Below, one piece after another: positions 1-64,000 of a DNA stretch of 64,000 nt; the stretch's first letter is position 1; each line of letters begins with the position of its first letter. Source of the DNA: Alphaproteobacteria bacterium (GTDB lineage: Bacteria; Pseudomonadota; Alphaproteobacteria; Rhizobiales; Rhizobiaceae); assembly GCA_024742485.1 (NCBI GenBank), contig JANSYK010000002.1:1736001-1800000 (forward strand). The letters are read 5' to 3'. The translations under genes and the position numbers were made by a program. Below the pieces are notes generated by a model. It saw nothing but the letters and a program-made list of their open reading frames with translations, did not search any database and had not been told where the DNA came from.

Positions 1-1
1 T

Positions 2-379
2 TGGCTGGGGCGGGTAGAGATTGACGAAGACCGCATTGACGATCAGCCACGCGCCTTTTCCGGCGGCATGCGACAGCGCCTTCAGATCGCTCGCAATCTG
101 GTGACCGGCCCGCGGCTTGTGTTCATGGATGAGCCGACCGGAGGGCTCGATGTCTCGGTGCAGGCCCGGCTGCTCGATCTGGTGCGTGGTCTCGTCAATG
201 ATCTTGGCCTCGCGGCGATTGTGGTGACCCATGATCTGGCGGTCGCGCGACTGTTGTCCCACCACATGATGGTGATGAAAGATGGCCAGGTGATCGAACA
301 CGGTCTCACCGACCGGGTGCTGGATGATCCGCACGAACCCTATACGCAACTTCTCGTTTCCTCGATTCTGCAAGTGTAG
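2..379 (+). CDS. phnK: PhnK, C-P lyase ABC-type ATPase (3' part only)
   Basis: The frame is open from base 2, so the 5' end of the gene lies outside the window; about 125 C-terminal residues remain. Visible are the ABC signature (FSGGMRQRLQIAR), Walker B (LVFMDEPTGGLD) and the switch histidine (VVTHDLAVA). PhnK is the ATP-binding subunit that docks on the PhnGHIJ carbon-phosphorus lyase core; it resembles oligopeptide-transporter ATPases but is not a transporter. The wording of the conserved segment and the neighbour phnL (9 bases downstream) favour PhnK over a dipeptide-transport ATPase. The Walker A motif is upstream of the window and cannot be checked. Confidence 0.93.
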   Translation, partial: WLGRVEIDEDRIDDQPRAFSGGMRQRLQIARNLVTGPRLVFMDEPTGGLDVSVQARLLDLVRGLVNDLGLAAIVVTHDLAVARLLSHHMMVMKDGQVIEHGLTDRVLDDPHEPYTQLLVSSILQV

Positions 380-388
380 GACGCAGCC

Positions 389-1096
389 ATGCCCACACCC
401 CTCGTCGTTTCCGAAGTCGCCAAAAGTTTCACCATGCATCTGCGGGACGGAATCCGCCTGCCGGTTGTCAGCAATGTCACGTTTGCGCTCAGCGCCGGGG
501 AATGCGCCGTACTCGGCGGACCTTCCGGCATTGGCAAGAGTTCCATTCTGAAAATGCTGTATGGAAACTATTCGGTCGACGCCGGGCAGGTTCTGGTAAC
601 CCATGACGGCCGGACAGTGGATCTGGCCAGTGCCGATCCGCGCGAGGTGCTGACCATCCGCCGCGATGTGATTGGCTATGTCAGTCAGTTTTTACGGACC
701 GTTCCGCGGGTGGCTGCTGTCGATGTCGTGGCTGAGCCGCTTCTGTCGCAGGGCATTGAACAAAGCGAGGCGCGGAGGCGGGCGGAAAAGTTGCTGGACC
801 AGCTCAATCTGCCGGAAAAACTCTGGTCACTACCGCCAGCGACCTTTTCCGGAGGTGAGCAGCAGCGCGTCAACATAGCGCGTGGTTTCATCACGTCTCA
901 TCCGGTGTTGCTGCTCGATGAACCGACAGCATCGCTGGATGCGGCCAACCGTGCGGTGGTTGTTGAACTGATCCGTTCCAAGAAAGCGACCGGAACCGCG
1001 CTCCTGGGCATCTTTCACGATTCTGATGTGCGTGACGAAGTGGCCGATCGGATTATCGATGTTTCGACATTTCGTGCAACGCTGGATGCGGCCTGA
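389..1096 (+). CDS. phnL: PhnL, C-P lyase ABC-type ATPase
   Basis: A 235-residue ABC ATPase with Walker A GPSGIGKS at about residues 44-51, a signature FSGGEQQRVNIARG near residue 158 and Walker B VLLLDEPTASLDA. PhnL is the second ATPase of the carbon-phosphorus lyase machinery and is needed for attaching the phosphonate to ribose during phosphonate breakdown. The LolD/MacB-like size and the position directly after phnK fit this. The stop overlaps the start of the next, damaged frame (TGATG at 1094-1098), so the genes are translationally coupled. Confidence 0.95.
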   Translation: MPTPLVVSEVAKSFTMHLRDGIRLPVVSNVTFALSAGECAVLGGPSGIGKSSILKMLYGNYSVDAGQVLVTHDGRTVDLASADPREVLTIRRDVIGYVSQFLRTVPRVAAVDVVAEPLLSQGIEQSEARRRAEKLLDQLNLPEKLWSLPPATFSGGEQQRVNIARGFITSHPVLLLDEPTASLDAANRAVVVELIRSKKATGTALLGIFHDSDVRDEVADRIIDVSTFRATLDAA

Positions 1097-1356
1097 TGAA
1101 ACTGTCCGAGTATCCGCTGATTCATCCGACGGCCGCGACCCGTGATTGTTCGTTTGGCCGCTATACCGAAATTGACGAGTTTTCTGCCCTCAAGAATGTC
1201 CGGCTGACCATTCCCGTGGGACAGATGGTCCGCGTTTTCGGTCGATGGGATGCCGATGCTGATTGTCTGAAATTGCTTGAAACATACACAACACTGCGGA
1301 TTGGGAATATGTCACCTATATGGGGTTATTGGTTCTGGCGACCGAGTACCCTTTGA
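1096..1356 (+). pseudogene. Remnant of a hexapeptide-repeat acyltransferase in the phn operon
   Basis: The first ~35 codons read like the N-terminus of the left-handed beta-helix acetyltransferases that often follow phnL in rhizobial C-P lyase clusters (PLIHPTAATRDCSFGRYTEI). Similarity to that family then stops and the frame ends at codon 87, whereas the intact enzymes are about 200 residues. None of the hexapeptide turns, the catalytic histidine region or the C-terminal part can be seen in any frame before the next gene at 1433. The start codon overlaps the phnL stop as expected for an ancestral operon member. I infer a truncated or internally deleted gene; residues 40-86 match nothing I recognise. 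Confidence 0.6.
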
Positions 1357-1432
1357 TGATATTTCAAACGCCATACGCGGTCGCCTGATGGGACGTGACA
1401 AAGCCTGATAGAAAGGGTGCGGGGAGCTACAC

Positions 1433-2140
1433 ATGCGATATGCGATCTATTTTGCGCCGCCGCTGAATGATGCCATAAGCCGGGTTGCCGCCAACTGGCT
1501 GGGGCGCAATCCCTTTACCGACGAGATGATCGAGGCACCGGCGATCACCGGCCTGACGTCTGCCGAAATCGCCTTTTTCACCGCGGCGCCGCGCCGGTAC
1601 GGATTTCACGGGACGCTCAAGGCGCCATTTCGCCTTGCTGACGGTCGGGGCGAGGACGCATTGCTCCGTGCGCTCGACAACTTTGCCCCAACCGTGCAGG
1701 CGTTTGAAATTCCGAAAATGGTGATCGGCAGGATCGGGCCCTTCTTTGCTCTGGTTCCTGAAGGACCGGTGCCGGATCTGGCCGATCTTGCAGCCCGCGC
1801 AACCAGGGAATTCGAAATGTTCCGTGCGCCGTTGAGCGAGTCGGACATCGAACGGCGCAACCCGGACAAATTGTCGTCAGCCCAACTCGCATATTTGCAC
1901 CAATGGGGGTATCCTTACGTCCTCGACGAGTTCCGGTTTCACATGACGCTCACGGGTCCGATTGAAGCGACGGATTCAGACCGGGTGGAACAGGCGCTTC
2001 ACATTTTCTTTGATCCTGTTCTGAGCGAACCTGTGGACGTCAGGAATATCGCGCTCTTCGTCGAGGAAGAAAGCGGTTCGCCCTTCAGGGTTCACTCGCT
2101 GCATCCGTTGGGACCGGCCGAACACCGGCGCAGCGCATGA
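1433..2140 (+). CDS. DUF1045 2H-type phosphoesterase of phosphonate operons
   Basis: A 235-residue protein of the DUF1045 family (the conserved phosphonate-operon protein family). Two HxT motifs mark the 2H phosphoesterase fold: H59-G-T61 within FHGTLKAPF and H170-M-T172 within FRFHMTLTG. This fold opens cyclic phosphates. In a C-P lyase operon the likely substrate is 5-phosphoribosyl 1,2-cyclic phosphate, so it may do the job of PhnP, which is not seen in this window; that last step is inference from fold and position. The start at 1433 follows GGGAG in the sequence ggggagctacac. Downstream lies phnM after 36 bases. Confidence 0.85.
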   Translation: MRYAIYFAPPLNDAISRVAANWLGRNPFTDEMIEAPAITGLTSAEIAFFTAAPRRYGFHGTLKAPFRLADGRGEDALLRALDNFAPTVQAFEIPKMVIGRIGPFFALVPEGPVPDLADLAARATREFEMFRAPLSESDIERRNPDKLSSAQLAYLHQWGYPYVLDEFRFHMTLTGPIEATDSDRVEQALHIFFDPVLSEPVDVRNIALFVEEESGSPFRVHSLHPLGPAEHRRSA

Positions 2141-2176
2141 AAACCGGATCAATGTGCACAGTCTTGAAAGAACACC

Positions 2177-3316
2177 ATGTCTGAACTGCATCTGAAAAAC
2201 GCCAATCTTGTTTTGGCCGACGAGGTCGTCAAGGGCGCGGTCCTTGTCCGCGACGGAGTGATCGCCGACATCGACACCGGACCGGCCGGCCGAGGCGGTG
2301 AGGACATGGAAGGCAATTACATATTGCCGGGTCTGGTCGAGCTGCATACCGATCACCTGGAAGGCCATTATGCGCCGCGGCCGAAAGTTCGGTGGAATCC
2401 GCTGGCGGCGGTGCTTGCCCACGATGCGCAAATCACCACATCGGGCATCACCACCGTCTTCGATGCTCTGCGTGTCGGCATGGACGATGATGCCGACTTG
2501 TCCTCTGACGATATGCAAAACCTCGCCGAGGCAATCGACGACGCCTCACGCAATGACAGGCTTCGTGCCGACCATTTTCTGCATTTGCGGTGCGAAGTTT
2601 CAGCGCCTGATTGTCTCGACAGTTTTACCGCCTTCGACGGTGATGAGCGGGTCCGCCTCGTGTCATTGATGGATCACGCTCCTGGTCAGCGACAGTTTCG
2701 CAAGATGGAGGCCTATAGCAGTTATTATCAAGGCAAGCTGAAAATGTCGGACGAGGATTTCCGGAATTTCTGCGAAAAGCGGATTGCCCAGTCCGAGGCC
2801 AATTCCGGACGCAACCGCCAGGCGCTGTCGGTCGTGTGCAAGGATCGGGGCATTGTCCTGGCCAGCCATGATGATGCGACACTGGATCATGTCGATGAAG
2901 CCATCGAGCAGGGCATTCATGTGGCTGAATTTCCGACGACATTCGAAGCAGCCAAGGCATCGAAGGATGCCGGCATGTTTGTATTGATGGGCGCCCCCAA
3001 TGTGGTCCGCGGCGGGTCCCATTCCGGCAATGTTGCGGCGCGCGATTTGGCTGAAAATGGCGTTCTGGACATTCTGTCCTCCGACTACATTCCGTTCAGT
3101 CTGATTCAGTCGGCCTTCGGGCTGGGTGAACTGGTCGATGGCATCACCCTGCCACAGACGGTCGCGATGGTTTCGAAAAACCCGGCAATGGCTGCCGGTC
3201 TCGAGGACCGCGGTGAAATTGCCATCGGCAAGCGCGCTGACCTCGTGCGGGTCTGTGCCGATCACCACATCCCGGTGGTTCGAACCGTATGGCGCGAAGG
3301 TCGCCGCGTGGTCTGA
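2177..3316 (+). CDS. phnM: PhnM, alpha-D-ribose 1-methylphosphonate 5-triphosphate diphosphatase
   Basis: A 379-residue amidohydrolase-fold enzyme. The metal-binding segment GLVELHTDHLEGH is at about residues 52-64, and a later SHDDAT segment supplies further ligands. PhnM removes pyrophosphate from ribose 1-phosphonate 5-triphosphate, giving the substrate of the radical-SAM lyase PhnJ. Length and motifs match the family. The C-terminus overlaps the phnN start (TGATG at 3314-3318). Confidence 0.95.
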   Translation: MSELHLKNANLVLADEVVKGAVLVRDGVIADIDTGPAGRGGEDMEGNYILPGLVELHTDHLEGHYAPRPKVRWNPLAAVLAHDAQITTSGITTVFDALRVGMDDDADLSSDDMQNLAEAIDDASRNDRLRADHFLHLRCEVSAPDCLDSFTAFDGDERVRLVSLMDHAPGQRQFRKMEAYSSYYQGKLKMSDEDFRNFCEKRIAQSEANSGRNRQALSVVCKDRGIVLASHDDATLDHVDEAIEQGIHVAEFPTTFEAAKASKDAGMFVLMGAPNVVRGGSHSGNVAARDLAENGVLDILSSDYIPFSLIQSAFGLGELVDGITLPQTVAMVSKNPAMAAGLEDRGEIAIGKRADLVRVCADHHIPVVRTVWREGRRVV

Positions 3317-3924
3317 TGTCCGTCGAAACCGAACAGCCCATGGTGCCGGATCTCGGCCTGCCGGTCATCGGCGGAGCCCTTGTTGTTGTTGTCGGCCCCA
3401 GCGGCGCCGGAAAGGACACTTTGCTCAACTACGCCCGACAGGTGCTGGCTGAAGACGACCGGGTGTTTTTCGTCCGTCGGGTGATCACAAGGCCGGCAGA
3501 TGGTGAGACGGAGCGGCACCTAGCTGCCACCCGGGCTGAGTTCGAAGCCATGAAAGCCTCTGGTCGTTTCGCGTTCACCTGGCAGGCCCATGAACTTGAA
3601 TACGGCCTGCCGGCGAGTATCGATGACAATATTCGCAGCGGTCAGACGGCCGTGTGTAACGGGTCAAGGGCCGCGCTGGCCGGTTTGCGGGCTCGTTACG
3701 TCAATTTTTCTGTGATCAGTATCACGGCACACCGCGAAGTCCTGGCCAATCGCCTAGCGGCCCGCGGCCGGGAAAGCCGTCAACAGATTTTGGCAAGACT
3801 CGATCGCAGCGCACATTTCGATGCTGCCCATTATGATGCCCTGCAGATTGACAATAGCGGCCCCGTCACGGTGGCCGGCGATGCGCTGGTTGCTGCGATC
3901 AAGGCGGTCGGATGGCGCGATTGA
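3316..3924 (+). CDS. phnN: PhnN, ribose 1,5-bisphosphate phosphokinase
   Basis: A 202-residue P-loop kinase of the guanylate-kinase-like group. Walker A GPSGAGKDT is at residues 27-35 of the chosen start, followed by an FVRRVITRPADG segment typical of PhnN. It phosphorylates ribose 1,5-bisphosphate to PRPP, returning C-P lyase products to nucleotide synthesis. I chose 3316 because its ATG overlaps the phnM stop; an in-frame ATG at 3289 lies inside phnM and would add nine residues of no family similarity. Confidence 0.93.
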   Translation: MSVETEQPMVPDLGLPVIGGALVVVVGPSGAGKDTLLNYARQVLAEDDRVFFVRRVITRPADGETERHLAATRAEFEAMKASGRFAFTWQAHELEYGLPASIDDNIRSGQTAVCNGSRAALAGLRARYVNFSVISITAHREVLANRLAARGRESRQQILARLDRSAHFDAAHYDALQIDNSGPVTVAGDALVAAIKAVGWRD

Positions 3925-3945
3925 GATCCCAAGGAGGATTGGGTA

Positions 3946-4659
3946 TTGGGTATCGATGAACGGGCGGTGATTGCTGCAAACAACAATGCCGACCTGTATG
4001 AGGCGATGTTCTCGGCCCATCATCTGGACTACACCCGAGAACCCGTCGCCTTCGTCGCGTCGCAGACACCACCCTATTATTCCAATCTCACGGTGCTGGC
4101 ACCCGGAAATGGAAATGACATTGCTCAAAGGATCAATGCCTTGGCAAAGCAGGGTGTCGCGGTTAGCGTGAAGGACAGTTTCTGTGAGCTGGATCCCCAT
4201 GCCTTTGGACTTGATGTCCTGTTCCGGGCATCCTGGATGTGGCGCGACCAAGCCGGCACAGAAGGTTCGACAGACTGGACCCAGGTGAGCGACAGTGCGG
4301 ATCTGACCTTGTGGGAAAACGCGTGGAAACAGGCAGGGTCGGCAACCAGACAACATATGTTCAGGCCGCAAATGCTGCAGCGGACTGATATTGCTTTTTT
4401 CGGACGCAAAATCGGTGGCGCCTTTGAAGCCGGTTGCATTGCCAATGTGTCATCCGATTGTATCGGCATTTCCAACGTTTTCAGCCTCGCAAACTCCGCA
4501 ACTGTTTTTGCCGAGGCGGTGGCGGTCATTGGCACGATGAATCTCCGTCGCCCGCTTGTCGGATATGAGGCAGGACGAGACCTGGAACTGGCCCGCGGGG
4601 CAGGATTCGAGACGGTTGGTGCGTTGCGTGTTCTTGTGTCGAACGTGGCGGTGGAGTGA
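3946..4659 (+). CDS. Unknown protein at the end of the phn operon, possibly GNAT-fold
   Basis: A 237-residue soluble protein starting at TTG 3946 behind a strong AAGGAGG eight bases upstream. I do not recognise the family with certainty. The C-terminal third (AGCIANVSSDCIGISNVF, then VGYEAGRDLELARGAGF) has the rhythm of GNAT acyltransferases: alternating strands, then a helix and a final strand. No clear acetyl-CoA pyrophosphate loop can be named, and the N-terminal half is unassigned. It follows phnN by 21 bases on the same strand, so it is probably co-transcribed and may modify a phosphonate such as an aminoalkylphosphonate. That role is inference. Confidence 0.7.
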   Translation: MGIDERAVIAANNNADLYEAMFSAHHLDYTREPVAFVASQTPPYYSNLTVLAPGNGNDIAQRINALAKQGVAVSVKDSFCELDPHAFGLDVLFRASWMWRDQAGTEGSTDWTQVSDSADLTLWENAWKQAGSATRQHMFRPQMLQRTDIAFFGRKIGGAFEAGCIANVSSDCIGISNVFSLANSATVFAEAVAVIGTMNLRRPLVGYEAGRDLELARGAGFETVGALRVLVSNVAVE

Positions 4660-4836
4660 CCGGGCGGTATCCCGATCGTATCAATGCCGCGTTTCTAGGC
4701 GTAATCCGGGGCGTCGCGCAATGATTGCGTTACCTGCGGAAGTATCTAAATATTTTTCAGGACATTGACTGTGTGATCAGCCCCCAGTCTCCTATGCTGC
4801 CGTCAGTTAGCGGTTGGACGAATCTGGGTCATCGGG

Positions 4837-5718
4837 TTGAAATCAAACACGGAAGCATTGCGCGCGATTGCCTGGGCACTGGGTGCGGCTTTTGTCTTCA
4901 CACTGGTCTTCGCGTCGGCAAAATTTGTCGGGTCACAGGCCGACCCGATTCAGATCGTGTTCATGCGATATCTTGGTGCGGCCATTGTCGTGACATTTAT
5001 TGTCGTCGTCTGGCAAGGTGGATTGTCCGCCCAGAAGAGCCCGAATCCCGGGCTTCACGTGGCGCGCGCCGCCTGTGGAGTCTTTGGAGAAATCTGCATC
5101 ATTTCCGCGCCGCTGTTTATCGCCTATGAAGACGCAACGGCCATCGGCCTCACCAACGGCGTGATTGCCATCATACTGGCCATTGTTTTGCTGAAGGAAG
5201 CGGCGCGCCCGATGCACTGGATTGCGTCGGCAACCTGCCTTGCCGGTGCCATGCTGATCGCCCGGGCCGACAGCGGTTCAGCGACGTCCGGAACACCGGC
5301 CTTCGGTCTCGGTCTGGCCGTGTTCGGGGCGCTTCTTTCCGGTTCCGAGCTTTTCTTGATCAAGCTTCTTTCAGGGCGAGAACGACCGATAGCCATCATG
5401 CTCTATGTCAATATTCTGGCCATCCTGATGCTTCTGATCCCCGCATTATGGGTCTGGAACCCGATCAGTGGCTGGGACCTTCTCTGGCTGGTGTTGCTGG
5501 GTCCATTGGCCCTGTTCGGTCAGCTCTGCTGGATCCGGGCGTTTCAGTACGGTGACGCTGTCCTGGTGGTGCCGATCGGCTATGCAGCGATCCCGTTTGC
5601 AGCGCTGCTCGGCGCCATAGCCTTTGATCAGTCCGTTGGACTGAGAGAAATGGCCGGTGCGCTGCTGGTGATCGCCGGTGGTGTTGTTCTGGCGCGGTTG
5701 CCCGTCAGGCAACCCTGA
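4837..5718 (+). CDS. EamA/DMT-family permease
   Basis: A 293-residue membrane protein with about ten hydrophobic segments arranged as two EamA repeats; the second repeat begins near residue 150 (FGLGLAVFGALLSGSELFLIKLL). Members of the drug/metabolite transporter superfamily export or import small metabolites. The substrate cannot be told from sequence. The proposed start is TTG at 4837; the first membrane segment begins around residue 12, so little could be missing. It stands alone between the phn cluster and an SDR gene. Confidence 0.85.
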   Translation: MKSNTEALRAIAWALGAAFVFTLVFASAKFVGSQADPIQIVFMRYLGAAIVVTFIVVVWQGGLSAQKSPNPGLHVARAACGVFGEICIISAPLFIAYEDATAIGLTNGVIAIILAIVLLKEAARPMHWIASATCLAGAMLIARADSGSATSGTPAFGLGLAVFGALLSGSELFLIKLLSGRERPIAIMLYVNILAILMLLIPALWVWNPISGWDLLWLVLLGPLALFGQLCWIRAFQYGDAVLVVPIGYAAIPFAALLGAIAFDQSVGLREMAGALLVIAGGVVLARLPVRQP

Positions 5719-5817
5719 TCAAACCGGTCTTCGAATGATCTGCTCTCACGGTTGATCCGTAAAGGGGCGGCGACAAACAAGTCCTGTTTTTGCTGCCAGA
5801 GCCATGAAGGAGGCCAG

Positions 5818-6519
5818 ATGCGATCACTGCCTGACAATTTCAATGCCCTTGTCGTTGGTTCGTCCGGTGGCATTGGCGCCGCGCTGACCGCAGAGTTGAA
5901 CGCGGTCGCAAGTTGCGGACATGTCGCCGGCCTGTCCCGCTCCGGGCCCGACCCGTTGGAACTCACGGACGAAACAACCATGGTGGCGGCGGCCGACCGT
6001 CTGCGCGCTGCCCATGGCACAATTCATCTGATCATTTGTGCCACGGGGATTTTGTCGTCTGGAGGCGCGGGACCGGAAAAAGCCGTGTCCGATCTCGATC
6101 CGGAACGAATGGCAGCTGTCCTGGCGGTCAACACGATCGGGCCTGCGCTTTTGTACAAGCATTTCGTGCCGCTTCTTCCCGCATCGGGAAAGTGCGTCTT
6201 TGCGGTCTTGAGTGCTCGGGTCGGGTCTATTTCAGACAACCGCTTGGGCGGGTGGTACAGCTATCGAGCATCGAAGGCCGCACTGAACCAGATCGTCCGA
6301 TCGGTATCTGTCGAAGTGGCGCGGAAGCGTCCAGAGGCGGTTTGTCTCGCCCTGCATCCCGGCACGATCGAAACCGATCTGACGCGGCCCTTTGCCCGCG
6401 GTCGCTACACCCACACCGCGACCCGGTCTGCCAGAAACCTGCTGACGGTCATGGACAACATGAGCGCGTCGGAAACCGGCCAGTTTTTTGCCTATGACGG
6501 ATCGGCGATCGGCTGGTGA
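5818..6519 (+). CDS. Short-chain dehydrogenase/reductase (CsgA/C-factor-like)
   Basis: A 233-residue Rossmann enzyme with an N-terminal NAD(P) motif (VVGSSGGIGAAL, about residues 12-23), an NTIGP segment in place of NNAG-type residues and the catalytic YxxxK (YSYRASKAA). The C-terminal ETGQFFAYDGSAIGW resembles the short C-factor-like SDRs. The substrate is unknown. I chose ATG 5818 because GAAGGAGG precedes it; an upstream in-frame start at 5752 would add 22 residues of no similarity. Confidence 0.88.
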   Translation: MRSLPDNFNALVVGSSGGIGAALTAELNAVASCGHVAGLSRSGPDPLELTDETTMVAAADRLRAAHGTIHLIICATGILSSGGAGPEKAVSDLDPERMAAVLAVNTIGPALLYKHFVPLLPASGKCVFAVLSARVGSISDNRLGGWYSYRASKAALNQIVRSVSVEVARKRPEAVCLALHPGTIETDLTRPFARGRYTHTATRSARNLLTVMDNMSASETGQFFAYDGSAIGW

Positions 6520-6633
6520 GAGGATCGACCTGTGGTACTGTTGATGCTGCGTGTTGTCGCTTCATTGACTGACCATTACGAAGCCGGTCGACTTTGGCAA
6601 ACGGCAGCAAGCCGATGAAGGAGAAGACAGACC

Positions 6634-7086
6634 ATGTCCCGCACAATCCCGTTGATCGGCTTTATGATTCTCGTTCTTGGCGGCGGATTTCTCGTCGGCT
6701 TCTGGGCCATGCCGGGTGAATGGTATGAACAGCTCAACAAGCCGTTTTTCAATCCGCCGAACTGGATTTTCGGACCGGTCTGGACCGTGCTTTATCTGCT
6801 GATCGCCTTCGCAGGCTGGCGGCTTTGGATGAACAATGCGACCGATCCGGCGATGGCGGTCTGGTGGGTGCAACTCGCGTTGAACTTTCTGTGGCCATTG
6901 GTCTTTTTCTCGGCGGAACGGATCAACCTGGCGCTGATTGTCATCCTGGTTCTGCTGTTGGCCATCATCACGCTCATAGGACTGACAATCAGGCGTGATC
7001 GATTGGTCGCGTTGCTCATGATGCCCTATGCCCTGTGGGTCGCATTTGCTTCGCTTCTCAATGCGGCGATTGTCATTCTCAACTGA
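6634..7086 (+). CDS. tspO: TspO/MBR family tryptophan-rich sensory protein
   Basis: A 150-residue protein with five hydrophobic helices and the tryptophan-rich signature NPPNWIFGPVWTVLY near residues 35-50, ending in a helix with AIVILN. TspO proteins bind porphyrins and related tetrapyrroles and affect stress and pigment gene expression. Length equals the family standard. The ATG follows GAAGGAGAAG. No photosynthesis genes are nearby, so its role here is open. Confidence 0.93.
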   Translation: MSRTIPLIGFMILVLGGGFLVGFWAMPGEWYEQLNKPFFNPPNWIFGPVWTVLYLLIAFAGWRLWMNNATDPAMAVWWVQLALNFLWPLVFFSAERINLALIVILVLLLAIITLIGLTIRRDRLVALLMMPYALWVAFASLLNAAIVILN

Positions 7087-7227
7087 TTGTCGATGCATGG
7101 CACGGGCGCGTTGGAACCCTGAAACAGTTTCAAGCAAACGCGTCGCTTTCAAGCGTCGAGTTTTTGTGTCGCCAATGATACGCTTTGCCGCAAATTGGTG
7201 ACGAGCGCCCAATAGGGAGACCAGGGA

Positions 7228-8142
7228 TTGTCGGACTATCCGCGTGACATGATCGGCTATGGCCGCCATACGCCGCATCCAAACTGGCCGGAGCAGGCCA
7301 ATATCGCGGTCCAATTCGTGATCAACTACGAAGAGGGCGGCGAAAACAATATACTTCACGGCGATGAAGGGTCGGAAGCATTCCTGTCGGAAATCGTCGG
7401 GGCACAATCCTGGCCCGGACAACGCCACATGAACATGGAATCCATCTACGAATACGGTTCGAGAGCCGGGTTCTGGCGCCTCTGGCGTATGTTCACCACA
7501 CGCGGCATGCCGGTGACTGTGTACGGTGTCGCCATGGCGCTGCAGCGCAATCCCGAGGCTGTGGCCGCCATGAAGGAAGCCGATTGGGAAATTGCATCGC
7601 ATGGGCTGCGCTGGATCGAGTATCGCGACTTCAGTCGGCAGGAAGAGCGCGCGCACATGCAGGAGGCGATCCGCATCCACACAGAGGTTACCGGGGAGCG
7701 GCCCCTTGGCTGGTACACCGGCCGATCCTCCGAGCATTCCGTCGATCTGGCGATAGAAGAGGGCGGCTTTCTCTACAGTTCGGATGCCTATGCGGATGAC
7801 CTGCCCTACTGGGTGCCGGGCCCACGAAAACCGCACTTGATCATTCCCTATACGCTGGATGCAAACGACATGCGCTTTGCGACCCCCCAGGGCTTCAATT
7901 CGGGGGATCAGTTCTACACCTATCTCAAGGACAGTTTCGACGTTCTGCGGGCAGAGGGGGCGGAAGGTGCGCCGAAAATGATGTCCGTTGGGCTCCATTG
8001 TCGGCTGGTCGGACGGCCAGGCCGTGCTGCTGCTCTCGCGCGCTTTCTCGACTATGTCGCATCCCACGACGATGCCTGGGTCGCCCGGCGGGTGGACATT
8101 GCTCGCCATTGGCATGCCCATCACGCTCCGGCAGGAGACTAG
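7228..8142 (+). CDS. puuE: PuuE, cofactor-independent allantoinase (polysaccharide-deacetylase fold)
   Basis: A 304-residue NodB-like protein whose start (YPRDMIGYGRHTPHPNWP) and central GLRWIEYRDFSRQEER segment are typical of PuuE. It opens allantoin to allantoate without a metal cofactor, unlike the amidohydrolase AllB. The start is TTG 7228, preceded by AGGGAGACCAGG. It heads a compact unit puuE-uraD-allA-hiuH; uraD begins 3 bases after its stop. Confidence 0.93.
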   Translation: MSDYPRDMIGYGRHTPHPNWPEQANIAVQFVINYEEGGENNILHGDEGSEAFLSEIVGAQSWPGQRHMNMESIYEYGSRAGFWRLWRMFTTRGMPVTVYGVAMALQRNPEAVAAMKEADWEIASHGLRWIEYRDFSRQEERAHMQEAIRIHTEVTGERPLGWYTGRSSEHSVDLAIEEGGFLYSSDAYADDLPYWVPGPRKPHLIIPYTLDANDMRFATPQGFNSGDQFYTYLKDSFDVLRAEGAEGAPKMMSVGLHCRLVGRPGRAAALARFLDYVASHDDAWVARRVDIARHWHAHHAPAGD

Positions 8143-8145
8143 GCG

Positions 8146-8640
8146 ATGACGGACAGAAACCGGTTTCTGGATCTTTGCGGCGGTGTGTTCGAGCACTCGC
8201 CATGGGTCGCCGAGCGGGCCTTTGACAAGGGCGACATTGTCGAGCCTCTGCGCAGCGCGACCGTCCACGCGGCGATGTGTGCCGCATTTCGCGCCGCCAC
8301 GCGCGACGAAAGGGTCGCTGTTCTTTGTGCGCATCCGGACCTTGCGGGAAAGCTTGCGCTTGCCGGCGAACTGACAGAAGAGTCCCGGCAGGAGCAATCC
8401 GGTGCCGGGCTCGATCGGCTCAGTGCAGAGGAACATGCCGAATTCACGCGCCTGAACACCCACTACATGCGCCAATTCGGCTTTCCGTTCATCATTGCAG
8501 TAAAGGGGTTGGACAAGGACGCCATTTTGACTGCCTTTCGCACCAGAATTGCCAACAGCGTCGATGAGGAATTCGTCACCGCCTGCGGGCAGGTTGAAAA
8601 GATCGCGCGGCTGAGGCTCGATGCGCTGCTGCCGCAGTAG
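8146..8640 (+). CDS. uraD: UraD, OHCU decarboxylase
   Basis: A 164-residue helical protein. The catalytic-histidine segment [11 protein letters not shown] is near residue 13-23, and HPDLAGKLA and [21 protein letters not shown] are the conserved blocks. It decarboxylates 2-oxo-4-hydroxy-4-carboxy-5-ureidoimidazoline to S-allantoin, the step after HiuH, whose gene is 0.5 kb downstream. Start ATG 8146 follows the puuE stop closely. Confidence 0.95.
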
Positions 8641-8669
8641 ATTGTTTGTGCAACCGAAAAAGGATTGAT

Positions 8670-9170
8670 ATGCCAAGCCGATTGGCGGTCCGGCCGCTTA
8701 CCAAAGAGAGCTTTTCGCCTTTCGGCGAGGTCCTCGAAACCGAAGGCGCCGGGGTCAGAATGATCAATAACGGCACCACGGAACGGTTCCATGCGTTGGC
8801 GCAGGCGGAGGTCGATCCAGCGGGCCAGATCATCATCAGCGTGTTTCGCGGTCAGCCGCGCAGATTTCCCTATGCCATTGATATGATGGAACGTCATCCG
8901 CTGGGCAGTCAGGCGTTCTTTCCATTGGCCCAGAAACCCTGGCTCGTCGTGGCTGCCGAGGACAGGGACGGATGCCCGGCCGAGCCGCAGGCCTTTGTCG
9001 CCGGCGGCAACCAGGGCGTCAATTATCACGCAAATGTCTGGCATCACCCGCTGATCGCTTTGGATGAAGTCAGCGAGTTTCTGGTGATCGACCGTGGTGG
9101 GCCCGGCGCCAATCTGGAAGAACGATCCTATCAACAACCCTTTGTGATTGAAGACCGGGGATGGAAATGA
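8670..9170 (+). CDS. allA: AllA, ureidoglycolate lyase
   Basis: A 166-residue cupin-like protein with [15 protein letters not shown] at the N-terminus and [14 protein letters not shown], the conserved AllA block. It splits ureidoglycolate into glyoxylate and urea, the last step of allantoin use. I chose ATG 8670 (after AAAAAGGATTGAT) over an upstream GTG at 8646. The stop overlaps the hiuH start as ATGA. Confidence 0.93.
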
Positions 9171-9532
9171 CCTCAGAAACGGGACGACTGACAACACACG
9201 TATTGGACACCGCCTCCGGCAAACCCGCTGCCGGCCTGTCCATCGATCTGTTTGCAATGGAGGCGGACGAACGGCGCCCAATCAAAACGGTCGTCACCAA
9301 TGATGACGGCCGGGTGGATGCACCGTTATTGGCGGGCGACGATCTGCAGGTCGGTGTCTACGAACTGGTGTTCCACGCTGGAGACTATCTGCGTGCCGGT
9401 GGTAATCCGTTGCCGGAACCGCCATTTCTCGACGTTATTCCCATCCGCTTCGGCATTGCCGATGCTGCTGCCCACTATCATGTGCCGCTGCTGATCTCGC
9501 CCTACGGATATTCGACCTATCGGGGGAGTTGA
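9167..9532 (+). CDS. hiuH: HiuH, 5-hydroxyisourate hydrolase (transthyretin-like)
   Basis: A 121-residue transthyretin-fold enzyme. Its N-terminal [14 protein letters not shown] block and the C-terminal YRGS tetrapeptide are diagnostic. It hydrolyses 5-hydroxyisourate, the product of the urate hydroxylase encoded at 23172-24425, to OHCU for UraD. I prefer ATG 9167, which overlaps the allA stop with GGGG eight bases upstream; ATG 9161 would add two residues. Confidence 0.95.
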
Positions 9533-9542
9533 CAGGCTCGCT

Positions 9543-10307
9543 TCAGAACTTGCCGTTGTCGTTCTTCCACTCGCTGCGGGGCGCGATTTTTTCAGTCGTG
9601 TCCCAATGCTCCACCAGCTTGCCGTCGGCGATCCTGAAAAGGTCGTAATACGCGCAGTGGATGCCTTCGTTTCTACCCTCGCTGACGGTCAGGACGAAGT
9701 TGCCTTCCGCCAGGACACGATGAAGCTTTTGATAGTCGATGCGCCTGTTGCCGGCATCCCCGGCTTCCAGTGCTGACAAAAGCGCCGACACACCACCGGC
9801 CAATCCCGGATTGTGATCGGTGAAGTTGTTCTCGTCGAGAAAGTCTCCCAGCCGCTCAAGCTGTTCGCCGATGAGCACGGTTTCGACAAAGGACCGGACG
9901 AAGGCTCTGTTGGCTTCGGTCAACCCGTGATCGCAGGCCTCGGTGGGCCCATCCACCATGCTGTGCCCGGCAGGGTTGGGACCCAGTCTCGGCTGGATGT
10001 TGTCCCAATGCTCGACGGCTCGCCCGTCTTCAAAGCGAAACACTTCGAAGCCGATGTTGCGTCTGGAAAAATCATATTCCGTATGGGCGAAGACATAATC
10101 TCCATCCTCGAAGGCCCGCACGATATTCACCCGAGGGTTGGTCTCTGACAGTCGTTTGAAGAGAACAGCCAGACCTTCGCTGCCTTCGTGGGTTTGCGGG
10201 TTGTGCTGTATGTATCTTGCTTCATCGACAACAGCGACCGCTTCAGTGTCACCGGTTTCAATGCTTTTCAGCAATGCACGAATCTGGTTTTTTTTCGATG
10301 CACCCAT
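9543..10307 (-). CDS. Duplicated SnoaL/NTF2-like protein
   Basis: A 254-residue protein made of two NTF2-like (SnoaL) halves. The first half ends in GRAVEHWDNIQPR and the second in GKLVEHWDTTEKI, which are equivalent strands. Such folds serve as small isomerases, hydrolases or binding domains; no function can be assigned. The chosen start is the ATG at 10307, preceded on the minus strand by GGCGAGAACGAC; an in-frame upstream start at 10430 adds 41 residues that do not fit the fold. It is convergent with hiuH (10 bases apart). Confidence 0.75.
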   Translation of the reverse strand: MGASKKNQIRALLKSIETGDTEAVAVVDEARYIQHNPQTHEGSEGLAVLFKRLSETNPRVNIVRAFEDGDYVFAHTEYDFSRRNIGFEVFRFEDGRAVEHWDNIQPRLGPNPAGHSMVDGPTEACDHGLTEANRAFVRSFVETVLIGEQLERLGDFLDENNFTDHNPGLAGGVSALLSALEAGDAGNRRIDYQKLHRVLAEGNFVLTVSEGRNEGIHCAYYDLFRIADGKLVEHWDTTEKIAPRSEWKNDNGKF

Positions 10308-10430
10308 GTCGTTCTCGCCATAGCCTTGCTGCAAGGTTTGTCCCAGCTTGATCCAAGCACCTGACACTGCCACATCAATGGCATTCGGGACAGGTGTTGA
10401 CGGCTCACGATACAATATTGCTGGCGGCAA

Positions 10431-10886
10431 TCAGCTTGAATATGCCGTGCCGGGAAGAGGCGGCGCTTTCTTTGACGACTTGCGGGCAGCCACGATATGC
10501 GCGGACGTCGGGAACGCAACCTCCCCTGTTGCGGTGACAAACCCGGAAAGCGCGTTTTCCGATGGGGCCAGCACATTGGCGATCTTTTCTTCATCAAGAT
10601 GGATGTCGAACAGCGGTAGCCAACCGCGCAGCTCGGCTTCCACTATGGATCGGGCATTGGCAAAGCGCGCTTGTTCCCGCCGTGTTTCAACGGTGATCCG
10701 GGTCGGTCCGGCGTCGTCGAGCGCCGCAATCACCTGATCCGGATCGCCCAGAAAATAGGGCAATCGCAAGGCATCTCCAGCCGCTTTGCCAACCTTCCTT
10801 TCCAATAGTGCAAAGAGGGCTGGCACGAACAGGTGCTCATAGCCGAGTCCGGATTCGGGTTCCGCTTGCGAGGCGTTCTTGACCAA
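10431..10886 (-). pseudogene. SAM-dependent methyltransferase with its catalytic core deleted in frame
   Basis: The 151-codon frame starts at TTG 10886 behind a good AGGAGGAG on the minus strand. Its first ~25 residues (GYEHLFVPALF) match the N-terminal helix of class I methyltransferases that begin YEEFFVPALF-W. From residue ~26 (about base 10811) it continues directly with the C-terminal part of the same family (DALRLPYFLGDPDQV, EAELRGWLPL, ending TSAHIVAARK). The ~110-130 residues between, which hold the SAM-binding glycine loop, are missing while frame and start are kept. I infer an internal in-frame deletion leaving a non-methylating product. The divergence point rests on remembered family structure. 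Confidence 0.65.
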
Positions 10887-11091
10887 CGCACATCTCCTCC
10901 TGACTGGGACGTGACGATCAGTGCATTGTAACGGATTTTCAGCAAGGATCGATAATGCCGCCTTGCCGCAAACCGGGTGGCGTGCGTTCGGTCCCCCGCA
11001 CACTGTATTGTGTCCAACTGCAATTGAGGTTTCGCAATGAAAGCGCCGGCTGTTCCCGTTTCTTTGGAACCGGCTCATTCTCGCTACCAGT

Positions 11092-12114
11092 TCACAGATT
11101 GTCTTTGAGCAGGATCTCGATGCGGATTTTTTCCTGCGACGCCAAGGGTTCACGGCTATCGCAGCGAGCCCTCAAGATGCGGATCGCACTGCGGACAAGG
11201 TGTCCGGGATTTTGTGCGATGATCGCATCCAGTTGGTTGGCTTTGAGAGCGGATTCGGTGAACGGTGTTCGTTCATGGGCGATGCAGACCACATCACTCG
11301 CGCCTGGCATCCCGATGATCGCCTCGACCGGCGTTCGGGCCTCGGCGCTGAGGACATAGGCGCCAACGATATCGGAATTGTTGGAAAACGCGTTGGCGAC
11401 CACCAGTTGGGTGCGCTCCTGATGCCCATAGGTTTCCAGGGACGGGAGAGGATGGAGGTCCGGGTAGTCCCTGTTCATCACCGCGTCGAAACCCAGCCGG
11501 CGTTCGATGCTGTCCCGAGCCTGCATCGTTTCGGTGACCACCAGAATGGACCCCTTTTTCGGACCGATAAAGCGCCCCATGAGGTGCGCAGATGTGGCGC
11601 CGGCGGCATGATTGTCGATCCCGACATAATCGGTATCGGAGTTCTGTGGTCGTCCTGACAAAAAACTGACCGCTCTTATGCCGCGCTCGGTCAACCGGTT
11701 CATCGCGTCGCGCACTGGTGGGGTTTCAGGTGCCATCACGGCTACACCGTCAACCTCGTCGTTACCGAGTCCGGCCAGACAATTGGCAACCTTGTGCGGG
11801 TCACTGGCGTCAATCCGCCTGACATCGGCAGAAATCATGTCGGCCGTGAAGGCCTGGCTGACCTCACGGATCTTGAAAATGAGTTCATCAAGGAACTCGT
11901 CACCTGTTTCCGGGAACAGGAAGAGGAATGTGTAGGTTTTCTGCTTGGCGAGGTTCGCGGCTGAAATATTGCGTTCAAAACCGATCTTGCGGATCGCCTC
12001 TGATACTTTTTCAATGGTGTGTTGCTTGACTCCCGGGCGGCCGTTGAGAACCCGATCAACCGTTGCCAGACTGACACCGGCAGCGACTGCAAGGTCTTTG
12101 GTCGTTGGCCGCAT
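11092..12114 (-). CDS. LacI-family transcriptional regulator
   Basis: A 340-residue repressor-type protein. The N-terminal helix-turn-helix TKDLAVAAGVSLATVDRVLN at residues 4-23 is classic LacI/GalR, followed by a periplasmic-binding-protein-like sensor domain (YTFLFLFP, later RRLGFDAVMNRDYPDLHPL). ATG 12114 places the HTH at the very start; upstream open frame is not needed. It is divergent from the ABC importer at 12410, and the 295-base gap holds two perfect palindromes, so it most likely controls that operon and itself. The ligand is unknown; a ketose or polyol is likely from the operon. Confidence 0.92.
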   Translation of the reverse strand: MRPTTKDLAVAAGVSLATVDRVLNGRPGVKQHTIEKVSEAIRKIGFERNISAANLAKQKTYTFLFLFPETGDEFLDELIFKIREVSQAFTADMISADVRRIDASDPHKVANCLAGLGNDEVDGVAVMAPETPPVRDAMNRLTERGIRAVSFLSGRPQNSDTDYVGIDNHAAGATSAHLMGRFIGPKKGSILVVTETMQARDSIERRLGFDAVMNRDYPDLHPLPSLETYGHQERTQLVVANAFSNNSDIVGAYVLSAEARTPVEAIIGMPGASDVVCIAHERTPFTESALKANQLDAIIAQNPGHLVRSAIRILRARCDSREPLASQEKIRIEILLKDNL

Positions 12115-12186
12115 GCTGGCTTTCCCGCAAAAAAATGAAGAGGCGTCGATGCCATTTTTCACAATTGAATCAATGATGCAAGCAAA

Positions 12187-12235
12187 TTTTGAGGTACGTA
12201 CCTCAAAAAGAGCTTGCCATGAGGTACGTACCTCA
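12187..12235. promoter_or_regulatory. Twin palindromic operators between the LacI regulator and the ABC operon
   Basis: Two copies of the 16-base perfect palindrome TGAGGTACGTACCTCA. In the first (12187-12208) the dyad extends to 22 bases with flanking T and A runs; the second is 12220-12235. Their centres are 30 bases apart, close to three helical turns, which suits two dimers on one DNA face or a tetramer. A CpG-like central step and this symmetry fit LacI-family sites. A GATAAT hexamer at 12252-12257 could be the -10 of the ABC operon; the second operator would then cover its -35 region. Binding and promoter assignment are inferred. Confidence 0.8.
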
Positions 12236-12368
12236 GATATTGAAGTGAGGCGATAATCGATCGGACCACCCGTCTTGGTTCTTTTCGCAGCAACTGCAGA
12301 GACAAGAAGGAGGAAACACCTCCCGTCACCGGTCTCTGTACCGAATCGGCGCAGATCGCGCCTGGCCC

Positions 12369-12388
12369 GTCTCGATGGAGGTCGAGAC
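12369..12388 (+). promoter_or_regulatory. Leader hairpin in front of the binding-protein gene
   Basis: The arms GTCTCGA (12369-12375) and TCGAGAC (12382-12388) are perfect complements around a six-base loop that contains GGAGG. The true ribosome binding site GGGAGG (12396-12401) lies eight bases after the hairpin, eight bases before ATG 12410. An upstream smaller stem, GGAGG/CCTCC at 12309-12323, is also present. A role in mRNA stability or translation is possible but not shown. Confidence 0.4.
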
Positions 12389-12409
12389 ATGAAAAGGGAG
12401 GTTTCCTAG

Positions 12410-13741
12410 ATGAAATCCAAGTTTCTCAATTCCGTCGCCACGGCCGGACTGGTCAGTGGCGTTGCCGTGTTTGGCTCGACATCCGCACAGGCAGAAGACC
12501 TGACATTGTGCTGGGCCGCCTGGGATCCGGCGAATGCGCTGGTCGAACTCAGCAAGGATTTTGAAGAACAGTCCGGCCACAATATGAGTTTTGAATTCGT
12601 TCCCTGGCCGAATTTCGCCGATCGCATGCTCAATGAGCTCAATTCCGGCGGCAAGCTGTGCGACCTGATGATCGGCGATAGTCAATGGATTGGCGGATCT
12701 GCCGAAAGTGGTCACTACATCAAGCTCAATGACTTCTTTGAGAAGGAAGGCATTACGATGGATGACTTCATCCCGGCAACGGTCACCGGATATTCCGAAT
12801 GGCCGAAAGGATCGCCCAATTACTGGGCCCTGCCGGCCTTCGGAGATGTCGTCGGCTGGACCTACCGCAAGGACTGGTTCGAGCGCCCTGAACTGATGGC
12901 CGAGTTCAAGGAAAAATATGGACGCGATCTGGCCGTACCCAACACGCTGGAGGAGTTGAAGGACATTGCCGAATTCTTCCAGGACCGGGAGATCGATGGC
13001 AAGAAGGTCTACGGTGCCTCAATCTATACCGAGCGTGGGTCCGAAGGCATTACAATGGGTGTGACCAATGCACTCTACAATTACGGTTTCCAATATGGCG
13101 ATCCTGACAGTCCCTATGACCTGGAAGGCTTCGTGAATTCGGAAGGCGCCATCAAGGGGCTGGAATTCTACAAGGAACTGTATGATTGCTGCACCCCGCC
13201 AGGATCGTCCGACTGGTATATGTCCGAGAATATCGATGCCTATAAATCGGGGCAGGTCGCCATGCAGATGAACTTTGCCTTCATCTGGCCGGGTGTCGAA
13301 GTGGACCCGAATGTCGGCGGAGGAAAATCCGGCTATTTCCCGAATCCTGCAGGTCCGGGCGGACATTTTGCCCAGCTTGGTGGCCAGGGTATCTCGGTCG
13401 TTGCCTACTCGGACAAGCAGGATGCGGCACTTGAATACATCAAGTGGTTCGCTCAGCCCGAAGTTCAGCAGAAATGGTGGAAGGCCGGTGGCTATTCAGC
13501 CTTGAGTGCCGTCGTCGAGGATCCGGGGTTTGCATCCAGTCAGCCTTACGCCCAGACATTCCTGGACTCCATGGCAATCGTGAAGGATTTCTGGGCTGAG
13601 CCTGCCTATGCCTCATTGCTTCTGGCGATGCAATCACGGGTCCACAATTATGTGGTTGCCGGGCAGGGAACCGCCAAGGAAGCGCTTGACGGTCTGGTGG
13701 AAGACTGGAACGAAGTCTTCGAGGACGAAGGCAAGAAATAG
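12410..13741 (+). CDS. ABC transporter sugar/polyol-binding protein (CUT1, family 1)
   Basis: A 443-residue periplasmic protein with a Sec signal peptide (about residues 1-27, cleavage after SAQA). The body is that of family 1 extracellular solute-binding proteins, with the conserved WPNFADRML and ALPAFGDVVGWTYRKDWFE blocks. It heads an operon of two permeases, a small membrane protein, two ATPases and a dihydroxyacetone-type kinase, so its ligand is probably the kinase substrate or its precursor. Strong RBS GGGAGG at 12396-12401. Substrate assignment is inference. Confidence 0.9.
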   Translation: MKSKFLNSVATAGLVSGVAVFGSTSAQAEDLTLCWAAWDPANALVELSKDFEEQSGHNMSFEFVPWPNFADRMLNELNSGGKLCDLMIGDSQWIGGSAESGHYIKLNDFFEKEGITMDDFIPATVTGYSEWPKGSPNYWALPAFGDVVGWTYRKDWFERPELMAEFKEKYGRDLAVPNTLEELKDIAEFFQDREIDGKKVYGASIYTERGSEGITMGVTNALYNYGFQYGDPDSPYDLEGFVNSEGAIKGLEFYKELYDCCTPPGSSDWYMSENIDAYKSGQVAMQMNFAFIWPGVEVDPNVGGGKSGYFPNPAGPGGHFAQLGGQGISVVAYSDKQDAALEYIKWFAQPEVQQKWWKAGGYSALSAVVEDPGFASSQPYAQTFLDSMAIVKDFWAEPAYASLLLAMQSRVHNYVVAGQGTAKEALDGLVEDWNEVFEDEGKK

Positions 13742-13772
13742 CCCTCCGGGCCCCGCAGCCTCCCAGCGGGTT

Positions 13773-13807
13773 CGCGAAGCCGGATGGTCAGAAATTCCGG
13801 CTTCGCG
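13773..13807 (+). promoter_or_regulatory. Strong mRNA hairpin after the binding-protein gene
   Basis: Arms of 12 perfectly paired bases (CGCGAAGCCGGA at 13773-13784 and TCCGGCTTCGCG at 13796-13807) enclose an 11-base loop. It lies in the 127-base gap between the binding-protein gene and the first permease and has no T-run. Such stems often protect the 3' end of the binding-protein mRNA so that it is made in excess of the membrane subunits. Confidence 0.6.
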
Positions 13808-13868
13808 TCTCAAGGGCGACAGGGTGCAATCAAGCTTCAAATTGCTTTAGAAACAGTGCGAGATTGAT

Positions 13869-14816
13869 ATGTCGGACCCCAGTGAAAACCGGGCGGGCGC
13901 GATATCGCCCAAGCCATCGACGTCCCGGTTCAGGGGCATTTCAGACCGTGCGCTGGCATGGACATTCGTGGCCCCGACCATTGTGATCCTGCTTGCCATC
14001 AACATTTTTCCGTTGATCTGGACAATCTATCTCAGTTTCACCAATTACCGGGTCAACCGGCCCAATCGCGACGTCGACTTTATCGGCCTGCGCAATTATG
14101 AGCGCATACTGTCAGATAGTGACATCTGGATCACCATGCAGGCGACCGCGCATTTCCTGATCTGGACCATCGTGCTTCAGGTGCTGATCGGCTTCACGCT
14201 TGCCTATCTCATCAACAAGAAATTCAAGGGCAATGACCTTTGGACGACCATCATCGTGTTGCCAATGATGCTTTCCCCGGCCGTTGTCGGAAACTTCTGG
14301 ACCTTTCTGTATCAACCGCAAATCGGCCTGTTCAACTATGTCGTCGGTTTTCTCACTGGTGCGGATCCGTCAAGCTTTTCCATGATCGGCGAGGTGGCTC
14401 TTGCACCCTGGGCGATTGTTATCGTCGACACCTGGATGTGGACACCTTTCGTGATGCTGATTTGCCTGGCCGGCCTGCGCTCAATCCCCGATTCCATATA
14501 TGAGGCGGCTGAATGTGATCGCGCCAGTAAGTGGCGGCAGTTTTGGACGATCACCATTCCGATGGTGCTTCCATTCCTGATGCTGGCTGTTCTGTTTCGC
14601 GGAATCGAAAATTTCAAGATGTTCGACCTGGTGGTGCAACTGACCGGCGGTGGACCGGGATCCACCACGGAACTCACCTCGATCAATCTCAAGCGTGAAG
14701 CGTTCGAAAAGTGGCGCACCGGCTATGCATCGGCCTACGCGATCATTCTGTTCGTCACAGTGTTCGGATTGGCATCCATCTATGTCAAGGCGCTCAACAA
14801 GGTGAAAGAGCGATGA
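13869..14816 (+). CDS. ABC transporter permease (MalF/UgpA type)
   Basis: A 315-residue inner-membrane protein with six predicted helices. The EAA loop near residues 210-230 reads YEAAECDRASKWRQFWTITIP, the coupling motif of binding-protein-dependent permeases. It pairs with the permease that follows; the two overlap by four bases (ATGA at 14813-14816). The N-terminal ~30 residues are polar and precede the first helix. Confidence 0.92.
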   Translation: MSDPSENRAGAISPKPSTSRFRGISDRALAWTFVAPTIVILLAINIFPLIWTIYLSFTNYRVNRPNRDVDFIGLRNYERILSDSDIWITMQATAHFLIWTIVLQVLIGFTLAYLINKKFKGNDLWTTIIVLPMMLSPAVVGNFWTFLYQPQIGLFNYVVGFLTGADPSSFSMIGEVALAPWAIVIVDTWMWTPFVMLICLAGLRSIPDSIYEAAECDRASKWRQFWTITIPMVLPFLMLAVLFRGIENFKMFDLVVQLTGGGPGSTTELTSINLKREAFEKWRTGYASAYAIILFVTVFGLASIYVKALNKVKER

Positions 14817-15748
14817 GTTTTTCGGTCACAGCGCCATCCACACGGCAAAAATGGATCGCCGGCATTCTGGTCATCGGCTACGCGCTGATCACCCTGTTGC
14901 CATTGATCTGGATTGTGGCAACAGGCTTCAAATCGTCGCCCGACGCGATCGCCTATCCACCGAAGATTGTCTTCGATCCGACGGTCGAGGGATATGTGAA
15001 CCTGTTTACGACCCAGACGCGATTGATCGATGGGAACGCCGAGGCCGTCGAGGATCTTCCCTGGTACGAGAAGCTTGTGCGTGAGCGTGGCAATACGATT
15101 GTCGGCCCGTCGCGCTTTTCCGAACGGTTTTTCAACTCGGTGATCATCGGGTTCGGCTCGACATTCTTTGCCATTGTCCTGGGCACTGCGGCTGCATACG
15201 CGTTTTCCCGCTTCAAGGTGCCCTTGAAGGACGATCTGCTGTTTTTCATCTTGTCGACCCGCATGATGCCGCCGATCGCGGTCGCGATACCGATATTTCT
15301 GATGTTCAGGAATCTCGGCTTGAACGACACCCATGCCGGTATGATTCTGCTCTACACGGCCGTCAATCTGTCCTTGTCCGTCTGGCTCATCAACGGATTC
15401 ATCGACGAGATACCGATAGAGTACGAGGAAGCCGCGCTCATCGACGGCTACACGCGCTTCCAGGCTTTCTACAAGGTCGTTTTGCCCCAGGCCGCCACCG
15501 GAATAGCCTCCACCGCAATCTTCTGCCTGATCTTTGCGTGGAACGAATATGCCTTCGCTGTCCTCCTGACGTCGGGAACGGCGCAAACAGCGCCTCCCTT
15601 TATCCCGACCATCATCGGCGTAGGCGGCCAGGATTGGCCGGCAGTCGCCGCCGGAGCGACGCTGTTCCTTTTGCCGGTCATGGTTTTCACCATCCTGTTG
15701 CGCAAACATCTGCTGCGCGGCATCACATTTGGGGCCGTGCGCAAATGA
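14813..15748 (+). CDS. ABC transporter permease (MalG/UgpE type)
   Basis: A 311-residue six-helix permease with the EAA loop YEEAALIDGYTRFQAFYKVV. A loop of about 60 residues between the first two helices (around residues 50-100) is longer than in MalG and would be periplasmic. The ATG at 14813 overlaps the previous stop. The next small gene starts inside its stop (ATGA at 15745-15748). Confidence 0.92.
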   Translation: MSFSVTAPSTRQKWIAGILVIGYALITLLPLIWIVATGFKSSPDAIAYPPKIVFDPTVEGYVNLFTTQTRLIDGNAEAVEDLPWYEKLVRERGNTIVGPSRFSERFFNSVIIGFGSTFFAIVLGTAAAYAFSRFKVPLKDDLLFFILSTRMMPPIAVAIPIFLMFRNLGLNDTHAGMILLYTAVNLSLSVWLINGFIDEIPIEYEEAALIDGYTRFQAFYKVVLPQAATGIASTAIFCLIFAWNEYAFAVLLTSGTAQTAPPFIPTIIGVGGQDWPAVAAGATLFLLPVMVFTILLRKHLLRGITFGAVRK

Positions 15749-15933
15749 GCAATTTCATCAACGGATTGCTGCGGTTCCGGCGTGGCCCCTGGGAGATGGT
15801 GGCATCCATTCTCATTGCCGCCGGTGTTGTCATGCTGATGCAGCCATTTGTTCTTTCGCTGTTCACTTACTCCTTCATTGTCACTCTGATCGGCACAGTG
15901 ATGTTCATTTTCGTCAGTCATTTCCCGGAGTAG
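15745..15933 (+). CDS. Small membrane protein of the ABC operon (62 residues)
   Basis: The frame overlaps the permease stop by four bases and ends four bases before the first ATPase gene, so it is tightly coupled. It has a short basic N-terminus (LLRFRRGPWE) and two hydrophobic segments, about residues 20-37 and 42-60. Small two-helix proteins occur at the same place in other two-ATPase ABC operons such as glycerol importers, but their role is unknown. It may stabilise the permease pair; that is inference. Confidence 0.78.
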   Translation: MSNFINGLLRFRRGPWEMVASILIAAGVVMLMQPFVLSLFTYSFIVTLIGTVMFIFVSHFPE

Positions 15934-15936
15934 AAC

Positions 15937-17034
15937 GTGGCGCAGATCAGAATTGAAAATGTGCGAAAGGAATTCGGGGCGTTTACGGCGGTCCAATCCT
16001 CGTCTTTCACCGTCGAGGACGGCGAATTCTTCATGCTGCTCGGGCCATCCGGTTGCGGCAAGACCACGACCCTACGCATGATGGCCGGCCTCGAACTGCC
16101 CACGAGCGGGAAGATCTATATTGATGGCGAGGAAGTGGGCATGAAGCCTGCCTCGAAACGCGATATTGCTTTCGTGTTTCAGATGTTCGCCCTCTACCCG
16201 CACATGAATGTCGGAAAGAACATGTCCTATCCGCTGATCAGCCAGGGCATGCCGAAGGCCGATGTGAAGAAACGGGTGCTGGAAGTCGCCCAGATCCTTG
16301 GGATCGACCATATTCTCAATAAGTCGGTTGGCGGCTTGTCCGGCGGAGATCGGCAACGTGTTGCGCTGGGTCGGGCGATTGTTCGCGAGCCGAAGGCGTT
16401 TTTGATGGATGAGCCGCTCGGCGCCCTGGACGCAGAATTTCGCGAACGCATGGCGGAAGAGCTCCGGGCGTTGCATGACCGGATGGGGGCGACAACGGTT
16501 TATGTCACCCATGATCAGCTCGAAGCCATGCAGATGGGCGACAAGATCGTCGTCATGAACCATGGCGTGGTCGAGCAATTCGGTGTTCCCCAGGACATCT
16601 ATGACTGGCCCGCCACGAAATTCGTCGCCAATTTCATCGGGTCGCCTCCGATGAACTTTCTCGATTTCCATGGGATTATCGGTTCTGGCTTTGATGCCGT
16701 CGATCTCGCAGGTTGCAAAATCAGCATTCCGGAGATGCGAGAAGGTGCTGAAGGTGACCTGACTTTGGGCGTTCGTCCCGAGCACATCCACTTTTCCGAT
16801 ACGTCTGAGTATCGCGGCCAGGTCGTCGCGACGGAGTATCTTGGAACCGATCAGATTGTAACGCTTGAAACGCCGAACGGAGAGGTCAAGGCGCGCATTG
16901 CGTCATCGGTGGCCGTGGCCGCAGGTGAAATCATCGGGCTGGAGTTCGATTCCAGGACACTAACGGTTTTCAGCGGCCCGAAAGGACATGCGCTTCGCTC
17001 CAGCGCCAATGAGAAGGTTCTGGCCCATGGCTGA
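15937..17034 (+). CDS. ABC transporter ATPase 1 (UgpC/MalK type)
   Basis: A 365-residue ATPase with Walker A GPSGCGKTT, a signature GLSGGDRQRVALGRA (D in place of the common E or Q), Walker B FLMDEPLGALDA and a C-terminal OB-type regulatory domain (TLGVRPEHIHF). The start is GTG 15937. A second complete ATPase follows, so the transporter probably uses a heterodimer of two ATPases. Confidence 0.92.
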   Translation: MAQIRIENVRKEFGAFTAVQSSSFTVEDGEFFMLLGPSGCGKTTTLRMMAGLELPTSGKIYIDGEEVGMKPASKRDIAFVFQMFALYPHMNVGKNMSYPLISQGMPKADVKKRVLEVAQILGIDHILNKSVGGLSGGDRQRVALGRAIVREPKAFLMDEPLGALDAEFRERMAEELRALHDRMGATTVYVTHDQLEAMQMGDKIVVMNHGVVEQFGVPQDIYDWPATKFVANFIGSPPMNFLDFHGIIGSGFDAVDLAGCKISIPEMREGAEGDLTLGVRPEHIHFSDTSEYRGQVVATEYLGTDQIVTLETPNGEVKARIASSVAVAAGEIIGLEFDSRTLTVFSGPKGHALRSSANEKVLAHG

Positions 17035-18028
17035 CGTAGTTCTCGAAAATGTCACAAAATCCTTTGGTGACGTCCTGGCGCTGGACAATATTTCCCTGAC
17101 CGTGCCCGATGGATCATTTGTTGTTCTGCTCGGCCCGACGGGCGCGGGCAAAACAACCATATTGCGAATGGTGTCGGGCCTGGACAATCCCGATAGCGGT
17201 GACGTTTCCATTGGCGGTCAATCGATGACTGGACACACCCCCGCGCAACGAAATGTCGCCATGGTATTTCAGCAATATTCGCTGTACCCGCACCTGACGG
17301 TTCGACAAAATCTTGAATTCCCGCTCAAATCCCCGCTTCTGAAAACGCCTCGCGAGTTGATTGATCAAAAAGTCAAACACGTTGCGGATATTCTGCAGAT
17401 AACCCACAAGCTGGACAACAACGCAACCGCCCTTTCAGGTGGAGAAATGCAGCGTGTGTCGATCGGACGGGCACTCGTCCGTGATCCCTCGATCTACCTG
17501 ATGGACGAACCATTGAGCTCGCTCGATGCGAAACTGAGAAGTGAGTTGCGGATCGAGTTGAAAAAGATCCAGGCAGATCTGGGCGCCACTCTGCTTTACG
17601 TCACGCATGATCAGATCGAGGCGATGACCATGGCAACCCACATTGGTGTCCTGGATGAGGGAAAACTGGTGCAGTTCGGGTCTCCCAGAGAGATTTACGA
17701 AAACCCGGTGAGCATTTATGCGGCCAGCAGACTGGGGCAGTTGCGGATCAATATCCTGCCTGCCGACCTCTTCCCGGGGGCGCCGACCGGGGCGCGGTTC
17801 ATTGGAATGAGACCGGAGCATATCGCCCAGGGTGAGGGGGTCGAGAGTTTCGTGAAGAGAGTTGAGCATCTGGGCGATCAAACCAGGCTGCACCTGGTCT
17901 ACAAGGATCATAACCTGGTCACCGTCACCGACGCGCATACGCCATTGCGGTCGGGCGATGTGGTCAGGATCCAGCCCAGCAACCCGGCCTATTTTGATGC
18001 GGACGGCAACCGACTGACACAGGGATAG
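17027..18028 (+). CDS. ABC transporter ATPase 2 (UgpC/MalK type)
   Basis: A 333-residue ATPase with Walker A GPTGAGKTT, signature LSGGEMQRVSIGRA, Walker B YLMDEPLSSLDAK and a regulatory domain (FIGMRPEHIAQ). The ATG at 17027 lies within the end of ATPase 1 (8-base overlap); an upstream in-frame start at 16988 is less likely. Paired ATPases of unlike sequence are seen in the GlpST glycerol importer of rhizobia, which has the same overall gene content. Confidence 0.92.
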   Translation: MADVVLENVTKSFGDVLALDNISLTVPDGSFVVLLGPTGAGKTTILRMVSGLDNPDSGDVSIGGQSMTGHTPAQRNVAMVFQQYSLYPHLTVRQNLEFPLKSPLLKTPRELIDQKVKHVADILQITHKLDNNATALSGGEMQRVSIGRALVRDPSIYLMDEPLSSLDAKLRSELRIELKKIQADLGATLLYVTHDQIEAMTMATHIGVLDEGKLVQFGSPREIYENPVSIYAASRLGQLRINILPADLFPGAPTGARFIGMRPEHIAQGEGVESFVKRVEHLGDQTRLHLVYKDHNLVTVTDAHTPLRSGDVVRIQPSNPAYFDADGNRLTQG

Positions 18029-18033
18029 AAGCA

Positions 18034-19653
18034 ATGAAACAGTTCATAAACGAACGGGACAAAATCGTCACGGATGCGGTCGACGGCATCGTCAGGGCTT
18101 CCGGCGGAAATCTGGCCAGGCTGGACGGATATCCGCATATCCGTGTGGTGGTTCGCAATGACTGGGACAAGACGAAGGTCGCACTGGTTTCCGGAGGTGG
18201 CTCCGGACACGAGCCTGCCCATGCCGGGTTTGTCGGCGAAGGCATGCTGACGGCTGCGGTCTGTGGCGATGTCTTTGCCTCGCCATCCGTGGATGCCGTT
18301 CTTGCCGGAATATTGGCGGTGACCGGCCCGGCCGGATGTCTTTTGATCGTCAAGAACTACACCGGCGACCGCCTGAATTTTGGTCTTGCCGCCGAACGGG
18401 CGAGAGCATTTGGACTGGATGTCAACATCGTCATAGTGGACGACGATATTGCACTGCCCGATCTTCCGCAGGCGCGGGGTGTGGCCGGAACGCTCTTTGT
18501 TCACAAGATCGCCGGCGCATTGGCCGAAAGTGGCGCTGACCTGGCAACCGTCACCAGATCCGCGACCAGGGTCATTACCGGAACCCGTTCGATCGGCATG
18601 TCGCTTGACACCTGCGCCGTGCCGGGGTCACCGAAGGAAGACCGCATTCCTCTGGGCAAGGTGGAACTCGGACTTGGGATCCATGGTGAGGCAGGCATCG
18701 AGCAGATTGATTTCACCACGGCCGCGGCCGCCATGGAGGAAGTGGCCAAGAAACTGGCGTCAACAATGGATGAAAAGCCGCATGTCGCCCTGCTGAACAA
18801 TCTCGGTGGTGCAACGGTTCTTGAAATGTCGCTTCTGGCGAATGAGCTGGCCAAATCCTCAATCGGGTCAAAACTGAAATGGATTGTCGGACCGGCCTCC
18901 CTGATGACATCCCTCGATATGCGCGGTTTCTCGGTTTCGGTCTATCCGGCTTCACGGCAGGAAATAGACCTTCTGGCGACCCGTACACCATTATCCGCCT
19001 GGCCGGGACTATCGCAGATAACCGACATCGAGATCGTTGCCCTTCCCGATGGCCTGAAGCCGATCAGGCCGATGCCGTCGAAACATGCCGCAACCGAGCT
19101 GTTTCTCACGCGGTGCTGCAAGGTGCTCATTGAATCCGAAGATGATCTCAACGCACTTGATGCAAAATCGGGTGATGGGGACACGGGCTCAACCCTGGCC
19201 GGTGCCGCCAGGGCACTGATTGATGGAATGGACAGGCTGCCGCTGGCTGACCACACACAGCTCTATAGAGCCATCGGTCAGGAACTGAGCGAAACGATGG
19301 GCGGCTCATCCGGTGTGTTGCTGGCGATCTTTTTTACCGCCGCCGGTGATGCGGCATCCAGTGGTCTGTCAAAGACGGACGCATTGAAGGCCGGTTTGGC
19401 AAGGATGCAGGAAATCGGAGGTGCCGAACTCGGCGCCAGGACCATGATTGATGCGCTCCATCCAGCGCTGGACGCACTCGACGAGAGTATGGGTGATGCG
19501 GCAAGGGCCGCCCGGGCAGGGGCTGAACATACGGCAACAATTGTCAAGGCGAAGGCCGGCCGTGCATCCTATCTCAACGCGCAACAGCTTGATGGGCACA
19601 TCGATCCCGGCGCGGAAGCCGTGGCTAGGCTGTTCGAACATCTGAATAGCTGA
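18034..19653 (+). CDS. dhaK: Fused DhaK-DhaL dihydroxyacetone-type kinase (ATP-dependent)
   Basis: A 539-residue two-domain kinase. The DhaK domain has GGGSGHEPAHAGFVGEGM near residues 54-71 and the substrate-binding histidine in ELGLGIHGEAG near residue 216. The DhaL domain begins about residue 350 with the nucleotide site SGDGDTGSTLAGA and GGSSGVL. The fused form uses ATP, unlike PTS-linked DhaKLM. It phosphorylates dihydroxyacetone or, in some members, tetruloses such as erythrulose. It lies 5 bases after the ABC operon's last ATPase, which ties import to phosphorylation. Confidence 0.92.
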   Translation: MKQFINERDKIVTDAVDGIVRASGGNLARLDGYPHIRVVVRNDWDKTKVALVSGGGSGHEPAHAGFVGEGMLTAAVCGDVFASPSVDAVLAGILAVTGPAGCLLIVKNYTGDRLNFGLAAERARAFGLDVNIVIVDDDIALPDLPQARGVAGTLFVHKIAGALAESGADLATVTRSATRVITGTRSIGMSLDTCAVPGSPKEDRIPLGKVELGLGIHGEAGIEQIDFTTAAAAMEEVAKKLASTMDEKPHVALLNNLGGATVLEMSLLANELAKSSIGSKLKWIVGPASLMTSLDMRGFSVSVYPASRQEIDLLATRTPLSAWPGLSQITDIEIVALPDGLKPIRPMPSKHAATELFLTRCCKVLIESEDDLNALDAKSGDGDTGSTLAGAARALIDGMDRLPLADHTQLYRAIGQELSETMGGSSGVLLAIFFTAAGDAASSGLSKTDALKAGLARMQEIGGAELGARTMIDALHPALDALDESMGDAARAARAGAEHTATIVKAKAGRASYLNAQQLDGHIDPGAEAVARLFEHLNS

Positions 19654-19685
19654 ACGGCCGGCAAATCCCACGGGATCCCGGCCGT
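19654..19685 (+). terminator. Hairpin after the kinase gene, probable terminator
   Basis: Outer arms ACGGCCGG (19654-19661) and CCGGCCGT (19678-19685) enclose a second stem (ATCCC/GGGAT). The stem directly follows the kinase stop. A short CTTTT-type stretch (ggcttttagc) follows about ten bases later, so termination is likely but the U-run is weak. Confidence 0.5.
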
Positions 19686-19746
19686 CCTTCGGCTTTTAGC
19701 CGTGGTGCGATTGCCCCACGCACCCGATGGCACTGTCATGACCGCG

Positions 19747-20595
19747 CTATTGCGCGGATACGAAATCCCGGATGGCAGCCGTATAGGCCGCTGGGTCCTG
19801 CAGCATGGCGAAATGGCTGAGATTGTCCATAACGAGGAGCTTGGCATCCGGGATCGCTGCGGCAATCGCCTTTGAATGCTCCAGCAGGATCGCCTCATCA
19901 TACTGACTGTGGACGACAAGGGTCGGGACGGTTATGGCCTTGATCTGCTCCAGTCCGTCCGCCTTGTCGCTGAACCACATTTTCGACACGGCGCCGACAA
20001 AGGCTTCGAAATCATCGGGAGTTGGCGACATGTCGCCATACATGCCGGCCATCATGCCGACATATCCGCCGAACACTTCATTGGTTTCCACGGACGGGTC
20101 GACACCCGCAAGAGTGACATTACCGGCATGGGCAAAGTGGCTTTTGAGCCGGTCTGGCGCGGTCTTCGAGATTTCGTAGCCGATATTTGCACCATCGGAC
20201 CAGCCGACCAGATGCACCTTGTCGACACCGATATGATCCAGCAGGGCGATATAGTCCCGCGCCAGCAATTCGATACTATAGTCACTGCCATCATTGGTCG
20301 TACGGCCATGGCCGCGTGTATCGGCCACGATCACCCGATGGTCAGCTGCCAGGTCGGCAACCTGGGAAGACCAGATATCACCATGGGCAAGGCCGCCATG
20401 GATCAACAAAATGGGTGTTGAGTCCGCCGTGCCATAAACGGCGTGGTACATCTTGATCCCGTTTATCTCGGCTGTGCCCTGTTCAATCGCTTCGGGCATT
20501 GGTGCCGGGGCCGGGATCGACATCCAGGCATCCTTGGCTATCGCTGCGCCTGTTGCACAGATGATGACAATGGTTGTGGCCAGTATCCGGAACAT
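19747..20595 (-). CDS. Exported alpha/beta hydrolase
   Basis: A 282-residue protein with a signal peptide (MFRILATTIVIICATGAAIA, residues 1-20). The nucleophile elbow GWSDG sits in HLVGWSDGANIGYE, an HGGLAHGD oxyanion segment precedes it, and the C-terminal NLSHFAML supplies the histidine. The acid is probably in VVHSQYDEAI. The substrate is unknown. ATG 20595 is preceded by AGGGGAG on the minus strand. The gene is divergent from an AraC regulator at 20732, which may control it. Confidence 0.88.
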   Translation of the reverse strand: MFRILATTIVIICATGAAIAKDAWMSIPAPAPMPEAIEQGTAEINGIKMYHAVYGTADSTPILLIHGGLAHGDIWSSQVADLAADHRVIVADTRGHGRTTNDGSDYSIELLARDYIALLDHIGVDKVHLVGWSDGANIGYEISKTAPDRLKSHFAHAGNVTLAGVDPSVETNEVFGGYVGMMAGMYGDMSPTPDDFEAFVGAVSKMWFSDKADGLEQIKAITVPTLVVHSQYDEAILLEHSKAIAAAIPDAKLLVMDNLSHFAMLQDPAAYTAAIRDFVSAQ

Positions 20596-20731
20596 TCGAA
20601 ACTCCCCTTGAATGTGTCCAAGCGTGCGTTGGTGCAACGCCTGTTCGGTGCTAGTCTTGCGAATTCTACGAAATGGCCAGCTCGACCGTTAAAGCTTAAG
20701 CGCAGGGCACCGGTTTCAATGGAGCAAAAAT

Positions 20732-21736
20732 ATGTCTGTGTATTCAGATGGTTACCTGCCCGATTGTTTACTCAGTGCAGATCCGTCGGTGATTTTGGAT
20801 GCTCAGTATGACGACTTTGACGAGCAGTCTCAAAGACTGGTCGGTCACGACCAGACCTACCTGCAACTGACACCGGGTGCGTTTTCCGGCCGGTTTTTGT
20901 CTTGTTTTCTGGGGCCCGATGTGTCCGTTCACATCGAACATTGCAATCAGGCCCTTGAGCAGTGCGTTTCAGCGCATCCCGACGCCTATACGATCGGCGC
21001 CGTGATCAACCAGACGGATCCGTTTCGGTCCAATGGACAGGCCTTCTCGACCGCAGACCTGATGGTGCTGCCGCCCAGAGGCAGCCTGCATCTGCAAAGC
21101 CCGGTAAACGGCACCGTGCTCGCGGTCGTGGTTCAGCAGGACCGGCTGTTGCATAATGCCGGCATGTCCGCACGGGCCGCGGAATGGTTGATCGATGCGG
21201 GGCAAAATATTCGTGTTTTGCACGCCCCCCAACTCACCCGGCGGATCAGGGAGGATGTCATCCAGGCCATCCAAAATGCCAGTTTTGAAAATGAGATGAC
21301 CGACACGGTCAGCATGATTGGCGATGCGCTGCTTGCCAGCATGGCAGCAAAACTCTCACTAGAGTTGGGCAACAGCGCCGACCACAAGGAGCCGGCCGGC
21401 CAGTCTTCGTATGAACGCTTCATGAAATGCCGCGGCTCCATCTACCAGGCCTGGGACACAATCGAGAACATGGAAGGCCTCCTGTCGCGGACCGGTATCA
21501 AGCGGCGTTCATTGCACCAGCTGTTCAAATCGCAAATCGCGCTGGGTCCATTGACCTATCACAGGGTTTTGCGGCTGCACCTGGCCAGACGCGCCCTGTC
21601 CGATCCCGGACAAGCCGGCCTGTCCATCGGAGACATCGCCGCGGCACATGGTTTCTGGAACTGGAGCCAGTTTACACAGCAATATCAAAACCAGTTCGGC
21701 GAGTTGCCGTCGCAAACCCGCCTGACCGAGCAGTGA
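20732..21736 (+). CDS. AraC-family regulator (EutR-like C-terminus)
   Basis: A 334-residue protein with an N-terminal sensing region of about 220 residues and a C-terminal pair of helix-turn-helices (GIKRRSLHQLFKSQIALGPL, then LSIGDIAAAHGFWNWSQFTQ). The HTH spacing matches AraC/XylS activators. It reads away from the exported hydrolase gene across a 136-base gap, the usual layout for a local regulator. The inducer is unknown. Confidence 0.88.
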   Translation: MSVYSDGYLPDCLLSADPSVILDAQYDDFDEQSQRLVGHDQTYLQLTPGAFSGRFLSCFLGPDVSVHIEHCNQALEQCVSAHPDAYTIGAVINQTDPFRSNGQAFSTADLMVLPPRGSLHLQSPVNGTVLAVVVQQDRLLHNAGMSARAAEWLIDAGQNIRVLHAPQLTRRIREDVIQAIQNASFENEMTDTVSMIGDALLASMAAKLSLELGNSADHKEPAGQSSYERFMKCRGSIYQAWDTIENMEGLLSRTGIKRRSLHQLFKSQIALGPLTYHRVLRLHLARRALSDPGQAGLSIGDIAAAHGFWNWSQFTQQYQNQFGELPSQTRLTEQ

Positions 21737-21858
21737 AATAATCGTTGCGTTTTTGAGCGATCATCTGGACAGCAAGGAATCCACTGAACCCGTCGAGCCT
21801 TGGAGGTGGTTTCAGGCCTTGGGTTGGAAGAGTATAACCCGGCCGTTGTCCGTGTGCT

Positions 21859-23175
21859 TCAGGACTTCGCCATCCCGCTCTTTGCCGGCTCGCCAGCCAC
21901 ATAGGTCTCCGCAATGACGCGGTCATCTCCAAGTGTCTGCAGCAGGAACAACTCTTCGGTCAGCTTGCCGACCGTTTCCATGCGCAGCGCCATGGCAGGC
22001 GTTGCCCTGGCATCAAGCACGACAATGTCGGCGTCACGTCCTGGCTGCAGGGAGCCGATATGGGCATCCAGCGACAACGCCCGGGCATTGCCGAGGGTGA
22101 TGCGGTAGAAACTCTCCAGAGGGGTCATGCGCTGGCCCTGCAGCTGCAGAACCTTGTAGCCCTCATCGACTGTTCTGAGCATCGAATAATTCGTGCCGCC
22201 GCCAATATCGGTGGCAATGGCGATGCGGACCGGATTGTCCCGTTCGTCGAGCGTCTTCAGATCAAACAACCCGCTGCCGAGGAACAGGTTCGAGGTCGGG
22301 CAGAACACGGCAACCGAACCGGACGCAGCCATGGCATCGGCCTCCCGCTCGCTCAGATGGATCGAATGGCCGAACAGGCTCTTCGGTCCAAGCAGCCCGT
22401 AATGCTCATAGACGGCCGTGTAGTCGTTGCACCAGGGAAAGAGCTCCTTGGTGAAGGCGATTTCCGCATGGTTCTCCGACAGGTGGGTCTGCATGTGCAG
22501 GTCGGGATATTCGCGCACCAGGCTCTGGGCCATTTCCATCTGTTCGGGCGACGACGTGATGGCAAAACGTGGCGTGATCGCCACATGCTGGCGCCCCTTG
22601 CCGTGCCATTCGGCAATGACGGCCTTGGTATCATCATATCCCGATTGCGGTGTGTCGCGCAGCGCCTCGGGTGCGTTGCGGTCCATCATCACCTTGCCGG
22701 CGATCATCCGCATGTTGCGCCGGTGGCTTTCAGCAAAAAACGCATCGGCGGACGCTTTGTGCACGGAGCAATAGGCGGCGGCCGTCGTCGTTCCGTGCCG
22801 TATCAACTCATCAAAAAACGCCGAACTGATGCGCGCTGCATGATCGGGATCGCCAAAGCGCTGTTCCTCGACAAAGGTGTAGGTGTTCAGCCACTCCAGC
22901 AACGCGGCGGCATAGGAGCCAATGATTTGGGCCTGTGTGTAGTGAATGTGCGTGTCAATGAAGCCGGCCGACAGCAGATGCGGCCGATGGTCGTTGACAA
23001 CGACATCGTCCTTGGCTTGCGCGAAAACATCCGCATAGGGACCGGAGGCCTTGATCACCCCGTTTTCGATGAGGACGGCGCCGTCCTCCTCAAACCGATA
23101 GGCGGTTACGTCATCGATCGATTGCGGCGCGTCCAAAAAGGACAGAAGCCGCCCGCGGAGCAATCTCTGGGTCAC
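21859..23175 (-). CDS. guaD: GuaD, guanine deaminase
   Basis: A 438-residue amidohydrolase with the metal motif FIDTHIHYTQAQIIGSY near residues 64-80, typical of guanine deaminase, and further ligands in MQTHLSEN and GHSIHL. It converts guanine to xanthine, feeding the xdhABC products. The start is GTG 23175, whose codon overlaps the puuD stop (GTGA at 23172-23175), so the two genes are translationally coupled. Longer upstream frames lie inside puuD and are spurious. Confidence 0.93.
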   Translation of the reverse strand: MTQRLLRGRLLSFLDAPQSIDDVTAYRFEEDGAVLIENGVIKASGPYADVFAQAKDDVVVNDHRPHLLSAGFIDTHIHYTQAQIIGSYAAALLEWLNTYTFVEEQRFGDPDHAARISSAFFDELIRHGTTTAAAYCSVHKASADAFFAESHRRNMRMIAGKVMMDRNAPEALRDTPQSGYDDTKAVIAEWHGKGRQHVAITPRFAITSSPEQMEMAQSLVREYPDLHMQTHLSENHAEIAFTKELFPWCNDYTAVYEHYGLLGPKSLFGHSIHLSEREADAMAASGSVAVFCPTSNLFLGSGLFDLKTLDERDNPVRIAIATDIGGGTNYSMLRTVDEGYKVLQLQGQRMTPLESFYRITLGNARALSLDAHIGSLQPGRDADIVVLDARATPAMALRMETVGKLTEELFLLQTLGDDRVIAETYVAGEPAKSGMAKS

Positions 23176-24425
23176 TGGGCCGGTTCTTTCTTTGCGGAAA
23201 CCGCACTTTCGAACCAGGCGACGAGCATCTTGCGTTCGGACGGTTCTATCTTTGTGATATTGGCCGGCGGCATGGCGTGGCTGCGGCCGGCCTGTATGTA
23301 TATTTGCATCGCATGGGCTGCGATTTCGGCATCGTTTTCCAGCTTCACCCCATTGGGAGCGGCGATGATCCCTTCCCACACCGGTTCCTGCGCATGGCAC
23401 ATGGAACACCGGGACAGCACCACGTCACGGGCTGCAGGAAAATGGGCATCCGTGACAAATTGCTCGAAGGCCGGCTGAACGGCGGCTTCCGTTTCGTCGC
23501 TTTCGCCGGTCAGCACCTTCGGTACTGTCGACAACCACATGATGATGATGAACAGAACGATGGTTGCAAGCCAGGTCCAGGTTGGGTTGCCCTTTCTCGC
23601 ATGGCGGGTGTTGAACCAATGGCGGATCGTCACGCCCATCAGAAACACCAGCGAGGCGATGACCCAGTTATATTCCGTTGCGAAGGCCAACGGATAGTGG
23701 TTTGACAACATCAGGAAGATGACCGGCAAGGTAAGGTAATTGTTGTGGGTCGATCGCTGCTTGGCGATCTTGCCGTATTTGGCGTCCGGCTTGCGTCCGG
23801 CAACGAGGTCGGCAACGACAATCTTCTGATTGGGGATGATCACCATGAACACATTGGCCGACATGATGGTTGCCGTGAAAGCACCCAGATGCACGAAGGA
23901 CGCACGGCCGGTGAAGACCTGGGTGTAGCCCCAGGCCATCGCCACCAGCACCGCATACAGAAACACCATCAAAAACGTGTCGCTGCGGCCCAGAAACATC
24001 TTGCAGATGAAATCATAGGCAATCCAGCCAAAGGCAATCGAGGCGATGGAGATCAGGATGGCAACCGGTGCCGAGATGTCCAGAACTTCCGGATTGATCA
24101 GATAGAGGTCGGCGCCGACATAGTAGACGATGCATAAAAGCGCGAAGCCCGACAGCCAGGTCGCATAGGATTCCCATTTGAACCAGGTCAGATGTTCCGG
24201 CATTTCGGCCGGCGCCACCAGATATTTCTGCAGATGGTAGAAGCCGCCGCCATGGACCTGCCATTCCTCACCGCTGCAGCCCTCCGGCATGCCCGGTCTT
24301 TGCCGCAATCCGAGATCCAACGCGATGAAATAGAAGGATGACCCGATCCATGCGATCGCAGTGATCACATGCAGCCAGCGCGTCGCAAAGGACAGCCAGT
24401 CCCAGGCAATGGCAAACTCATACAT
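23172..24425 (-). CDS. puuD: PuuD, membrane urate hydroxylase with C-terminal cytochrome c
   Basis: A 417-residue protein with about eight membrane segments in the first ~310 residues (family-typical RWLHVITAIAWIGSSFYFI at the start). A periplasmic C-terminal domain carries the haem c site CSMCH near residue 350 and an axial methionine candidate in HAMPPANITK. PuuD oxidises urate to 5-hydroxyisourate and passes electrons through its own cytochrome c to the respiratory chain, so no peroxide is formed. HiuH and UraD for the next steps are at 7-9 kb. Confidence 0.95.
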   Translation of the reverse strand: MYEFAIAWDWLSFATRWLHVITAIAWIGSSFYFIALDLGLRQRPGMPEGCSGEEWQVHGGGFYHLQKYLVAPAEMPEHLTWFKWESYATWLSGFALLCIVYYVGADLYLINPEVLDISAPVAILISIASIAFGWIAYDFICKMFLGRSDTFLMVFLYAVLVAMAWGYTQVFTGRASFVHLGAFTATIMSANVFMVIIPNQKIVVADLVAGRKPDAKYGKIAKQRSTHNNYLTLPVIFLMLSNHYPLAFATEYNWVIASLVFLMGVTIRHWFNTRHARKGNPTWTWLATIVLFIIIMWLSTVPKVLTGESDETEAAVQPAFEQFVTDAHFPAARDVVLSRCSMCHAQEPVWEGIIAAPNGVKLENDAEIAAHAMQIYIQAGRSHAMPPANITKIEPSERKMLVAWFESAVSAKKEPAQ

Positions 24426-24474
24426 CCGAATTCCCCTTGTGTTCGATTCATCTTGAAGCGCCGCACGCTTTAAA

Positions 24475-24502
24475 GAAAGTCATAAGTCCGGGCATGACTT
24501 TC
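24475..24502. promoter_or_regulatory. Palindromic element between puuD and the LysR gene
   Basis: Perfect nine-base arms GAAAGTCAT (24475-24483) and ATGACTTTC (24494-24502) flank a ten-base spacer. The element lies 50 bases upstream of puuD and 56 upstream of the divergent LysR-type gene. LysR proteins bind interrupted dyads in such divergent gaps, so this is the best candidate operator. The binding protein is inferred from position. Confidence 0.65.
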
Positions 24503-24557
24503 AAAAATTTCTAAATAATCTTAAGGTGCGCTGGGCGCGAATTTGAACGGGCTTGTG

Positions 24558-25475
24558 ATGTCATATTTTGAAAACATACGGGTCTTCCTGCGGGTCGTGG
24601 AACTGGGAAACCTGTCCGCGGCGGGACGCGATTTGCGCATTTCCCCGGCGGTGGCCAGCAACCGGGTCAAGGAACTGGAAAAATATCTGGGTGTGCGCCT
24701 GTTCAATCGCACAACCCGGCAATTGACGGCAACCGAACAGGGCAAGATCTTCTATCGCGGGGCAGGGCGCATCATCCAGGCGGTGGAGGATGCGGAGGCA
24801 TCGATCGCGTCGGTTTCGGGCCAGCCCAAGGGCACGATCAGGGTCACGGCGCCCCTCGGTTTCGGCCGCCGTTTCATCGCGTCCGGCATTCCGGAATTCC
24901 ACAGCCAGTATCCCGAAATCGAAGTCAGGCTGCGTCTGTCGGATCACAATGTCGACATCCTGAAGGAGAGCATCGACCTTGCCTTCCGGCTGGGCGTGAT
25001 CGAGGACTCCAGCCTACGCATGCGCGGCATCATGGATTGTGAGCGTGTGCTGTGCGCGTCGCCGGAATATCTGCGCAAGGCCGGCACGCCGCAAACCGTG
25101 GACGACCTCGTCAAGGGCGATCACAATTGTCTGGTGTTGCGGTTTCCGGGCTCCAATGAATTCATCTGGTCGCTGCAGACCGAAGACGGGATTCGCAAGA
25201 TCGAAGTCAGTGGGGTCTTCGATTCCGATGATGGCGATGTTCTGATGGAGTGGGCCTTGGCCGGACATGGCATCGTCAACAAACCGAGATTCGAAGTTCA
25301 GGGCTATCTGAATTCGGGCCTGCTTGTGCCGATCCTTGAGGACATACCGCCGATCCCGGCCAAGCTCGCGGTCATATTCCCGCACAAGGATTTCCAGGAT
25401 CCGAAACTGCGCCTGTTCATTGATTTCATGGCGGCCCGCTGTCAGAAAATGATTCGTGCCGCGTTGGGCGACTGA
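24558..25475 (+). CDS. LysR-family transcriptional regulator
   Basis: A 305-residue regulator. The N-terminal winged HTH (FLRVVELGNLSAAGRDLRIS, then RVKELEKYLGVRLFNRTTR) is followed by a LysR substrate-binding domain. It is divergent from puuD-guaD and probably controls purine breakdown. The ATG at 24558 is preferred over an upstream TTG at 24543 because the family starts near YFENIRVF. Confidence 0.92.
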   Translation: MSYFENIRVFLRVVELGNLSAAGRDLRISPAVASNRVKELEKYLGVRLFNRTTRQLTATEQGKIFYRGAGRIIQAVEDAEASIASVSGQPKGTIRVTAPLGFGRRFIASGIPEFHSQYPEIEVRLRLSDHNVDILKESIDLAFRLGVIEDSSLRMRGIMDCERVLCASPEYLRKAGTPQTVDDLVKGDHNCLVLRFPGSNEFIWSLQTEDGIRKIEVSGVFDSDDGDVLMEWALAGHGIVNKPRFEVQGYLNSGLLVPILEDIPPIPAKLAVIFPHKDFQDPKLRLFIDFMAARCQKMIRAALGD

Positions 25476-25758
25476 TCACCGGCGCGCCATTGTTACGATC
25501 GACAATAATTCGAATACTGGCGAAAAACTCAATGATCCAATAGGGTTATGGAATATTTCTCGCAGAGTGAAGCCGGATGATTCAATCTGACAGACTTTCC
25601 CCGGAAGAAACTGAATTGACTCCATAATTCACTGTTCATGCCCGGATCTTGTCAGTGTGGGGCGATCGGCGGTGTCACAAGCGCCGGCGTTGGGGTAGCA
25701 TTCGGTTTGCACGCAACCGGCCGCAAGAAATCAGGCCGCTACAATTCAGGATGATGCC
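25476..25758. other. Gap of 283 bases with no gene seen
   Basis: I see no plausible open frame, RNA gene or strong hairpin here. The first part is AT-richer than its surroundings (for example around 25500-25640) and may hold the promoter of the cupin-MFS unit. Confidence 0.5.
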
Positions 25759-26229
25759 ATGCCGATTGTTCGCCGCAAAGACGTTCAACCCCTGACCGGA
25801 TCCGGGTATCCGGCACCCAATGATCATGATCTCGGTCGCTACGAGGCGTGGCCGCTGGGTGGGGCCGGCGGACTGACACAGTTCGGCGCTCTGCTCGAAA
25901 CACTTCATCCAGACGCTTATTCCTCGCTGCGCCACTGGCACGAGAACGAGGATGAGTTTCTCTATCTGCTGGAGGGAGAGGTGACGCTGATCGACGATCA
26001 TGGCGAACATGTCATGCAGCCGGGCGATGCCGCCTGTTTCAAGGCCGGCGATCCCAATGGCCACCATCTGCATAACCGTACAGAAAAGAACGCCACCTAT
26101 CTGATTGTCGGAACCCGCGCCAGCGAGGATCGCTGCCACTATTCGGATGTGGACATGCTGCTGACCAAGACGAAGGATGGCAAGACCTTTACCCGGCGTG
26201 ACGGGTCCCCGTTACAGCCCGGCGGCTGA
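25759..26229 (+). CDS. Cupin-domain protein
   Basis: A 156-residue single-domain cupin. The metal-site motifs are visible: SLRHWHENEDEFLYLLEGEV (HxH and E) and, later, GDPNGHHLHN. The N-terminus YEAWPLGGAGGLTQFGALLE is typical of a common proteobacterial family without assigned function. It precedes an MFS gene by 12 bases, suggesting co-transcription. Confidence 0.85.
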   Translation: MPIVRRKDVQPLTGSGYPAPNDHDLGRYEAWPLGGAGGLTQFGALLETLHPDAYSSLRHWHENEDEFLYLLEGEVTLIDDHGEHVMQPGDAACFKAGDPNGHHLHNRTEKNATYLIVGTRASEDRCHYSDVDMLLTKTKDGKTFTRRDGSPLQPGG

Positions 26230-26241
26230 TCGAAGAGCCTC

Positions 26242-27732
26242 GTGTCTCTCCCGGTTACAGCCAAACCGGCCTCGACAGCTTTTCAGGATTATTGTCCGAA
26301 GAGCCGCCGTCGGTTTGTTCTGATCGCCGCCATCCTTGCGTCGGCCATGGGCTTCATCGACGGGTCCGTCGTGTCCATTGCCGTCCCCGCCATCCGCCAA
26401 AGCCTTGATGCGTCGTTGACGCAGGTTCAATGGATCAACAATGCCTATATGCTGGCCTTGTCCGCGCTGATCCTCGTCGGCGGGGCTGCGGGAGACAAAT
26501 ATGGTCTCAAGAGGGTTTTCGCCGGCGGAATAGCATTCTTCGTCGTCGCGTCGATTGCCTGCGCATTCGCCACGGATTCCGATATGCTGATCGCTGCGCG
26601 GGCCGCCCAGGGCATCGGTGCCGCGATCATGGTGCCCGGATCGCTGGCCATCATTTCAAAGACCTATCCGGTCGAGGACCGTGCCCGTGCCATTGGCATA
26701 TGGGCGGCGTCGTCGGCCCTGATGACGGCCATCGGTCCAGTGCTCGGCGGGGCCCTGTTGTCGATCGGCAACCCGGACGTCTGGCGGCTGATCTTCGCGA
26801 TCAACCTTCCGGTCGGAGCCATTGCTCTCTATCTGTTGCTGGCGCGTGTGCCACAGGATGCACCGGTGTCGGATGTGCCGCTCGACCGGTGGGGGGCTGT
26901 TCTGGCGACGCTGGCGCTGGGATTGCTGGCCTGGGCGCTGACCGGTCCGGAAGGTGAGGAGGGCTTGCCGAGCGGCACGCACATGCTGTCTTTCGGCATC
27001 CCGGGCCTTGTGGCGCTTGTCGCCTTCCTGTGGTCGCAGAACCGTAACCCGCATCCGATGATGCCGCTGCGGCTGTTCGCAGTCCGCGCGTTCAGCGCCG
27101 CCAACATTGTTACATTCCTGCTCTATTTCGCACTGTCAGCGGTCTTGTTTTATCTGCCCATGTCACTGGTTACAGGATGGGGTGTTTCGGAGGCGCAGGT
27201 CGGTCTGGTGTTTCTGCCGATCACGGTGGCCATTGCGGCAGGGTCCAGCACATTCGGTCGTCTTGTGGCCCGCACGGGGCCTGCCCTGCTGATCGGCGGT
27301 GGGTGTGCCCTTGTGGCGATCGCCTATGCGGGTCTTGCCATTGGATTCGGATGGGGCCGGTTCTGGTCGCATCTTTATCCCTGCATGTGCCTGATGGGTT
27401 TCGGCATGGCGATGGTCGTTGCGCCGCTGTCGGCCAGCGTCATGGGTGCCGTTTCGACCGATGATGCGGGCGCGGCGTCCGGTATCAACAATGCCGTCAG
27501 CCGAATCGCCGGCCTGGTTGCCGTCGCCGCCATGGGCGGGGTGGCTTCGGCCGCCTATGTGCAGGCCGGTGGACCTGCCGGGTTTGGGCAGCCGGTGGAT
27601 CCGGTTGCGGGGGATCACCGGATGGCCGTGGATGCCGCCTTCGTCGCCATCGCCTGGATCACGGCCGTATTGAGTGCCATTTCCAGCGGCATCGCCTTTG
27701 CCTATCTACCGGGCAGACCGTCCGTGCCCTGA
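26242..27732 (+). CDS. MFS transporter, DHA2 (EmrB/QacA-like) family
   Basis: A 496-residue membrane protein with about 14 hydrophobic segments. Motif C of drug exporters is visible near the fifth helix (GPVLGGALLS) and the first helix has FIDGSVVSIAVPAI, characteristic of DHA2 members. It probably exports a toxic compound. The start is GTG 26242. Its 3' end overlaps the convergent RND gene by 31 bases. Confidence 0.88.
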   Translation: MSLPVTAKPASTAFQDYCPKSRRRFVLIAAILASAMGFIDGSVVSIAVPAIRQSLDASLTQVQWINNAYMLALSALILVGGAAGDKYGLKRVFAGGIAFFVVASIACAFATDSDMLIAARAAQGIGAAIMVPGSLAIISKTYPVEDRARAIGIWAASSALMTAIGPVLGGALLSIGNPDVWRLIFAINLPVGAIALYLLLARVPQDAPVSDVPLDRWGAVLATLALGLLAWALTGPEGEEGLPSGTHMLSFGIPGLVALVAFLWSQNRNPHPMMPLRLFAVRAFSAANIVTFLLYFALSAVLFYLPMSLVTGWGVSEAQVGLVFLPITVAIAAGSSTFGRLVARTGPALLIGGGCALVAIAYAGLAIGFGWGRFWSHLYPCMCLMGFGMAMVVAPLSASVMGAVSTDDAGAASGINNAVSRIAGLVAVAAMGGVASAAYVQAGGPAGFGQPVDPVAGDHRMAVDAAFVAIAWITAVLSAISSGIAFAYLPGRPSVP

Positions 27733-29987
27733 TAGACAGGCGTCTTCCGCCCGAGTGCCAGCACGATCGCCGGCAACACGACAAGGTCGGCAACGAGCGC
27801 CAGAATGATGACAAGGCCGGAGAGCAGGCCGAAATTGGCGATGGTGGGCATCTGGCTGAAGCCCGTGACGGCAATTCCGAGCACCAGTATGACGGATGTC
27901 GATATCAGCACCGGTCCGACATCACCGAGCGCCGCGATGATCGGAACGCCGATGCCGGCTTCCTTCTCATGGTGTTTCATTCGGCTCAGAAGATGGATCG
28001 TGTCATCAACGGCGATTCCCAGGGCGATGGTCATGGCAAGCGCACCACTGAATTGCAGCCCCGTGCCGGTGATGAAAAGAAAGGCACCCACGAGAATGAT
28101 CGGCAGGACATTGGGCAAAAGGGCAAACGCAATGTAGGTGGGACGCCGAAAGGCAACGGCGAGCAGAAATGCCGAAAACAATCCGGTCGCGAAAATGCTC
28201 CAGTTGAGCTGTCGGATCATGTCCGCGCTGATGTGGGCCGACACCAGCAAAATGCCGCTCAGGAAATGATCGTGACCGCGTTCGTTAAGGGCCCGTTCGA
28301 CCGAACCGGCCAGGGTTCGTGTCTGGGGAGAGCCGAGATCCGGCATCATGATCTGCAGCATCGCCTGCCGCCGTCCGGCGGATATCAGCGCAGATTGCTG
28401 ACGGGACTGAATTGTTTCCAGGGTGTCGCGAAAGTGATCGCGGTAATCCGGCGGTAGTGGGTCTCCCATGGCGCGAACAAGCGACCAGGCCGAAACCACC
28501 GGATAGGGTGTGGCCAGCGGCTCCAATGTCTCGTGAACATCCTGCAAACGGCTGAGCGACTGGGAGAGCCTCTCATCATTGGTCTCGTCGAATGGAATTA
28601 TCACATCGAGAGACTGCGTGCCGCCAAACGCCGCATCAAGATTGCGGATTGCCTGGGCGATCGGCGCATTCGCTGGAATGTTTTCCAGAAATGTGTAGCG
28701 GGATTCAACTTGCGAAAAGAGGGCAAAGGCCACAAGTGCAAGAGCAAGGCTGCCGGCCGCGATGGTTTTGGCATATCGGAAAACGAACCCGGTGGCGCTG
28801 GAGACAATGTTGCTCAGCACGCGGTCGACGCGGCGCGGTGCAAACACGCGGTCATCGATGAAACCCAGGCGCAGAGCAATCGTCAGGGCCACTGGATGGA
28901 CGACAATGACAGCCAGCAATGTCAGGCCGACTGCCACAAATCCGGCAACACCGAATCCGCGAATGAGTTCCGAATCGTTGATCAGTAGAGAGAGAAAGGC
29001 AACCGCCGTCGTTGCCGACGTCAGCATACAGGCGGGTCCGACTTCCACCATGGTCTTTCTGATCGCTTGTAATCGGTCACCGGGTTCGGTTGCGCCCTGA
29101 CGCCGCCAGTTGGAGCTCAGGTGCATGGCATCGGCGAAGCCGATCACCAGCACCAGAACCGGCAACACATTGGTGATGACATTGAAACTCAGCGACAAAT
29201 GTCCCATCGCGCCGATCAGCCAGATCACGGCAACCGCCGGCGCAGCCGATGTGACCACGGCAAGCCGCCAACTGCCCAACATGACCATGCACCCCAGCAT
29301 TCCCAGAAGGCCGCCGACGGTGTTCAATACAGCCTGGTCTCGGATCAGTCGCTTGATGACATCCAGCCGCAGCAGGGGGATGCCACTCCAATGGCTTTCG
29401 ACAGGCAGTGCGCCAATCGTGTTGTCAAAAGCACCCTGCAAAGCGGAAACAATGTCAGCATATGCACTCAATTCGCGGTTGCCGTCCTCCGGCTCGGCGA
29501 TCAGGATGCGCAGGCTGAGCTGCCGAAGATCGTTTGAAAGCAGGGACTTGTTGATATTAAGCGGATGGGCCGAAGCTGCCCTGAGCTGTTCGATTGGGAG
29601 GTTCGTGCCGGCTTTCTGCAGATCCAGCACCGGAACAAAATCCTCCGTTTGCGGATCGAAGTCCCGCAGCGACAGGATCGACACGACACCGGCCACAGGA
29701 TCGATCAGTTGCGCGTCAAGGGAAAACTCAGACACGGCGTCCAATATCCGCCTGTCGACAGGGTGATCGGCCTCGACAAGAACGAAAATGTCGTTCTCAC
29801 CCAGCGCGAATTGCTTTTTCAGGGCTGCATAGGTCTGGTAGCGGGGCGCGTCGGACCGGAAGGCAGCCTCAAGATTGTCGACGAATGTCGCCTGAAAAAT
29901 GCCGGCCATGGCAATCAGCAATGTGACGATGAGAGCCGCGCCGGAAACAAGCGGCCGCGCACAGAGTATTGCGGTCAGTTTATCCAA
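27702..29987 (-). CDS. RND-superfamily (MMPL/patched-type) transporter
   Basis: A 761-residue protein with one N-terminal helix, a large periplasmic loop (about residues 35-210), five helices, a second large loop (about 430-580) and a final helix bundle. The motif GIAVDDTIHLLSRMKHHE is the RND helix-4 signature with its acidic pair. Hydrophobic-compound exporters such as HpnN share this layout, but no hopanoid genes are near. The start is TTG 29987, which places helix 1 at residues 14-33. Confidence 0.85.
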   Translation of the reverse strand: MDKLTAILCARPLVSGAALIVTLLIAMAGIFQATFVDNLEAAFRSDAPRYQTYAALKKQFALGENDIFVLVEADHPVDRRILDAVSEFSLDAQLIDPVAGVVSILSLRDFDPQTEDFVPVLDLQKAGTNLPIEQLRAASAHPLNINKSLLSNDLRQLSLRILIAEPEDGNRELSAYADIVSALQGAFDNTIGALPVESHWSGIPLLRLDVIKRLIRDQAVLNTVGGLLGMLGCMVMLGSWRLAVVTSAAPAVAVIWLIGAMGHLSLSFNVITNVLPVLVLVIGFADAMHLSSNWRRQGATEPGDRLQAIRKTMVEVGPACMLTSATTAVAFLSLLINDSELIRGFGVAGFVAVGLTLLAVIVVHPVALTIALRLGFIDDRVFAPRRVDRVLSNIVSSATGFVFRYAKTIAAGSLALALVAFALFSQVESRYTFLENIPANAPIAQAIRNLDAAFGGTQSLDVIIPFDETNDERLSQSLSRLQDVHETLEPLATPYPVVSAWSLVRAMGDPLPPDYRDHFRDTLETIQSRQQSALISAGRRQAMLQIMMPDLGSPQTRTLAGSVERALNERGHDHFLSGILLVSAHISADMIRQLNWSIFATGLFSAFLLAVAFRRPTYIAFALLPNVLPIILVGAFLFITGTGLQFSGALAMTIALGIAVDDTIHLLSRMKHHEKEAGIGVPIIAALGDVGPVLISTSVILVLGIAVTGFSQMPTIANFGLLSGLVIILALVADLVVLPAIVLALGRKTPVYQGTDGLPGR

Positions 29988-30333
29988 CCGCCCAGATCAC
30001 TTCCGGTCCGCTGAAATATACATCTACCCCACCCCGGTACCGAGATTGACCGCCGGCCAAGCAAACACCAGCCGCATTGGCGGATGCGGCTGGTGTGGCC
30101 CCACACACCGACAGATGTTTGCGAGTGGGCGGTCATCGCTAGGGTGACAAACAGACCATCTGAAATGAAGTGTCAGACCTGCCTATTTATTAGGTATATC
30201 TGCCTAGTGCGAGCAGTTGCGACGGTCCTGGAGCAGCCCTGGCGCGACCCCATATCCATGATTGCATGTTAGAAGCTGGTTAACCCTATGCGTTTAATTA
30301 TGGATTGGTCGATTTCAGTGTCGGAGTGTTTCG
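29988..30333. other. Divergent gap of 346 bases between the RND and histidine kinase genes
   Basis: No convincing coding frame or RNA gene. It holds the long hairpin at 30065-30096 and an AT-richer stretch at 30170-30310 that probably carries the promoter of the kinase gene. GGAG at about 30323 serves the TTG start at 30334. Confidence 0.5.
30065..30096. repeat. Long perfect inverted repeat upstream of the RND gene
   Basis: Thirteen-base arms ACACCAGCCGCAT (30065-30077) and ATGCGGCTGGTGT (30084-30096) pair perfectly around the loop TGGCGG. No U-run follows on either strand, so it is not a standard terminator. It could be a REP-like element, a protein site or the leader structure of the RND mRNA, whose start codon is 78 bases away. 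Confidence 0.6.
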
Positions 30334-32871
30334 TTGACGCGTAATGCAGGGGGACCAGTGACCGGTGGGCGCGGGCGAAGCGGAACCGTGCCGGCGCAAA
30401 GCCTGTTTCACTCGGGCATGCTGTCCACAGATGATGTGGACCGGGACCTGGCGGAATTCGCTTTTCAGGCCTTGCCCGCGGCCTGTCTCATCAAGAACGA
30501 TAAGCTTGAATACTGCCGCATCAACGAAAATTTCTGTTCGATACTCGGCGTTGAGCCGCAGAATCTGATCGGTCGTACAGCCCGTGAAATCTTTACCGAT
30601 GACATGGTTCAGAACTTCGAGGCCAGGGAACAACGGGTTCTGGACACGGGGCAGAGCATCAGTTTCGAAGAACGGGTTCGCCATGCCGAGGGCCACGAGA
30701 TCGATCTTCTGACCCGGATCAACCGGATCACTGTCAAAGGTGGCAAGCGCTTCATCTGTATCACCGTGACGGATGTGACCGAGCTGAAAGGCGCGATCAG
30801 GGAACGGGAGGCGCAAACCGAGCTGCTGGACGAATCGGCATCGGCCATGGCGCAGGGGCTGCTGGTCTTTGGCGCGGATGAAATCGAGTTCGTGTCAGAA
30901 AAAACACCCGACCTTCTGGGGCTTCCGGCGTCGACCATTTCCATCGGTCGGGATTGGAAGACGTTGCACCAATCGCCATCGGAGCTGTCCAAACACCAGA
31001 TGGGCCGTCATGCGCAAGGCCTGTTGAAAACGATCCAGGCCAGTTTGGAGAAGGGACTGGCCGCCAAGGTGGAACGTCCGACCGGAGCTGGCAAGACGGT
31101 CCTGCTGGATCATGCACCGCGCAAGAATGGCGGCGCCATCGTCACTGTCACCGATATCACGGAATCAGCCAGGATTGCCCGCGAGCTTGCACATTCAAAA
31201 GACCAGGCCGAGACGGCGGATCGCGCCAAATCGGAATTCCTTGCGAATATGAGCCATGAGATTCGAACGCCGATGAACGGTGTCATGGGCATGGCTGAAC
31301 TGCTCGCCAGAACCGAACTGGATGACAAGCAGAAGATGTTTACCAACGTCATCGTCAAATCCGGTGCAGCGCTCTTGACGATCATCAACGACATCCTGGA
31401 TTTTTCCAAGATCGACGCCGGACAGCTGAAACTTGATCCCAAACCGTTCTGCCTTGCCGAGGCCATTGAGGACGTTGCCGCGTTGATGTTGTCGGGCGCC
31501 GCGGAAAAAGACCTCGAGCTGATCGTCCGCATTGATCCCGACCTGCCGACCATGCTGGTGGGCGATGCCGGACGGTTGCGCCAGGTCGTGACGAATCTGA
31601 TCGGCAACGCGGTCAAATTTACCGATCGCGGTCATGTCTACGTCAATGTCGAGAATCGGACCCGAGAAATCGACCGGTCCGGGAACGCCGGCCTCAAAAT
31701 CTCCATCGAGGACACGGGGATCGGTATTCCGCCGGAAAAGTGTCGACGGGTGTTCGAGAAGTTTTCACAGATCGATACGTCCAGCACGCGCAAGCACGAG
31801 GGCACGGGTCTTGGCCTGGCGATTGCATCGTCCCTGGTTCGCATGATGGGTGGCCGGATCGAACTGAAAAGCGAAGAGGGTGTCGGATCGACATTCTGGT
31901 TCGAAATCGATCTACCGGTTTCAGAGCAACAGATGCGTGGTGCTCCCGTTCCGCAAGATGTAACGGGTGCCCGCATCCTTGTTGTCGATGACAACGCGGT
32001 CAACCGGTCCATTCTGACCGAACAGATGGCTGCATGGCGTTTCGACAGTGCGGCAGCCGTCAGTGGTGCCGAGGCCATGAAGGTATTGGAGGCCGCGGCG
32101 GCGCGAGACATCACCATCGATTGTATCGTTCTGGACTATCACATGCCTGGCATGAACGGGGCCGAACTGGTCAAATCCATGCGCCACGACCGACGTTTTC
32201 GTGATATTCCCGTCGTCATGCTGACCTCCGTTGATCAGATGGAAGGCGGTAAGACATTCTCTTCCCTGGGGATCGAGGCGCACCTGACAAAGCCAGCCCG
32301 CTCGTCGAGGCTTCTGGAGACAATCATTGCCGTGTTGACCGATCAGGACGGAGACCCGGCGCGGCGGGTGGATGCGGGAGCCGGCGCCGGCGAAGGCGCA
32401 GGTGAACCGGGGCGCCGGGATGCTCGCCATACGGGACCTGGCGCGCAAGAACCGGAACACCGTGATGGCATCGATGTTCTGGTATGCGAGGACAATGACG
32501 TCAACCAGATTGTCTTCACGCAGATATTGAACGACACGGATCTGTCCTTCCATATCGCTCGAAACGGCCGTGAGGGGGTATCCTGCTTCAAGCGCATGCA
32601 GCCGTCGATCATCATGATGGATATATCCATGCCGGTGATGAACGGTTACGAGGCGACACGGGCCATCAGGGCCCTTGAAGCAAAAACCGGCACCCACACG
32701 CCGATCATCGGCGTGACGGCCCATGCCATCAAGGGCGATATGGAAAACTGCCTGGAGGCTGGCATGGACGATTACGTGTCAAAGCCGGTCTCGCCAGACA
32801 AGCTGATGGCCAAGATCAACCAATGGATCGGGCACAGCCACGACAGGCGTGACCGGGATGTGTCAGCATAA
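30334..32871 (+). CDS. Soluble hybrid sensor histidine kinase (PAS-HisKA-HATPase-REC-REC)
   Basis: An 845-residue protein with no membrane segment. In order: a PAS-like domain (about 35-155), a second PAS-like region (165-270), HisKA with phospho-histidine near residue 308 (NMSHEIRTPMNG), HATPase motifs NLIGNAVKFT, DTGIGIPPEK and GTGLGLAIASS, receiver 1 from about residue 545 (VLDYHMPGMNG) and receiver 2 from about 710 (MMDISMPVMNG). A low-complexity GAGAGEGAGEPG linker joins the receivers. There is no Hpt or output domain, so it should signal through a separate phosphotransferase. The start is TTG 30334 with GGAG upstream; ATG 30418 is the alternative. Confidence 0.9.
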   Translation: MTRNAGGPVTGGRGRSGTVPAQSLFHSGMLSTDDVDRDLAEFAFQALPAACLIKNDKLEYCRINENFCSILGVEPQNLIGRTAREIFTDDMVQNFEAREQRVLDTGQSISFEERVRHAEGHEIDLLTRINRITVKGGKRFICITVTDVTELKGAIREREAQTELLDESASAMAQGLLVFGADEIEFVSEKTPDLLGLPASTISIGRDWKTLHQSPSELSKHQMGRHAQGLLKTIQASLEKGLAAKVERPTGAGKTVLLDHAPRKNGGAIVTVTDITESARIARELAHSKDQAETADRAKSEFLANMSHEIRTPMNGVMGMAELLARTELDDKQKMFTNVIVKSGAALLTIINDILDFSKIDAGQLKLDPKPFCLAEAIEDVAALMLSGAAEKDLELIVRIDPDLPTMLVGDAGRLRQVVTNLIGNAVKFTDRGHVYVNVENRTREIDRSGNAGLKISIEDTGIGIPPEKCRRVFEKFSQIDTSSTRKHEGTGLGLAIASSLVRMMGGRIELKSEEGVGSTFWFEIDLPVSEQQMRGAPVPQDVTGARILVVDDNAVNRSILTEQMAAWRFDSAAAVSGAEAMKVLEAAAARDITIDCIVLDYHMPGMNGAELVKSMRHDRRFRDIPVVMLTSVDQMEGGKTFSSLGIEAHLTKPARSSRLLETIIAVLTDQDGDPARRVDAGAGAGEGAGEPGRRDARHTGPGAQEPEHRDGIDVLVCEDNDVNQIVFTQILNDTDLSFHIARNGREGVSCFKRMQPSIIMMDISMPVMNGYEATRAIRALEAKTGTHTPIIGVTAHAIKGDMENCLEAGMDDYVSKPVSPDKLMAKINQWIGHSHDRRDRDVSA

Positions 32872-32993
32872 CCGTTCAAAACGGCCGGATGGGGATGCAC
32901 TGGTTTTCTGTTGAAACTGTTCTAATTGCCATAATGTGAACACCGGGCATGGTTCTCCCTTGGGTGCCCGTCAGACGGAAACGCGATTCATTG

Positions 32994-33806
32994 ATGCGAT
33001 ATCTGTTTTCAATTGTCCTCATCACACTCTCATTGGTAGCGTCCAGAGTTGCTGCGCATGCAGATGAGATCGAAGTCGACATCCAGCTCTTTCTCGCCGT
33101 CGATGTTTCCAGGTCCATGACGCCGCGCGAGCTTGAGATTCAACGGCGCGGCTACGCGGAGGCGCTCGTTAGTGATGCGGTGATCAAGGCGATCGAAAAC
33201 GGTTTGCTGGGACGAATTGCGATCACCTATGTGGAATGGGCCGGCTCGGACTCGCAACGCACAATCGTGGATTGGACCCTGGTGGGCGACCGTGCCGGAA
33301 TGGAGGACTTTGCCTCACAACTGACCGTGATATTCAACCCGGCCATGCGGCGAACGTCGATCTCCGGTGCCCTGGATCATGCGGTTGAGAGCATCAAATC
33401 CAATGGATTCACATCCTACCGTAAAGTCATCGATGTTTCCGGCGACGGGCCCAACAACCAGGGCCGGCCTGTGCTGCAGGCACGGGAAGACGCGTTGGCC
33501 GAGGGCATAACCATCAATGGCCTGCCGCTGATGACGCGCGAGGGAATGGGCTCGCAGTTTCATCTCGAGGATTTGGACGAATACTATCGGCACTGTGTGA
33601 TTGGCGGGCCGCGCTCCTTTGTCATTCCGGTCCTCGAATGGGACGCGTTTCCCGAGGCAGTGCGCCGGAAGCTGGTGCTCGAATTGGCCGACAGAGGATT
33701 GCCGGTCCGGCGCGTCGCATTCGAAATTCAGGCACCTGCCAATTACAATTGCCTGATCGGTGAGCTCATCTGGCAACGTTTTCAGAACGATTTCTTCAAC
33801 CCCTGA
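32994..33806 (+). CDS. DUF1194 von Willebrand factor A-like secreted protein
   Basis: A 270-residue protein with a signal peptide (about residues 1-24, ending VAAHADE) and a VWA-type MIDAS start LFLAVDVSRSMT (DxSxS). RKVIDVSGDGPNNQG is a signature of DUF1194. VWA domains bind partners through a metal ion; this family's partner is not known. ATG 32994 is chosen because the signal peptide begins there. Confidence 0.88.
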   Translation: MRYLFSIVLITLSLVASRVAAHADEIEVDIQLFLAVDVSRSMTPRELEIQRRGYAEALVSDAVIKAIENGLLGRIAITYVEWAGSDSQRTIVDWTLVGDRAGMEDFASQLTVIFNPAMRRTSISGALDHAVESIKSNGFTSYRKVIDVSGDGPNNQGRPVLQAREDALAEGITINGLPLMTREGMGSQFHLEDLDEYYRHCVIGGPRSFVIPVLEWDAFPEAVRRKLVLELADRGLPVRRVAFEIQAPANYNCLIGELIWQRFQNDFFNP

Positions 33807-33808
33807 AA

Positions 33809-34438
33809 TCAGGTGCCATTGAGATCGGCGTCGATCATGTCGGCAATCTCACATGACGCCCGGTCGCCACGGTCACGCAAGCCTGCCGCAGCGCCCCGCT
33901 GCTCGGCTTCGCTCTTGTGTTGGACCAGTTTCCTTTGGGCGTGAATGTGCTCCACATGAATGGTGATCGCCACAATGGCTTTCAACATCACATCGCGCTT
34001 ATCAGCGTTCATTTTGCCGCTGGTCCAGGGTGGTTTGGGCGCCAGACGCGACTCGAACTGCGCTGCCAGTCGGTCGACATGATCCAGATGGGTTCCCGGC
34101 GCCAGGATTTCGGCGGTGCCGGAGACATGCACAGACGCATAGAGCCAGCTGGGAACCTGTTGTTCGCTGCCATACCAATCCGGGCTGACATAGGCATCGG
34201 GTCCGCTGCAGACCAGAAGCACCTTGCAACCATTGCCAATATGCATGTGGATCGGATTGGCGCGCGCAACATGAAGCGAGATCGTTAAATTGGCATCCGG
34301 CGTGCCGTCCACGAGAAATGGCACATGAACACCAACGGGCGCATGGGTCGTTGGAACAATCAGCAATCCGAACGCCCGCTGCTGGAGGATCGGCAAGGCT
34401 TCAGCCAACCCGATTTCGAATGCCGGGTGCAGATACAT
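33809..34438 (-). CDS. PaiB-like FMN-binding protein
   Basis: A 209-residue protein of the PaiB (FMN-binding negative transcriptional regulator) family: MYLHPAFE at the start, VGVHVPFLVD, and SPDWYG plus VPSWLYASVHVSG, which line the flavin site in the split-barrel fold. Bacillus PaiB affects protease and sporulation genes, but a direct regulatory role in this organism is not established. It is convergent with the VWA gene, 2 bases apart. Confidence 0.88.
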   Translation of the reverse strand: MYLHPAFEIGLAEALPILQQRAFGLLIVPTTHAPVGVHVPFLVDGTPDANLTISLHVARANPIHMHIGNGCKVLLVCSGPDAYVSPDWYGSEQQVPSWLYASVHVSGTAEILAPGTHLDHVDRLAAQFESRLAPKPPWTSGKMNADKRDVMLKAIVAITIHVEHIHAQRKLVQHKSEAEQRGAAAGLRDRGDRASCEIADMIDADLNGT

Positions 34439-34698
34439 GGCCGCGTTCCTCTTTGTTCACAGTTGGCGCCAGCTGAGTGGGGCTTCTGTGCCAAACAACA
34501 TCAGATTTAGGTGGCCAGATGCAACAGGCAAGCAGGGCTGCGCAGCGTGCGAAGCTTGATCCGGGCTTGCAACCTTTGCGCAATTCACCGAACTGGGATA
34601 CACACAATGTCCGGTGTATTGAGCCGATTCTTTGCTTTGCATGTTGCTGATTGTCCTGCGCTGTCCGCAGGAATCGCCAAGTATTGAGAGATTTTGTC

Positions 34699-35907
34699 AT
34701 GTCTTCTGGAATGTTCCGGTCGGCCGCCATTCTCGGCCTGTTGTCCTGTGTCGGTCCATTCGCGATTGACATGTATTTGCCCGCAATGCCGGATATCGGT
34801 GCCAATCTGGGTGCCAGCGTGGCTGCCACGCAGATGACGTTGACGACGTTTTTTGTCGCCTTCGGTATCGCTCAACTCGTCTATGGACCATGGGCCGATC
34901 AGGTCGGTCGCAAGCCGCCACTCTATCTCGGATTGACGATTTTCATCATCGGATCGCTCGGTTGTGCGTTGGCGCCATCCATCGGCTGGCTCATTGTCTC
35001 TCGATTTGTCCAGGGATTGGGCGCTGCTGTTGTGATGGTCATTCCACGCGCGATCATTCGCGACATGCATACGGGCACCGAAGCGACCCGCCTGATGGCC
35101 TTGATCATGTTGGTTATCAGCATCTCGCCGATGCTGGCCCCGCTCGCTGGAAGCGGCCTGATCCTTTTGACCGGCTGGCGGGCGATATTCATCGCGCTGT
35201 GCCTGGCCGCTGTGTTCAGTCTTCTGATGACGGTCTATCTGCAACCCGAGACCCTGAAGCCCGAGCACCGTGTGCCGGTCAACACGGCAACGCTGCTGCG
35301 TGGCACGCGCACCTTGCTGAAAGACCCGTTCTTCATGGGGCTGACTTTTATTGGCGGATTCGGCATGGCAAGCTTCTTCGTGTTCATCGCCAGTTCCTCC
35401 TTTGTCTATACGGGGCAATTCGGGCTGACACCGACGCAGTTCAGCCTGGCACTGGCCATCAATGCCATCGGGTTTTTCGCTGCCTCGCAATTTGCCGCGG
35501 GTCTGGGGGAACGGTTCGGCACCAGGCGTGTGGTCTCTGGCGGCGTGTCGGCCTTTCTGTTCTTTGCCGTACTGGCGCTGATCATCGAACTCGCCGGCTA
35601 TGCCACCTTGCCGGTGCTCATAGCCTGTCTCTTCGGTGCCAATGCGGGCCTTGGCCTGGTGATCCCGACCACCATGGTCATGGCGCTCGATCCCCATGGC
35701 GAAATCGCCGGATTGGCGTCATCGCTGGGCGGGACGCTGCAAATGCTGGCCGGCGGGGTCGCCATTGTCGTTGCCAGCCCGTTTTTTGACGGCACGGCGC
35801 TGCCGATGCTTGCAGCCATCGTGCTTTGTGCTGTCGCCGCCTTCATTCTTTCCCGGCTTGTCCTTTCAGCCCGCGCGCCGGCGCAGGCTGACAAGGTGAT
35901 GCGCTAA
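34699..35907 (+). CDS. Bcr/CflA-type multidrug MFS exporter
   Basis: A 402-residue protein with 12 predicted helices. The family signature PFAIDMYLPAMPDI is in the first helix, and a WADQVGRKPPLYLG loop lies between helices 2 and 3. Bcr/CflA proteins export drugs, sulfonamides or small peptides. ATG 34699 is chosen; starting at 34651 would add 16 polar residues. The 260-base gap before it contains no gene that I can support. Confidence 0.88.
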   Translation: MSSGMFRSAAILGLLSCVGPFAIDMYLPAMPDIGANLGASVAATQMTLTTFFVAFGIAQLVYGPWADQVGRKPPLYLGLTIFIIGSLGCALAPSIGWLIVSRFVQGLGAAVVMVIPRAIIRDMHTGTEATRLMALIMLVISISPMLAPLAGSGLILLTGWRAIFIALCLAAVFSLLMTVYLQPETLKPEHRVPVNTATLLRGTRTLLKDPFFMGLTFIGGFGMASFFVFIASSSFVYTGQFGLTPTQFSLALAINAIGFFAASQFAAGLGERFGTRRVVSGGVSAFLFFAVLALIIELAGYATLPVLIACLFGANAGLGLVIPTTMVMALDPHGEIAGLASSLGGTLQMLAGGVAIVVASPFFDGTALPMLAAIVLCAVAAFILSRLVLSARAPAQADKVMR

Positions 35908-35930
35908 GCCTCAGAAGCTGTTGATACATT

Positions 35931-35998
35931 CGGCAAAACCTGAATGCATCAACACAATCAAAGGCCGACACCGTTGTCCCGTTTTTGACAGAACGTGA
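35931..35998 (-). repeat. 67-base repeat, copy A (inverted)
   Basis: Read on the minus strand this 68-base segment matches copy B (37468-37534) closely: tcacgtt-tgtc, a shared core AACGGGACAACGGTGTCGGC followed by cttt, and TTGATGCATTCAGGTTT. It lies 23 bases after the Bcr/CflA gene. Confidence 0.8.
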
Positions 35999-36004
35999 AA
36001 CGAT

Positions 36005-36187
36005 CTAGCTGACATGCGGTGGCCGCATGCCGTGAATTGCCGAACGAATCCTGCGCCAGTTCTCGGCCTCTTCCAGCTTGCCTTCAGCCTCGCGCGCGCC
36101 CGCCTTTTGAGCGGCTTCGGCTTCTGCCTTGTCACCATGCGCCGCCAGCAACTGGCGGGCATGTTCTACAATTTTTGTCGCTTCCAT
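36005..36187 (-). CDS. Small conserved charged protein (60 residues)
   Basis: Starts at ATG 36187 behind GGAGGAG on the minus strand; a second ATG four codons upstream (36199) has no such site. The product is helical and highly charged (KAEAEAAQKAGAREAEGK) and ends in RIRSAIHGMRPPHVS. I recall similar short proteins in Rhizobiales, but no function is known. Its codon pattern and RBS support a real gene. Confidence 0.7.
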   Translation of the reverse strand: MEATKIVEHARQLLAAHGDKAEAEAAQKAGAREAEGKLEEAENWRRIRSAIHGMRPPHVS

Positions 36188-36286
36188 GGTCTCCTCCATC
36201 GCAAATCATCATTGTCGATGGAACACGAACCGGCACATTGAGGCAGGTCAATTGGCGCTTTGTATCACATGAATCTTCGTGATGCG

Positions 36287-36305
36287 CCGGAAAGACCGTT
36301 TCCGG
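36287..36305. repeat. Short inverted repeat between the small protein and the AraC gene
   Basis: Arms CCGGAAA and TTTCCGG flank GACCG. The position, downstream of the AraC gene and upstream of the small gene (both on the minus strand), allows a weak terminator or a protein site. No T-run follows on the minus strand. Confidence 0.35.
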
Positions 36306-36434
36306 TCAGGACGTCCCAGACCCCAGTGTCCTCGGCGTCGGTGCTCCGGTTTCCGATGATATGAATTTAGGGTCGCGAGGCCGATTTTGCCAGTTTGGCG
36401 ACAGATTGCCTCGTGATTGTGCCTGTTGGCCTGT

Positions 36435-37370
36435 TCAGGGCGCAATTTTGGATCGGCGATATGAACCCGGTCCTATTCCGTAAGTCTGTTTGAAACGGCG
36501 CGAAAAAGACGGTGTCGAAGCATAGCCGCATCTGTTGGCGATCTCGCTCATGTCGAGCGCTGAATGGCTGAGCAGTGAGCGCGCCTTGATAAGTCGCCAG
36601 CGCGTCAGATAGTCCACCGGTGGAATGCCCACGCCTGATGCAAATTTGCGGGCGAAGCGGGCACGGGACATACCTGCTTCAGCCGCCAGGCTGGCAACGG
36701 TCCATGGTTCGTCCAAACGCGTGTGGATGGCATTCAGCGCCTTGGTCAGATGGATATCGGAAAGGGCTGCGATAAAGCCGTTGCCGGATCCGCCGTGATG
36801 GGATGTCATTTGGCGGACGGTCTGGATGAACAGTATCTCAAGCATTCGGGCCAGAATTCCGCTTGTGCCCTGTGTGTCGAGGTCAGCCTCGAGGGCGAGC
36901 AGCCGCATCGCGGCTGCGGTCCAGGGTTCACGTCCCAGATCCGCTGGTCGTACGATTATCAGGTTGGGGAGGTTTGCCAGCACCGGGTGGTCGACGGATT
37001 GATCGAAGCTGCAAAACCCGCACAACAGGCGGGTTTGGCGGTCGCCATTCCCATAGGTCAGCACCCCGTCGGCCAGATCACCTTCGGCAAGGATTTCGGC
37101 AAGCGTTTTGCCAATCGATTCCGGATTTGATGCCAGGGTCTGCTTCACTCCATTCGGAATGATTGCGAGGTCGCCTTCTTGTATCTTCGACGTCGGGCTG
37201 TTTGGTACGGTGACATGGCATCGACCCTGACGAACCAGATGGAATCGTATGCATCGATGTTCCTCGGGAATTTCGATCGAAAAATCACCACGCAGATCTG
37301 CCCGGAAATACAGATCGCCGCTGATCCTGAGAGTCGAGAAAACATCAGAAATTATGTCAGTATTGCGCAT
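36435..37370 (-). CDS. AraC-family regulator with cupin-type N-terminus (RclR-like)
   Basis: A 311-residue protein with an N-terminal cupin sensing domain (RFHLVRQGRCHVTVP, then LLCGFCSFDQ) and two C-terminal HTHs (WTVASLAAEAGMSRARFARK and SEIANRCGYASTPSFSRRF). Cupin_6 AraC proteins include the reactive-chlorine sensor RclR. A cysteine-containing CGFC segment here could be redox-active, but this is speculative. Start ATG 37370 after AGAAGAT; upstream in-frame codons do not fit the domain. Confidence 0.88.
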   Translation of the reverse strand: MRNTDIISDVFSTLRISGDLYFRADLRGDFSIEIPEEHRCIRFHLVRQGRCHVTVPNSPTSKIQEGDLAIIPNGVKQTLASNPESIGKTLAEILAEGDLADGVLTYGNGDRQTRLLCGFCSFDQSVDHPVLANLPNLIIVRPADLGREPWTAAAMRLLALEADLDTQGTSGILARMLEILFIQTVRQMTSHHGGSGNGFIAALSDIHLTKALNAIHTRLDEPWTVASLAAEAGMSRARFARKFASGVGIPPVDYLTRWRLIKARSLLSHSALDMSEIANRCGYASTPSFSRRFKQTYGIGPGSYRRSKIAP

Positions 37371-37467
37371 ATCTTCTAGAACTTGAGACGATCTGATAAA
37401 AAATAAGCATGATTGAAGAGTGATCGTTGTGATTGTTCGTGTCAACAATTGCGCCTGCCGAATTGTG

Positions 37468-37534
37468 TCACGTTTTGTCGGAAACGGGACAACGGTGTCG
37501 GCCTTTCACTTTGTTGATGCATTCAGGTTTGCCG
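37468..37534 (+). repeat. 67-base repeat, copy B
   Basis: The direct-orientation partner of copy A at 35931-35998, sharing AACGGGACAACGGTGTCGGC and TTGATGCATTCAGG among other stretches. It lies 50 bases before the LysE-type gene. The two copies enclose the small protein and AraC genes in inverted orientation. Confidence 0.8.
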
Positions 37535-37584
37535 GTTCCGTCAAAGCCTGAATTGCTCCCAATCAACCGGGATGGTCTGTTTTC

Positions 37585-38196
37585 ATGACGCTGGATAAAG
37601 TTCTCGCTCTCATGGGCTTTGCTTTTGTCATGTCTGTCTCCCCGGGGCCAGCGAACCTCCTGTTGCTGGTTTCGGGGGCCAATTTCGGCTTTCGCCGTTC
37701 CCTTCCACTGATGTTCGGTATTGGTACGGGATTCCTGACCATGGTCTTGTGTGTCGGAGTTGGACTGGGCGGCTTGTTTCGAACTTGGCCGGTCATCGAG
37801 ACAACGATGAAGCTGATCTGTACCGCGTATGTCCTTTGGCTGGCGCTGAAGATTGCACGCAGCCGAACCCTCGGCGCTGCCGACGGCAAGGCAGTGTCGA
37901 CACCAATATCCTTTGTTCAAGCGGCCCTGTTTCAAGTGCTGAACCCAAAGGCCTGGGCGGTCGCATTGATCGTCACCGTTTCCTACACGGATCCGAACGA
38001 TCACATGCGCAGCCTGCTCACGACGATTCTGCTCTTTGCGGTGGTCAACCTGCCGTCCATCAGCCTCTGGGCGATTTCCGGGAACCTGCTTCAAACCACC
38101 CTGCAGCAGGGTCGAAGATTGGCGGTCTTCAATATTGTGATGTCGCTACTGCTCGTCGGGTCGATGATTCCCGTACTGGCGGGCTCGGCCGGCTGA
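37585..38196 (+). CDS. LysE/RhtB-family exporter
   Basis: A 203-residue membrane protein with about six helices and the family motif SVSPGPANLLLLVSG near residues 17-31, plus FQVLNPKAWAVAL. LysE/RhtB proteins export amino acids or related metabolites. The upstream repeat copy B and the AraC gene, which reads away from it, may take part in control. It is convergent with xdhC, 5 bases apart. Confidence 0.9.
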   Translation: MTLDKVLALMGFAFVMSVSPGPANLLLLVSGANFGFRRSLPLMFGIGTGFLTMVLCVGVGLGGLFRTWPVIETTMKLICTAYVLWLALKIARSRTLGAADGKAVSTPISFVQAALFQVLNPKAWAVALIVTVSYTDPNDHMRSLLTTILLFAVVNLPSISLWAISGNLLQTTLQQGRRLAVFNIVMSLLLVGSMIPVLAGSAG

Positions 38197-38201
38197 GAAT
38201 T

Positions 38202-39011
38202 TCAGGCAGAGGCGACCGCTGTCATGATCTCGGCTGCGGCCAGCGCCGCAATCACCTCGGGTCTCTTGTCCCTGACGGTGCTGCCACCGATCGGACAGAC
38301 AAGCCGCTCAAGGTTCTGACGCTCTCCGCCCGCTTCCTTGGTATACCAGCTCGCAAAACTGGCGCGCTTCGTTTTCGATCCGATCATGCCGACATAGGCC
38401 GCATCCGGGCGGGCGAGGGCGGTCTGGACGATCAGGAAATCGAGAGCATGATCATGGGTCAGAACCACATAGGCGGAACCGTTTTTTGCGGTTTTGATCA
38501 GCGTTTCCGGCATCGCGACAAGCCGTTTGTCGACATCGGCCGTGGCTTTGGCCAGCTCGTCCGCGCGGGTTTCGACAAGCACGGTCGTGAGCGGTAAGGG
38601 GCTGAGGGCCCGGGCCAGCGCCTTGCCGACATGGCCCGCACCAAAAACGTAGGCTTCCGGCAGCATCGCATCCTGTTGACGGCGCTCCGAGACCAGGGCA
38701 AGGGCCGTTGTGTCGTCCATCCGCCGAAGGGTCAGGGCAACATTGCCACCGCAGCATTGTCCGATTTCAGGTCCCAAGGGGACCGTCATGGTTCCACTGG
38801 AGTCGCCGGTGGCAAGCAGGGACCGCGCCTCGTCAATGGCCATCATTTCGAGCCGGCCGCCGCCGATTGTCCCAAAAATATCATCGGACGAAACGAGCAT
38901 CCATGTACCGGCCTCGCGCGGGGTTGAGCCGCGAGCCGTGGAAACCTCGATTTTGATGGTCGCATCCGCTGGTTTCAGAAAACGCGACAATTGTGCGGCG
39001 CGCGGTGCCAT
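38202..39011 (-). CDS. xdhC: XdhC, xanthine dehydrogenase maturation factor
   Basis: A 269-residue protein with the XdhC/CoxI N-terminal block (STARGSTPREAGTWMLV), the cysteine pair GQCCGGNV and a C-terminal Rossmann motif VFGAGHVGKALARAL. XdhC sulfurates and inserts the molybdenum cofactor into XdhB. It is the last gene of xdhABC, 7 bases after xdhB. Confidence 0.95.
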   Translation of the reverse strand: MAPRAAQLSRFLKPADATIKIEVSTARGSTPREAGTWMLVSSDDIFGTIGGGRLEMMAIDEARSLLATGDSSGTMTVPLGPEIGQCCGGNVALTLRRMDDTTALALVSERRQQDAMLPEAYVFGAGHVGKALARALSPLPLTTVLVETRADELAKATADVDKRLVAMPETLIKTAKNGSAYVVLTHDHALDFLIVQTALARPDAAYVGMIGSKTKRASFASWYTKEAGGERQNLERLVCPIGGSTVRDKRPEVIAALAAAEIMTAVASA

Positions 39012-39018
39012 TGCCGGA

Positions 39019-41346
39019 TCAGGCCTTCCTCATTCGCTCAACCGCCATCAGAATGCACTCCGGTGTTGCGGGTGCGTCCAGTCTCGGGCACTGGCGGTAA
39101 TCTGCAACACTCGCAACGGCCATGGACAGCGCTTCCAGGACCGAATTGGCCAGCATGAAGGGTGGCTCCCCGACCGCCTTGGATCGGCGTATGGTTCGCT
39201 CCTTGTTGGTCGACCATTGGGCAAGCTCCACATTGAAGATCGCCGGTTTGTCGGATGCGACGGGAATCTTGTAGGTCGAGGGCGCATGGGTCCGCAGGCG
39301 GCCATTATCATCCCACCAGAGCTCCTCGGTGGTCAACCAGCCCATGCCCTGTACAAATCCACCCTGAATCTGTCCGAGATCTATCGCCGGGTTCAGGGAA
39401 CTGCCGACATCGTGCAGGATATCGACGCGGTCGACATGATACTCGCCGGTCAGTGTATCGATGGTCACCTCGGATACCGAGGCGCCATAGGCATAATAGA
39501 AAAACGGTCGACCTTGCCCCTTGCTACGATCCCAATGAATTTTCGGCGTCTTGTAGAAGCCGGCCGCTGACAGTTGCACCCGGGCGAAATAGGCTTTCTT
39601 GATGAAATCCGGAAACGCAATGAGCTGATTGCCGACCTGCACATGATTGGGCACGAAACTGACTTGCTCTTCCGGCACACCGTAATGTTCGCTGGCAAAT
39701 GTGATCAGGCGGGTCTTGATCTGCTCGGCGGCGTTGGCAGCAGCCATGCCATTGAGGTCGGTGCCCGAGGAAGCCGCGGTGGCCGAAGTATTGGGGACTT
39801 TGCCCGTTGTGGTCGCGGTGATACGGATGGTCTCCAGATCGACCTGGAATTCGTCCGCCAGCACCTGGGCAACCTTGGTGTTGAGACCCTGGCCCATTTC
39901 GGTGCCGCCGTGATTGAGGTGAATCGATCCGTCCTGGTAGACATGCACCAGAGCGCCGGCTTGGTTGTACCAGGTGGCGGTGAAGGAGATTCCGAATTTG
40001 ACGGGCGTCAGTGATATGCCCTTGCGCAGCACCGGGGCTTCCGAGTTGTGCGCGATGATGTCCTTGCGGCGGTTCTGATAATCCGTGGAGCTTTCCAGCT
40101 CATCGACGATGCGGGCAATGATGTTGTCCTCCACCAATTGATGGTAGGGGGTGACATTGCGATCCTCATGGCCATAGAAATTGGCTTTGCGAATATCGAG
40201 CGGATCCTTGCCGAGCGCATAGGCGATCTCCTCGATCATCCGCTCGCCGCCCAGCATGCCCTGGGGGCCGCCAAAGCCGCGAAATGCCGTGTTGGAAACC
40301 GTATCCGTTTTCATGGGCCTGGAGGACAGGCGCACATTCGGCAAAAAATAACAATTGTCTGCATGGAACAGAGCCCGGTCGGTGACGGGTCCCGAAAGGT
40401 CGGAGGAAAACCCGCATCGGGCTGCAAAAACCGCGTCCACCGCCTCGATCCGACCGTCATCATCATAGGCAAGGTCGTATTTGACATGAAAGTCGTGGCG
40501 CTTCCCGGTTGCAATCATGTCGTCGTCACGATCCGGTCGAATTTTGACCGCCCGGTTGAACCGTTTCGCCGCGATTGCGGCGATTGCGGCAAACTGGTTG
40601 CCCTGTGTTTCCTTGCCGCCGAACCCGCCGCCCATTCGCCGGGTAAAAACCGTCACGGCGTTTGAGACGGTGCCCAGTGCGTGCGCAACCATATGCTGCA
40701 CTTCGCTGGGGTGTTGGGTGGAGGAATAGACGGCAACCTCGTCATCCTCGCCGGGAACGGCCATGGCGATGTGGCCCTCAAGATAGAAGTGATCCTGGCC
40801 ACCAATCCGCATCTCACCGGTCAACCGGTTGGTTGCACCCTTTAATGCGGCCTCCACATCTCCATTGCGAAGCGTCAGCGGATCGGTGACATGCGGATAA
40901 TCGGCGTCCATTGCGTCGACGACATCCGCGTGGTGTTGATGGTCTTCATAGTCGACCTTGGCCAGAAGGGTTGCCCTGCGCGCCGCGTCTCGGGTTTCGG
41001 CGATGACGGCAAAAATAGGCTGTCCGTAAAACGCACTGTGACCATCGGCCAGAACCGGCTCATCATGGCGAGCACTCGGGCTGATGTCGTTTTCGCCGGG
41101 AATATCCGCGGCCGTCAGAACCCCCACGACGCCCGGCGCAGCGCGGACGGCTTCCAGATCCATCGATTTGATCGTTGCAAGGGCCCGCTCGGACAGACCG
41201 AGATAGGCATGCAACGTTCCGACGGGCTCGTTGATGTCATCGATGTATTCCGCCGAGCCCGTGACATGCTTATGGGCCGAGTCGTGTTGTCGGGGCGTGT
41301 GGACACCGCCGGATATTTCAACCGAACTGCGCTGTTGAATGGTCAT
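39019..41346 (-). CDS. xdhB: XdhB, xanthine dehydrogenase molybdenum subunit
   Basis: A 775-residue subunit. Molybdopterin-site motifs are visible: GGGFGGKETQGNQ, AFRGFGGPQG, GGTEMGQGLNTKV and the catalytic glutamate in AVGEPPFMLANS. It oxidises hypoxanthine and xanthine to urate together with XdhA. The urate then goes to PuuD (23172-24425). The start lies 3 bases after the xdhA stop. Confidence 0.95.
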   Translation of the reverse strand: MTIQQRSSVEISGGVHTPRQHDSAHKHVTGSAEYIDDINEPVGTLHAYLGLSERALATIKSMDLEAVRAAPGVVGVLTAADIPGENDISPSARHDEPVLADGHSAFYGQPIFAVIAETRDAARRATLLAKVDYEDHQHHADVVDAMDADYPHVTDPLTLRNGDVEAALKGATNRLTGEMRIGGQDHFYLEGHIAMAVPGEDDEVAVYSSTQHPSEVQHMVAHALGTVSNAVTVFTRRMGGGFGGKETQGNQFAAIAAIAAKRFNRAVKIRPDRDDDMIATGKRHDFHVKYDLAYDDDGRIEAVDAVFAARCGFSSDLSGPVTDRALFHADNCYFLPNVRLSSRPMKTDTVSNTAFRGFGGPQGMLGGERMIEEIAYALGKDPLDIRKANFYGHEDRNVTPYHQLVEDNIIARIVDELESSTDYQNRRKDIIAHNSEAPVLRKGISLTPVKFGISFTATWYNQAGALVHVYQDGSIHLNHGGTEMGQGLNTKVAQVLADEFQVDLETIRITATTTGKVPNTSATAASSGTDLNGMAAANAAEQIKTRLITFASEHYGVPEEQVSFVPNHVQVGNQLIAFPDFIKKAYFARVQLSAAGFYKTPKIHWDRSKGQGRPFFYYAYGASVSEVTIDTLTGEYHVDRVDILHDVGSSLNPAIDLGQIQGGFVQGMGWLTTEELWWDDNGRLRTHAPSTYKIPVASDKPAIFNVELAQWSTNKERTIRRSKAVGEPPFMLANSVLEALSMAVASVADYRQCPRLDAPATPECILMAVERMRKA

Positions 41347-41349
41347 GAA

Positions 41350-42831
41350 TCAGACCTCCGCCAGAGCGTTGTCATGGCGCGAAACCTGCACCTTCTCGCC
41401 CTGTGTTTCGAGATGGAATCGCATCAGAAGGTTTTTGCTTGCCAGCATTCTGTACGCAGCCGATGCGCGCCAGTCCGATAGCGGTGTATAGTCGTCGTCG
41501 AACGCCGCCATGGCAGCTTTGACGCTTGCTTCGGTCCACGGCTGACCGATCAGCGCGGTCTCTACCGCAACGGCCCGTTTCGGCGTCGCGGCCATGCCGC
41601 CGAAAGCGATGCGGGCAGTGGACACCGTGCCGGTGTCATCCAGCGCGATGCGGAAAGCACCGCAAACCGCGGAGATGTCTTCGTCACGACGCTTGGAAAT
41701 CTTGTAGGCGGCGAAATCCTCACCCTCCGGCAGTTTCGGGACATGCACGGAGACAACGAACTCGCCCGGCTGCCGGTCCTGCTTGCCATAATCGATGAAG
41801 AAATCTTCCAGCGGCAGTGTCCGGCTGGCGGAGCCCTTGCGCAGGGTCAGGCTGGCACCAAGGGCAATCAGCGGCGGTGGTGTGTCTCCGATGGGCGATC
41901 CGTTGGCTATGTTGCCGCCGATTGTTCCCATGTTGCGCACCTGTGCACCGCCGATACGATCCCAGAACGCGCCCATTGTGGGGTAGTGCCGCGCCATGAT
42001 CGAAAAGGCGTCCGAATAGGTCACACCGGCGCCGAATGTAAAACCTTCCGGGGTTTCTGTGATGGATTGCAGCTCGTTCAGATGGTTGATGAACACCGCT
42101 GGTGCAATGTCCTTCATGTGCTTGGTGACCCAGAGCCCGACATCGGTCGAACCGGCAACGATCGTTGCCTCCGGATGGGCTTCCAGAATAGACGCAAGAT
42201 CGTCCACCGAACCGGGCACGAGCACCTTGCCGCCGGATGTGTCGATATCCACCCGGCTTCCATCACGCCATTGGGCGAGCCTGTCGCGGACAGCCTCATG
42301 GGTCACCACAAGTTTGTCTCCGCCATTGTCCGTATCGCCCATGGCCCGCGCCGCATTCAAGATGGCTTCATAGCCTGTGCAGCGGCACAGATTGCCCTGC
42401 AGGGTCTTTTCGATCAGCGGCGCATCGGCCTTCGGCGTCTCCAGCCAAAGACCGTAGAGCGACATGACGATACCCGGCGTGCAGAATCCACATTGCGAGC
42501 CGTGGTGATCCACCATCGCCTGCTGCACCGGATGAAGGCGGTCATTGAGGCCGCCGAGATGTTCGATCGTGACCACATGGCAGGCGTCGAGCGAACCCAT
42601 GAATCGGATGCAGGCATTGACGCTCTCATAGACAAGGCCGTCGCCGGTCAGACGGCCGACAAGAACCGTGCAGGCACCGCAATCGCCCTCGGCGCAGCCT
42701 TCCTTAGTACCGGTCATGTGGCGTTGCAGGCGCAGATAGTCGAGCAATGTCAGTGCTGGTGGAACATCGCTGAGATGCACGACATCGCCATTGAGGATAA
42801 AGCGTATTTCGCTGCGCACGGCGATGCCCAT
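41350..42831 (-). CDS. xdhA: XdhA, xanthine dehydrogenase iron-sulfur/FAD subunit
   Basis: A 493-residue subunit. Two 2Fe-2S clusters are marked by GCAEGDCGACTVLVG and by CGFCTPGIVMSLYGL with CRCTGYEAIL; an FAD domain follows from about residue 200 (VAGSTDVGLWVTK, GGNIANGSPIGDTPP). Electrons from XdhB pass through it to NAD. Start ATG 42831; the 156-base region upstream (to 42987) is AT-rich and must hold the promoter if the operon is not read through from hutU. Confidence 0.95.
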   Translation of the reverse strand: MGIAVRSEIRFILNGDVVHLSDVPPALTLLDYLRLQRHMTGTKEGCAEGDCGACTVLVGRLTGDGLVYESVNACIRFMGSLDACHVVTIEHLGGLNDRLHPVQQAMVDHHGSQCGFCTPGIVMSLYGLWLETPKADAPLIEKTLQGNLCRCTGYEAILNAARAMGDTDNGGDKLVVTHEAVRDRLAQWRDGSRVDIDTSGGKVLVPGSVDDLASILEAHPEATIVAGSTDVGLWVTKHMKDIAPAVFINHLNELQSITETPEGFTFGAGVTYSDAFSIMARHYPTMGAFWDRIGGAQVRNMGTIGGNIANGSPIGDTPPPLIALGASLTLRKGSASRTLPLEDFFIDYGKQDRQPGEFVVSVHVPKLPEGEDFAAYKISKRRDEDISAVCGAFRIALDDTGTVSTARIAFGGMAATPKRAVAVETALIGQPWTEASVKAAMAAFDDDYTPLSDWRASAAYRMLASKNLLMRFHLETQGEKVQVSRHDNALAEV

Positions 42832-42987
42832 GGTTCGAACCCCTGCTGAGATTGTTTTTATTCCAATCTATCCTAGCGCGGATTTCCCAAAAAAAACCGG
42901 GGTCGCGGCAAAAAGACTTTCAATTGAATCTTCTAAGTTAGCCTCTCTCGCCAATATTTGATTGAAAATGGTGTGTCTCGGCGAATC

Positions 42988-44663
<1,676 letters not shown>

Positions 44664-44667
<4 letters not shown>

Positions 44668-45020
44668 TGTCCCTTCGGCAGGATCGTATTGACGGTTCGA
44701 TCACCGAGTTCGGTATCGATCCAGATGATGAGGTCGGGTTCGTCGTCGCGGTCGTCAAGCAGCACGTGATAACAGCGCCAGCTGTTGCCGGGCGGCCATG
44801 TGGAGCAATAGCTATCGTTCTGGATTCGCCAGCGTCCGACCGCCCGTCGTCGCCCGTCGTCGAAGTCCGTATGTCCACCGCTTTCGAATGTCTGGCGGGT
44901 TGTTTCGCCGATGGCGATGATGTCAGGCAGCAATGTGGCGATTTCGTCGCCTGTCAGTCGCCGCTCCTGCGCATGGGAGACGGAAGCAAAGAGAACCGCC
45001 GGGATCAACAGCCACCGCAT
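44664..45020 (-). CDS. Unknown exported protein inside the hut operon
   Basis: A 118-residue protein with a signal peptide ([17 protein letters not shown], cleavage before QERR). The mature part has a [20 protein letters not shown] segment whose two cysteines could form a disulfide. I do not recognise a named family; the layout resembles small periplasmic DUF995-like proteins. It starts 1 base after the hutG stop and overlaps hutU, so it is a real operon member. Its link to histidine use is unexplained. Confidence 0.75.
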
Positions 45021-45021
45021 G

Positions 45022-45828
45022 TCACGCTCCGTGAACGCGGGCGAAAGCCCATGATTCGATGGCCGTCAGAATGGCTCCGAGAGAGCCACGCAGATGATCG
45101 GCCTTTTGCGGGTCGAGATCGAAGGGCGGGGCCTCCGCTGCCAGATGTGAACGCTGGGACAGCTCCATCTGGATAGCATGGATGTTCTCGTCCGGCTGGC
45201 CGTAGTGGCGGGTGGTCCAGCCGCCCTTGAAGCGGCCATTGACGATACTCGAATATCCGTCGGCTTCCGCGCACAACGCGGCCACAATGGATTCCAGTTC
45301 CGCTGCGCAGGTGGTGCCTTCGTTGGTGCCGATATTGAAGTCCGGCAATGTTCCCTCGAAGAGAAAGGGGATATTCGAGCGGATCGAATGACAATCATAA
45401 AGCACGGCAATGCCATGCCGGGACCGAACGCGGTCAAGTTCAGCCCTGAGCGCGGCATGATAGGGCGTGTGAAATGATGCAAGCCGGCGCCGTATCTCAA
45501 CCTCGTCCGGCTGCTTGCCATCACGATAGATCGGCTTGTTGTCGAAATCGGTGACCGGACAAAGACCCGTCGTGTTCTGGCCCGGATAAAGGCTGACACC
45601 TGCGGGGTCGCGATTGGCATCAATGACATAACGGTGGAACGTCGCCCGCACGGTCGTCGCATGGGGCAAAAGACCGGCATAGAGTGTGTGGATATTCCAG
45701 TCCGTATCGGCGAATGCGTGGCCGGTCTCGTTCAGGTCGGCCAGGACGGAATCGGGGACAAACAAGCCCGTATGTGGAAGCCCCAGCACGACCGGGCCGT
45801 CGCCATGGCGAACCTCAACGGGATTCAT
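45022..45828 (-). CDS. hutG: HutG, N-formylglutamate deformylase
   Basis: A 268-residue metallohydrolase of the N-formylglutamate amidohydrolase family: [10 protein letters not shown] near residues 17-26, [20 protein letters not shown] and LYDCHSIRS. It yields glutamate and formate from the product of HutF (48642-50027), so the five-step route is complete. The ATG overlaps the hutH stop. Confidence 0.95.
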
Positions 45829-47372
45829 GCCGTTGCTCCAAGATGCACATGTTCAGCAACACCGCTGTGTTGAACCAACACCCCTGAGCGGACCAGAGTG
45901 CCCGCACCGGCAAGATCATTTGCAAGAAAGCGGTCCTCCTTCAGCGACGGCACGTCGGCACGCAACCGGTCGATAATCCGCTGGAGGGTATCGCTGGTGC
46001 GAAGCGGGGCGCGAAATTCGATGCCTTGTGCAGCGCAGAGCAGTTCCACGGCGATGATGTTGGACAGGTTTTCAACCATGCGCTCCAGCCGCCGGGCACC
46101 GTGAGCGGCCATTGAGACATGGTCCTCCTGATTGGCACTGGTGGGCGTGGAATCCGTGCTGCACGGATTGGCCAGATGTTTGTTTTCGCTCATCAATGCG
46201 GCAGTGGTAACCTCGGCGATCATGTAGCCTGAATTGAGGCCGGGTTCGGGTGTCAGGAAGGTCGGCAGATCATAGTTGAGGGCCGGGTCCACCATCAGTG
46301 CGACCCGGCGCTGGGCAATGGCGCCGATCTCGGCGATCGCCAGGGCGATCTGGTCGGCAGCGAAGGCAACCGGTTCGGCATGAAAATTTCCACCCGAAAC
46401 GATGTCACCGGTATCAACGATGACCAGCGGATTATCGGTGACCGCATTGGCCTCGATTTCCAGGGTTGTCGCAGCCTGGCGCAGCAGGTCGAGGCAGGCG
46501 CCGGTGACCTGGGCCTGACAACGGATGCAATAGGGGTCCTGAACCCGTTCATCGTCTTCACGGTGGCTTTCGCGGATTTGCGATCCTTCCATCATTGCCC
46601 GAATGGCGGCGGCCGCTTCGATCTGCCCGCGATGACCGCGAAGCGCGTGAATCTCCGGGCGGGTGGGTGCGGTCGAGCCCATGATCGCATCTTTGGTAAG
46701 GGCGCTTGCAACCAGGGCAGACTGCGCGCAGCGCCAGGTTTCAAAGAGCCCTGCAAGTGCATAAGCGGTTGAAAACTGGGTGCCGTTGATGAATGCCAGT
46801 CCCTCCTTGGGCCCAAGGGCGATCGGCTGCAACCCGGCGGCTTCCAGCGCATCGCGGCCCGGCAATTGATTACCCCGATAGTTGGCGGAGCCTTCGCCGA
46901 TAATGACCGCGGTCATATGCGCCAATGGCGCCAGATCGCCCGAGGCGCCGACCGAACCCTGTGAGGGCACAACCGGGGTGACGCCGCGCTCCAGCATCTG
47001 TTCCAGCAATTCGATCAGCGACCAGCGAACACCCGATGCGCCTCGGCACAGGGACAGCAGCTTGAGGATCATCATGTAGCGCACAATGCGCTCCGGCACG
47101 GCAGGGCCGACACCGCAGCTGTGTGACAGGATGAGATTGCGCTGCAGCGTTGCCGTGTCGTCCGGCTTGATCTTGATGCTGGCCAGTTTGCCGAAACCGG
47201 TATTGACGCCGTAAATGGCCTCGTCACCCATTGACGCCGAGGCGATCAGATTTGCGGCGGCGTCGACACCGGCTTTGCAAGACCGATCGACTGTGACGGC
47301 CAGATCGTTCCAGTAAATGTCCTGCAGCTCATCCAGTGACACATTGCCGGGCCGGACCGTGATCGTTGTCAT
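45825..47372 (-). CDS. hutH: HutH, histidine ammonia-lyase
   Basis: A 515-residue enzyme with the MIO-cofactor tripeptide Ala-Ser-Gly in [15 protein letters not shown] near residue 143. [13 protein letters not shown] and [18 protein letters not shown] are also conserved. It deaminates histidine to urocanate. Start ATG 47372 overlaps the hutI stop (ATGA). The frame is open for another 567 bases upstream inside hutI, but that part is not related to the enzyme. Confidence 0.96.
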
Positions 47373-48571
47373 GACAGACCCTTGTAAATGCGACGATAAA
47401 GCGGGTTGAAGCCAACTCGGTAGGCAAGTTCCGCGGGATGTTCGACGTCCCAGATCGCCAGATCGGCGGTCATCCCCGCATCGACCATGCCGAGATCGCT
47501 GAGCCCCAGGGCCCTTGCTGCTTCGCGCGTCACACCGGCCATCGCTTCCTCCGGCGTCATCCGGAACAGCGTGCAGGCCATGTTGACGCACAACAGGAGT
47601 GAGGAAACCGGCGAGGAACCGGGATTGCAATCGGTGGCAATTGCCATGCCGACGCCCCGTTGGCGGAAGAGATCGATCGGCGGCAGTTTTGTTTCGCGCA
47701 ATGTGTAGAACGCGCCGGGCAGCAGGACAGCGATGCTTCCGGCCTCGGCCATGGCTGCGACACCGGCCTCGTCGACATATTCCAGATGATCGGCGGAAAG
47801 CGCTCCGTAGCGGGCCGCCAGGGCCGTGCCGCCCAGATTGGAGAGTTGCTCGGCATGCAGCTTGACGGGCAGTCCAAGCGCGGCCGCCCGTTTGAAGACG
47901 CGTTCGATCTGTTCCGGTGAAAAGGCGATCCCCTCGCAAAAACCATCGACGGCATCGGCAAGACCCTGTTCATGGGCCGCATCGAGCGCCGGCAAACACA
48001 CATCGTCGATATAGGCATCTGCGCGGCCGGCATATTCAGCCGGTACCGCGTGGGCGCCCAGGAAGCTGGTCCGTACCCGGACATCGCGCATGTCGCCGAT
48101 TGTTCGGGCAACACGCAGCATCTTCAATTCGGTGTCCACATCCAGGCCGTAACCGGATTTGATCTCGACCGTGGCAACGCCTTCACCAATCAGTTGATCG
48201 ACCCGCAGCAGTGCCGCATTCAACAGCTCGGTTTCCGAGGCTGCGCGGGTCGCCTTGACGGTTGAAACGATGCCACCGCCGGCGCGCGCGATTTCCTCGT
48301 AGCTTGCGCCGTTGAGCCGCATCTCGAATTCCCGTGCGCGGTTGCCGCCGGCGACGATATGCGTATGGCAATCGACAAGGGCGGGCGTGACCAGCCGACC
48401 CTCCAGATCGACCGTGTTGCCCTTGTCTGCGTTTGGCAAATCGGCCATCGGCCCGACCCATGCGATGGTCTCGCCCGATATGGCGATGGCGCCGTTTTCG
48501 ATCAAACCATAGGCTTCACCATCTGGTTTCATCGTGGCAATTTTGGCATTGATAAGGGCTGTGTCGGTCAT
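47369..48571 (-). CDS. hutI: HutI, imidazolonepropionase
   Basis: A 400-residue amidohydrolase with the metal motif [20 protein letters not shown] near residues 66-85, EIKSGYGLD and [10 protein letters not shown]. It opens imidazolonepropionate to N-formimidoyl-glutamate. It is the first gene of the minus-strand hut operon, reading away from the operator at 48604-48627. Confidence 0.96.
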
Positions 48572-48603
48572 GTTTTCACAGATTACGGGTTTCGTTCAGG
48601 GGG

Positions 48604-48627
48604 ATTATTATGTATATGCATAATAAT
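48604..48627. promoter_or_regulatory. HutC operator between hutI and hutF
   Basis: Nine-base arms ATTATTATG (48604-48612) and CATAATAAT (48619-48627) are perfect complements around TATATG; the centre TATGTATATGCATA resembles HutC sites of other proteobacteria. It sits in the 70-base gap between the divergent units hutIHG-x-U and hutFC. HutC (50031-50738) is expected to repress both until urocanate binds it. The regulator match is inferred. Confidence 0.85.
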
Positions 48628-48641
48628 TTTATGTCAACGAG

Positions 48642-50027
48642 ATGATCATGACCATGAAGAGCATTTTTGCAAACCGGGCTTTGCTGCCGGATGGCTGGGC
48701 CGACAATGTGCGCGTCGGCATCGACGCCGCCGGTATGATTGCTTCGGTCGAAAGGAACACCGACCCCCAGGAAAAGGACCTGACACTGGGATCGGGCGTA
48801 TTGCTGCCGGCGCCGAGCAATCTTCACAGTCATACTTTTCAGCGTGCCATGGCCGGCATGACGGAGCACCGCTCGGCCAAAAAGGATGATTTCTGGACCT
48901 GGCGGACATTGATGTACCGGTTCCTGGAGGTGCTCGAGCCGGATGAAATCGAGGCCATTGCGGCGCTTGTCTATCTGGAAATGCTGGAGTCCGGCTATGC
49001 GGCGGTGGCGGAGTTTCATTACGTGCACCACCAGCCGGGCGGCGGCTCCTATGACAACATCGCCGAACTGTCGGAACGCATCTTTGCGGCAGCCGAAACC
49101 ACCGGAATTGGACTGACCCATCTGCCGGTGCTCTACAGCTATGGTGGAGCCGATCGTGCCCCGCTGACGGGCGGCCAGAAACGCTTCGGCTGCGATCTGG
49201 AACGATTTGCCCAACTGCATGCGGCGGCGCGCGCTGCCATGGCGGGCTTGCCGCAGGATTTTGCCATTGGCATCGCTCCGCATTCGTTGCGGGCGACGGC
49301 GCCGGATCAATATGACGATATTACCGTTCTCGGGGGCAACGGTCCGATCCACATTCACGCCGCCGAGCAGCAGAAAGAAGTGCAGGACATCGAGGCGTGG
49401 CTTGGTGCCCGGCCTGTCCAGTGGCTGCTCGACCATGCGGATATCAGCGCGAACTGGTGCCTGATCCACACCACACATATGACCGAGCGGGAAACCCGCG
49501 CTCTGGCAAAATCCGGCGCCACGGCCGGACTGTGCCCGATCACCGAGGCCAATCTCGGCGATGGCGTATTCAACGGTCCGACCTATCTGGTTGCCGGCGG
49601 ATGTCTTGGTGTCGGGTCTGATTCCAATATCCGCGTTTCGCTGTCCGAGGAATTGCGCCAGCTCGAATACAGCCAAAGGCTCCGTCACGAGGCCCGCAAT
49701 GTCATGGCAACACAGGAGGCTTCGACCGGTGCGTTGCTCTATGACAAGGTACTCAATGGCGGTGCACGGGCATTGCAGCGCAACAGCGGTGCGCTGGAAA
49801 CGGGAAAGCTCGCCGATATGGTGGTGCTTGACGCGGACCAAGTGGCGCTTTGCGGTTTGCGGCCCGAGCAATATCTCGACGGATGGATCTTTGCCTCGGA
49901 TGACCGATTGGTCCGAGACGTCTGGTCTGCCGGACGTCATTGTGTGAGCGACGGCCGCCACAAGGCGCGTGATGCCGTTGAACGGTGTTACAGCATGACG
50001 TTGAAAGGGCTGATGGATCGGATTTGA
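48642..50027 (+). CDS. hutF: HutF, formimidoylglutamate deiminase
   Basis: A 461-residue amidohydrolase with NLHSHTFQRAMAG near residues 58-70, AEFHYVHH, GIAPHSLRA and GVGSDSNIRVS. It converts formimidoyl-glutamate to formyl-glutamate and ammonia. Three in-frame ATGs (48642, 48648, 48654) are close together; no clear Shine-Dalgarno decides between them. I use the first. Confidence 0.95.
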   Translation: MIMTMKSIFANRALLPDGWADNVRVGIDAAGMIASVERNTDPQEKDLTLGSGVLLPAPSNLHSHTFQRAMAGMTEHRSAKKDDFWTWRTLMYRFLEVLEPDEIEAIAALVYLEMLESGYAAVAEFHYVHHQPGGGSYDNIAELSERIFAAAETTGIGLTHLPVLYSYGGADRAPLTGGQKRFGCDLERFAQLHAAARAAMAGLPQDFAIGIAPHSLRATAPDQYDDITVLGGNGPIHIHAAEQQKEVQDIEAWLGARPVQWLLDHADISANWCLIHTTHMTERETRALAKSGATAGLCPITEANLGDGVFNGPTYLVAGGCLGVGSDSNIRVSLSEELRQLEYSQRLRHEARNVMATQEASTGALLYDKVLNGGARALQRNSGALETGKLADMVVLDADQVALCGLRPEQYLDGWIFASDDRLVRDVWSAGRHCVSDGRHKARDAVERCYSMTLKGLMDRI

Positions 50028-50030
50028 ATC

Positions 50031-50738
50031 ATGCGATCCTACAAGGATATTCACAATATTCTGCTTGAACGCATTACCCGCGGTGAGTGGCCTCCGGGCG
50101 TTCTCGTACCTGCCGAAGCCGATCTGGCCGCCGAATTCGGCTGCACGCGGGTCACCGTCAACCGTGCCATGCAGGCGCTGGCGGATGCGGGTCTGTTGGA
50201 ACGGCGGCGCAAGGCCGGCACGCGCGTGGTCCAGCGGCGCAGCCGCGATGCCGTATTGAACATTCCGATCGTCCGCCATGAGATCGCCGAAAGAGAGGGG
50301 CATTACCGCTATCTGCTGATTTCACGGGAAATAGCGCCGCCGCCGCAAAAGGTGCGGGCCGAGCTGGGCGTCACCGGATCGACGACAGCGCTGCATGTCA
50401 TCAGCCTGCATTTTGCCGATGGAAAACCCTACCAGCTTGAAGACCGCTGGATCAGCCTGTCTGCCGTACCCAATGCCGGCACGGAGAGTTTCGAGCTGGT
50501 CAGCCCCAATGAGTGGTTGTTGCAGGAAGTGCCCTACACCCGCGCGGAGCATGTGTTCTATGCCTCCCAGGCCACGGCTGATGAAACACAACAGCTTGCG
50601 CTGGAGCCAGGCGAACCGGTCTTCGTGATTGAACGCACCACCTGGCTCTCTGACGATCCCGTCACCCATGTGCGCCTGATCCACCCGGCCAATTCTTTCC
50701 GGCTGGTGACACGTGATCAGCCGCCAGGGGCGCTATAG
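50031..50738 (+). CDS. hutC: HutC, GntR-family repressor of the hut genes
   Basis: A 235-residue regulator with a winged HTH (PAEADLAAEFGCTRVTVNRA) and a C-terminal UTRA domain (about residues 85-230). HutC proteins sense urocanate and derepress hut genes. It follows hutF by 3 bases, so it is made with the operon it controls. Confidence 0.93.
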   Translation: MRSYKDIHNILLERITRGEWPPGVLVPAEADLAAEFGCTRVTVNRAMQALADAGLLERRRKAGTRVVQRRSRDAVLNIPIVRHEIAEREGHYRYLLISREIAPPPQKVRAELGVTGSTTALHVISLHFADGKPYQLEDRWISLSAVPNAGTESFELVSPNEWLLQEVPYTRAEHVFYASQATADETQQLALEPGEPVFVIERTTWLSDDPVTHVRLIHPANSFRLVTRDQPPGAL

Positions 50739-50755
50739 GATCGGAGCCTCAATCA

Positions 50756-50774
50756 GTTTAGAACTATTCTAAAC
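50756..50774. promoter_or_regulatory. Irr box (iron control element) upstream of bfd-bfr
   Basis: GTTTAGAACTATTCTAAAC is a perfect dyad with arms GTTTAGAA/TTCTAAAC and a CTA spacer. It fits the iron control element bound by the haem-responsive regulator Irr in Rhizobiales (TTTAGAA-N3-TTCTAAA). It lies 131 bases upstream of bfd, in line with iron control of the iron-storage genes. Irr itself is not in the window. Confidence 0.85.
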
Positions 50775-50904
50775 AATTGTTTTTATTGAGAAAATTCGAA
50801 CAATACGATTGACAAACCATTCGGCGAGCGCCAATGATGGACCACTGGATGCGGGTTTCCGTGTCCGGTCCGGCAAACGCAACGAATGAAGCAATTGAAC
50901 CAAG

Positions 50905-51216
50905 ATGATCACGTGTCATTGCAACATCATCACCGAACAGGATCTCGAGCAGCAGATCATCGCGATGCTCGATGAGGACTGCTGGCAGTTGATCGTCCCG
51001 GTCAAGCTTTACCACGCCATGGAAAAGCGTGGAAAATGTTGCCGTTGTTTCCCCAATGTCATAGACATCATTATCCGCACGACCGAGGCATACCACGCGC
51101 GCTTTGACCGGCGCGAGGCGGAGATGCTTCCTTTTCGCGAAAAACTGCATCAGATGCGCAACCGCTACATAGGGGAATTTCATGAAAGGCAACGCAAAGG
51201 TCATCGAGCGGCTTAA
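50905..51216 (+). CDS. bfd: Bacterioferritin-associated ferredoxin-like protein
   Basis: A 103-residue protein whose N-terminal domain has the Bfd 2Fe-2S pattern: CHC (residues 4 and 6) and, about 40 residues later, CCRCFP. The C-terminal half is a charged helical extension beyond the usual ~65-residue Bfd. Bfd reduces bacterioferritin so that stored iron is released. The gene overlaps bfr by 35 bases and lies under the Irr box. Confidence 0.85.
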
Positions 51217-51667
51217 CGAGGCGCTGTTCCTGGAACTTGGTGCGGTCAACCAGTACTGGCTGCATTACCGGTTGCTGGATGACTGGGGTTACAAGAAGCT
51301 TGCCGACAAGGAAAAGGCCGAATCCATCGAGGAAATGCACCACGCTGACAAACTGATTGAGCGGATCATTTTTCTGGAAGGACACCCTAATCTGCAGACC
51401 GTCGGCGATCTGCGTATTGGCCAGAACGTCAAGGAAGTTCTCGAGGCCGATCTCGCCGGTGAATATGATGCTCGGACCTCCTACATCAAATCGCGTGAAA
51501 TCTGCCGCGAAGAGGGTGATTATGTGACGATGGCTCTGTTTGAGGAACTGGTGGCCGACGAGGAGGGGCACATCGACTTCCTCGAAACCCAGCTCGAACT
51601 GCTCGGCAATCTCGGTGAAAAGCACTACGGACAGCTCAATGCGGGCTCAGCCGACGAGGCAGAATAA
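51182..51667 (+). CDS. bfr: Bacterioferritin
   Basis: A 161-residue ferritin-like four-helix protein. The diiron ligands are visible: E18, E51 and H54 (EMHHAD), E94, E127 and H130 (EEGH). The haem-ligand methionine would be M52 in EEMHHAD. It stores iron in a 24-mer. It overlaps bfd, with a shared Irr box upstream. Confidence 0.94.
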
Positions 51668-51691
51668 GGCCGCCCCGCCACAGGATGGAAA

Positions 51692-51719
51692 AACGCGGCA
51701 ATCTGGCGATTGCCGCGTT
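51692..51719. terminator. Bidirectional terminator between bfr and omp gene 1
   Basis: Arms AACGCGGCAAT (51692-51702) and ATTGCCGCGTT (51709-51719) around CTGGCG, with A-rich sequence before and TATTGTTT after. It can end transcription from bfr (plus) and from the first outer-membrane gene (minus). Confidence 0.8.
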
Positions 51720-51746
51720 ATTGTTTCCGCATAAAACCGAATTGCC

Positions 51747-53003
51747 TCAGTAAAGCTTCAGCTTGGCACCAACCCGCACCGTGTGGCTCGACGGATCAAC
51801 CGTCGTCAACGCACCCAGATTGATATCTTCATAGCGGGTATAGCGGTATTCCACATAGCCGGTGATAGTATCGCTGAGCACGAATTCGGAGCCGGATCCG
51901 ATCGAAAATCCGTTGACGCCGACGCTGGTCGAAATTGCCGGTACGGAAATGGATGCAGACAATTTCTGCCAGGAATATCCACCGATCAGATAGCCCAGCG
52001 TGTGGTCGTTGAACTTGCGTCCCACACGCAACAACGCATCAAAGCCGAAATCGTCGGCCGCAGCTGAAACGGTGATGCCCGCGGCAGTGGCTGAACTGGA
52101 TGCCTCGATATATTCAGCGGCAAGGACAACACCGGCAAGCCATCGCTCACCGAATTCACGATCATAACCGATATTGATTTCACCGAGATATCCCTCCGTC
52201 GCCAGACCGTCATAGGTGGCGCCCCCGGTGGTGGTGAACTTGTTGATGGCCACACCAAGACTGAAGGCCGCGCCAACCTTGAGGCCGGACCATTCATAGG
52301 CAATCGGATCGCGGCTTTGCCCGGAAGGTCCGCCGCCAAACCGGTAATTCAGGCTGGAATGAAAGGCGTGGGTGACCGGATCGATGCTGGCGCCGCCGAA
52401 ACCGGCGATGCTGGCACCCGAATAGCTCGAATAGCGGTATTCCGATGCCCAGGTCCAGTTGTTGCGAAAGGCGGTTTCCGTTCCGATTCCAACAACATAG
52501 CCATTGTCGTCCCAACTTCCGGCAACCAGATGAGAGGAGGATGACAGCTTGAAATGCTGCCAGCTATAGCCGCCAAGCACATAGGCCAGGGTTCGCGGTG
52601 TGATTGCGTAGCCAAGCCGCCCGATGACATCGACACCGTAATCGGCGGTCACGGTCCCGTTGAACGGAATACCGGGAACAGACCAGGACGTGTCCACATC
52701 GCCGTAACGCCCGCTGACGGATGCGCCAACGACAACGCCATTGGAAAAAGCATGGTCGTATCCCACGGTCAGTTTGCCGAAATAGCCCCGACCGCCAATT
52801 CCGGATATTGTGGTTCCAAGGATGGGGGCCGTTACCTCATCGATGATGAGCCCGGTTCCGCCGCCAATCCCGATCCAGACACCGCTCCAGTCATAGAGTC
52901 CGTCCTGGCTGTTCAATGGTTGAAAATAGTCCGATGCGGCAACCGGGCCTGAAACGGCCATCGAAGCCATAAGGGCGGTCAAAATCCTGTAAACCATTGC
53001 CAT
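51747..53003 (-). CDS. Two-repeat outer-membrane beta-barrel protein 1
   Basis: A 418-residue exported protein. After a signal peptide (ending PVAAS) come two related ~190-residue repeats: YDWSGVWIGIGGGTG to SSLNYR, and YEWSGLKVGAAFSLGVA to the C-terminal aromatic KLKLY. Each repeat contains GYSWQ and EYRYS/T, marks of the Omp25/Omp31-like eight-strand barrel. It is the most divergent of four neighbours. ATG 53003 is chosen because AAGG lies upstream and the signal peptide fits; a longer frame begins at 53042. Confidence 0.85.
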   Translation of the reverse strand: MAMVYRILTALMASMAVSGPVAASDYFQPLNSQDGLYDWSGVWIGIGGGTGLIIDEVTAPILGTTISGIGGRGYFGKLTVGYDHAFSNGVVVGASVSGRYGDVDTSWSVPGIPFNGTVTADYGVDVIGRLGYAITPRTLAYVLGGYSWQHFKLSSSSHLVAGSWDDNGYVVGIGTETAFRNNWTWASEYRYSSYSGASIAGFGGASIDPVTHAFHSSLNYRFGGGPSGQSRDPIAYEWSGLKVGAAFSLGVAINKFTTTGGATYDGLATEGYLGEINIGYDREFGERWLAGVVLAAEYIEASSSATAAGITVSAAADDFGFDALLRVGRKFNDHTLGYLIGGYSWQKLSASISVPAISTSVGVNGFSIGSGSEFVLSDTITGYVEYRYTRYEDINLGALTTVDPSSHTVRVGAKLKLY

Positions 53004-53099
53004 AAACTGCCTTGGAATATCGTCCGTCACCCACTCCTTCATAAGTCATGAGGCACAACAATGGAAGCCGGTTTGAGTTCGTGAAGCAAAAACTGCGAC

Positions 53100-53128
53100 A
53101 AAAAAAACGGCGGTCAGATGACCGCCGT
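53100..53128 (-). terminator. Terminator of omp gene 2
   Basis: On the minus strand ACGGCGGTCA and TGACCGCCGT (53107-53128) form a stem followed by a run of T (the A-run at about 53100-53106). It lies 28 bases after the stop of gene 2. The hairpin core is nearly the same as that after gene 3. Confidence 0.88.
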
Positions 53129-53155
53129 CCTTTGTCCCGGATTGTCCGAATCCGA

Positions 53156-54412
53156 TCAGTAGAGCTTCCATTTCGCGCCGACCCGAACCGAATGATCCGA
53201 CGGATCAATGGTGTTGGCGGGCGTGACATTGTAGTCCTGATAGCCGGAGTAGCGATACTCCACAAAGGCGCTCAGTTTTTCGCTCAATGCAAACTCCGTA
53301 CCTGTTCCAATGGTAAAGCCGCTGACACCGGTACTATTGGAGCCTGTACCGGTAATCGTCGTCGACATCTTCTGCCAGGAATAACCGCCGATCACGTACC
53401 CGACAGTCTGGTCGTTGATTTTGCGGCCAATCCGCAGCATCGCGTCAAACCCGAAATCTTCTGTCTTCGACACCAACGAACCTACAGACACTAGCTGGCT
53501 TCTTCCGCCATCATATCCGGCCGCCAGGACGATACCGCCGAGCCACTTTTCCCCGAACTCGCGGTCATATCCGACATTGACTTCCGCCAGAAAAGCTTCG
53601 TTGGACATTTTGTCCAGGACCGTGCCCACACCTGTGACCTTGTTAAGCGCTACGCCAAGGCCCAGGGAACCGCCAACCTTGAGACCGTTCCAATCATGAA
53701 TGACCGGAGCCATGGTCTGACCCGATGGGCCACCGCCGGGGCGGTAGTTCAGGCTTGAATAGAAGGAGTGGACAACGGGATCGATGCTACCGCGATAGGT
53801 CGGAATTCCTTCGCTTCCATAATTCGCGTACCGATATTCCGATGACCAGGTCCAGTTGTCCCTAAATGCGGTTTCAGTCCCGATACCGACAACGTAACCG
53901 CTTGAGCCCCAGTTTTGGGAAACCGCCGGCGCCGTTCCAGAGAGCTTGTAATGCTGCCAGCTGTACCCGCCGAGAACATAGGCTAGTGTTTTGGGTGTGA
54001 TGGAATAACCCAATCGCGCAACGACATCGAAACCATAATCGGCCTCGATCTCCACACTGGATCCTGCGCTGGCTATCGAAGTATCAGCATCGCCATACCG
54101 CCCGAGTACGGATGCGCCTACGACGACACCATTGGCAAGCGTGTGATCGTAACCGGCTGTGAGAGTACCAACATATCCGCGATCGCCTATGCCCCCGAAG
54201 CTGGCTCCGCCGAATACAATCGGCAGGCTTAACCGATTGTTCATCATGGTTGTTCCAAAGCCGAGTCCCACACGCAATCCGGTCCAGTCGTAGATGCTAT
54301 CTTCGCTGATTAGAGGTGCGGATGGTACGGGCGCCACGTAAAGATCGGCGGCTGTTGCCGGGACCAATATTGCAAGCGATGCCATTGTGGCAGCTGTTAT
54401 CTGAAAGCGCAT
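53156..54412 (-). CDS. Two-repeat outer-membrane beta-barrel protein 2
   Basis: A 418-residue protein with a signal peptide (ending VPATAAD) and two barrel repeats joined at GGGPSGQTMAPVIHDWNG. Repeat 1 has VLGGYSWQHYKLS, repeat 2 VIGGYSWQKMSTT; both have EYRYA/S. It ends in KWKLY, with the aromatic C-terminus recognised by the BAM complex. It is closest to protein 3. ATG 54412 starts the signal peptide; the upstream GGGACGACAG acts as a weak ribosome site. Confidence 0.9.
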   Translation of the reverse strand: MRFQITAATMASLAILVPATAADLYVAPVPSAPLISEDSIYDWTGLRVGLGFGTTMMNNRLSLPIVFGGASFGGIGDRGYVGTLTAGYDHTLANGVVVGASVLGRYGDADTSIASAGSSVEIEADYGFDVVARLGYSITPKTLAYVLGGYSWQHYKLSGTAPAVSQNWGSSGYVVGIGTETAFRDNWTWSSEYRYANYGSEGIPTYRGSIDPVVHSFYSSLNYRPGGGPSGQTMAPVIHDWNGLKVGGSLGLGVALNKVTGVGTVLDKMSNEAFLAEVNVGYDREFGEKWLGGIVLAAGYDGGRSQLVSVGSLVSKTEDFGFDAMLRIGRKINDQTVGYVIGGYSWQKMSTTITGTGSNSTGVSGFTIGTGTEFALSEKLSAFVEYRYSGYQDYNVTPANTIDPSDHSVRVGAKWKLY

Positions 54413-54454
54413 GATTTCTGTCGTCCCCGATTTGGTATTGTGATTCCCCATTCA

Positions 54455-54460
54455 GTTATA
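54455..54460 (-). promoter_or_regulatory. Probable -10 element of omp gene 2
   Basis: TATAAC on the minus strand, 43 bases from the ATG at 54412, the same distance as TATAAT before gene 3. A -35 at 17-base spacing (54478-54483, TATCAA) is weak, which suggests activator dependence. Confidence 0.45.
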
Positions 54461-54491
54461 GCGCGCGGGTTGTCATATTGATATGGCCGTC

Positions 54492-54509
54492 TGTGGCGTT
54501 GCAGCCACA
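54492..54509. promoter_or_regulatory. Conserved dyad upstream of omp gene 2
   Basis: TGTGGC-GTTGCA-GCCACA is a perfect dyad 80 bases upstream of the ATG. The same element with one arm mismatch is exactly 80 bases upstream of gene 3. A regulator site just upstream of the -35 region is likely; the regulator is unknown. Confidence 0.65.
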
Positions 54510-54599
54510 ACCGGTGCAATTCCAAAGGACAGTCACAGTGATCAATCTGACCCGACTGGTCTTTCTTTGATCGACAATCACAGTTGATAAGAATCACAA

Positions 54600-54627
54600 A
54601 AAAGGGCGGTCAGATGACCGCCCTTTT
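54600..54627. terminator. Terminator of omp gene 3
   Basis: AAAAGGGCGGTCA and TGACCGCCCTTTT (about 54600-54627) form a symmetric stem with T-runs on either strand, 23 bases after the stop of gene 3. Confidence 0.85.
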
Positions 54628-54649
54628 GTTTCGGATCAACCGAACCCGA

Positions 54650-55915
54650 TCAGTAGAGCTTCCATTTTGCACCAACACGAACCGAATGATCGGACGGGTC
54701 AACGGTAATGGCCGGTGTGACATTGTAGTCCTGATAACCGGAGTAGCGATACTCAACAAAGGCACTCAGCTTTTCGCTCAGGGCGAATTCCGAACCCGTT
54801 CCGATGGTAAAGCCGCTGACGCCAGTGCTGTTCGTTCCGGTTCCGGCAATCGTTGTTGACATCTTCTGCCAGGAATAACCGCCGATGACATAGGCAAGTG
54901 TCTGGTTGTTGATTTTGCGGCCGACACGAAGCATGGCGTCGAATCCGAAATCTTCCGTTTTCGCAATTGAAGCGCCACCAGTACTGACCAATTGGCTCCT
55001 TCCGCCGTCATATCCCGCGGCCAGGACAACGCCACCAAGCCACTTGGCTCCAAATTCGCGGTCGTAACCGATATTGACATCCGCCAGAAACGCTTCATTG
55101 GACATTTTGTCAAAGACTGTGCCGCCCGTGGTTGTGATCTTGTTAAGCGCGACACCGATGCCGAGCGCTCCACCAACCTTCAGGCCGTTCCAGTCATGAA
55201 TGACGGGTGCCATGGTCTGCCCCGACGGGCCGCCGTTGGGCCGGTAATTAATACTTGTGTAGAAGGAATGGATAACCGGATCGATATTGCCACGCCAGGG
55301 CGTGACACCTTCGCTACCGTAATTCGCGTAGCGATATTCCGATGACCACGTCCAGTTATCCCGAATTGCGGTCTCGGTTCCGAACCCGACCACGTAACCG
55401 CTTGCGCCCCAATTCTGTGAGACCGTCGGTCCGGTTCCGGACAGTTTGAAATGTTGCCAACTGTAACCACCGAGCAGATAGGCCATTGTCCTGGGCGTAA
55501 TCGAATAGCCCAGGCGACCGACCACATCGAAACCGTAATCGGCCTTGATCTCGGCAGATGTTCCACCGCCGGTTACCGAAGTATCTGCATCGCCGTATCG
55601 GCCCAAAACCGATGCGCCGACGATCACCCCATTGGCGAGGGCATGATCATAACCCGCCGAAAGCGTGCCGACAAACCCGCGGTCCCCAAGGCCGCCAATT
55701 GTTGTTGAACCCGCCGCCAGCGCCGGAGCGCGGAGGTAATTGTTCATCATGGTCGTTCCGAAGCCGATACCAACACGGAAGCCGGTCCAGTTGTAAACGC
55801 TTTCTCCGCTGATAATCGGTGCGGGCGGCTCCGGCGCGATATAAAGGTCCGCCGCCGTGGCTGGAACTGTAACGGCCAGTGATGCCGCGATGATGGCTGT
55901 GATACGCTTGCTCAT
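54650..55915 (-). CDS. Two-repeat outer-membrane beta-barrel protein 3
   Basis: A 421-residue protein with a signal peptide (MSKRITAIIAASLAVTVPATA). Its two repeats align with each other at WTGFRVGIGFG / WNGLKVGGALG, YGFDVVGRLGYSI / FGFDAMLRVGRKI, GGYSWQHFKLS / GGYSWQKMSTT and IDPVIHSF / VDPSDHSV. It ends in KWKLY. It and protein 2 share most residues, pointing to a recent duplication. Confidence 0.92.
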   Translation of the reverse strand: MSKRITAIIAASLAVTVPATAADLYIAPEPPAPIISGESVYNWTGFRVGIGFGTTMMNNYLRAPALAAGSTTIGGLGDRGFVGTLSAGYDHALANGVIVGASVLGRYGDADTSVTGGGTSAEIKADYGFDVVGRLGYSITPRTMAYLLGGYSWQHFKLSGTGPTVSQNWGASGYVVGFGTETAIRDNWTWSSEYRYANYGSEGVTPWRGNIDPVIHSFYTSINYRPNGGPSGQTMAPVIHDWNGLKVGGALGIGVALNKITTTGGTVFDKMSNEAFLADVNIGYDREFGAKWLGGVVLAAGYDGGRSQLVSTGGASIAKTEDFGFDAMLRVGRKINNQTLAYVIGGYSWQKMSTTIAGTGTNSTGVSGFTIGTGSEFALSEKLSAFVEYRYSGYQDYNVTPAITVDPSDHSVRVGAKWKLY

Positions 55916-55957
55916 TGGTTCGGTCGTCCCCGATTAGATGATATAAACTCGATTCCA

Positions 55958-55963
55958 ATTATA
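55958..55963 (-). promoter_or_regulatory. Probable -10 element of omp gene 3
   Basis: TATAAT on the minus strand, 43 bases upstream of ATG 55915 and matching the position in gene 2. Confidence 0.5.
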
Positions 55964-55994
55964 TGATGCGAATGACCAAATGGAAACCGAACTC

Positions 55995-56012
55995 TGTGGC
56001 GTTGCAGCAACA
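55995..56012. promoter_or_regulatory. Conserved dyad upstream of omp gene 3
   Basis: TGTGGC-GTTGCA-GCAACA, the partner of the element before gene 2, again 80 bases from the start codon, with one arm change. Sequence outside the element differs between the two promoters. Confidence 0.6.
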
Positions 56013-56104
56013 ATGGAGACAAATCGGCGGTCTGTTTTCGGGCACTTGATCAGCTAATGCAACCGTCGAACTGCCCTGGCAACCCATGTGTTTCACAAAC
56101 GAAA

Positions 56105-56130
56105 AAGCGGCGATCTGGAGATCGCCGCTT
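56105..56130 (-). terminator. Terminator of omp gene 4
   Basis: AAGCGGCGATCT and AGATCGCCGCTT form a stem with loop GG; on the minus strand it is followed by TTTTTC. It lies 26 bases after the stop of gene 4. Confidence 0.8.
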
Positions 56131-56156
56131 GTCAATTGCCGGATAGGAAATTGGGG

Positions 56157-57404
56157 TCAGTACAATTTCCATTTCGCACCGACGCGCACCGAATGGCTGG
56201 ACGGATCGACATTGAATGCTCCGACTGTATAGTCCTCATATCCGGTATAGCGGGTTTCGACATAGGCTGTGAGCTTTTCGCTGACGGCGAATTCGAGGCC
56301 CGTTCCGATGGTGAAACCATTGACGCCGGTGTTGTTTGAAGCAGCGCCGATCGTGCCGGTCATCTTCTGCCAGGAATAGCCGCCGATCACGTATCCCAAT
56401 GTCCGGTCACCGAAAATCCGACCGGCGCGGACCAGCGCATCGAACCCGGCGCTCTCGGTCTTGGCCACCGCACCGGTGCCCCCATATACCAGCGCGCTTC
56501 TGCCGCCATCATATCGGGCCGCAAGGACGACACCGCCCAACCAATGACCGCCGAACACCCGGTCGTAGCCAACATTGGCTTCGGCAATGAAAGCCTCATT
56601 GGACATGCTGTCGAAACCGACCGTACCGGTCACTTCGTTCAGCGCAACACCGAGACCCAAAGCGCCGCCGACCTTGAGACCGTTCCAGTCATAGATGACA
56701 GGTGCCGCGGTCTGACCAGACGGGCCGCCATTCAGCCGGTAGTTCAGGCGTGTGTGAAAGGAGTGAATCACCGGATCGATACTGCCACCATAGGCGGCGA
56801 TGGACTGGCCACCATAATTGGCATAGCGGTATTCCGACGACAGCGTCCAATTGTCATGGATGGCCGACTCGGTGCCGAAACCAACGATGTAGCCGTTTTC
56901 GTTCCAGTTCGTGGAGACCGCAGGGGTGGTTCCGGTCAGCTTGAAATGCTGCCAGCTATAACCGGCAAGCGCATAGGCAAGGGTTCGCGGGGTCAGGGCA
57001 TAACCGACCCGCCCGACAACATCGATCCCGTATTCAGCGGTGATCTGACCGGACCAGCTCGCGACACCTGACCAGTTGGCGTCGATATCGCCCCAGCGGC
57101 CATTCACCGACCCGCCGACAACAATGCCATTGGCAAGGGCATAGTCGTAACCGGCCGTCAATTCACCGAAATAGCCGCGTCCGCCAATACCGCCGAACGA
57201 GTTTGTTACGGTACCGGTGGTGACCTGATTGTTCGACAGCGCGGTGCCCGCGCCAAGACCGAAATAGAGCCCTGACCAGTCATAGACCGGAACACCGCTG
57301 ACCAGCGGAGCCGGGTCAGCGCTCGGAACATAGATGTCTGCTGCCATGGCCGGTACGGATACCGACAGTGTTGCCACGATCGCGGCTGTGATTCTTTTGC
57401 TCAT
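56157..57404 (-). CDS. Two-repeat outer-membrane beta-barrel protein 4
   Basis: A 415-residue protein of the same family: signal peptide MSKRITAAIVATLSVSVPAMA, repeat 1 with ALAGYSWQHFKLT, linker GGPSGQTAAPVIYDWNG and repeat 2 with VIGGYSWQKMTGT, ending KWKLY. Its upstream region lacks the dyad seen before genes 2 and 3. ATG 57404 starts the signal peptide; an in-frame ATG nine codons upstream is less likely. Confidence 0.92.
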   Translation of the reverse strand: MSKRITAAIVATLSVSVPAMAADIYVPSADPAPLVSGVPVYDWSGLYFGLGAGTALSNNQVTTGTVTNSFGGIGGRGYFGELTAGYDYALANGIVVGGSVNGRWGDIDANWSGVASWSGQITAEYGIDVVGRVGYALTPRTLAYALAGYSWQHFKLTGTTPAVSTNWNENGYIVGFGTESAIHDNWTLSSEYRYANYGGQSIAAYGGSIDPVIHSFHTRLNYRLNGGPSGQTAAPVIYDWNGLKVGGALGLGVALNEVTGTVGFDSMSNEAFIAEANVGYDRVFGGHWLGGVVLAARYDGGRSALVYGGTGAVAKTESAGFDALVRAGRIFGDRTLGYVIGGYSWQKMTGTIGAASNNTGVNGFTIGTGLEFAVSEKLTAYVETRYTGYEDYTVGAFNVDPSSHSVRVGAKWKLY

Positions 57405-57731
57405 TGTCCTCGTCGTCCCGTTTTGAAACATGACCGGAACGCTAGGAAGGGCCTGGTTTACAACTCCTTAAGGCATCTATTAGGATTCTTCGCATTACGG
57501 CCCACAACAAGCACGCCGAATCGGTCGTCAAAGGCCGGGTTTGTTGGCTCCGGGCAGATCAGCGGACGATCGGTGACAGATGCCGGCCGCGTAACGCAAA
57601 ATACAATACTGGTAAACCGAATCTTAACGGATGGCTGAGTTTTTCGCACCAGGGATCGGGTGCATGACGCGCTTGTGATTTCGGCCGCCTGTGTCTTCGC
57701 GTCATAGTTGGCTGAACGATTGAGCTGACCT
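57405..57731. other. Divergent gap of 327 bases between omp gene 4 and the secreted propeller protein
   Basis: No coding frame or RNA gene can be supported. GTCGTCCC close to omp gene 4 (about 57411-57419) recurs before genes 2 and 3 and probably serves as their ribosome-site region. Promoters for both flanking genes should be here, but I cannot place them. Confidence 0.5.
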
Positions 57732-59399
57732 GTGACAATGCAAAAACACGCCATGTTTCGACCCCTTCTGGGCTTGTCCCTCCTATTCCTTTGTGTTGTC
57801 GGGAGCTTCCCATCTTTTGCAGCCAAACTTCAGGTTCTGGCGCGCCCCGGACCCTGGCCCGTTGCAGATCGGTTGATCGTCTATCGGAACAAAGTCTGGT
57901 TTTCGACAGCTGTCAAAGGGGTCGACCACAATTCGGCAGATATCTGGAGTTTCGATCCAAGCACGCGAAAGCTGCATTTTGAGCGTTATCTTTTCTCGCA
58001 AGACACCGGGCATCCGGTTGTGCATGGCGGTCTGCTCTATTGGCCGCACGAGGATATGCGGATCGGACTGGGCGCTGGCATCGTCAGTGTGACCAATGGT
58101 CAAGATTGGCGCGATCTGGCGATTCCGTCCGGTGATCACATGATGCACACCCACGCGATTGCCGAGTGGAAGGGAGACCTGGTCGCAGCCATGGCCGGCT
58201 GGAACAGTGTCCTGGCGTTGTCGCAGGATGCCGGCAGGCGCTGGCGCCCCCTCGTCAATGACGCCCCGAAAAGCGGTGCATTCCATCGCTACAATGATAT
58301 CGCCGCGCTCGGCGACCGGCTCTTTGTTCGTCACTGGCAGACCACCGGCCTTTCCCTCGCCGAGTACCGTGACGGAAAAGTGGTACCGGTCGAGGGGTGG
58401 CCGGACAACAGTTCCTTCTCCGGCTTCACCCGCTTTGGCGAAGCGCTCTATGTGCTCCTTGACCGGGAAGGCCGGAAAACCGAACTGTGGCGCATCGATG
58501 GTGAAGGGCCGGCCCGGGTCGATGTCGAGCCCGCCGATCTGACAATGCGCCAGTTGGTCAGTGATAACGATCGCTTGTGGATTGTCGCCGGCACGAATGA
58601 TGGCGGTCAGCTCTGGTCCAGCGCCGATAGCTCAGTGTTCACGCCGGGTGACCGGTTTCACGGTGGCATATCGCACAGTGCAGTAGCGGTGGCGCCTGGT
58701 TCAATCTACGTGGCAGGTGAGGGGATCGACGGACGGTCCATATTATGGGGACCGCCGGCGCAGGCGATCACGAAGCCAGCCTCACCTCCACCATTGCCAC
58801 AACAGGCAGCGGAGCCGGAAACGAACTTCGATGCCGTGGTTGAGAAGGAGCGGATTGCGCGGATATTGGAAAACGTGGAGAGCTACCAGTCACACGGTCG
58901 CCCCTTGCGCGAAGCGCTCCAGGCGGCCCTGGAGGAAGGACCTGGCCTGGGCTTTTTTACATCTCTTCTGGCTGTGCCCGCACCGCAGCAGGAGATTGAA
59001 ATATTCGGCGGCCGCACAACGGTATCAGCGCCGGAAATGGCGAAATGGCATATCCTTGCGGCGATGGCCCGAAATGGTGAAAAATCCGTGCCGACCGGTT
59101 ATCTCAGCGCCGCGTGGAGCCGCCCGTCGAACCGGCCGCAGAAATGGTTCGATCCTCTGCTGATTTCCATTTATGCGATTCAGGTGACCGGGCAGGACGA
59201 CCGGGCAACGGTCAATGCGCTGATTGATCGGCTTGACCAGCCGACGGATCCCGACTGGTTGACGTCGCAGGTGACCGGAACCCTGACGGCCATCACCGGG
59301 AAACCCTTTGCCTATGACAGCGCGGCCTGGAAGGCCTGGTGGATATCGGCGAAGAGCGCATGGCGAGCGCGGCCCGGTATACGCAATGCGGCTGACTAA
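57732..59399 (+). CDS. Unknown secreted protein: propeller-like N-terminus, helical C-terminus
   Basis: A 555-residue protein with a signal peptide (ending FPSFAA, about residue 30). Residues ~35-345 show repeated strand patterns such as RLIVYRNKVWFST, DLVAAMAGWNSVLALSQDAG and RLWIVAGTNDGGQLWSSADS, like sialidase or BNR-type beta-propellers. A proline-rich linker (PASPPPLPQQAAEPE) leads to a helical domain of about 190 residues with AWWISAKSAWRARP at the end. I do not recognise the family. The start is GTG 57732 or ATG 57738. The stop overlaps the convergent YciI gene. Confidence 0.75.
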   Translation: MTMQKHAMFRPLLGLSLLFLCVVGSFPSFAAKLQVLARPGPWPVADRLIVYRNKVWFSTAVKGVDHNSADIWSFDPSTRKLHFERYLFSQDTGHPVVHGGLLYWPHEDMRIGLGAGIVSVTNGQDWRDLAIPSGDHMMHTHAIAEWKGDLVAAMAGWNSVLALSQDAGRRWRPLVNDAPKSGAFHRYNDIAALGDRLFVRHWQTTGLSLAEYRDGKVVPVEGWPDNSSFSGFTRFGEALYVLLDREGRKTELWRIDGEGPARVDVEPADLTMRQLVSDNDRLWIVAGTNDGGQLWSSADSSVFTPGDRFHGGISHSAVAVAPGSIYVAGEGIDGRSILWGPPAQAITKPASPPPLPQQAAEPETNFDAVVEKERIARILENVESYQSHGRPLREALQAALEEGPGLGFFTSLLAVPAPQQEIEIFGGRTTVSAPEMAKWHILAAMARNGEKSVPTGYLSAAWSRPSNRPQKWFDPLLISIYAIQVTGQDDRATVNALIDRLDQPTDPDWLTSQVTGTLTAITGKPFAYDSAAWKAWWISAKSAWRARPGIRNAAD

Positions 59400-59770
59400 T
59401 TTTCCATCAACGGTTTGAGGATGTCGGGAATATGTCCCTCATTGATCAGCCATCGGCGGATCGTGTAGCTGCGCCCGCCTTCGACATGCATCGGATCGGC
59501 ATCCGCCAAGGCACGCGCCTCATCAAGCGAGGCGGCACTGTAGATCATCATGCCGGCGCCCATCATGTTTTCCCCGGTATCGTCCGACAGTGGTCCGGCA
59601 AAAGCCAGCTTGTGTTCACCCTGCAGTTTCAACTGATAGGCCAGATGCCGCGGCAGAATCTCCTTGACGGTCTCGGGAGGTGCCACCGGTGTGCTGACGG
59701 CCATGTAAAGTTCAGCGGCCAATGAGCCGCGATCACGGGCCTCCTTTGCGTAATCAGTCCATTTCGGCAT
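59396..59770 (-). CDS. YciI-family protein
   Basis: A 124-residue single-domain protein. The core HLAYQLKLQGEHKLAFAGPLSDD, a glycine/methionine-rich MMGAGMMIYSA strand and DEARALADADPMHVEG are typical of the YciI fold. Some members are dehydrochlorinases or muconolactone-isomerase-like enzymes in aromatic breakdown. Its position, divergent from the FAH hydrolase, hints at a role in the same pathway. ATG 59770 follows GGGAATGCGAA. Confidence 0.85.
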   Translation of the reverse strand: MPKWTDYAKEARDRGSLAAELYMAVSTPVAPPETVKEILPRHLAYQLKLQGEHKLAFAGPLSDDTGENMMGAGMMIYSAASLDEARALADADPMHVEGGRSYTIRRWLINEGHIPDILKPLMEN

Positions 59771-59817
59771 TTCGCATTCCCTTTTTTGTGCACTCGAGAA
59801 AAAAATATCGATAAAAT

Positions 59818-59862
59818 TTGACAAAGCAAGAAATTATTGATTATTTCATCCCGTGGGAGGAG
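59818..59862 (+). promoter_or_regulatory. Promoter and ribosome site of the FAH operon
   Basis: TTGACA at 59818-59823 and TTATTT at 59841-59846 (17-base spacing) form a plausible promoter. GGGAGGAG at about 59855-59862 is a strong ribosome site for ATG 59869. The gap is AT-rich compared with its surroundings. Confidence 0.55.
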
Positions 59863-59868
59863 ATTTTG

Positions 59869-60753
59869 ATGCGTTTTTTGGTAGCCCAGGATGGACCCGC
59901 AACCGCGCTGTATGTGGTTGATGGTGACAGTGCGTTCCGCGTCACCGGACAGGACGGATTTGATGGCACGGATATTGCCGCCATCATTGCGGTCGGCCGG
60001 GACCGCATGGCGCAGTTGGTTCGTACAGCACGGGATGGTTCGCCGGTCTCCATGACTGGTCTCAAACCGGCATTGCCTCTCAATGAATTTCGCAAAGTGC
60101 TTTGCCTCGGCCTGAACTATGTCGATCATGTCAAGGAGGGCGGGTACGACATACCGACCTATCCGGCCATTTTTATCCGATTGCCGCATTCGCTGATGGC
60201 GGCCGGTGAACCGATGGTCAAGCCGGATTGTTCTGATCGCCTGGACTATGAAGTCGAATTGATGCTGGTGATCGGCAAAGGCGGCAAGCACATCAGCGAA
60301 CAAGATGCCCTTGATCACGTCTTCGGTTACACGGTGTTCAATGATGGTTCGGTTCGCGATTACCAGCGCAAAACCCATCAATGGACACCGGGCAAGAATT
60401 TCGACGCGACCGGCGCTATAGGTCCGGTTGTGGTCACCGCCGACGAATTGCCTGCTGGCGCCACGGGACTGAAGATCGAGTCGCGGCTCAACGGCAACGT
60501 CATGCAAAGCGCCGACACATCGGAGATGATGTGGCCAGTTGCCAAGACCATCGCGACCATCTCGGAATTTACGACGCTCGAGCCTGGTGATCTGATCGCC
60601 ATGGGCACACCGCCCGGCGTGGGCCATGCAAGGACACCGCCGGTCTTCATGTTTCCCGGGGATGTCGTCGAGGTCGAGGTTGAAAACATTGGCATCTGCC
60701 GCAACACCGTCGTCAGTGAACAGGATGCATCCAGCGATGAGGCCGCAGCATGA
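59869..60753 (+). CDS. Fumarylacetoacetate hydrolase-family protein
   Basis: A 294-residue FAH-fold enzyme. The metal ligands are in DYEVELMLVIGKG and the following FGYTVFNDGSVRDYQ block; GKNFDATGAIGPVVV and MGTPPGVGHARTPP are also conserved. Members hydrolyse or decarboxylate 2-keto acids made in ring cleavage. It heads a unit with a nitroreductase-fold gene, an OsmC gene and a TRAP transporter. The substrate is unknown. Confidence 0.92.
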   Translation: MRFLVAQDGPATALYVVDGDSAFRVTGQDGFDGTDIAAIIAVGRDRMAQLVRTARDGSPVSMTGLKPALPLNEFRKVLCLGLNYVDHVKEGGYDIPTYPAIFIRLPHSLMAAGEPMVKPDCSDRLDYEVELMLVIGKGGKHISEQDALDHVFGYTVFNDGSVRDYQRKTHQWTPGKNFDATGAIGPVVVTADELPAGATGLKIESRLNGNVMQSADTSEMMWPVAKTIATISEFTTLEPGDLIAMGTPPGVGHARTPPVFMFPGDVVEVEVENIGICRNTVVSEQDASSDEAAA

Positions 60754-61430
60754 TCAAGCCTCCGCAATCCGCGCCAGTGGGTGAAGAGCTGGAGGCTCTC
60801 CGTGCCAAGACTCATCGCGAGATACGTGACCTTCGGCAAAAAATCTCACATTTGGGACCGGATGGGATCGAATTGATCCTGTCTGGTGCCCGTTCCCATT
60901 ATGCCTGGACCGACAGGCCTGTGACGGAAGAAACGCTGCGGGCGATTTACGACATCGTCAAGATGGGTCCGACCAGCATGAACAGCTCACCGGCACGCTT
61001 TGTCTTCGTGCGCACTGACGAGGGCCGCGAGAAGCTCAAGAAATCGCTGAAACCGACCAACGTGCCAAAGGTTGTGACGGCGCCCGTGACGGTGATCATC
61101 GCCCACGACACCGAATTCTGGCGCGAGCTGCTGTATCTTTTTCCCCACGAGGACCGTCGGCATCATTTCGACGGAAAGCCCGAGCACAGCGAAGACACGG
61201 CCTTTCGCAACGGAACGCTGCAGGGCGCCTATTTCATGATCGCCGCGCGCGCACTTGGTCTTGATGTCGGGGCCATGTCGGGATTTTCGAATGAGATCAT
61301 CGATCAGGAGTTCTTTGCCGGAACGACACTGAAATCCAATTTCTTGTGCAACCTTGGTTATGCCGACGAGACGGCCCTGTTTCACAAGCTGCCCCGGTTC
61401 GACTTCGACGATGTTTGCAGTTTTGCCTGA
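60750..61430 (+). CDS. Nitroreductase-family protein (RutE/malonic semialdehyde reductase-like)
   Basis: A 226-residue flavoprotein of the nitroreductase fold. SHYAWTDRPVTEETLRAIYD, GPTSMNSSPARFVFV (FMN phosphate contact) and GAMSGFSNEIIDQEFF match the RutE/HadB-like group. An N-terminal extension of about 30 charged helical residues is unusual. RutE reduces malonic semialdehyde; here the FAH neighbour suggests another aldehyde, nitro or enone substrate. ATG 60750 overlaps the FAH stop. Confidence 0.88.
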   Translation: MIKPPQSAPVGEELEALRAKTHREIRDLRQKISHLGPDGIELILSGARSHYAWTDRPVTEETLRAIYDIVKMGPTSMNSSPARFVFVRTDEGREKLKKSLKPTNVPKVVTAPVTVIIAHDTEFWRELLYLFPHEDRRHHFDGKPEHSEDTAFRNGTLQGAYFMIAARALGLDVGAMSGFSNEIIDQEFFAGTTLKSNFLCNLGYADETALFHKLPRFDFDDVCSFA

Positions 61431-61441
61431 GGAATGCCGTG

Positions 61442-61900
61442 ATGGCCATTAAGATGAAGACAGAAGTGAAGCTACGCGCCAAGGCCGATTGCCCCTCGCA
61501 TTCACGCGCGGATATTTCGATTCGCGATCTGGTTTTTGCCATTGACGAGCCGACCGAGCGCGGCGGCACCAATGCCGGACCCACACCCACCGACACGGCG
61601 CTTGCGGCGCTGATCGGCTGCACCAACGTGATCGGTCACAAATGTGCACAGAAACTGGGTGTCGACATTGGCCATCTGGAAATTTCAGCCACTTGCGATT
61701 TTGATCGGCGCGGCGTGACCCTGGAAGAGGAAATAGACGTTCCATTTCGCCGTGTCGAGTTGCAGATCCGCAGCCATGGGAGCGCGTCTGACAGCGCCCT
61801 GCAGCTCGTTGCGGCAGAGGTGAGGAAATATTGTCCCCTCTCCAAGCTGTTTGGCGCCGCCGGGACGGACATTACTGAGATTTGGCAATCGGTAGACTAG
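61442..61900 (+). CDS. OsmC-family protein
   Basis: A 152-residue protein with the two redox cysteines of OsmC/Ohr: one in ALIGCTNVIGHK and one in VRKYCPLSKLF. OsmC proteins reduce organic hydroperoxides. In this cluster it may protect against a reactive intermediate. ATG 61442 lies 11 bases after the nitroreductase stop. Confidence 0.9.
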   Translation: MAIKMKTEVKLRAKADCPSHSRADISIRDLVFAIDEPTERGGTNAGPTPTDTALAALIGCTNVIGHKCAQKLGVDIGHLEISATCDFDRRGVTLEEEIDVPFRRVELQIRSHGSASDSALQLVAAEVRKYCPLSKLFGAAGTDITEIWQSVD

Positions 61901-61915
61901 CCCGATTGTCTTTTT

Positions 61916-61934
61916 GACCGACGGGAGGTCGGTC
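61916..61934 (+). promoter_or_regulatory. Hairpin between the OsmC and TRAP genes
   Basis: Arms GACCGAC and GTCGGTC around GGGAG. It lies just upstream of the strong AAGGAGG for dctP and has no following U-run, so it may set expression of the binding protein or act as an attenuator. Confidence 0.4.
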
Positions 61935-61954
61935 GCCGAGAAGGAGGAAAACCA

Positions 61955-63040
61955 ATGAGCAGAATGCTACGCAGGTCTTTTGTGGCAGGAATGGCGGCCG
62001 TGGGTGTGTTGGCACCCCTGGCAACGGTTCCGGCAGCCGCCACGGAAACCATCAAGATGATAGCCATCGACGGCTATCCGGAACGGTCCATGTGGGTCAA
62101 GGAATTCGCCAATTTCTTCATCCCGCGTGTCGATGAGGAGCTGGCCAGAACCGGCAATTACAAGATCGACTGGCAGCAGGCCTATGGTGGCCAGATCGTC
62201 AAGCCGCGCGGTGTCCTTGACGGCATCAAACTCGGCCTTGGCGACATCGGCATCGTAACGACGATATTCCACAATTCGGCGCTTCCAAGCCAGGCCATTT
62301 CGGCAGCGACACCCATGGTGTCCACCGATGCCAGGGTTGTCGCCAAGGCAGTGGATGAAATCGCCAAGGAATACCCGCAGATGCAAGCGGAATTCGCCGC
62401 CCAGGATCAGGTTTACCTGGCGACCGGTGTGGTGCTCGACAGCTACCAGATCTTTTCAAAAACGCCGATCACGAAGCTGGATGAACTCAGCGGCCTGAAG
62501 CTGGCCGGTGCCGGATACAATCTGCGCTACCTTGAGGGTCTCAAGGATGTTGCAGGCGTGCGCGGCGGTCTGCCAAACTTCTACAACATGCTGCAGACCG
62601 GTGTGGTCGATGCTGCCATGCTGTGGCCGGAAGCCGCCATGACATTCAAGATCTTCGAAGTCGCCCCCTATATGCTGAAAGTCGATCTTGGTGCTGTGAA
62701 TTCCAAGACTGTCACCGTCAACAAGGCCGTTTGGGACAAGCTTCCCGATGAGGTCAAGGACGTCCTGCAGACGGTCGCCGTGGAGTATCGCGACCAAGTG
62801 GCCAATGTCGCCATGGATCGTGCTGCATCCTCGCTGGACGCCTTCAAGGAAGCCGGTGGAACAGTTGTTGTTGTGCCGGAAGACCAGCGGTCAGCTTGGG
62901 CCGATGCCATGCCGAACATCGCCCAGGAATGGGCCGGTGCCCTCGACAAGAAGGGCGCGCCGGGTACGGCAATGCTGGGTTCCTATATGGACAAGCTCAA
63001 GGGATCGGGCGCAGTTCCGGTTCGCGACTGGGCACAATAG
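61955..63040 (+). CDS. dctP: TRAP transporter substrate-binding protein (DctP family)
   Basis: A 361-residue periplasmic protein with a signal sequence (MLRRSFVAGMAAVGVL, cleavage near AAATE) that contains an RR-S-F pair and could be Tat-type. The DctP core is clear (LQTGVVDAAMLWPEAAMTFK, VTVNKAVWDKLP). The segment equivalent to the ligand-arginine strand reads GLKLAGAGYN; the usual arginine is absent, so the ligand may not be a simple carboxylate. The RBS AAGGAGG is strong. Confidence 0.9.
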   Translation: MSRMLRRSFVAGMAAVGVLAPLATVPAAATETIKMIAIDGYPERSMWVKEFANFFIPRVDEELARTGNYKIDWQQAYGGQIVKPRGVLDGIKLGLGDIGIVTTIFHNSALPSQAISAATPMVSTDARVVAKAVDEIAKEYPQMQAEFAAQDQVYLATGVVLDSYQIFSKTPITKLDELSGLKLAGAGYNLRYLEGLKDVAGVRGGLPNFYNMLQTGVVDAAMLWPEAAMTFKIFEVAPYMLKVDLGAVNSKTVTVNKAVWDKLPDEVKDVLQTVAVEYRDQVANVAMDRAASSLDAFKEAGGTVVVVPEDQRSAWADAMPNIAQEWAGALDKKGAPGTAMLGSYMDKLKGSGAVPVRDWAQ

Positions 63041-63061
63041 GCGCAAGAGAGGCGGCCGGTC

Positions 63062-63736
63062 ATGAGCACGGGAAACCCGTTGGGGCAGGCCGCCCGCAAG
63101 GCCACGAGCATTGTCAAATATGCTGCGATCGGCGCCAATGCCATCGGAACATTGACGGTGCTGGTGCTCGTGGTCGTCATGAATATCGATGTTGTGGCGC
63201 GTGGTGTGTTCCACGCGCCATTCCTTGGTGTCGTCGAGATTGTCATCTTCTCGATGATCCTGATTGTCTTTTTGCAATTGCCCGACGTTGTCCGGGTCAA
63301 CCGCCTGACGAGATCAGACGGATTTCTGGGCCTGATCACGGATCTGCGGCCGCGTTTCGCAAATGTCCTGTCACGCTGCATTGACCTTCTTGCCTGCGTC
63401 GTTATGGCGACAATTGCCTATGCGACATTTCCCGAATTTACCGAGGCGTTTGAATCGTGCCACTATTTCGTGCCGCCGGAATTCGGACCGGCGAAGACCG
63501 GCGATTTCTGGGAGGACTTCTGGCAGGCGACCGCCCGCTGCCACTATTTCGGCACGCTTGGTGTTTTCACCGTGCCCTGGTGGCCGGCCAAATTCGCCAT
63601 CACCGCCAGCACAGCGGTTTGCGCCGTTCTGTTCCTTTTGAAAGTCCTGATTGGTTCCGAACCGGTTGAAGGGCCGTCCATGGCCGAACATCCGTCCGAT
63701 ACGGACCCGACAGCCGATGGAGACAAGAGCCCATGA
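63062..63736 (+). CDS. dctQ: TRAP transporter small membrane subunit (DctQ)
   Basis: A 224-residue protein with four hydrophobic segments: about 30-50, 60-78, 100-120 and 180-200. A polar loop of about 55 residues with two cysteines (SCHYF, ARCHYFG) lies before the last segment and is longer than usual. DctQ bridges the binding protein and the large permease. The stop overlaps dctM. Confidence 0.88.
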   Translation: MSTGNPLGQAARKATSIVKYAAIGANAIGTLTVLVLVVVMNIDVVARGVFHAPFLGVVEIVIFSMILIVFLQLPDVVRVNRLTRSDGFLGLITDLRPRFANVLSRCIDLLACVVMATIAYATFPEFTEAFESCHYFVPPEFGPAKTGDFWEDFWQATARCHYFGTLGVFTVPWWPAKFAITASTAVCAVLFLLKVLIGSEPVEGPSMAEHPSDTDPTADGDKSP

Positions 63737-64000
63737 GTCCCGTCGAAATTGGTTCCATATCGGTCATTGCCATTGTCGCGCTGATCTATCTGGGCGTCTA
63801 TATTCCCATAGCGCTGGCCAGCGTGTCCTTCGTGACGATCTGGATCGTCAGTGAACGGCCCATCCTGGCCGTCAATTTTTTGCGTCAGGCGGTGGGAGAC
63901 AGCGTCACCGAATATGAATTCGCGACCATTCCACTCTTTACCTTCATGGGGCTTCTCGTGTCCAAGGCAGGGCTCGGCAAGGATGTCTATGATGTCATGA
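63733..64000 (+). CDS. dctM: TRAP transporter large permease (DctM), 5' part
   Basis: The ATG at 63733 overlaps the dctQ stop. Eighty-nine codons are present before the window ends: two hydrophobic segments, then FATIPLFTFMGLLVSKAGLG, a conserved DctM block. The gene continues beyond 64000. Confidence 0.92.
   Translation, partial: MSPVEIGSISVIAIVALIYLGVYIPIALASVSFVTIWIVSERPILAVNFLRQAVGDSVTEYEFATIPLFTFMGLLVSKAGLGKDVYDVM

Follow-up and report, generated by a model that had tools for sequence, protein, structure and literature searches.

Four consecutive genes on the minus strand of the window (the whole 64,000-nucleotide stretch of Rhizobiaceae DNA analysed here) encode proteins in which one barrel unit of the OMP_b-brl family occurs twice. 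We suggest that each gene quite probably specifies a covalent pair of eight-stranded barrels, that the pair goes back to an old doubling in Rhizobiaceae, and that its likeliest role is a structural one at the cell surface. The tandem array described in the initial annotation is real and lies at 51747–57431, with products of 421–431 aa. Its members, all on the minus strand, are P0001 (51747..53042, 431 aa; repeat 1 at about 52338–52934, repeat 2 at about 51750–52304), P0002 (53156..54451, 431 aa; repeat 1 at about 53738–54340, repeat 2 at about 53159–53710), P0003, the protein that was modelled (54650..55915, 421 aa; repeat 1 at about 55235–55846, repeat 2 at about 54653–55210), and P0004 (56157..57431, 424 aa; repeat 1 at about 56730–57332, repeat 2 at about 56160–56705). 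For P0004 the start was earlier put at 57404; that position is an in-frame ATG, nine codons into the 56157–57431 frame. All four reading frames are intact, and each product begins with a stretch that, read by eye, resembles an export signal.

The OMP_b-brl model (PF13505) matches two stretches in every one of these proteins (E ≤ 1), and all four pass its cut-off of 28.7 bits with whole-protein scores of 59.9–69.7 bits. A typical member of this family has one barrel per chain, from which P0001–P0004 depart with two repeats; with two complete barrel repeats in one chain, they fit in repeat number the multi-barrel outer-membrane proteins (OMPs). In NCBIfam, where a dedicated Omp25 model may not exist, no model reached its cut-off for any of the four, and a sequence search of the PDB gave no match at E ≤ 1. 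Within the 6.87 Mb genome the only matches to P0003 at E ≤ 0.01 were P0001–P0004, itself included. A plasmid collection yielded 23 records at E ≤ 1e-5; in two of them, each 22.5% identical and annotated as TonB receptor, the match spans at least 80% of the query. Divergent from the array lies a plus-strand ORF of 555 aa (57732–59399) without a Pfam match at E ≤ 0.001.

The earlier proposal that the halves of each chain are homologous, the same unit twice over, was borne out by alignment, BLASTP, hhalign and profile scores. N- and C-terminal halves are 26–31% identical in an eight-row alignment; BLASTP, with the eight halves as its database, gave E values of 6.4e-18 to 1.4e-31 for 16 of 16 N–C pairs; hhalign matched N to C halves with 99.7% probability across 181 columns; and the real halves scored 74–101 bits against the profile, versus −2.5 to 7.6 bits for reversed halves. 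The motifs cited in support of the repeat largely hold up: GYSWQ occurs in both halves of all four proteins and GGPSGQ is present in all four, but EYRY is found in both halves of just three, the second half of P0004 having ETRY instead. GGPSGQ falls within the linker, which in P0003 comprises residues 227–243 (55187..55237, minus strand), bounded in the model by the final strand of repeat 1 and the opening strand of repeat 2. Measured between fixed landmarks, the linker is 17–19 residues long in 112 Rhizobiaceae proteins and 18–25 in 16 others.

Two arrangements had been envisaged for such a chain, two linked barrels or one barrel of sixteen strands; indirect evidence favours the former over the latter, and we consider two barrels per chain likely. 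An AlphaFold2 model of P0003, built with 16 sequences (pLDDT 77.4, pTM 0.73), has eight strands in residues 45–224 and eight in 244–419 after short breaks are joined, together with two short extra strands (38–41 and 230–235); prediction of the whole chain thus models both halves, and not just one, as eight strands. A single-sequence model of P0001 reached a pLDDT of 31.5. When the P0003 model was compared with the PDB by Foldseek, larger barrels among the best 50 of 926 matches had TMq values of 0.18–0.31 and rmsd values of 12–27 Å. An OmpA entry among the matches listed had a TMq of 0.33 (rmsd 12.2, 241 columns), barely above the best large-barrel score among them (0.31) and about what one matching half would be expected to give. 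Since a genuine barrel of 12–16 strands would be expected to score much higher against such entries, well over 0.3, we read the model as two barrels, a topology that is deduced from the scores. The C-terminal strand signal of repeat 1 is kept across the 112 Rhizobiaceae repeats, with Tyr in 111 and the closing Phe in 103; the closing Phe is found in 142 of 144 single barrels (167 collected, less 23 whose last residue was none of F, Y, W, L and V). In the window, repeat 1 has the closing Phe in P0001 only, with Pro in P0002 and P0003 and Leu in P0004. Repeat 2 of the 112 proteins usually extends one residue past the expected closing aromatic, this final residue being Asn in 86, Tyr in 12 and Phe in 8.

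Covariation leans weakly to two barrels, in a manner that depends on the set of sequences. In the method control with 144 single barrels, the seven hairpins were recovered (3.3–8.1); strands 1–8 scored only 2.4 there, and the non-neighbours 2–8 scored 6.5. Strands 1–8 reached 2.86 in repeat 1 alone, versus 3.33 for the best non-neighbour pair, and 4.77 in repeat 2 alone, versus 3.82. With 60 proteins, strands 8–9 (3.05) exceeded both 1–8 (2.79) and 9–16 (1.43); with 128 proteins they exceeded 9–16 in three of three settings, but not 1–8, and another run gave 3.31 for the cross pairing versus 3.57 and 3.39 within the repeats. Among 112 two-repeat proteins (the 128 less 16 taken out by locus id: L083, which is divergent, and 15 belonging to other families), strands 1–8 of repeat 1 (3.15–3.50) exceeded both cross-repeat pairings in six of six settings and the pairing within repeat 2 (2.35–3.72) did so in five of six, with registers 273 and 272 in all settings; this subset and the widened strand limits, the latter in use from the single-barrel control onward, were picked after the 60- and 128-protein results were known, and unrelated cross-repeat pairs in it score as high as 4.5. 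A swap test with couplings from the 144 single barrels gave a z of 2.49, inside the null range of −2.60 to 3.14.

The same data bear on a single barrel of sixteen strands, in which the duplicated eight-strand unit would open and its halves join as one pore, the natural counterpart of an OmpX duplication. This we regard as unlikely, despite a precedent in an engineered OmpX duplication that, going by the title of the report, gives a functional pore (Arnold et al. 2007; PMC6340704). The strand 8–9 covariation in some runs (above both 1–8 pairs at 3.05, and 3.31 elsewhere), the nearly constant linker length of 17–19 and the loss of the closing Phe of repeat 1 from three of the four window copies would fit such a pore, but the TM scores against larger barrels are low among the best 50 of 926 matches, within-repeat pairing wins 11 of 12 comparisons in the 112 Rhizobiaceae proteins, and 103 of their 112 first repeats keep the Phe. 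A natural 16-stranded pore that arose by whole-barrel duplication of an eight-strand OMP and became fixed across a bacterial family is improbable; if true, it would represent an evolutionary step so far shown by engineering OmpX.

Two-repeat homologues, for which a search in other Rhizobiales had been proposed, do occur in many genomes of the order. A two-repeat model matched 38 of 394 sampled family genomes and 15 of 109 genera at E ≤ 1e-40; among the 38 are the genome of the window itself, G004 with a broken copy, G334 with a fragment and G305 with a divergent pair. Main-clade members in intact form are present in 13 of the 15 matching genera. One genus, with mostly 6–8 Mb genomes, had matches in 76 of 146 genomes at E ≤ 1e-60, and smaller genera had them in 8 of 10, 3 of 4, 2 of 10 and 2 of 4. 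Order-wide, 33 of 397 genomes matched at E ≤ 1e-30, several of these matches being single barrels. Named relatives, among them Hoeflea poritis, Nitratireductor sp. XY-223, Flavimaribacter sediminis and Mesorhizobium sp. Root552, come from a set of 12 loci out of 74 pattern matches, one of the 12 being broken and another a single-repeat match in Sphingomonas. A P0001-like gene adjoins a P0002/3-like gene in G003, and two double-barrel genes stand in tandem in G001.

A FastTree tree was built from 153 repeats, representing 60 two-repeat proteins, one three-repeat protein and 30 single ones, without six ORFs that carry partial repeats. In it, 44 first repeats (R1) form one clade (support 99), and 44 second repeats (R2) together with two single rows form another (support 97), both standing apart from the other 28 single rows; this split into an R1 and an R2 clade points to one old doubling in Rhizobiaceae. 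Elsewhere in the tree, the first and second repeats of a given lineage are mutual nearest kin in f20 (four proteins, support 98), f28 (four proteins, 95), L094 (100), L099 (99) and L101/L116 (98); in L024 all three repeats group with one another (100). This pattern suggests that the other doublings and one tripling were independent, although conversion between halves would produce the same pattern and the tree program flagged long branches meeting in f20 and f28; it was not seen in the tree for L083 and L103–L105. Within a chain the repeats occur as complete units, in twos or threes; this, like the separate R1 and R2 clades, counts in favour of linked barrels.

Within the array, protein comparison and the tree uphold the order of relatedness first described, with P0002 and P0003 closest, P0004 further and P0001 most distant. 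P0002 and P0003, originally called close copies, are so in protein (80% identity) but not at synonymous sites (Ks 1.37; Ka/Ks 0.09); the other three pairs computed, of a total of four out of six possible, have Ks values of 1.78–2.31 and Ka/Ks values of 0.12–0.15. The array did grow, as had been supposed, and its growth lies long ago (Ks 1.37–2.31). Each of the four genes has a hairpin with a T run on its 3′ side: terminator-like hairpins from a scan follow P0004 (56105..56130, minus strand) and P0003 (54600..54627, minus strand), one identified by eye and absent from the scan list follows P0002 (53107..53128, minus strand), and one lies between P0001 and the neighbouring bfr gene (51692..51719), listed by the scan on the plus strand and with a T run also on the minus strand by eye. 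The scan found 12 terminator-like sites on both strands of the region, versus 6.5 in shuffles. Hairpins after P0002 and P0003 have the core GGCGGTCATCTGACCGCC in common, so the duplicated unit probably included its terminator.

Because Ks is high and Ka/Ks low, the copies are old and the array does not suggest antigenic switching. A tandem antigen family providing phase or antigenic diversity, as raised in the initial annotation, is very improbable: there are indeed four tandem copies, and outer-side residues change faster than strands (Ka/Ks 0.91 between the modelled strands of repeat 1 in P0002/P0003, over only 14 codons), but overall Ka/Ks is 0.09–0.15 at Ks 1.37–2.31 in the four of six pairs computed, and all four frames are intact. 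The neighbourhood raises another alternative. Tail-to-tail with P0001 lie a bacterioferritin gene (bfr; 51182..51667, plus strand; PF00210) and an ORF without a Pfam match (50905..51216, plus strand) that, from its sequence, we take to be a probable bfd, for bacterioferritin-associated ferredoxin. Nine genomes from two genera (G000, G001, G003, G005, G006, G007, G026, G151 and G220) have a convergent bfd or bfd-bfr immediately downstream of a double-barrel gene; in G003, G006 and G007 bfd alone was found there. Neither gene turned up beside the array relative of G002, beside the second loci that G005 and G007 possess, or in the other genera, whose loci were examined over at least 700 bases and mostly about 1.5 kb of downstream sequence; with bfd/bfr found in two genera only, a conserved operon context across relatives was rejected. 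As convergent genes are not one transcript, a function common to the array and bfd/bfr is no more than a possibility.

Upstream of bfd-bfr, at 50757–50773, the window contains the perfect palindrome TTTAGAACTATTCTAAA, which is presumably an Irr-type iron control element. When up to three mismatches are allowed, it occurs twice in the window, versus 0.6 expected (13 of 100 shuffles had as many), and neither occurrence lies upstream of an array gene. An iron link of the array through this palindrome was rejected, as 50757–50773 precedes bfd and not an array gene. A haem- or iron-handling surface protein tied to bfd/bfr would agree with the downstream position of these genes in nine genomes and with the single-barrel relatives in other Rhizobiales that are said to bind haem; we nonetheless think it improbable, for bfd/bfr are convergent and therefore not co-transcribed with the array, were not found beside the examined loci of other genera, and neither of the two window matches to the palindrome precedes an array gene.

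Single Omp25/RopB-type proteins serve as a model for the role of the array proteins, and by this analogy the likeliest role would be structural and surface-exposed, in envelope packing or in lipid or ligand contact, and not that of a large open pore; the suggestion of a new channel class met with no sign of a pore in this analysis. For the favoured pair of barrels, the chain would be exported by its signal peptide. Outer-membrane barrels are inserted by BAM, which would also insert the double-barrel chain. Strand 1 would pair with strand 8 within repeat 1 and likewise within repeat 2, closing each as a barrel of its own, and the two barrels would probably stand side by side with the short linker on the periplasmic side. 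In Rhizobiaceae a single old duplication inside the gene would have given rise to both barrels, and R1 and R2 would since have diverged into distinct, separately conserved types, making each chain a fixed hetero-pair of Omp25-like barrels. The gene would then have been duplicated to four copies in this lineage, with a terminator-like hairpin behind each, and purifying selection would keep them.

The names Omp25, Omp31 and RopB denote single eight-stranded OMP_b-brl (PF13505) barrels; each array repeat is one such unit and aligns with single barrels along its length, whereas the array proteins have two units per chain and R1 and R2 clades of their own. To our knowledge, solved barrels are one per chain. 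Eight-stranded units reportedly prevail among the multi-barrel OMPs surveyed by Solan et al. in PNAS in 2021, and are said to come from lineage-specific fusion and amplification; the array proteins likewise combine more than one barrel unit in a chain, but differ from those OMPs in being an old doubling, intact in 13 genera sampled from one family, and in forming a four-gene array. The architecture, at first thought unusual, is of a known kind, since many genomes of the order carry two-repeat relatives and the available text of two papers cites OMPs with several barrels on one chain as known (PMC11494523, PMC8592465); it is less ordinary in being old, in spanning many genera, in forming a four-gene array and in having a three-repeat relative. 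GfcD/YjbH, in the same available text, also has two barrels on one chain, of 12 and 13 strands with a periplasmic middle domain (PMC11494523, PMC8592465), whereas the array proteins have eight-strand units and lack such a domain. The engineered OmpX duplication, as its title presents it, is similar in that an eight-strand barrel is copied in tandem (PMC6340704), but the array proteins are natural, diverged and provided with a linker, and the evidence favours two barrels. A literature search, with most subscription journals outside it, found no title or abstract naming this two-repeat family, and absence from print is not claimed. Together with its single, triple and further double relatives, a doubled barrel maintained in many genera makes a natural series in which one can ask how BAM handles two barrels per chain and whether a duplicated barrel can give rise to one larger pore by merging.

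Several relatives vary on the two-repeat form. L228 (145–1638), L229 (111–1901) and L318 (295–1593) encode further two-repeat OMP_b-brl proteins, outside the two-repeat set behind the tree and covariation. A broken two-repeat copy is present at L012 (G004), also L044: a TGA lies inside one piece of the two, and repeat 1 lacks about 20 profile positions. The two repeats of L025 (2609–3697, a locus cut by a contig end) have a nearly identical stretch in common, NIPGAPLSLDAQPEWTAA, as if from recent copying within the gene. At L024 (916–3030), a protein of 704 aa carries three PF13505 stretches.
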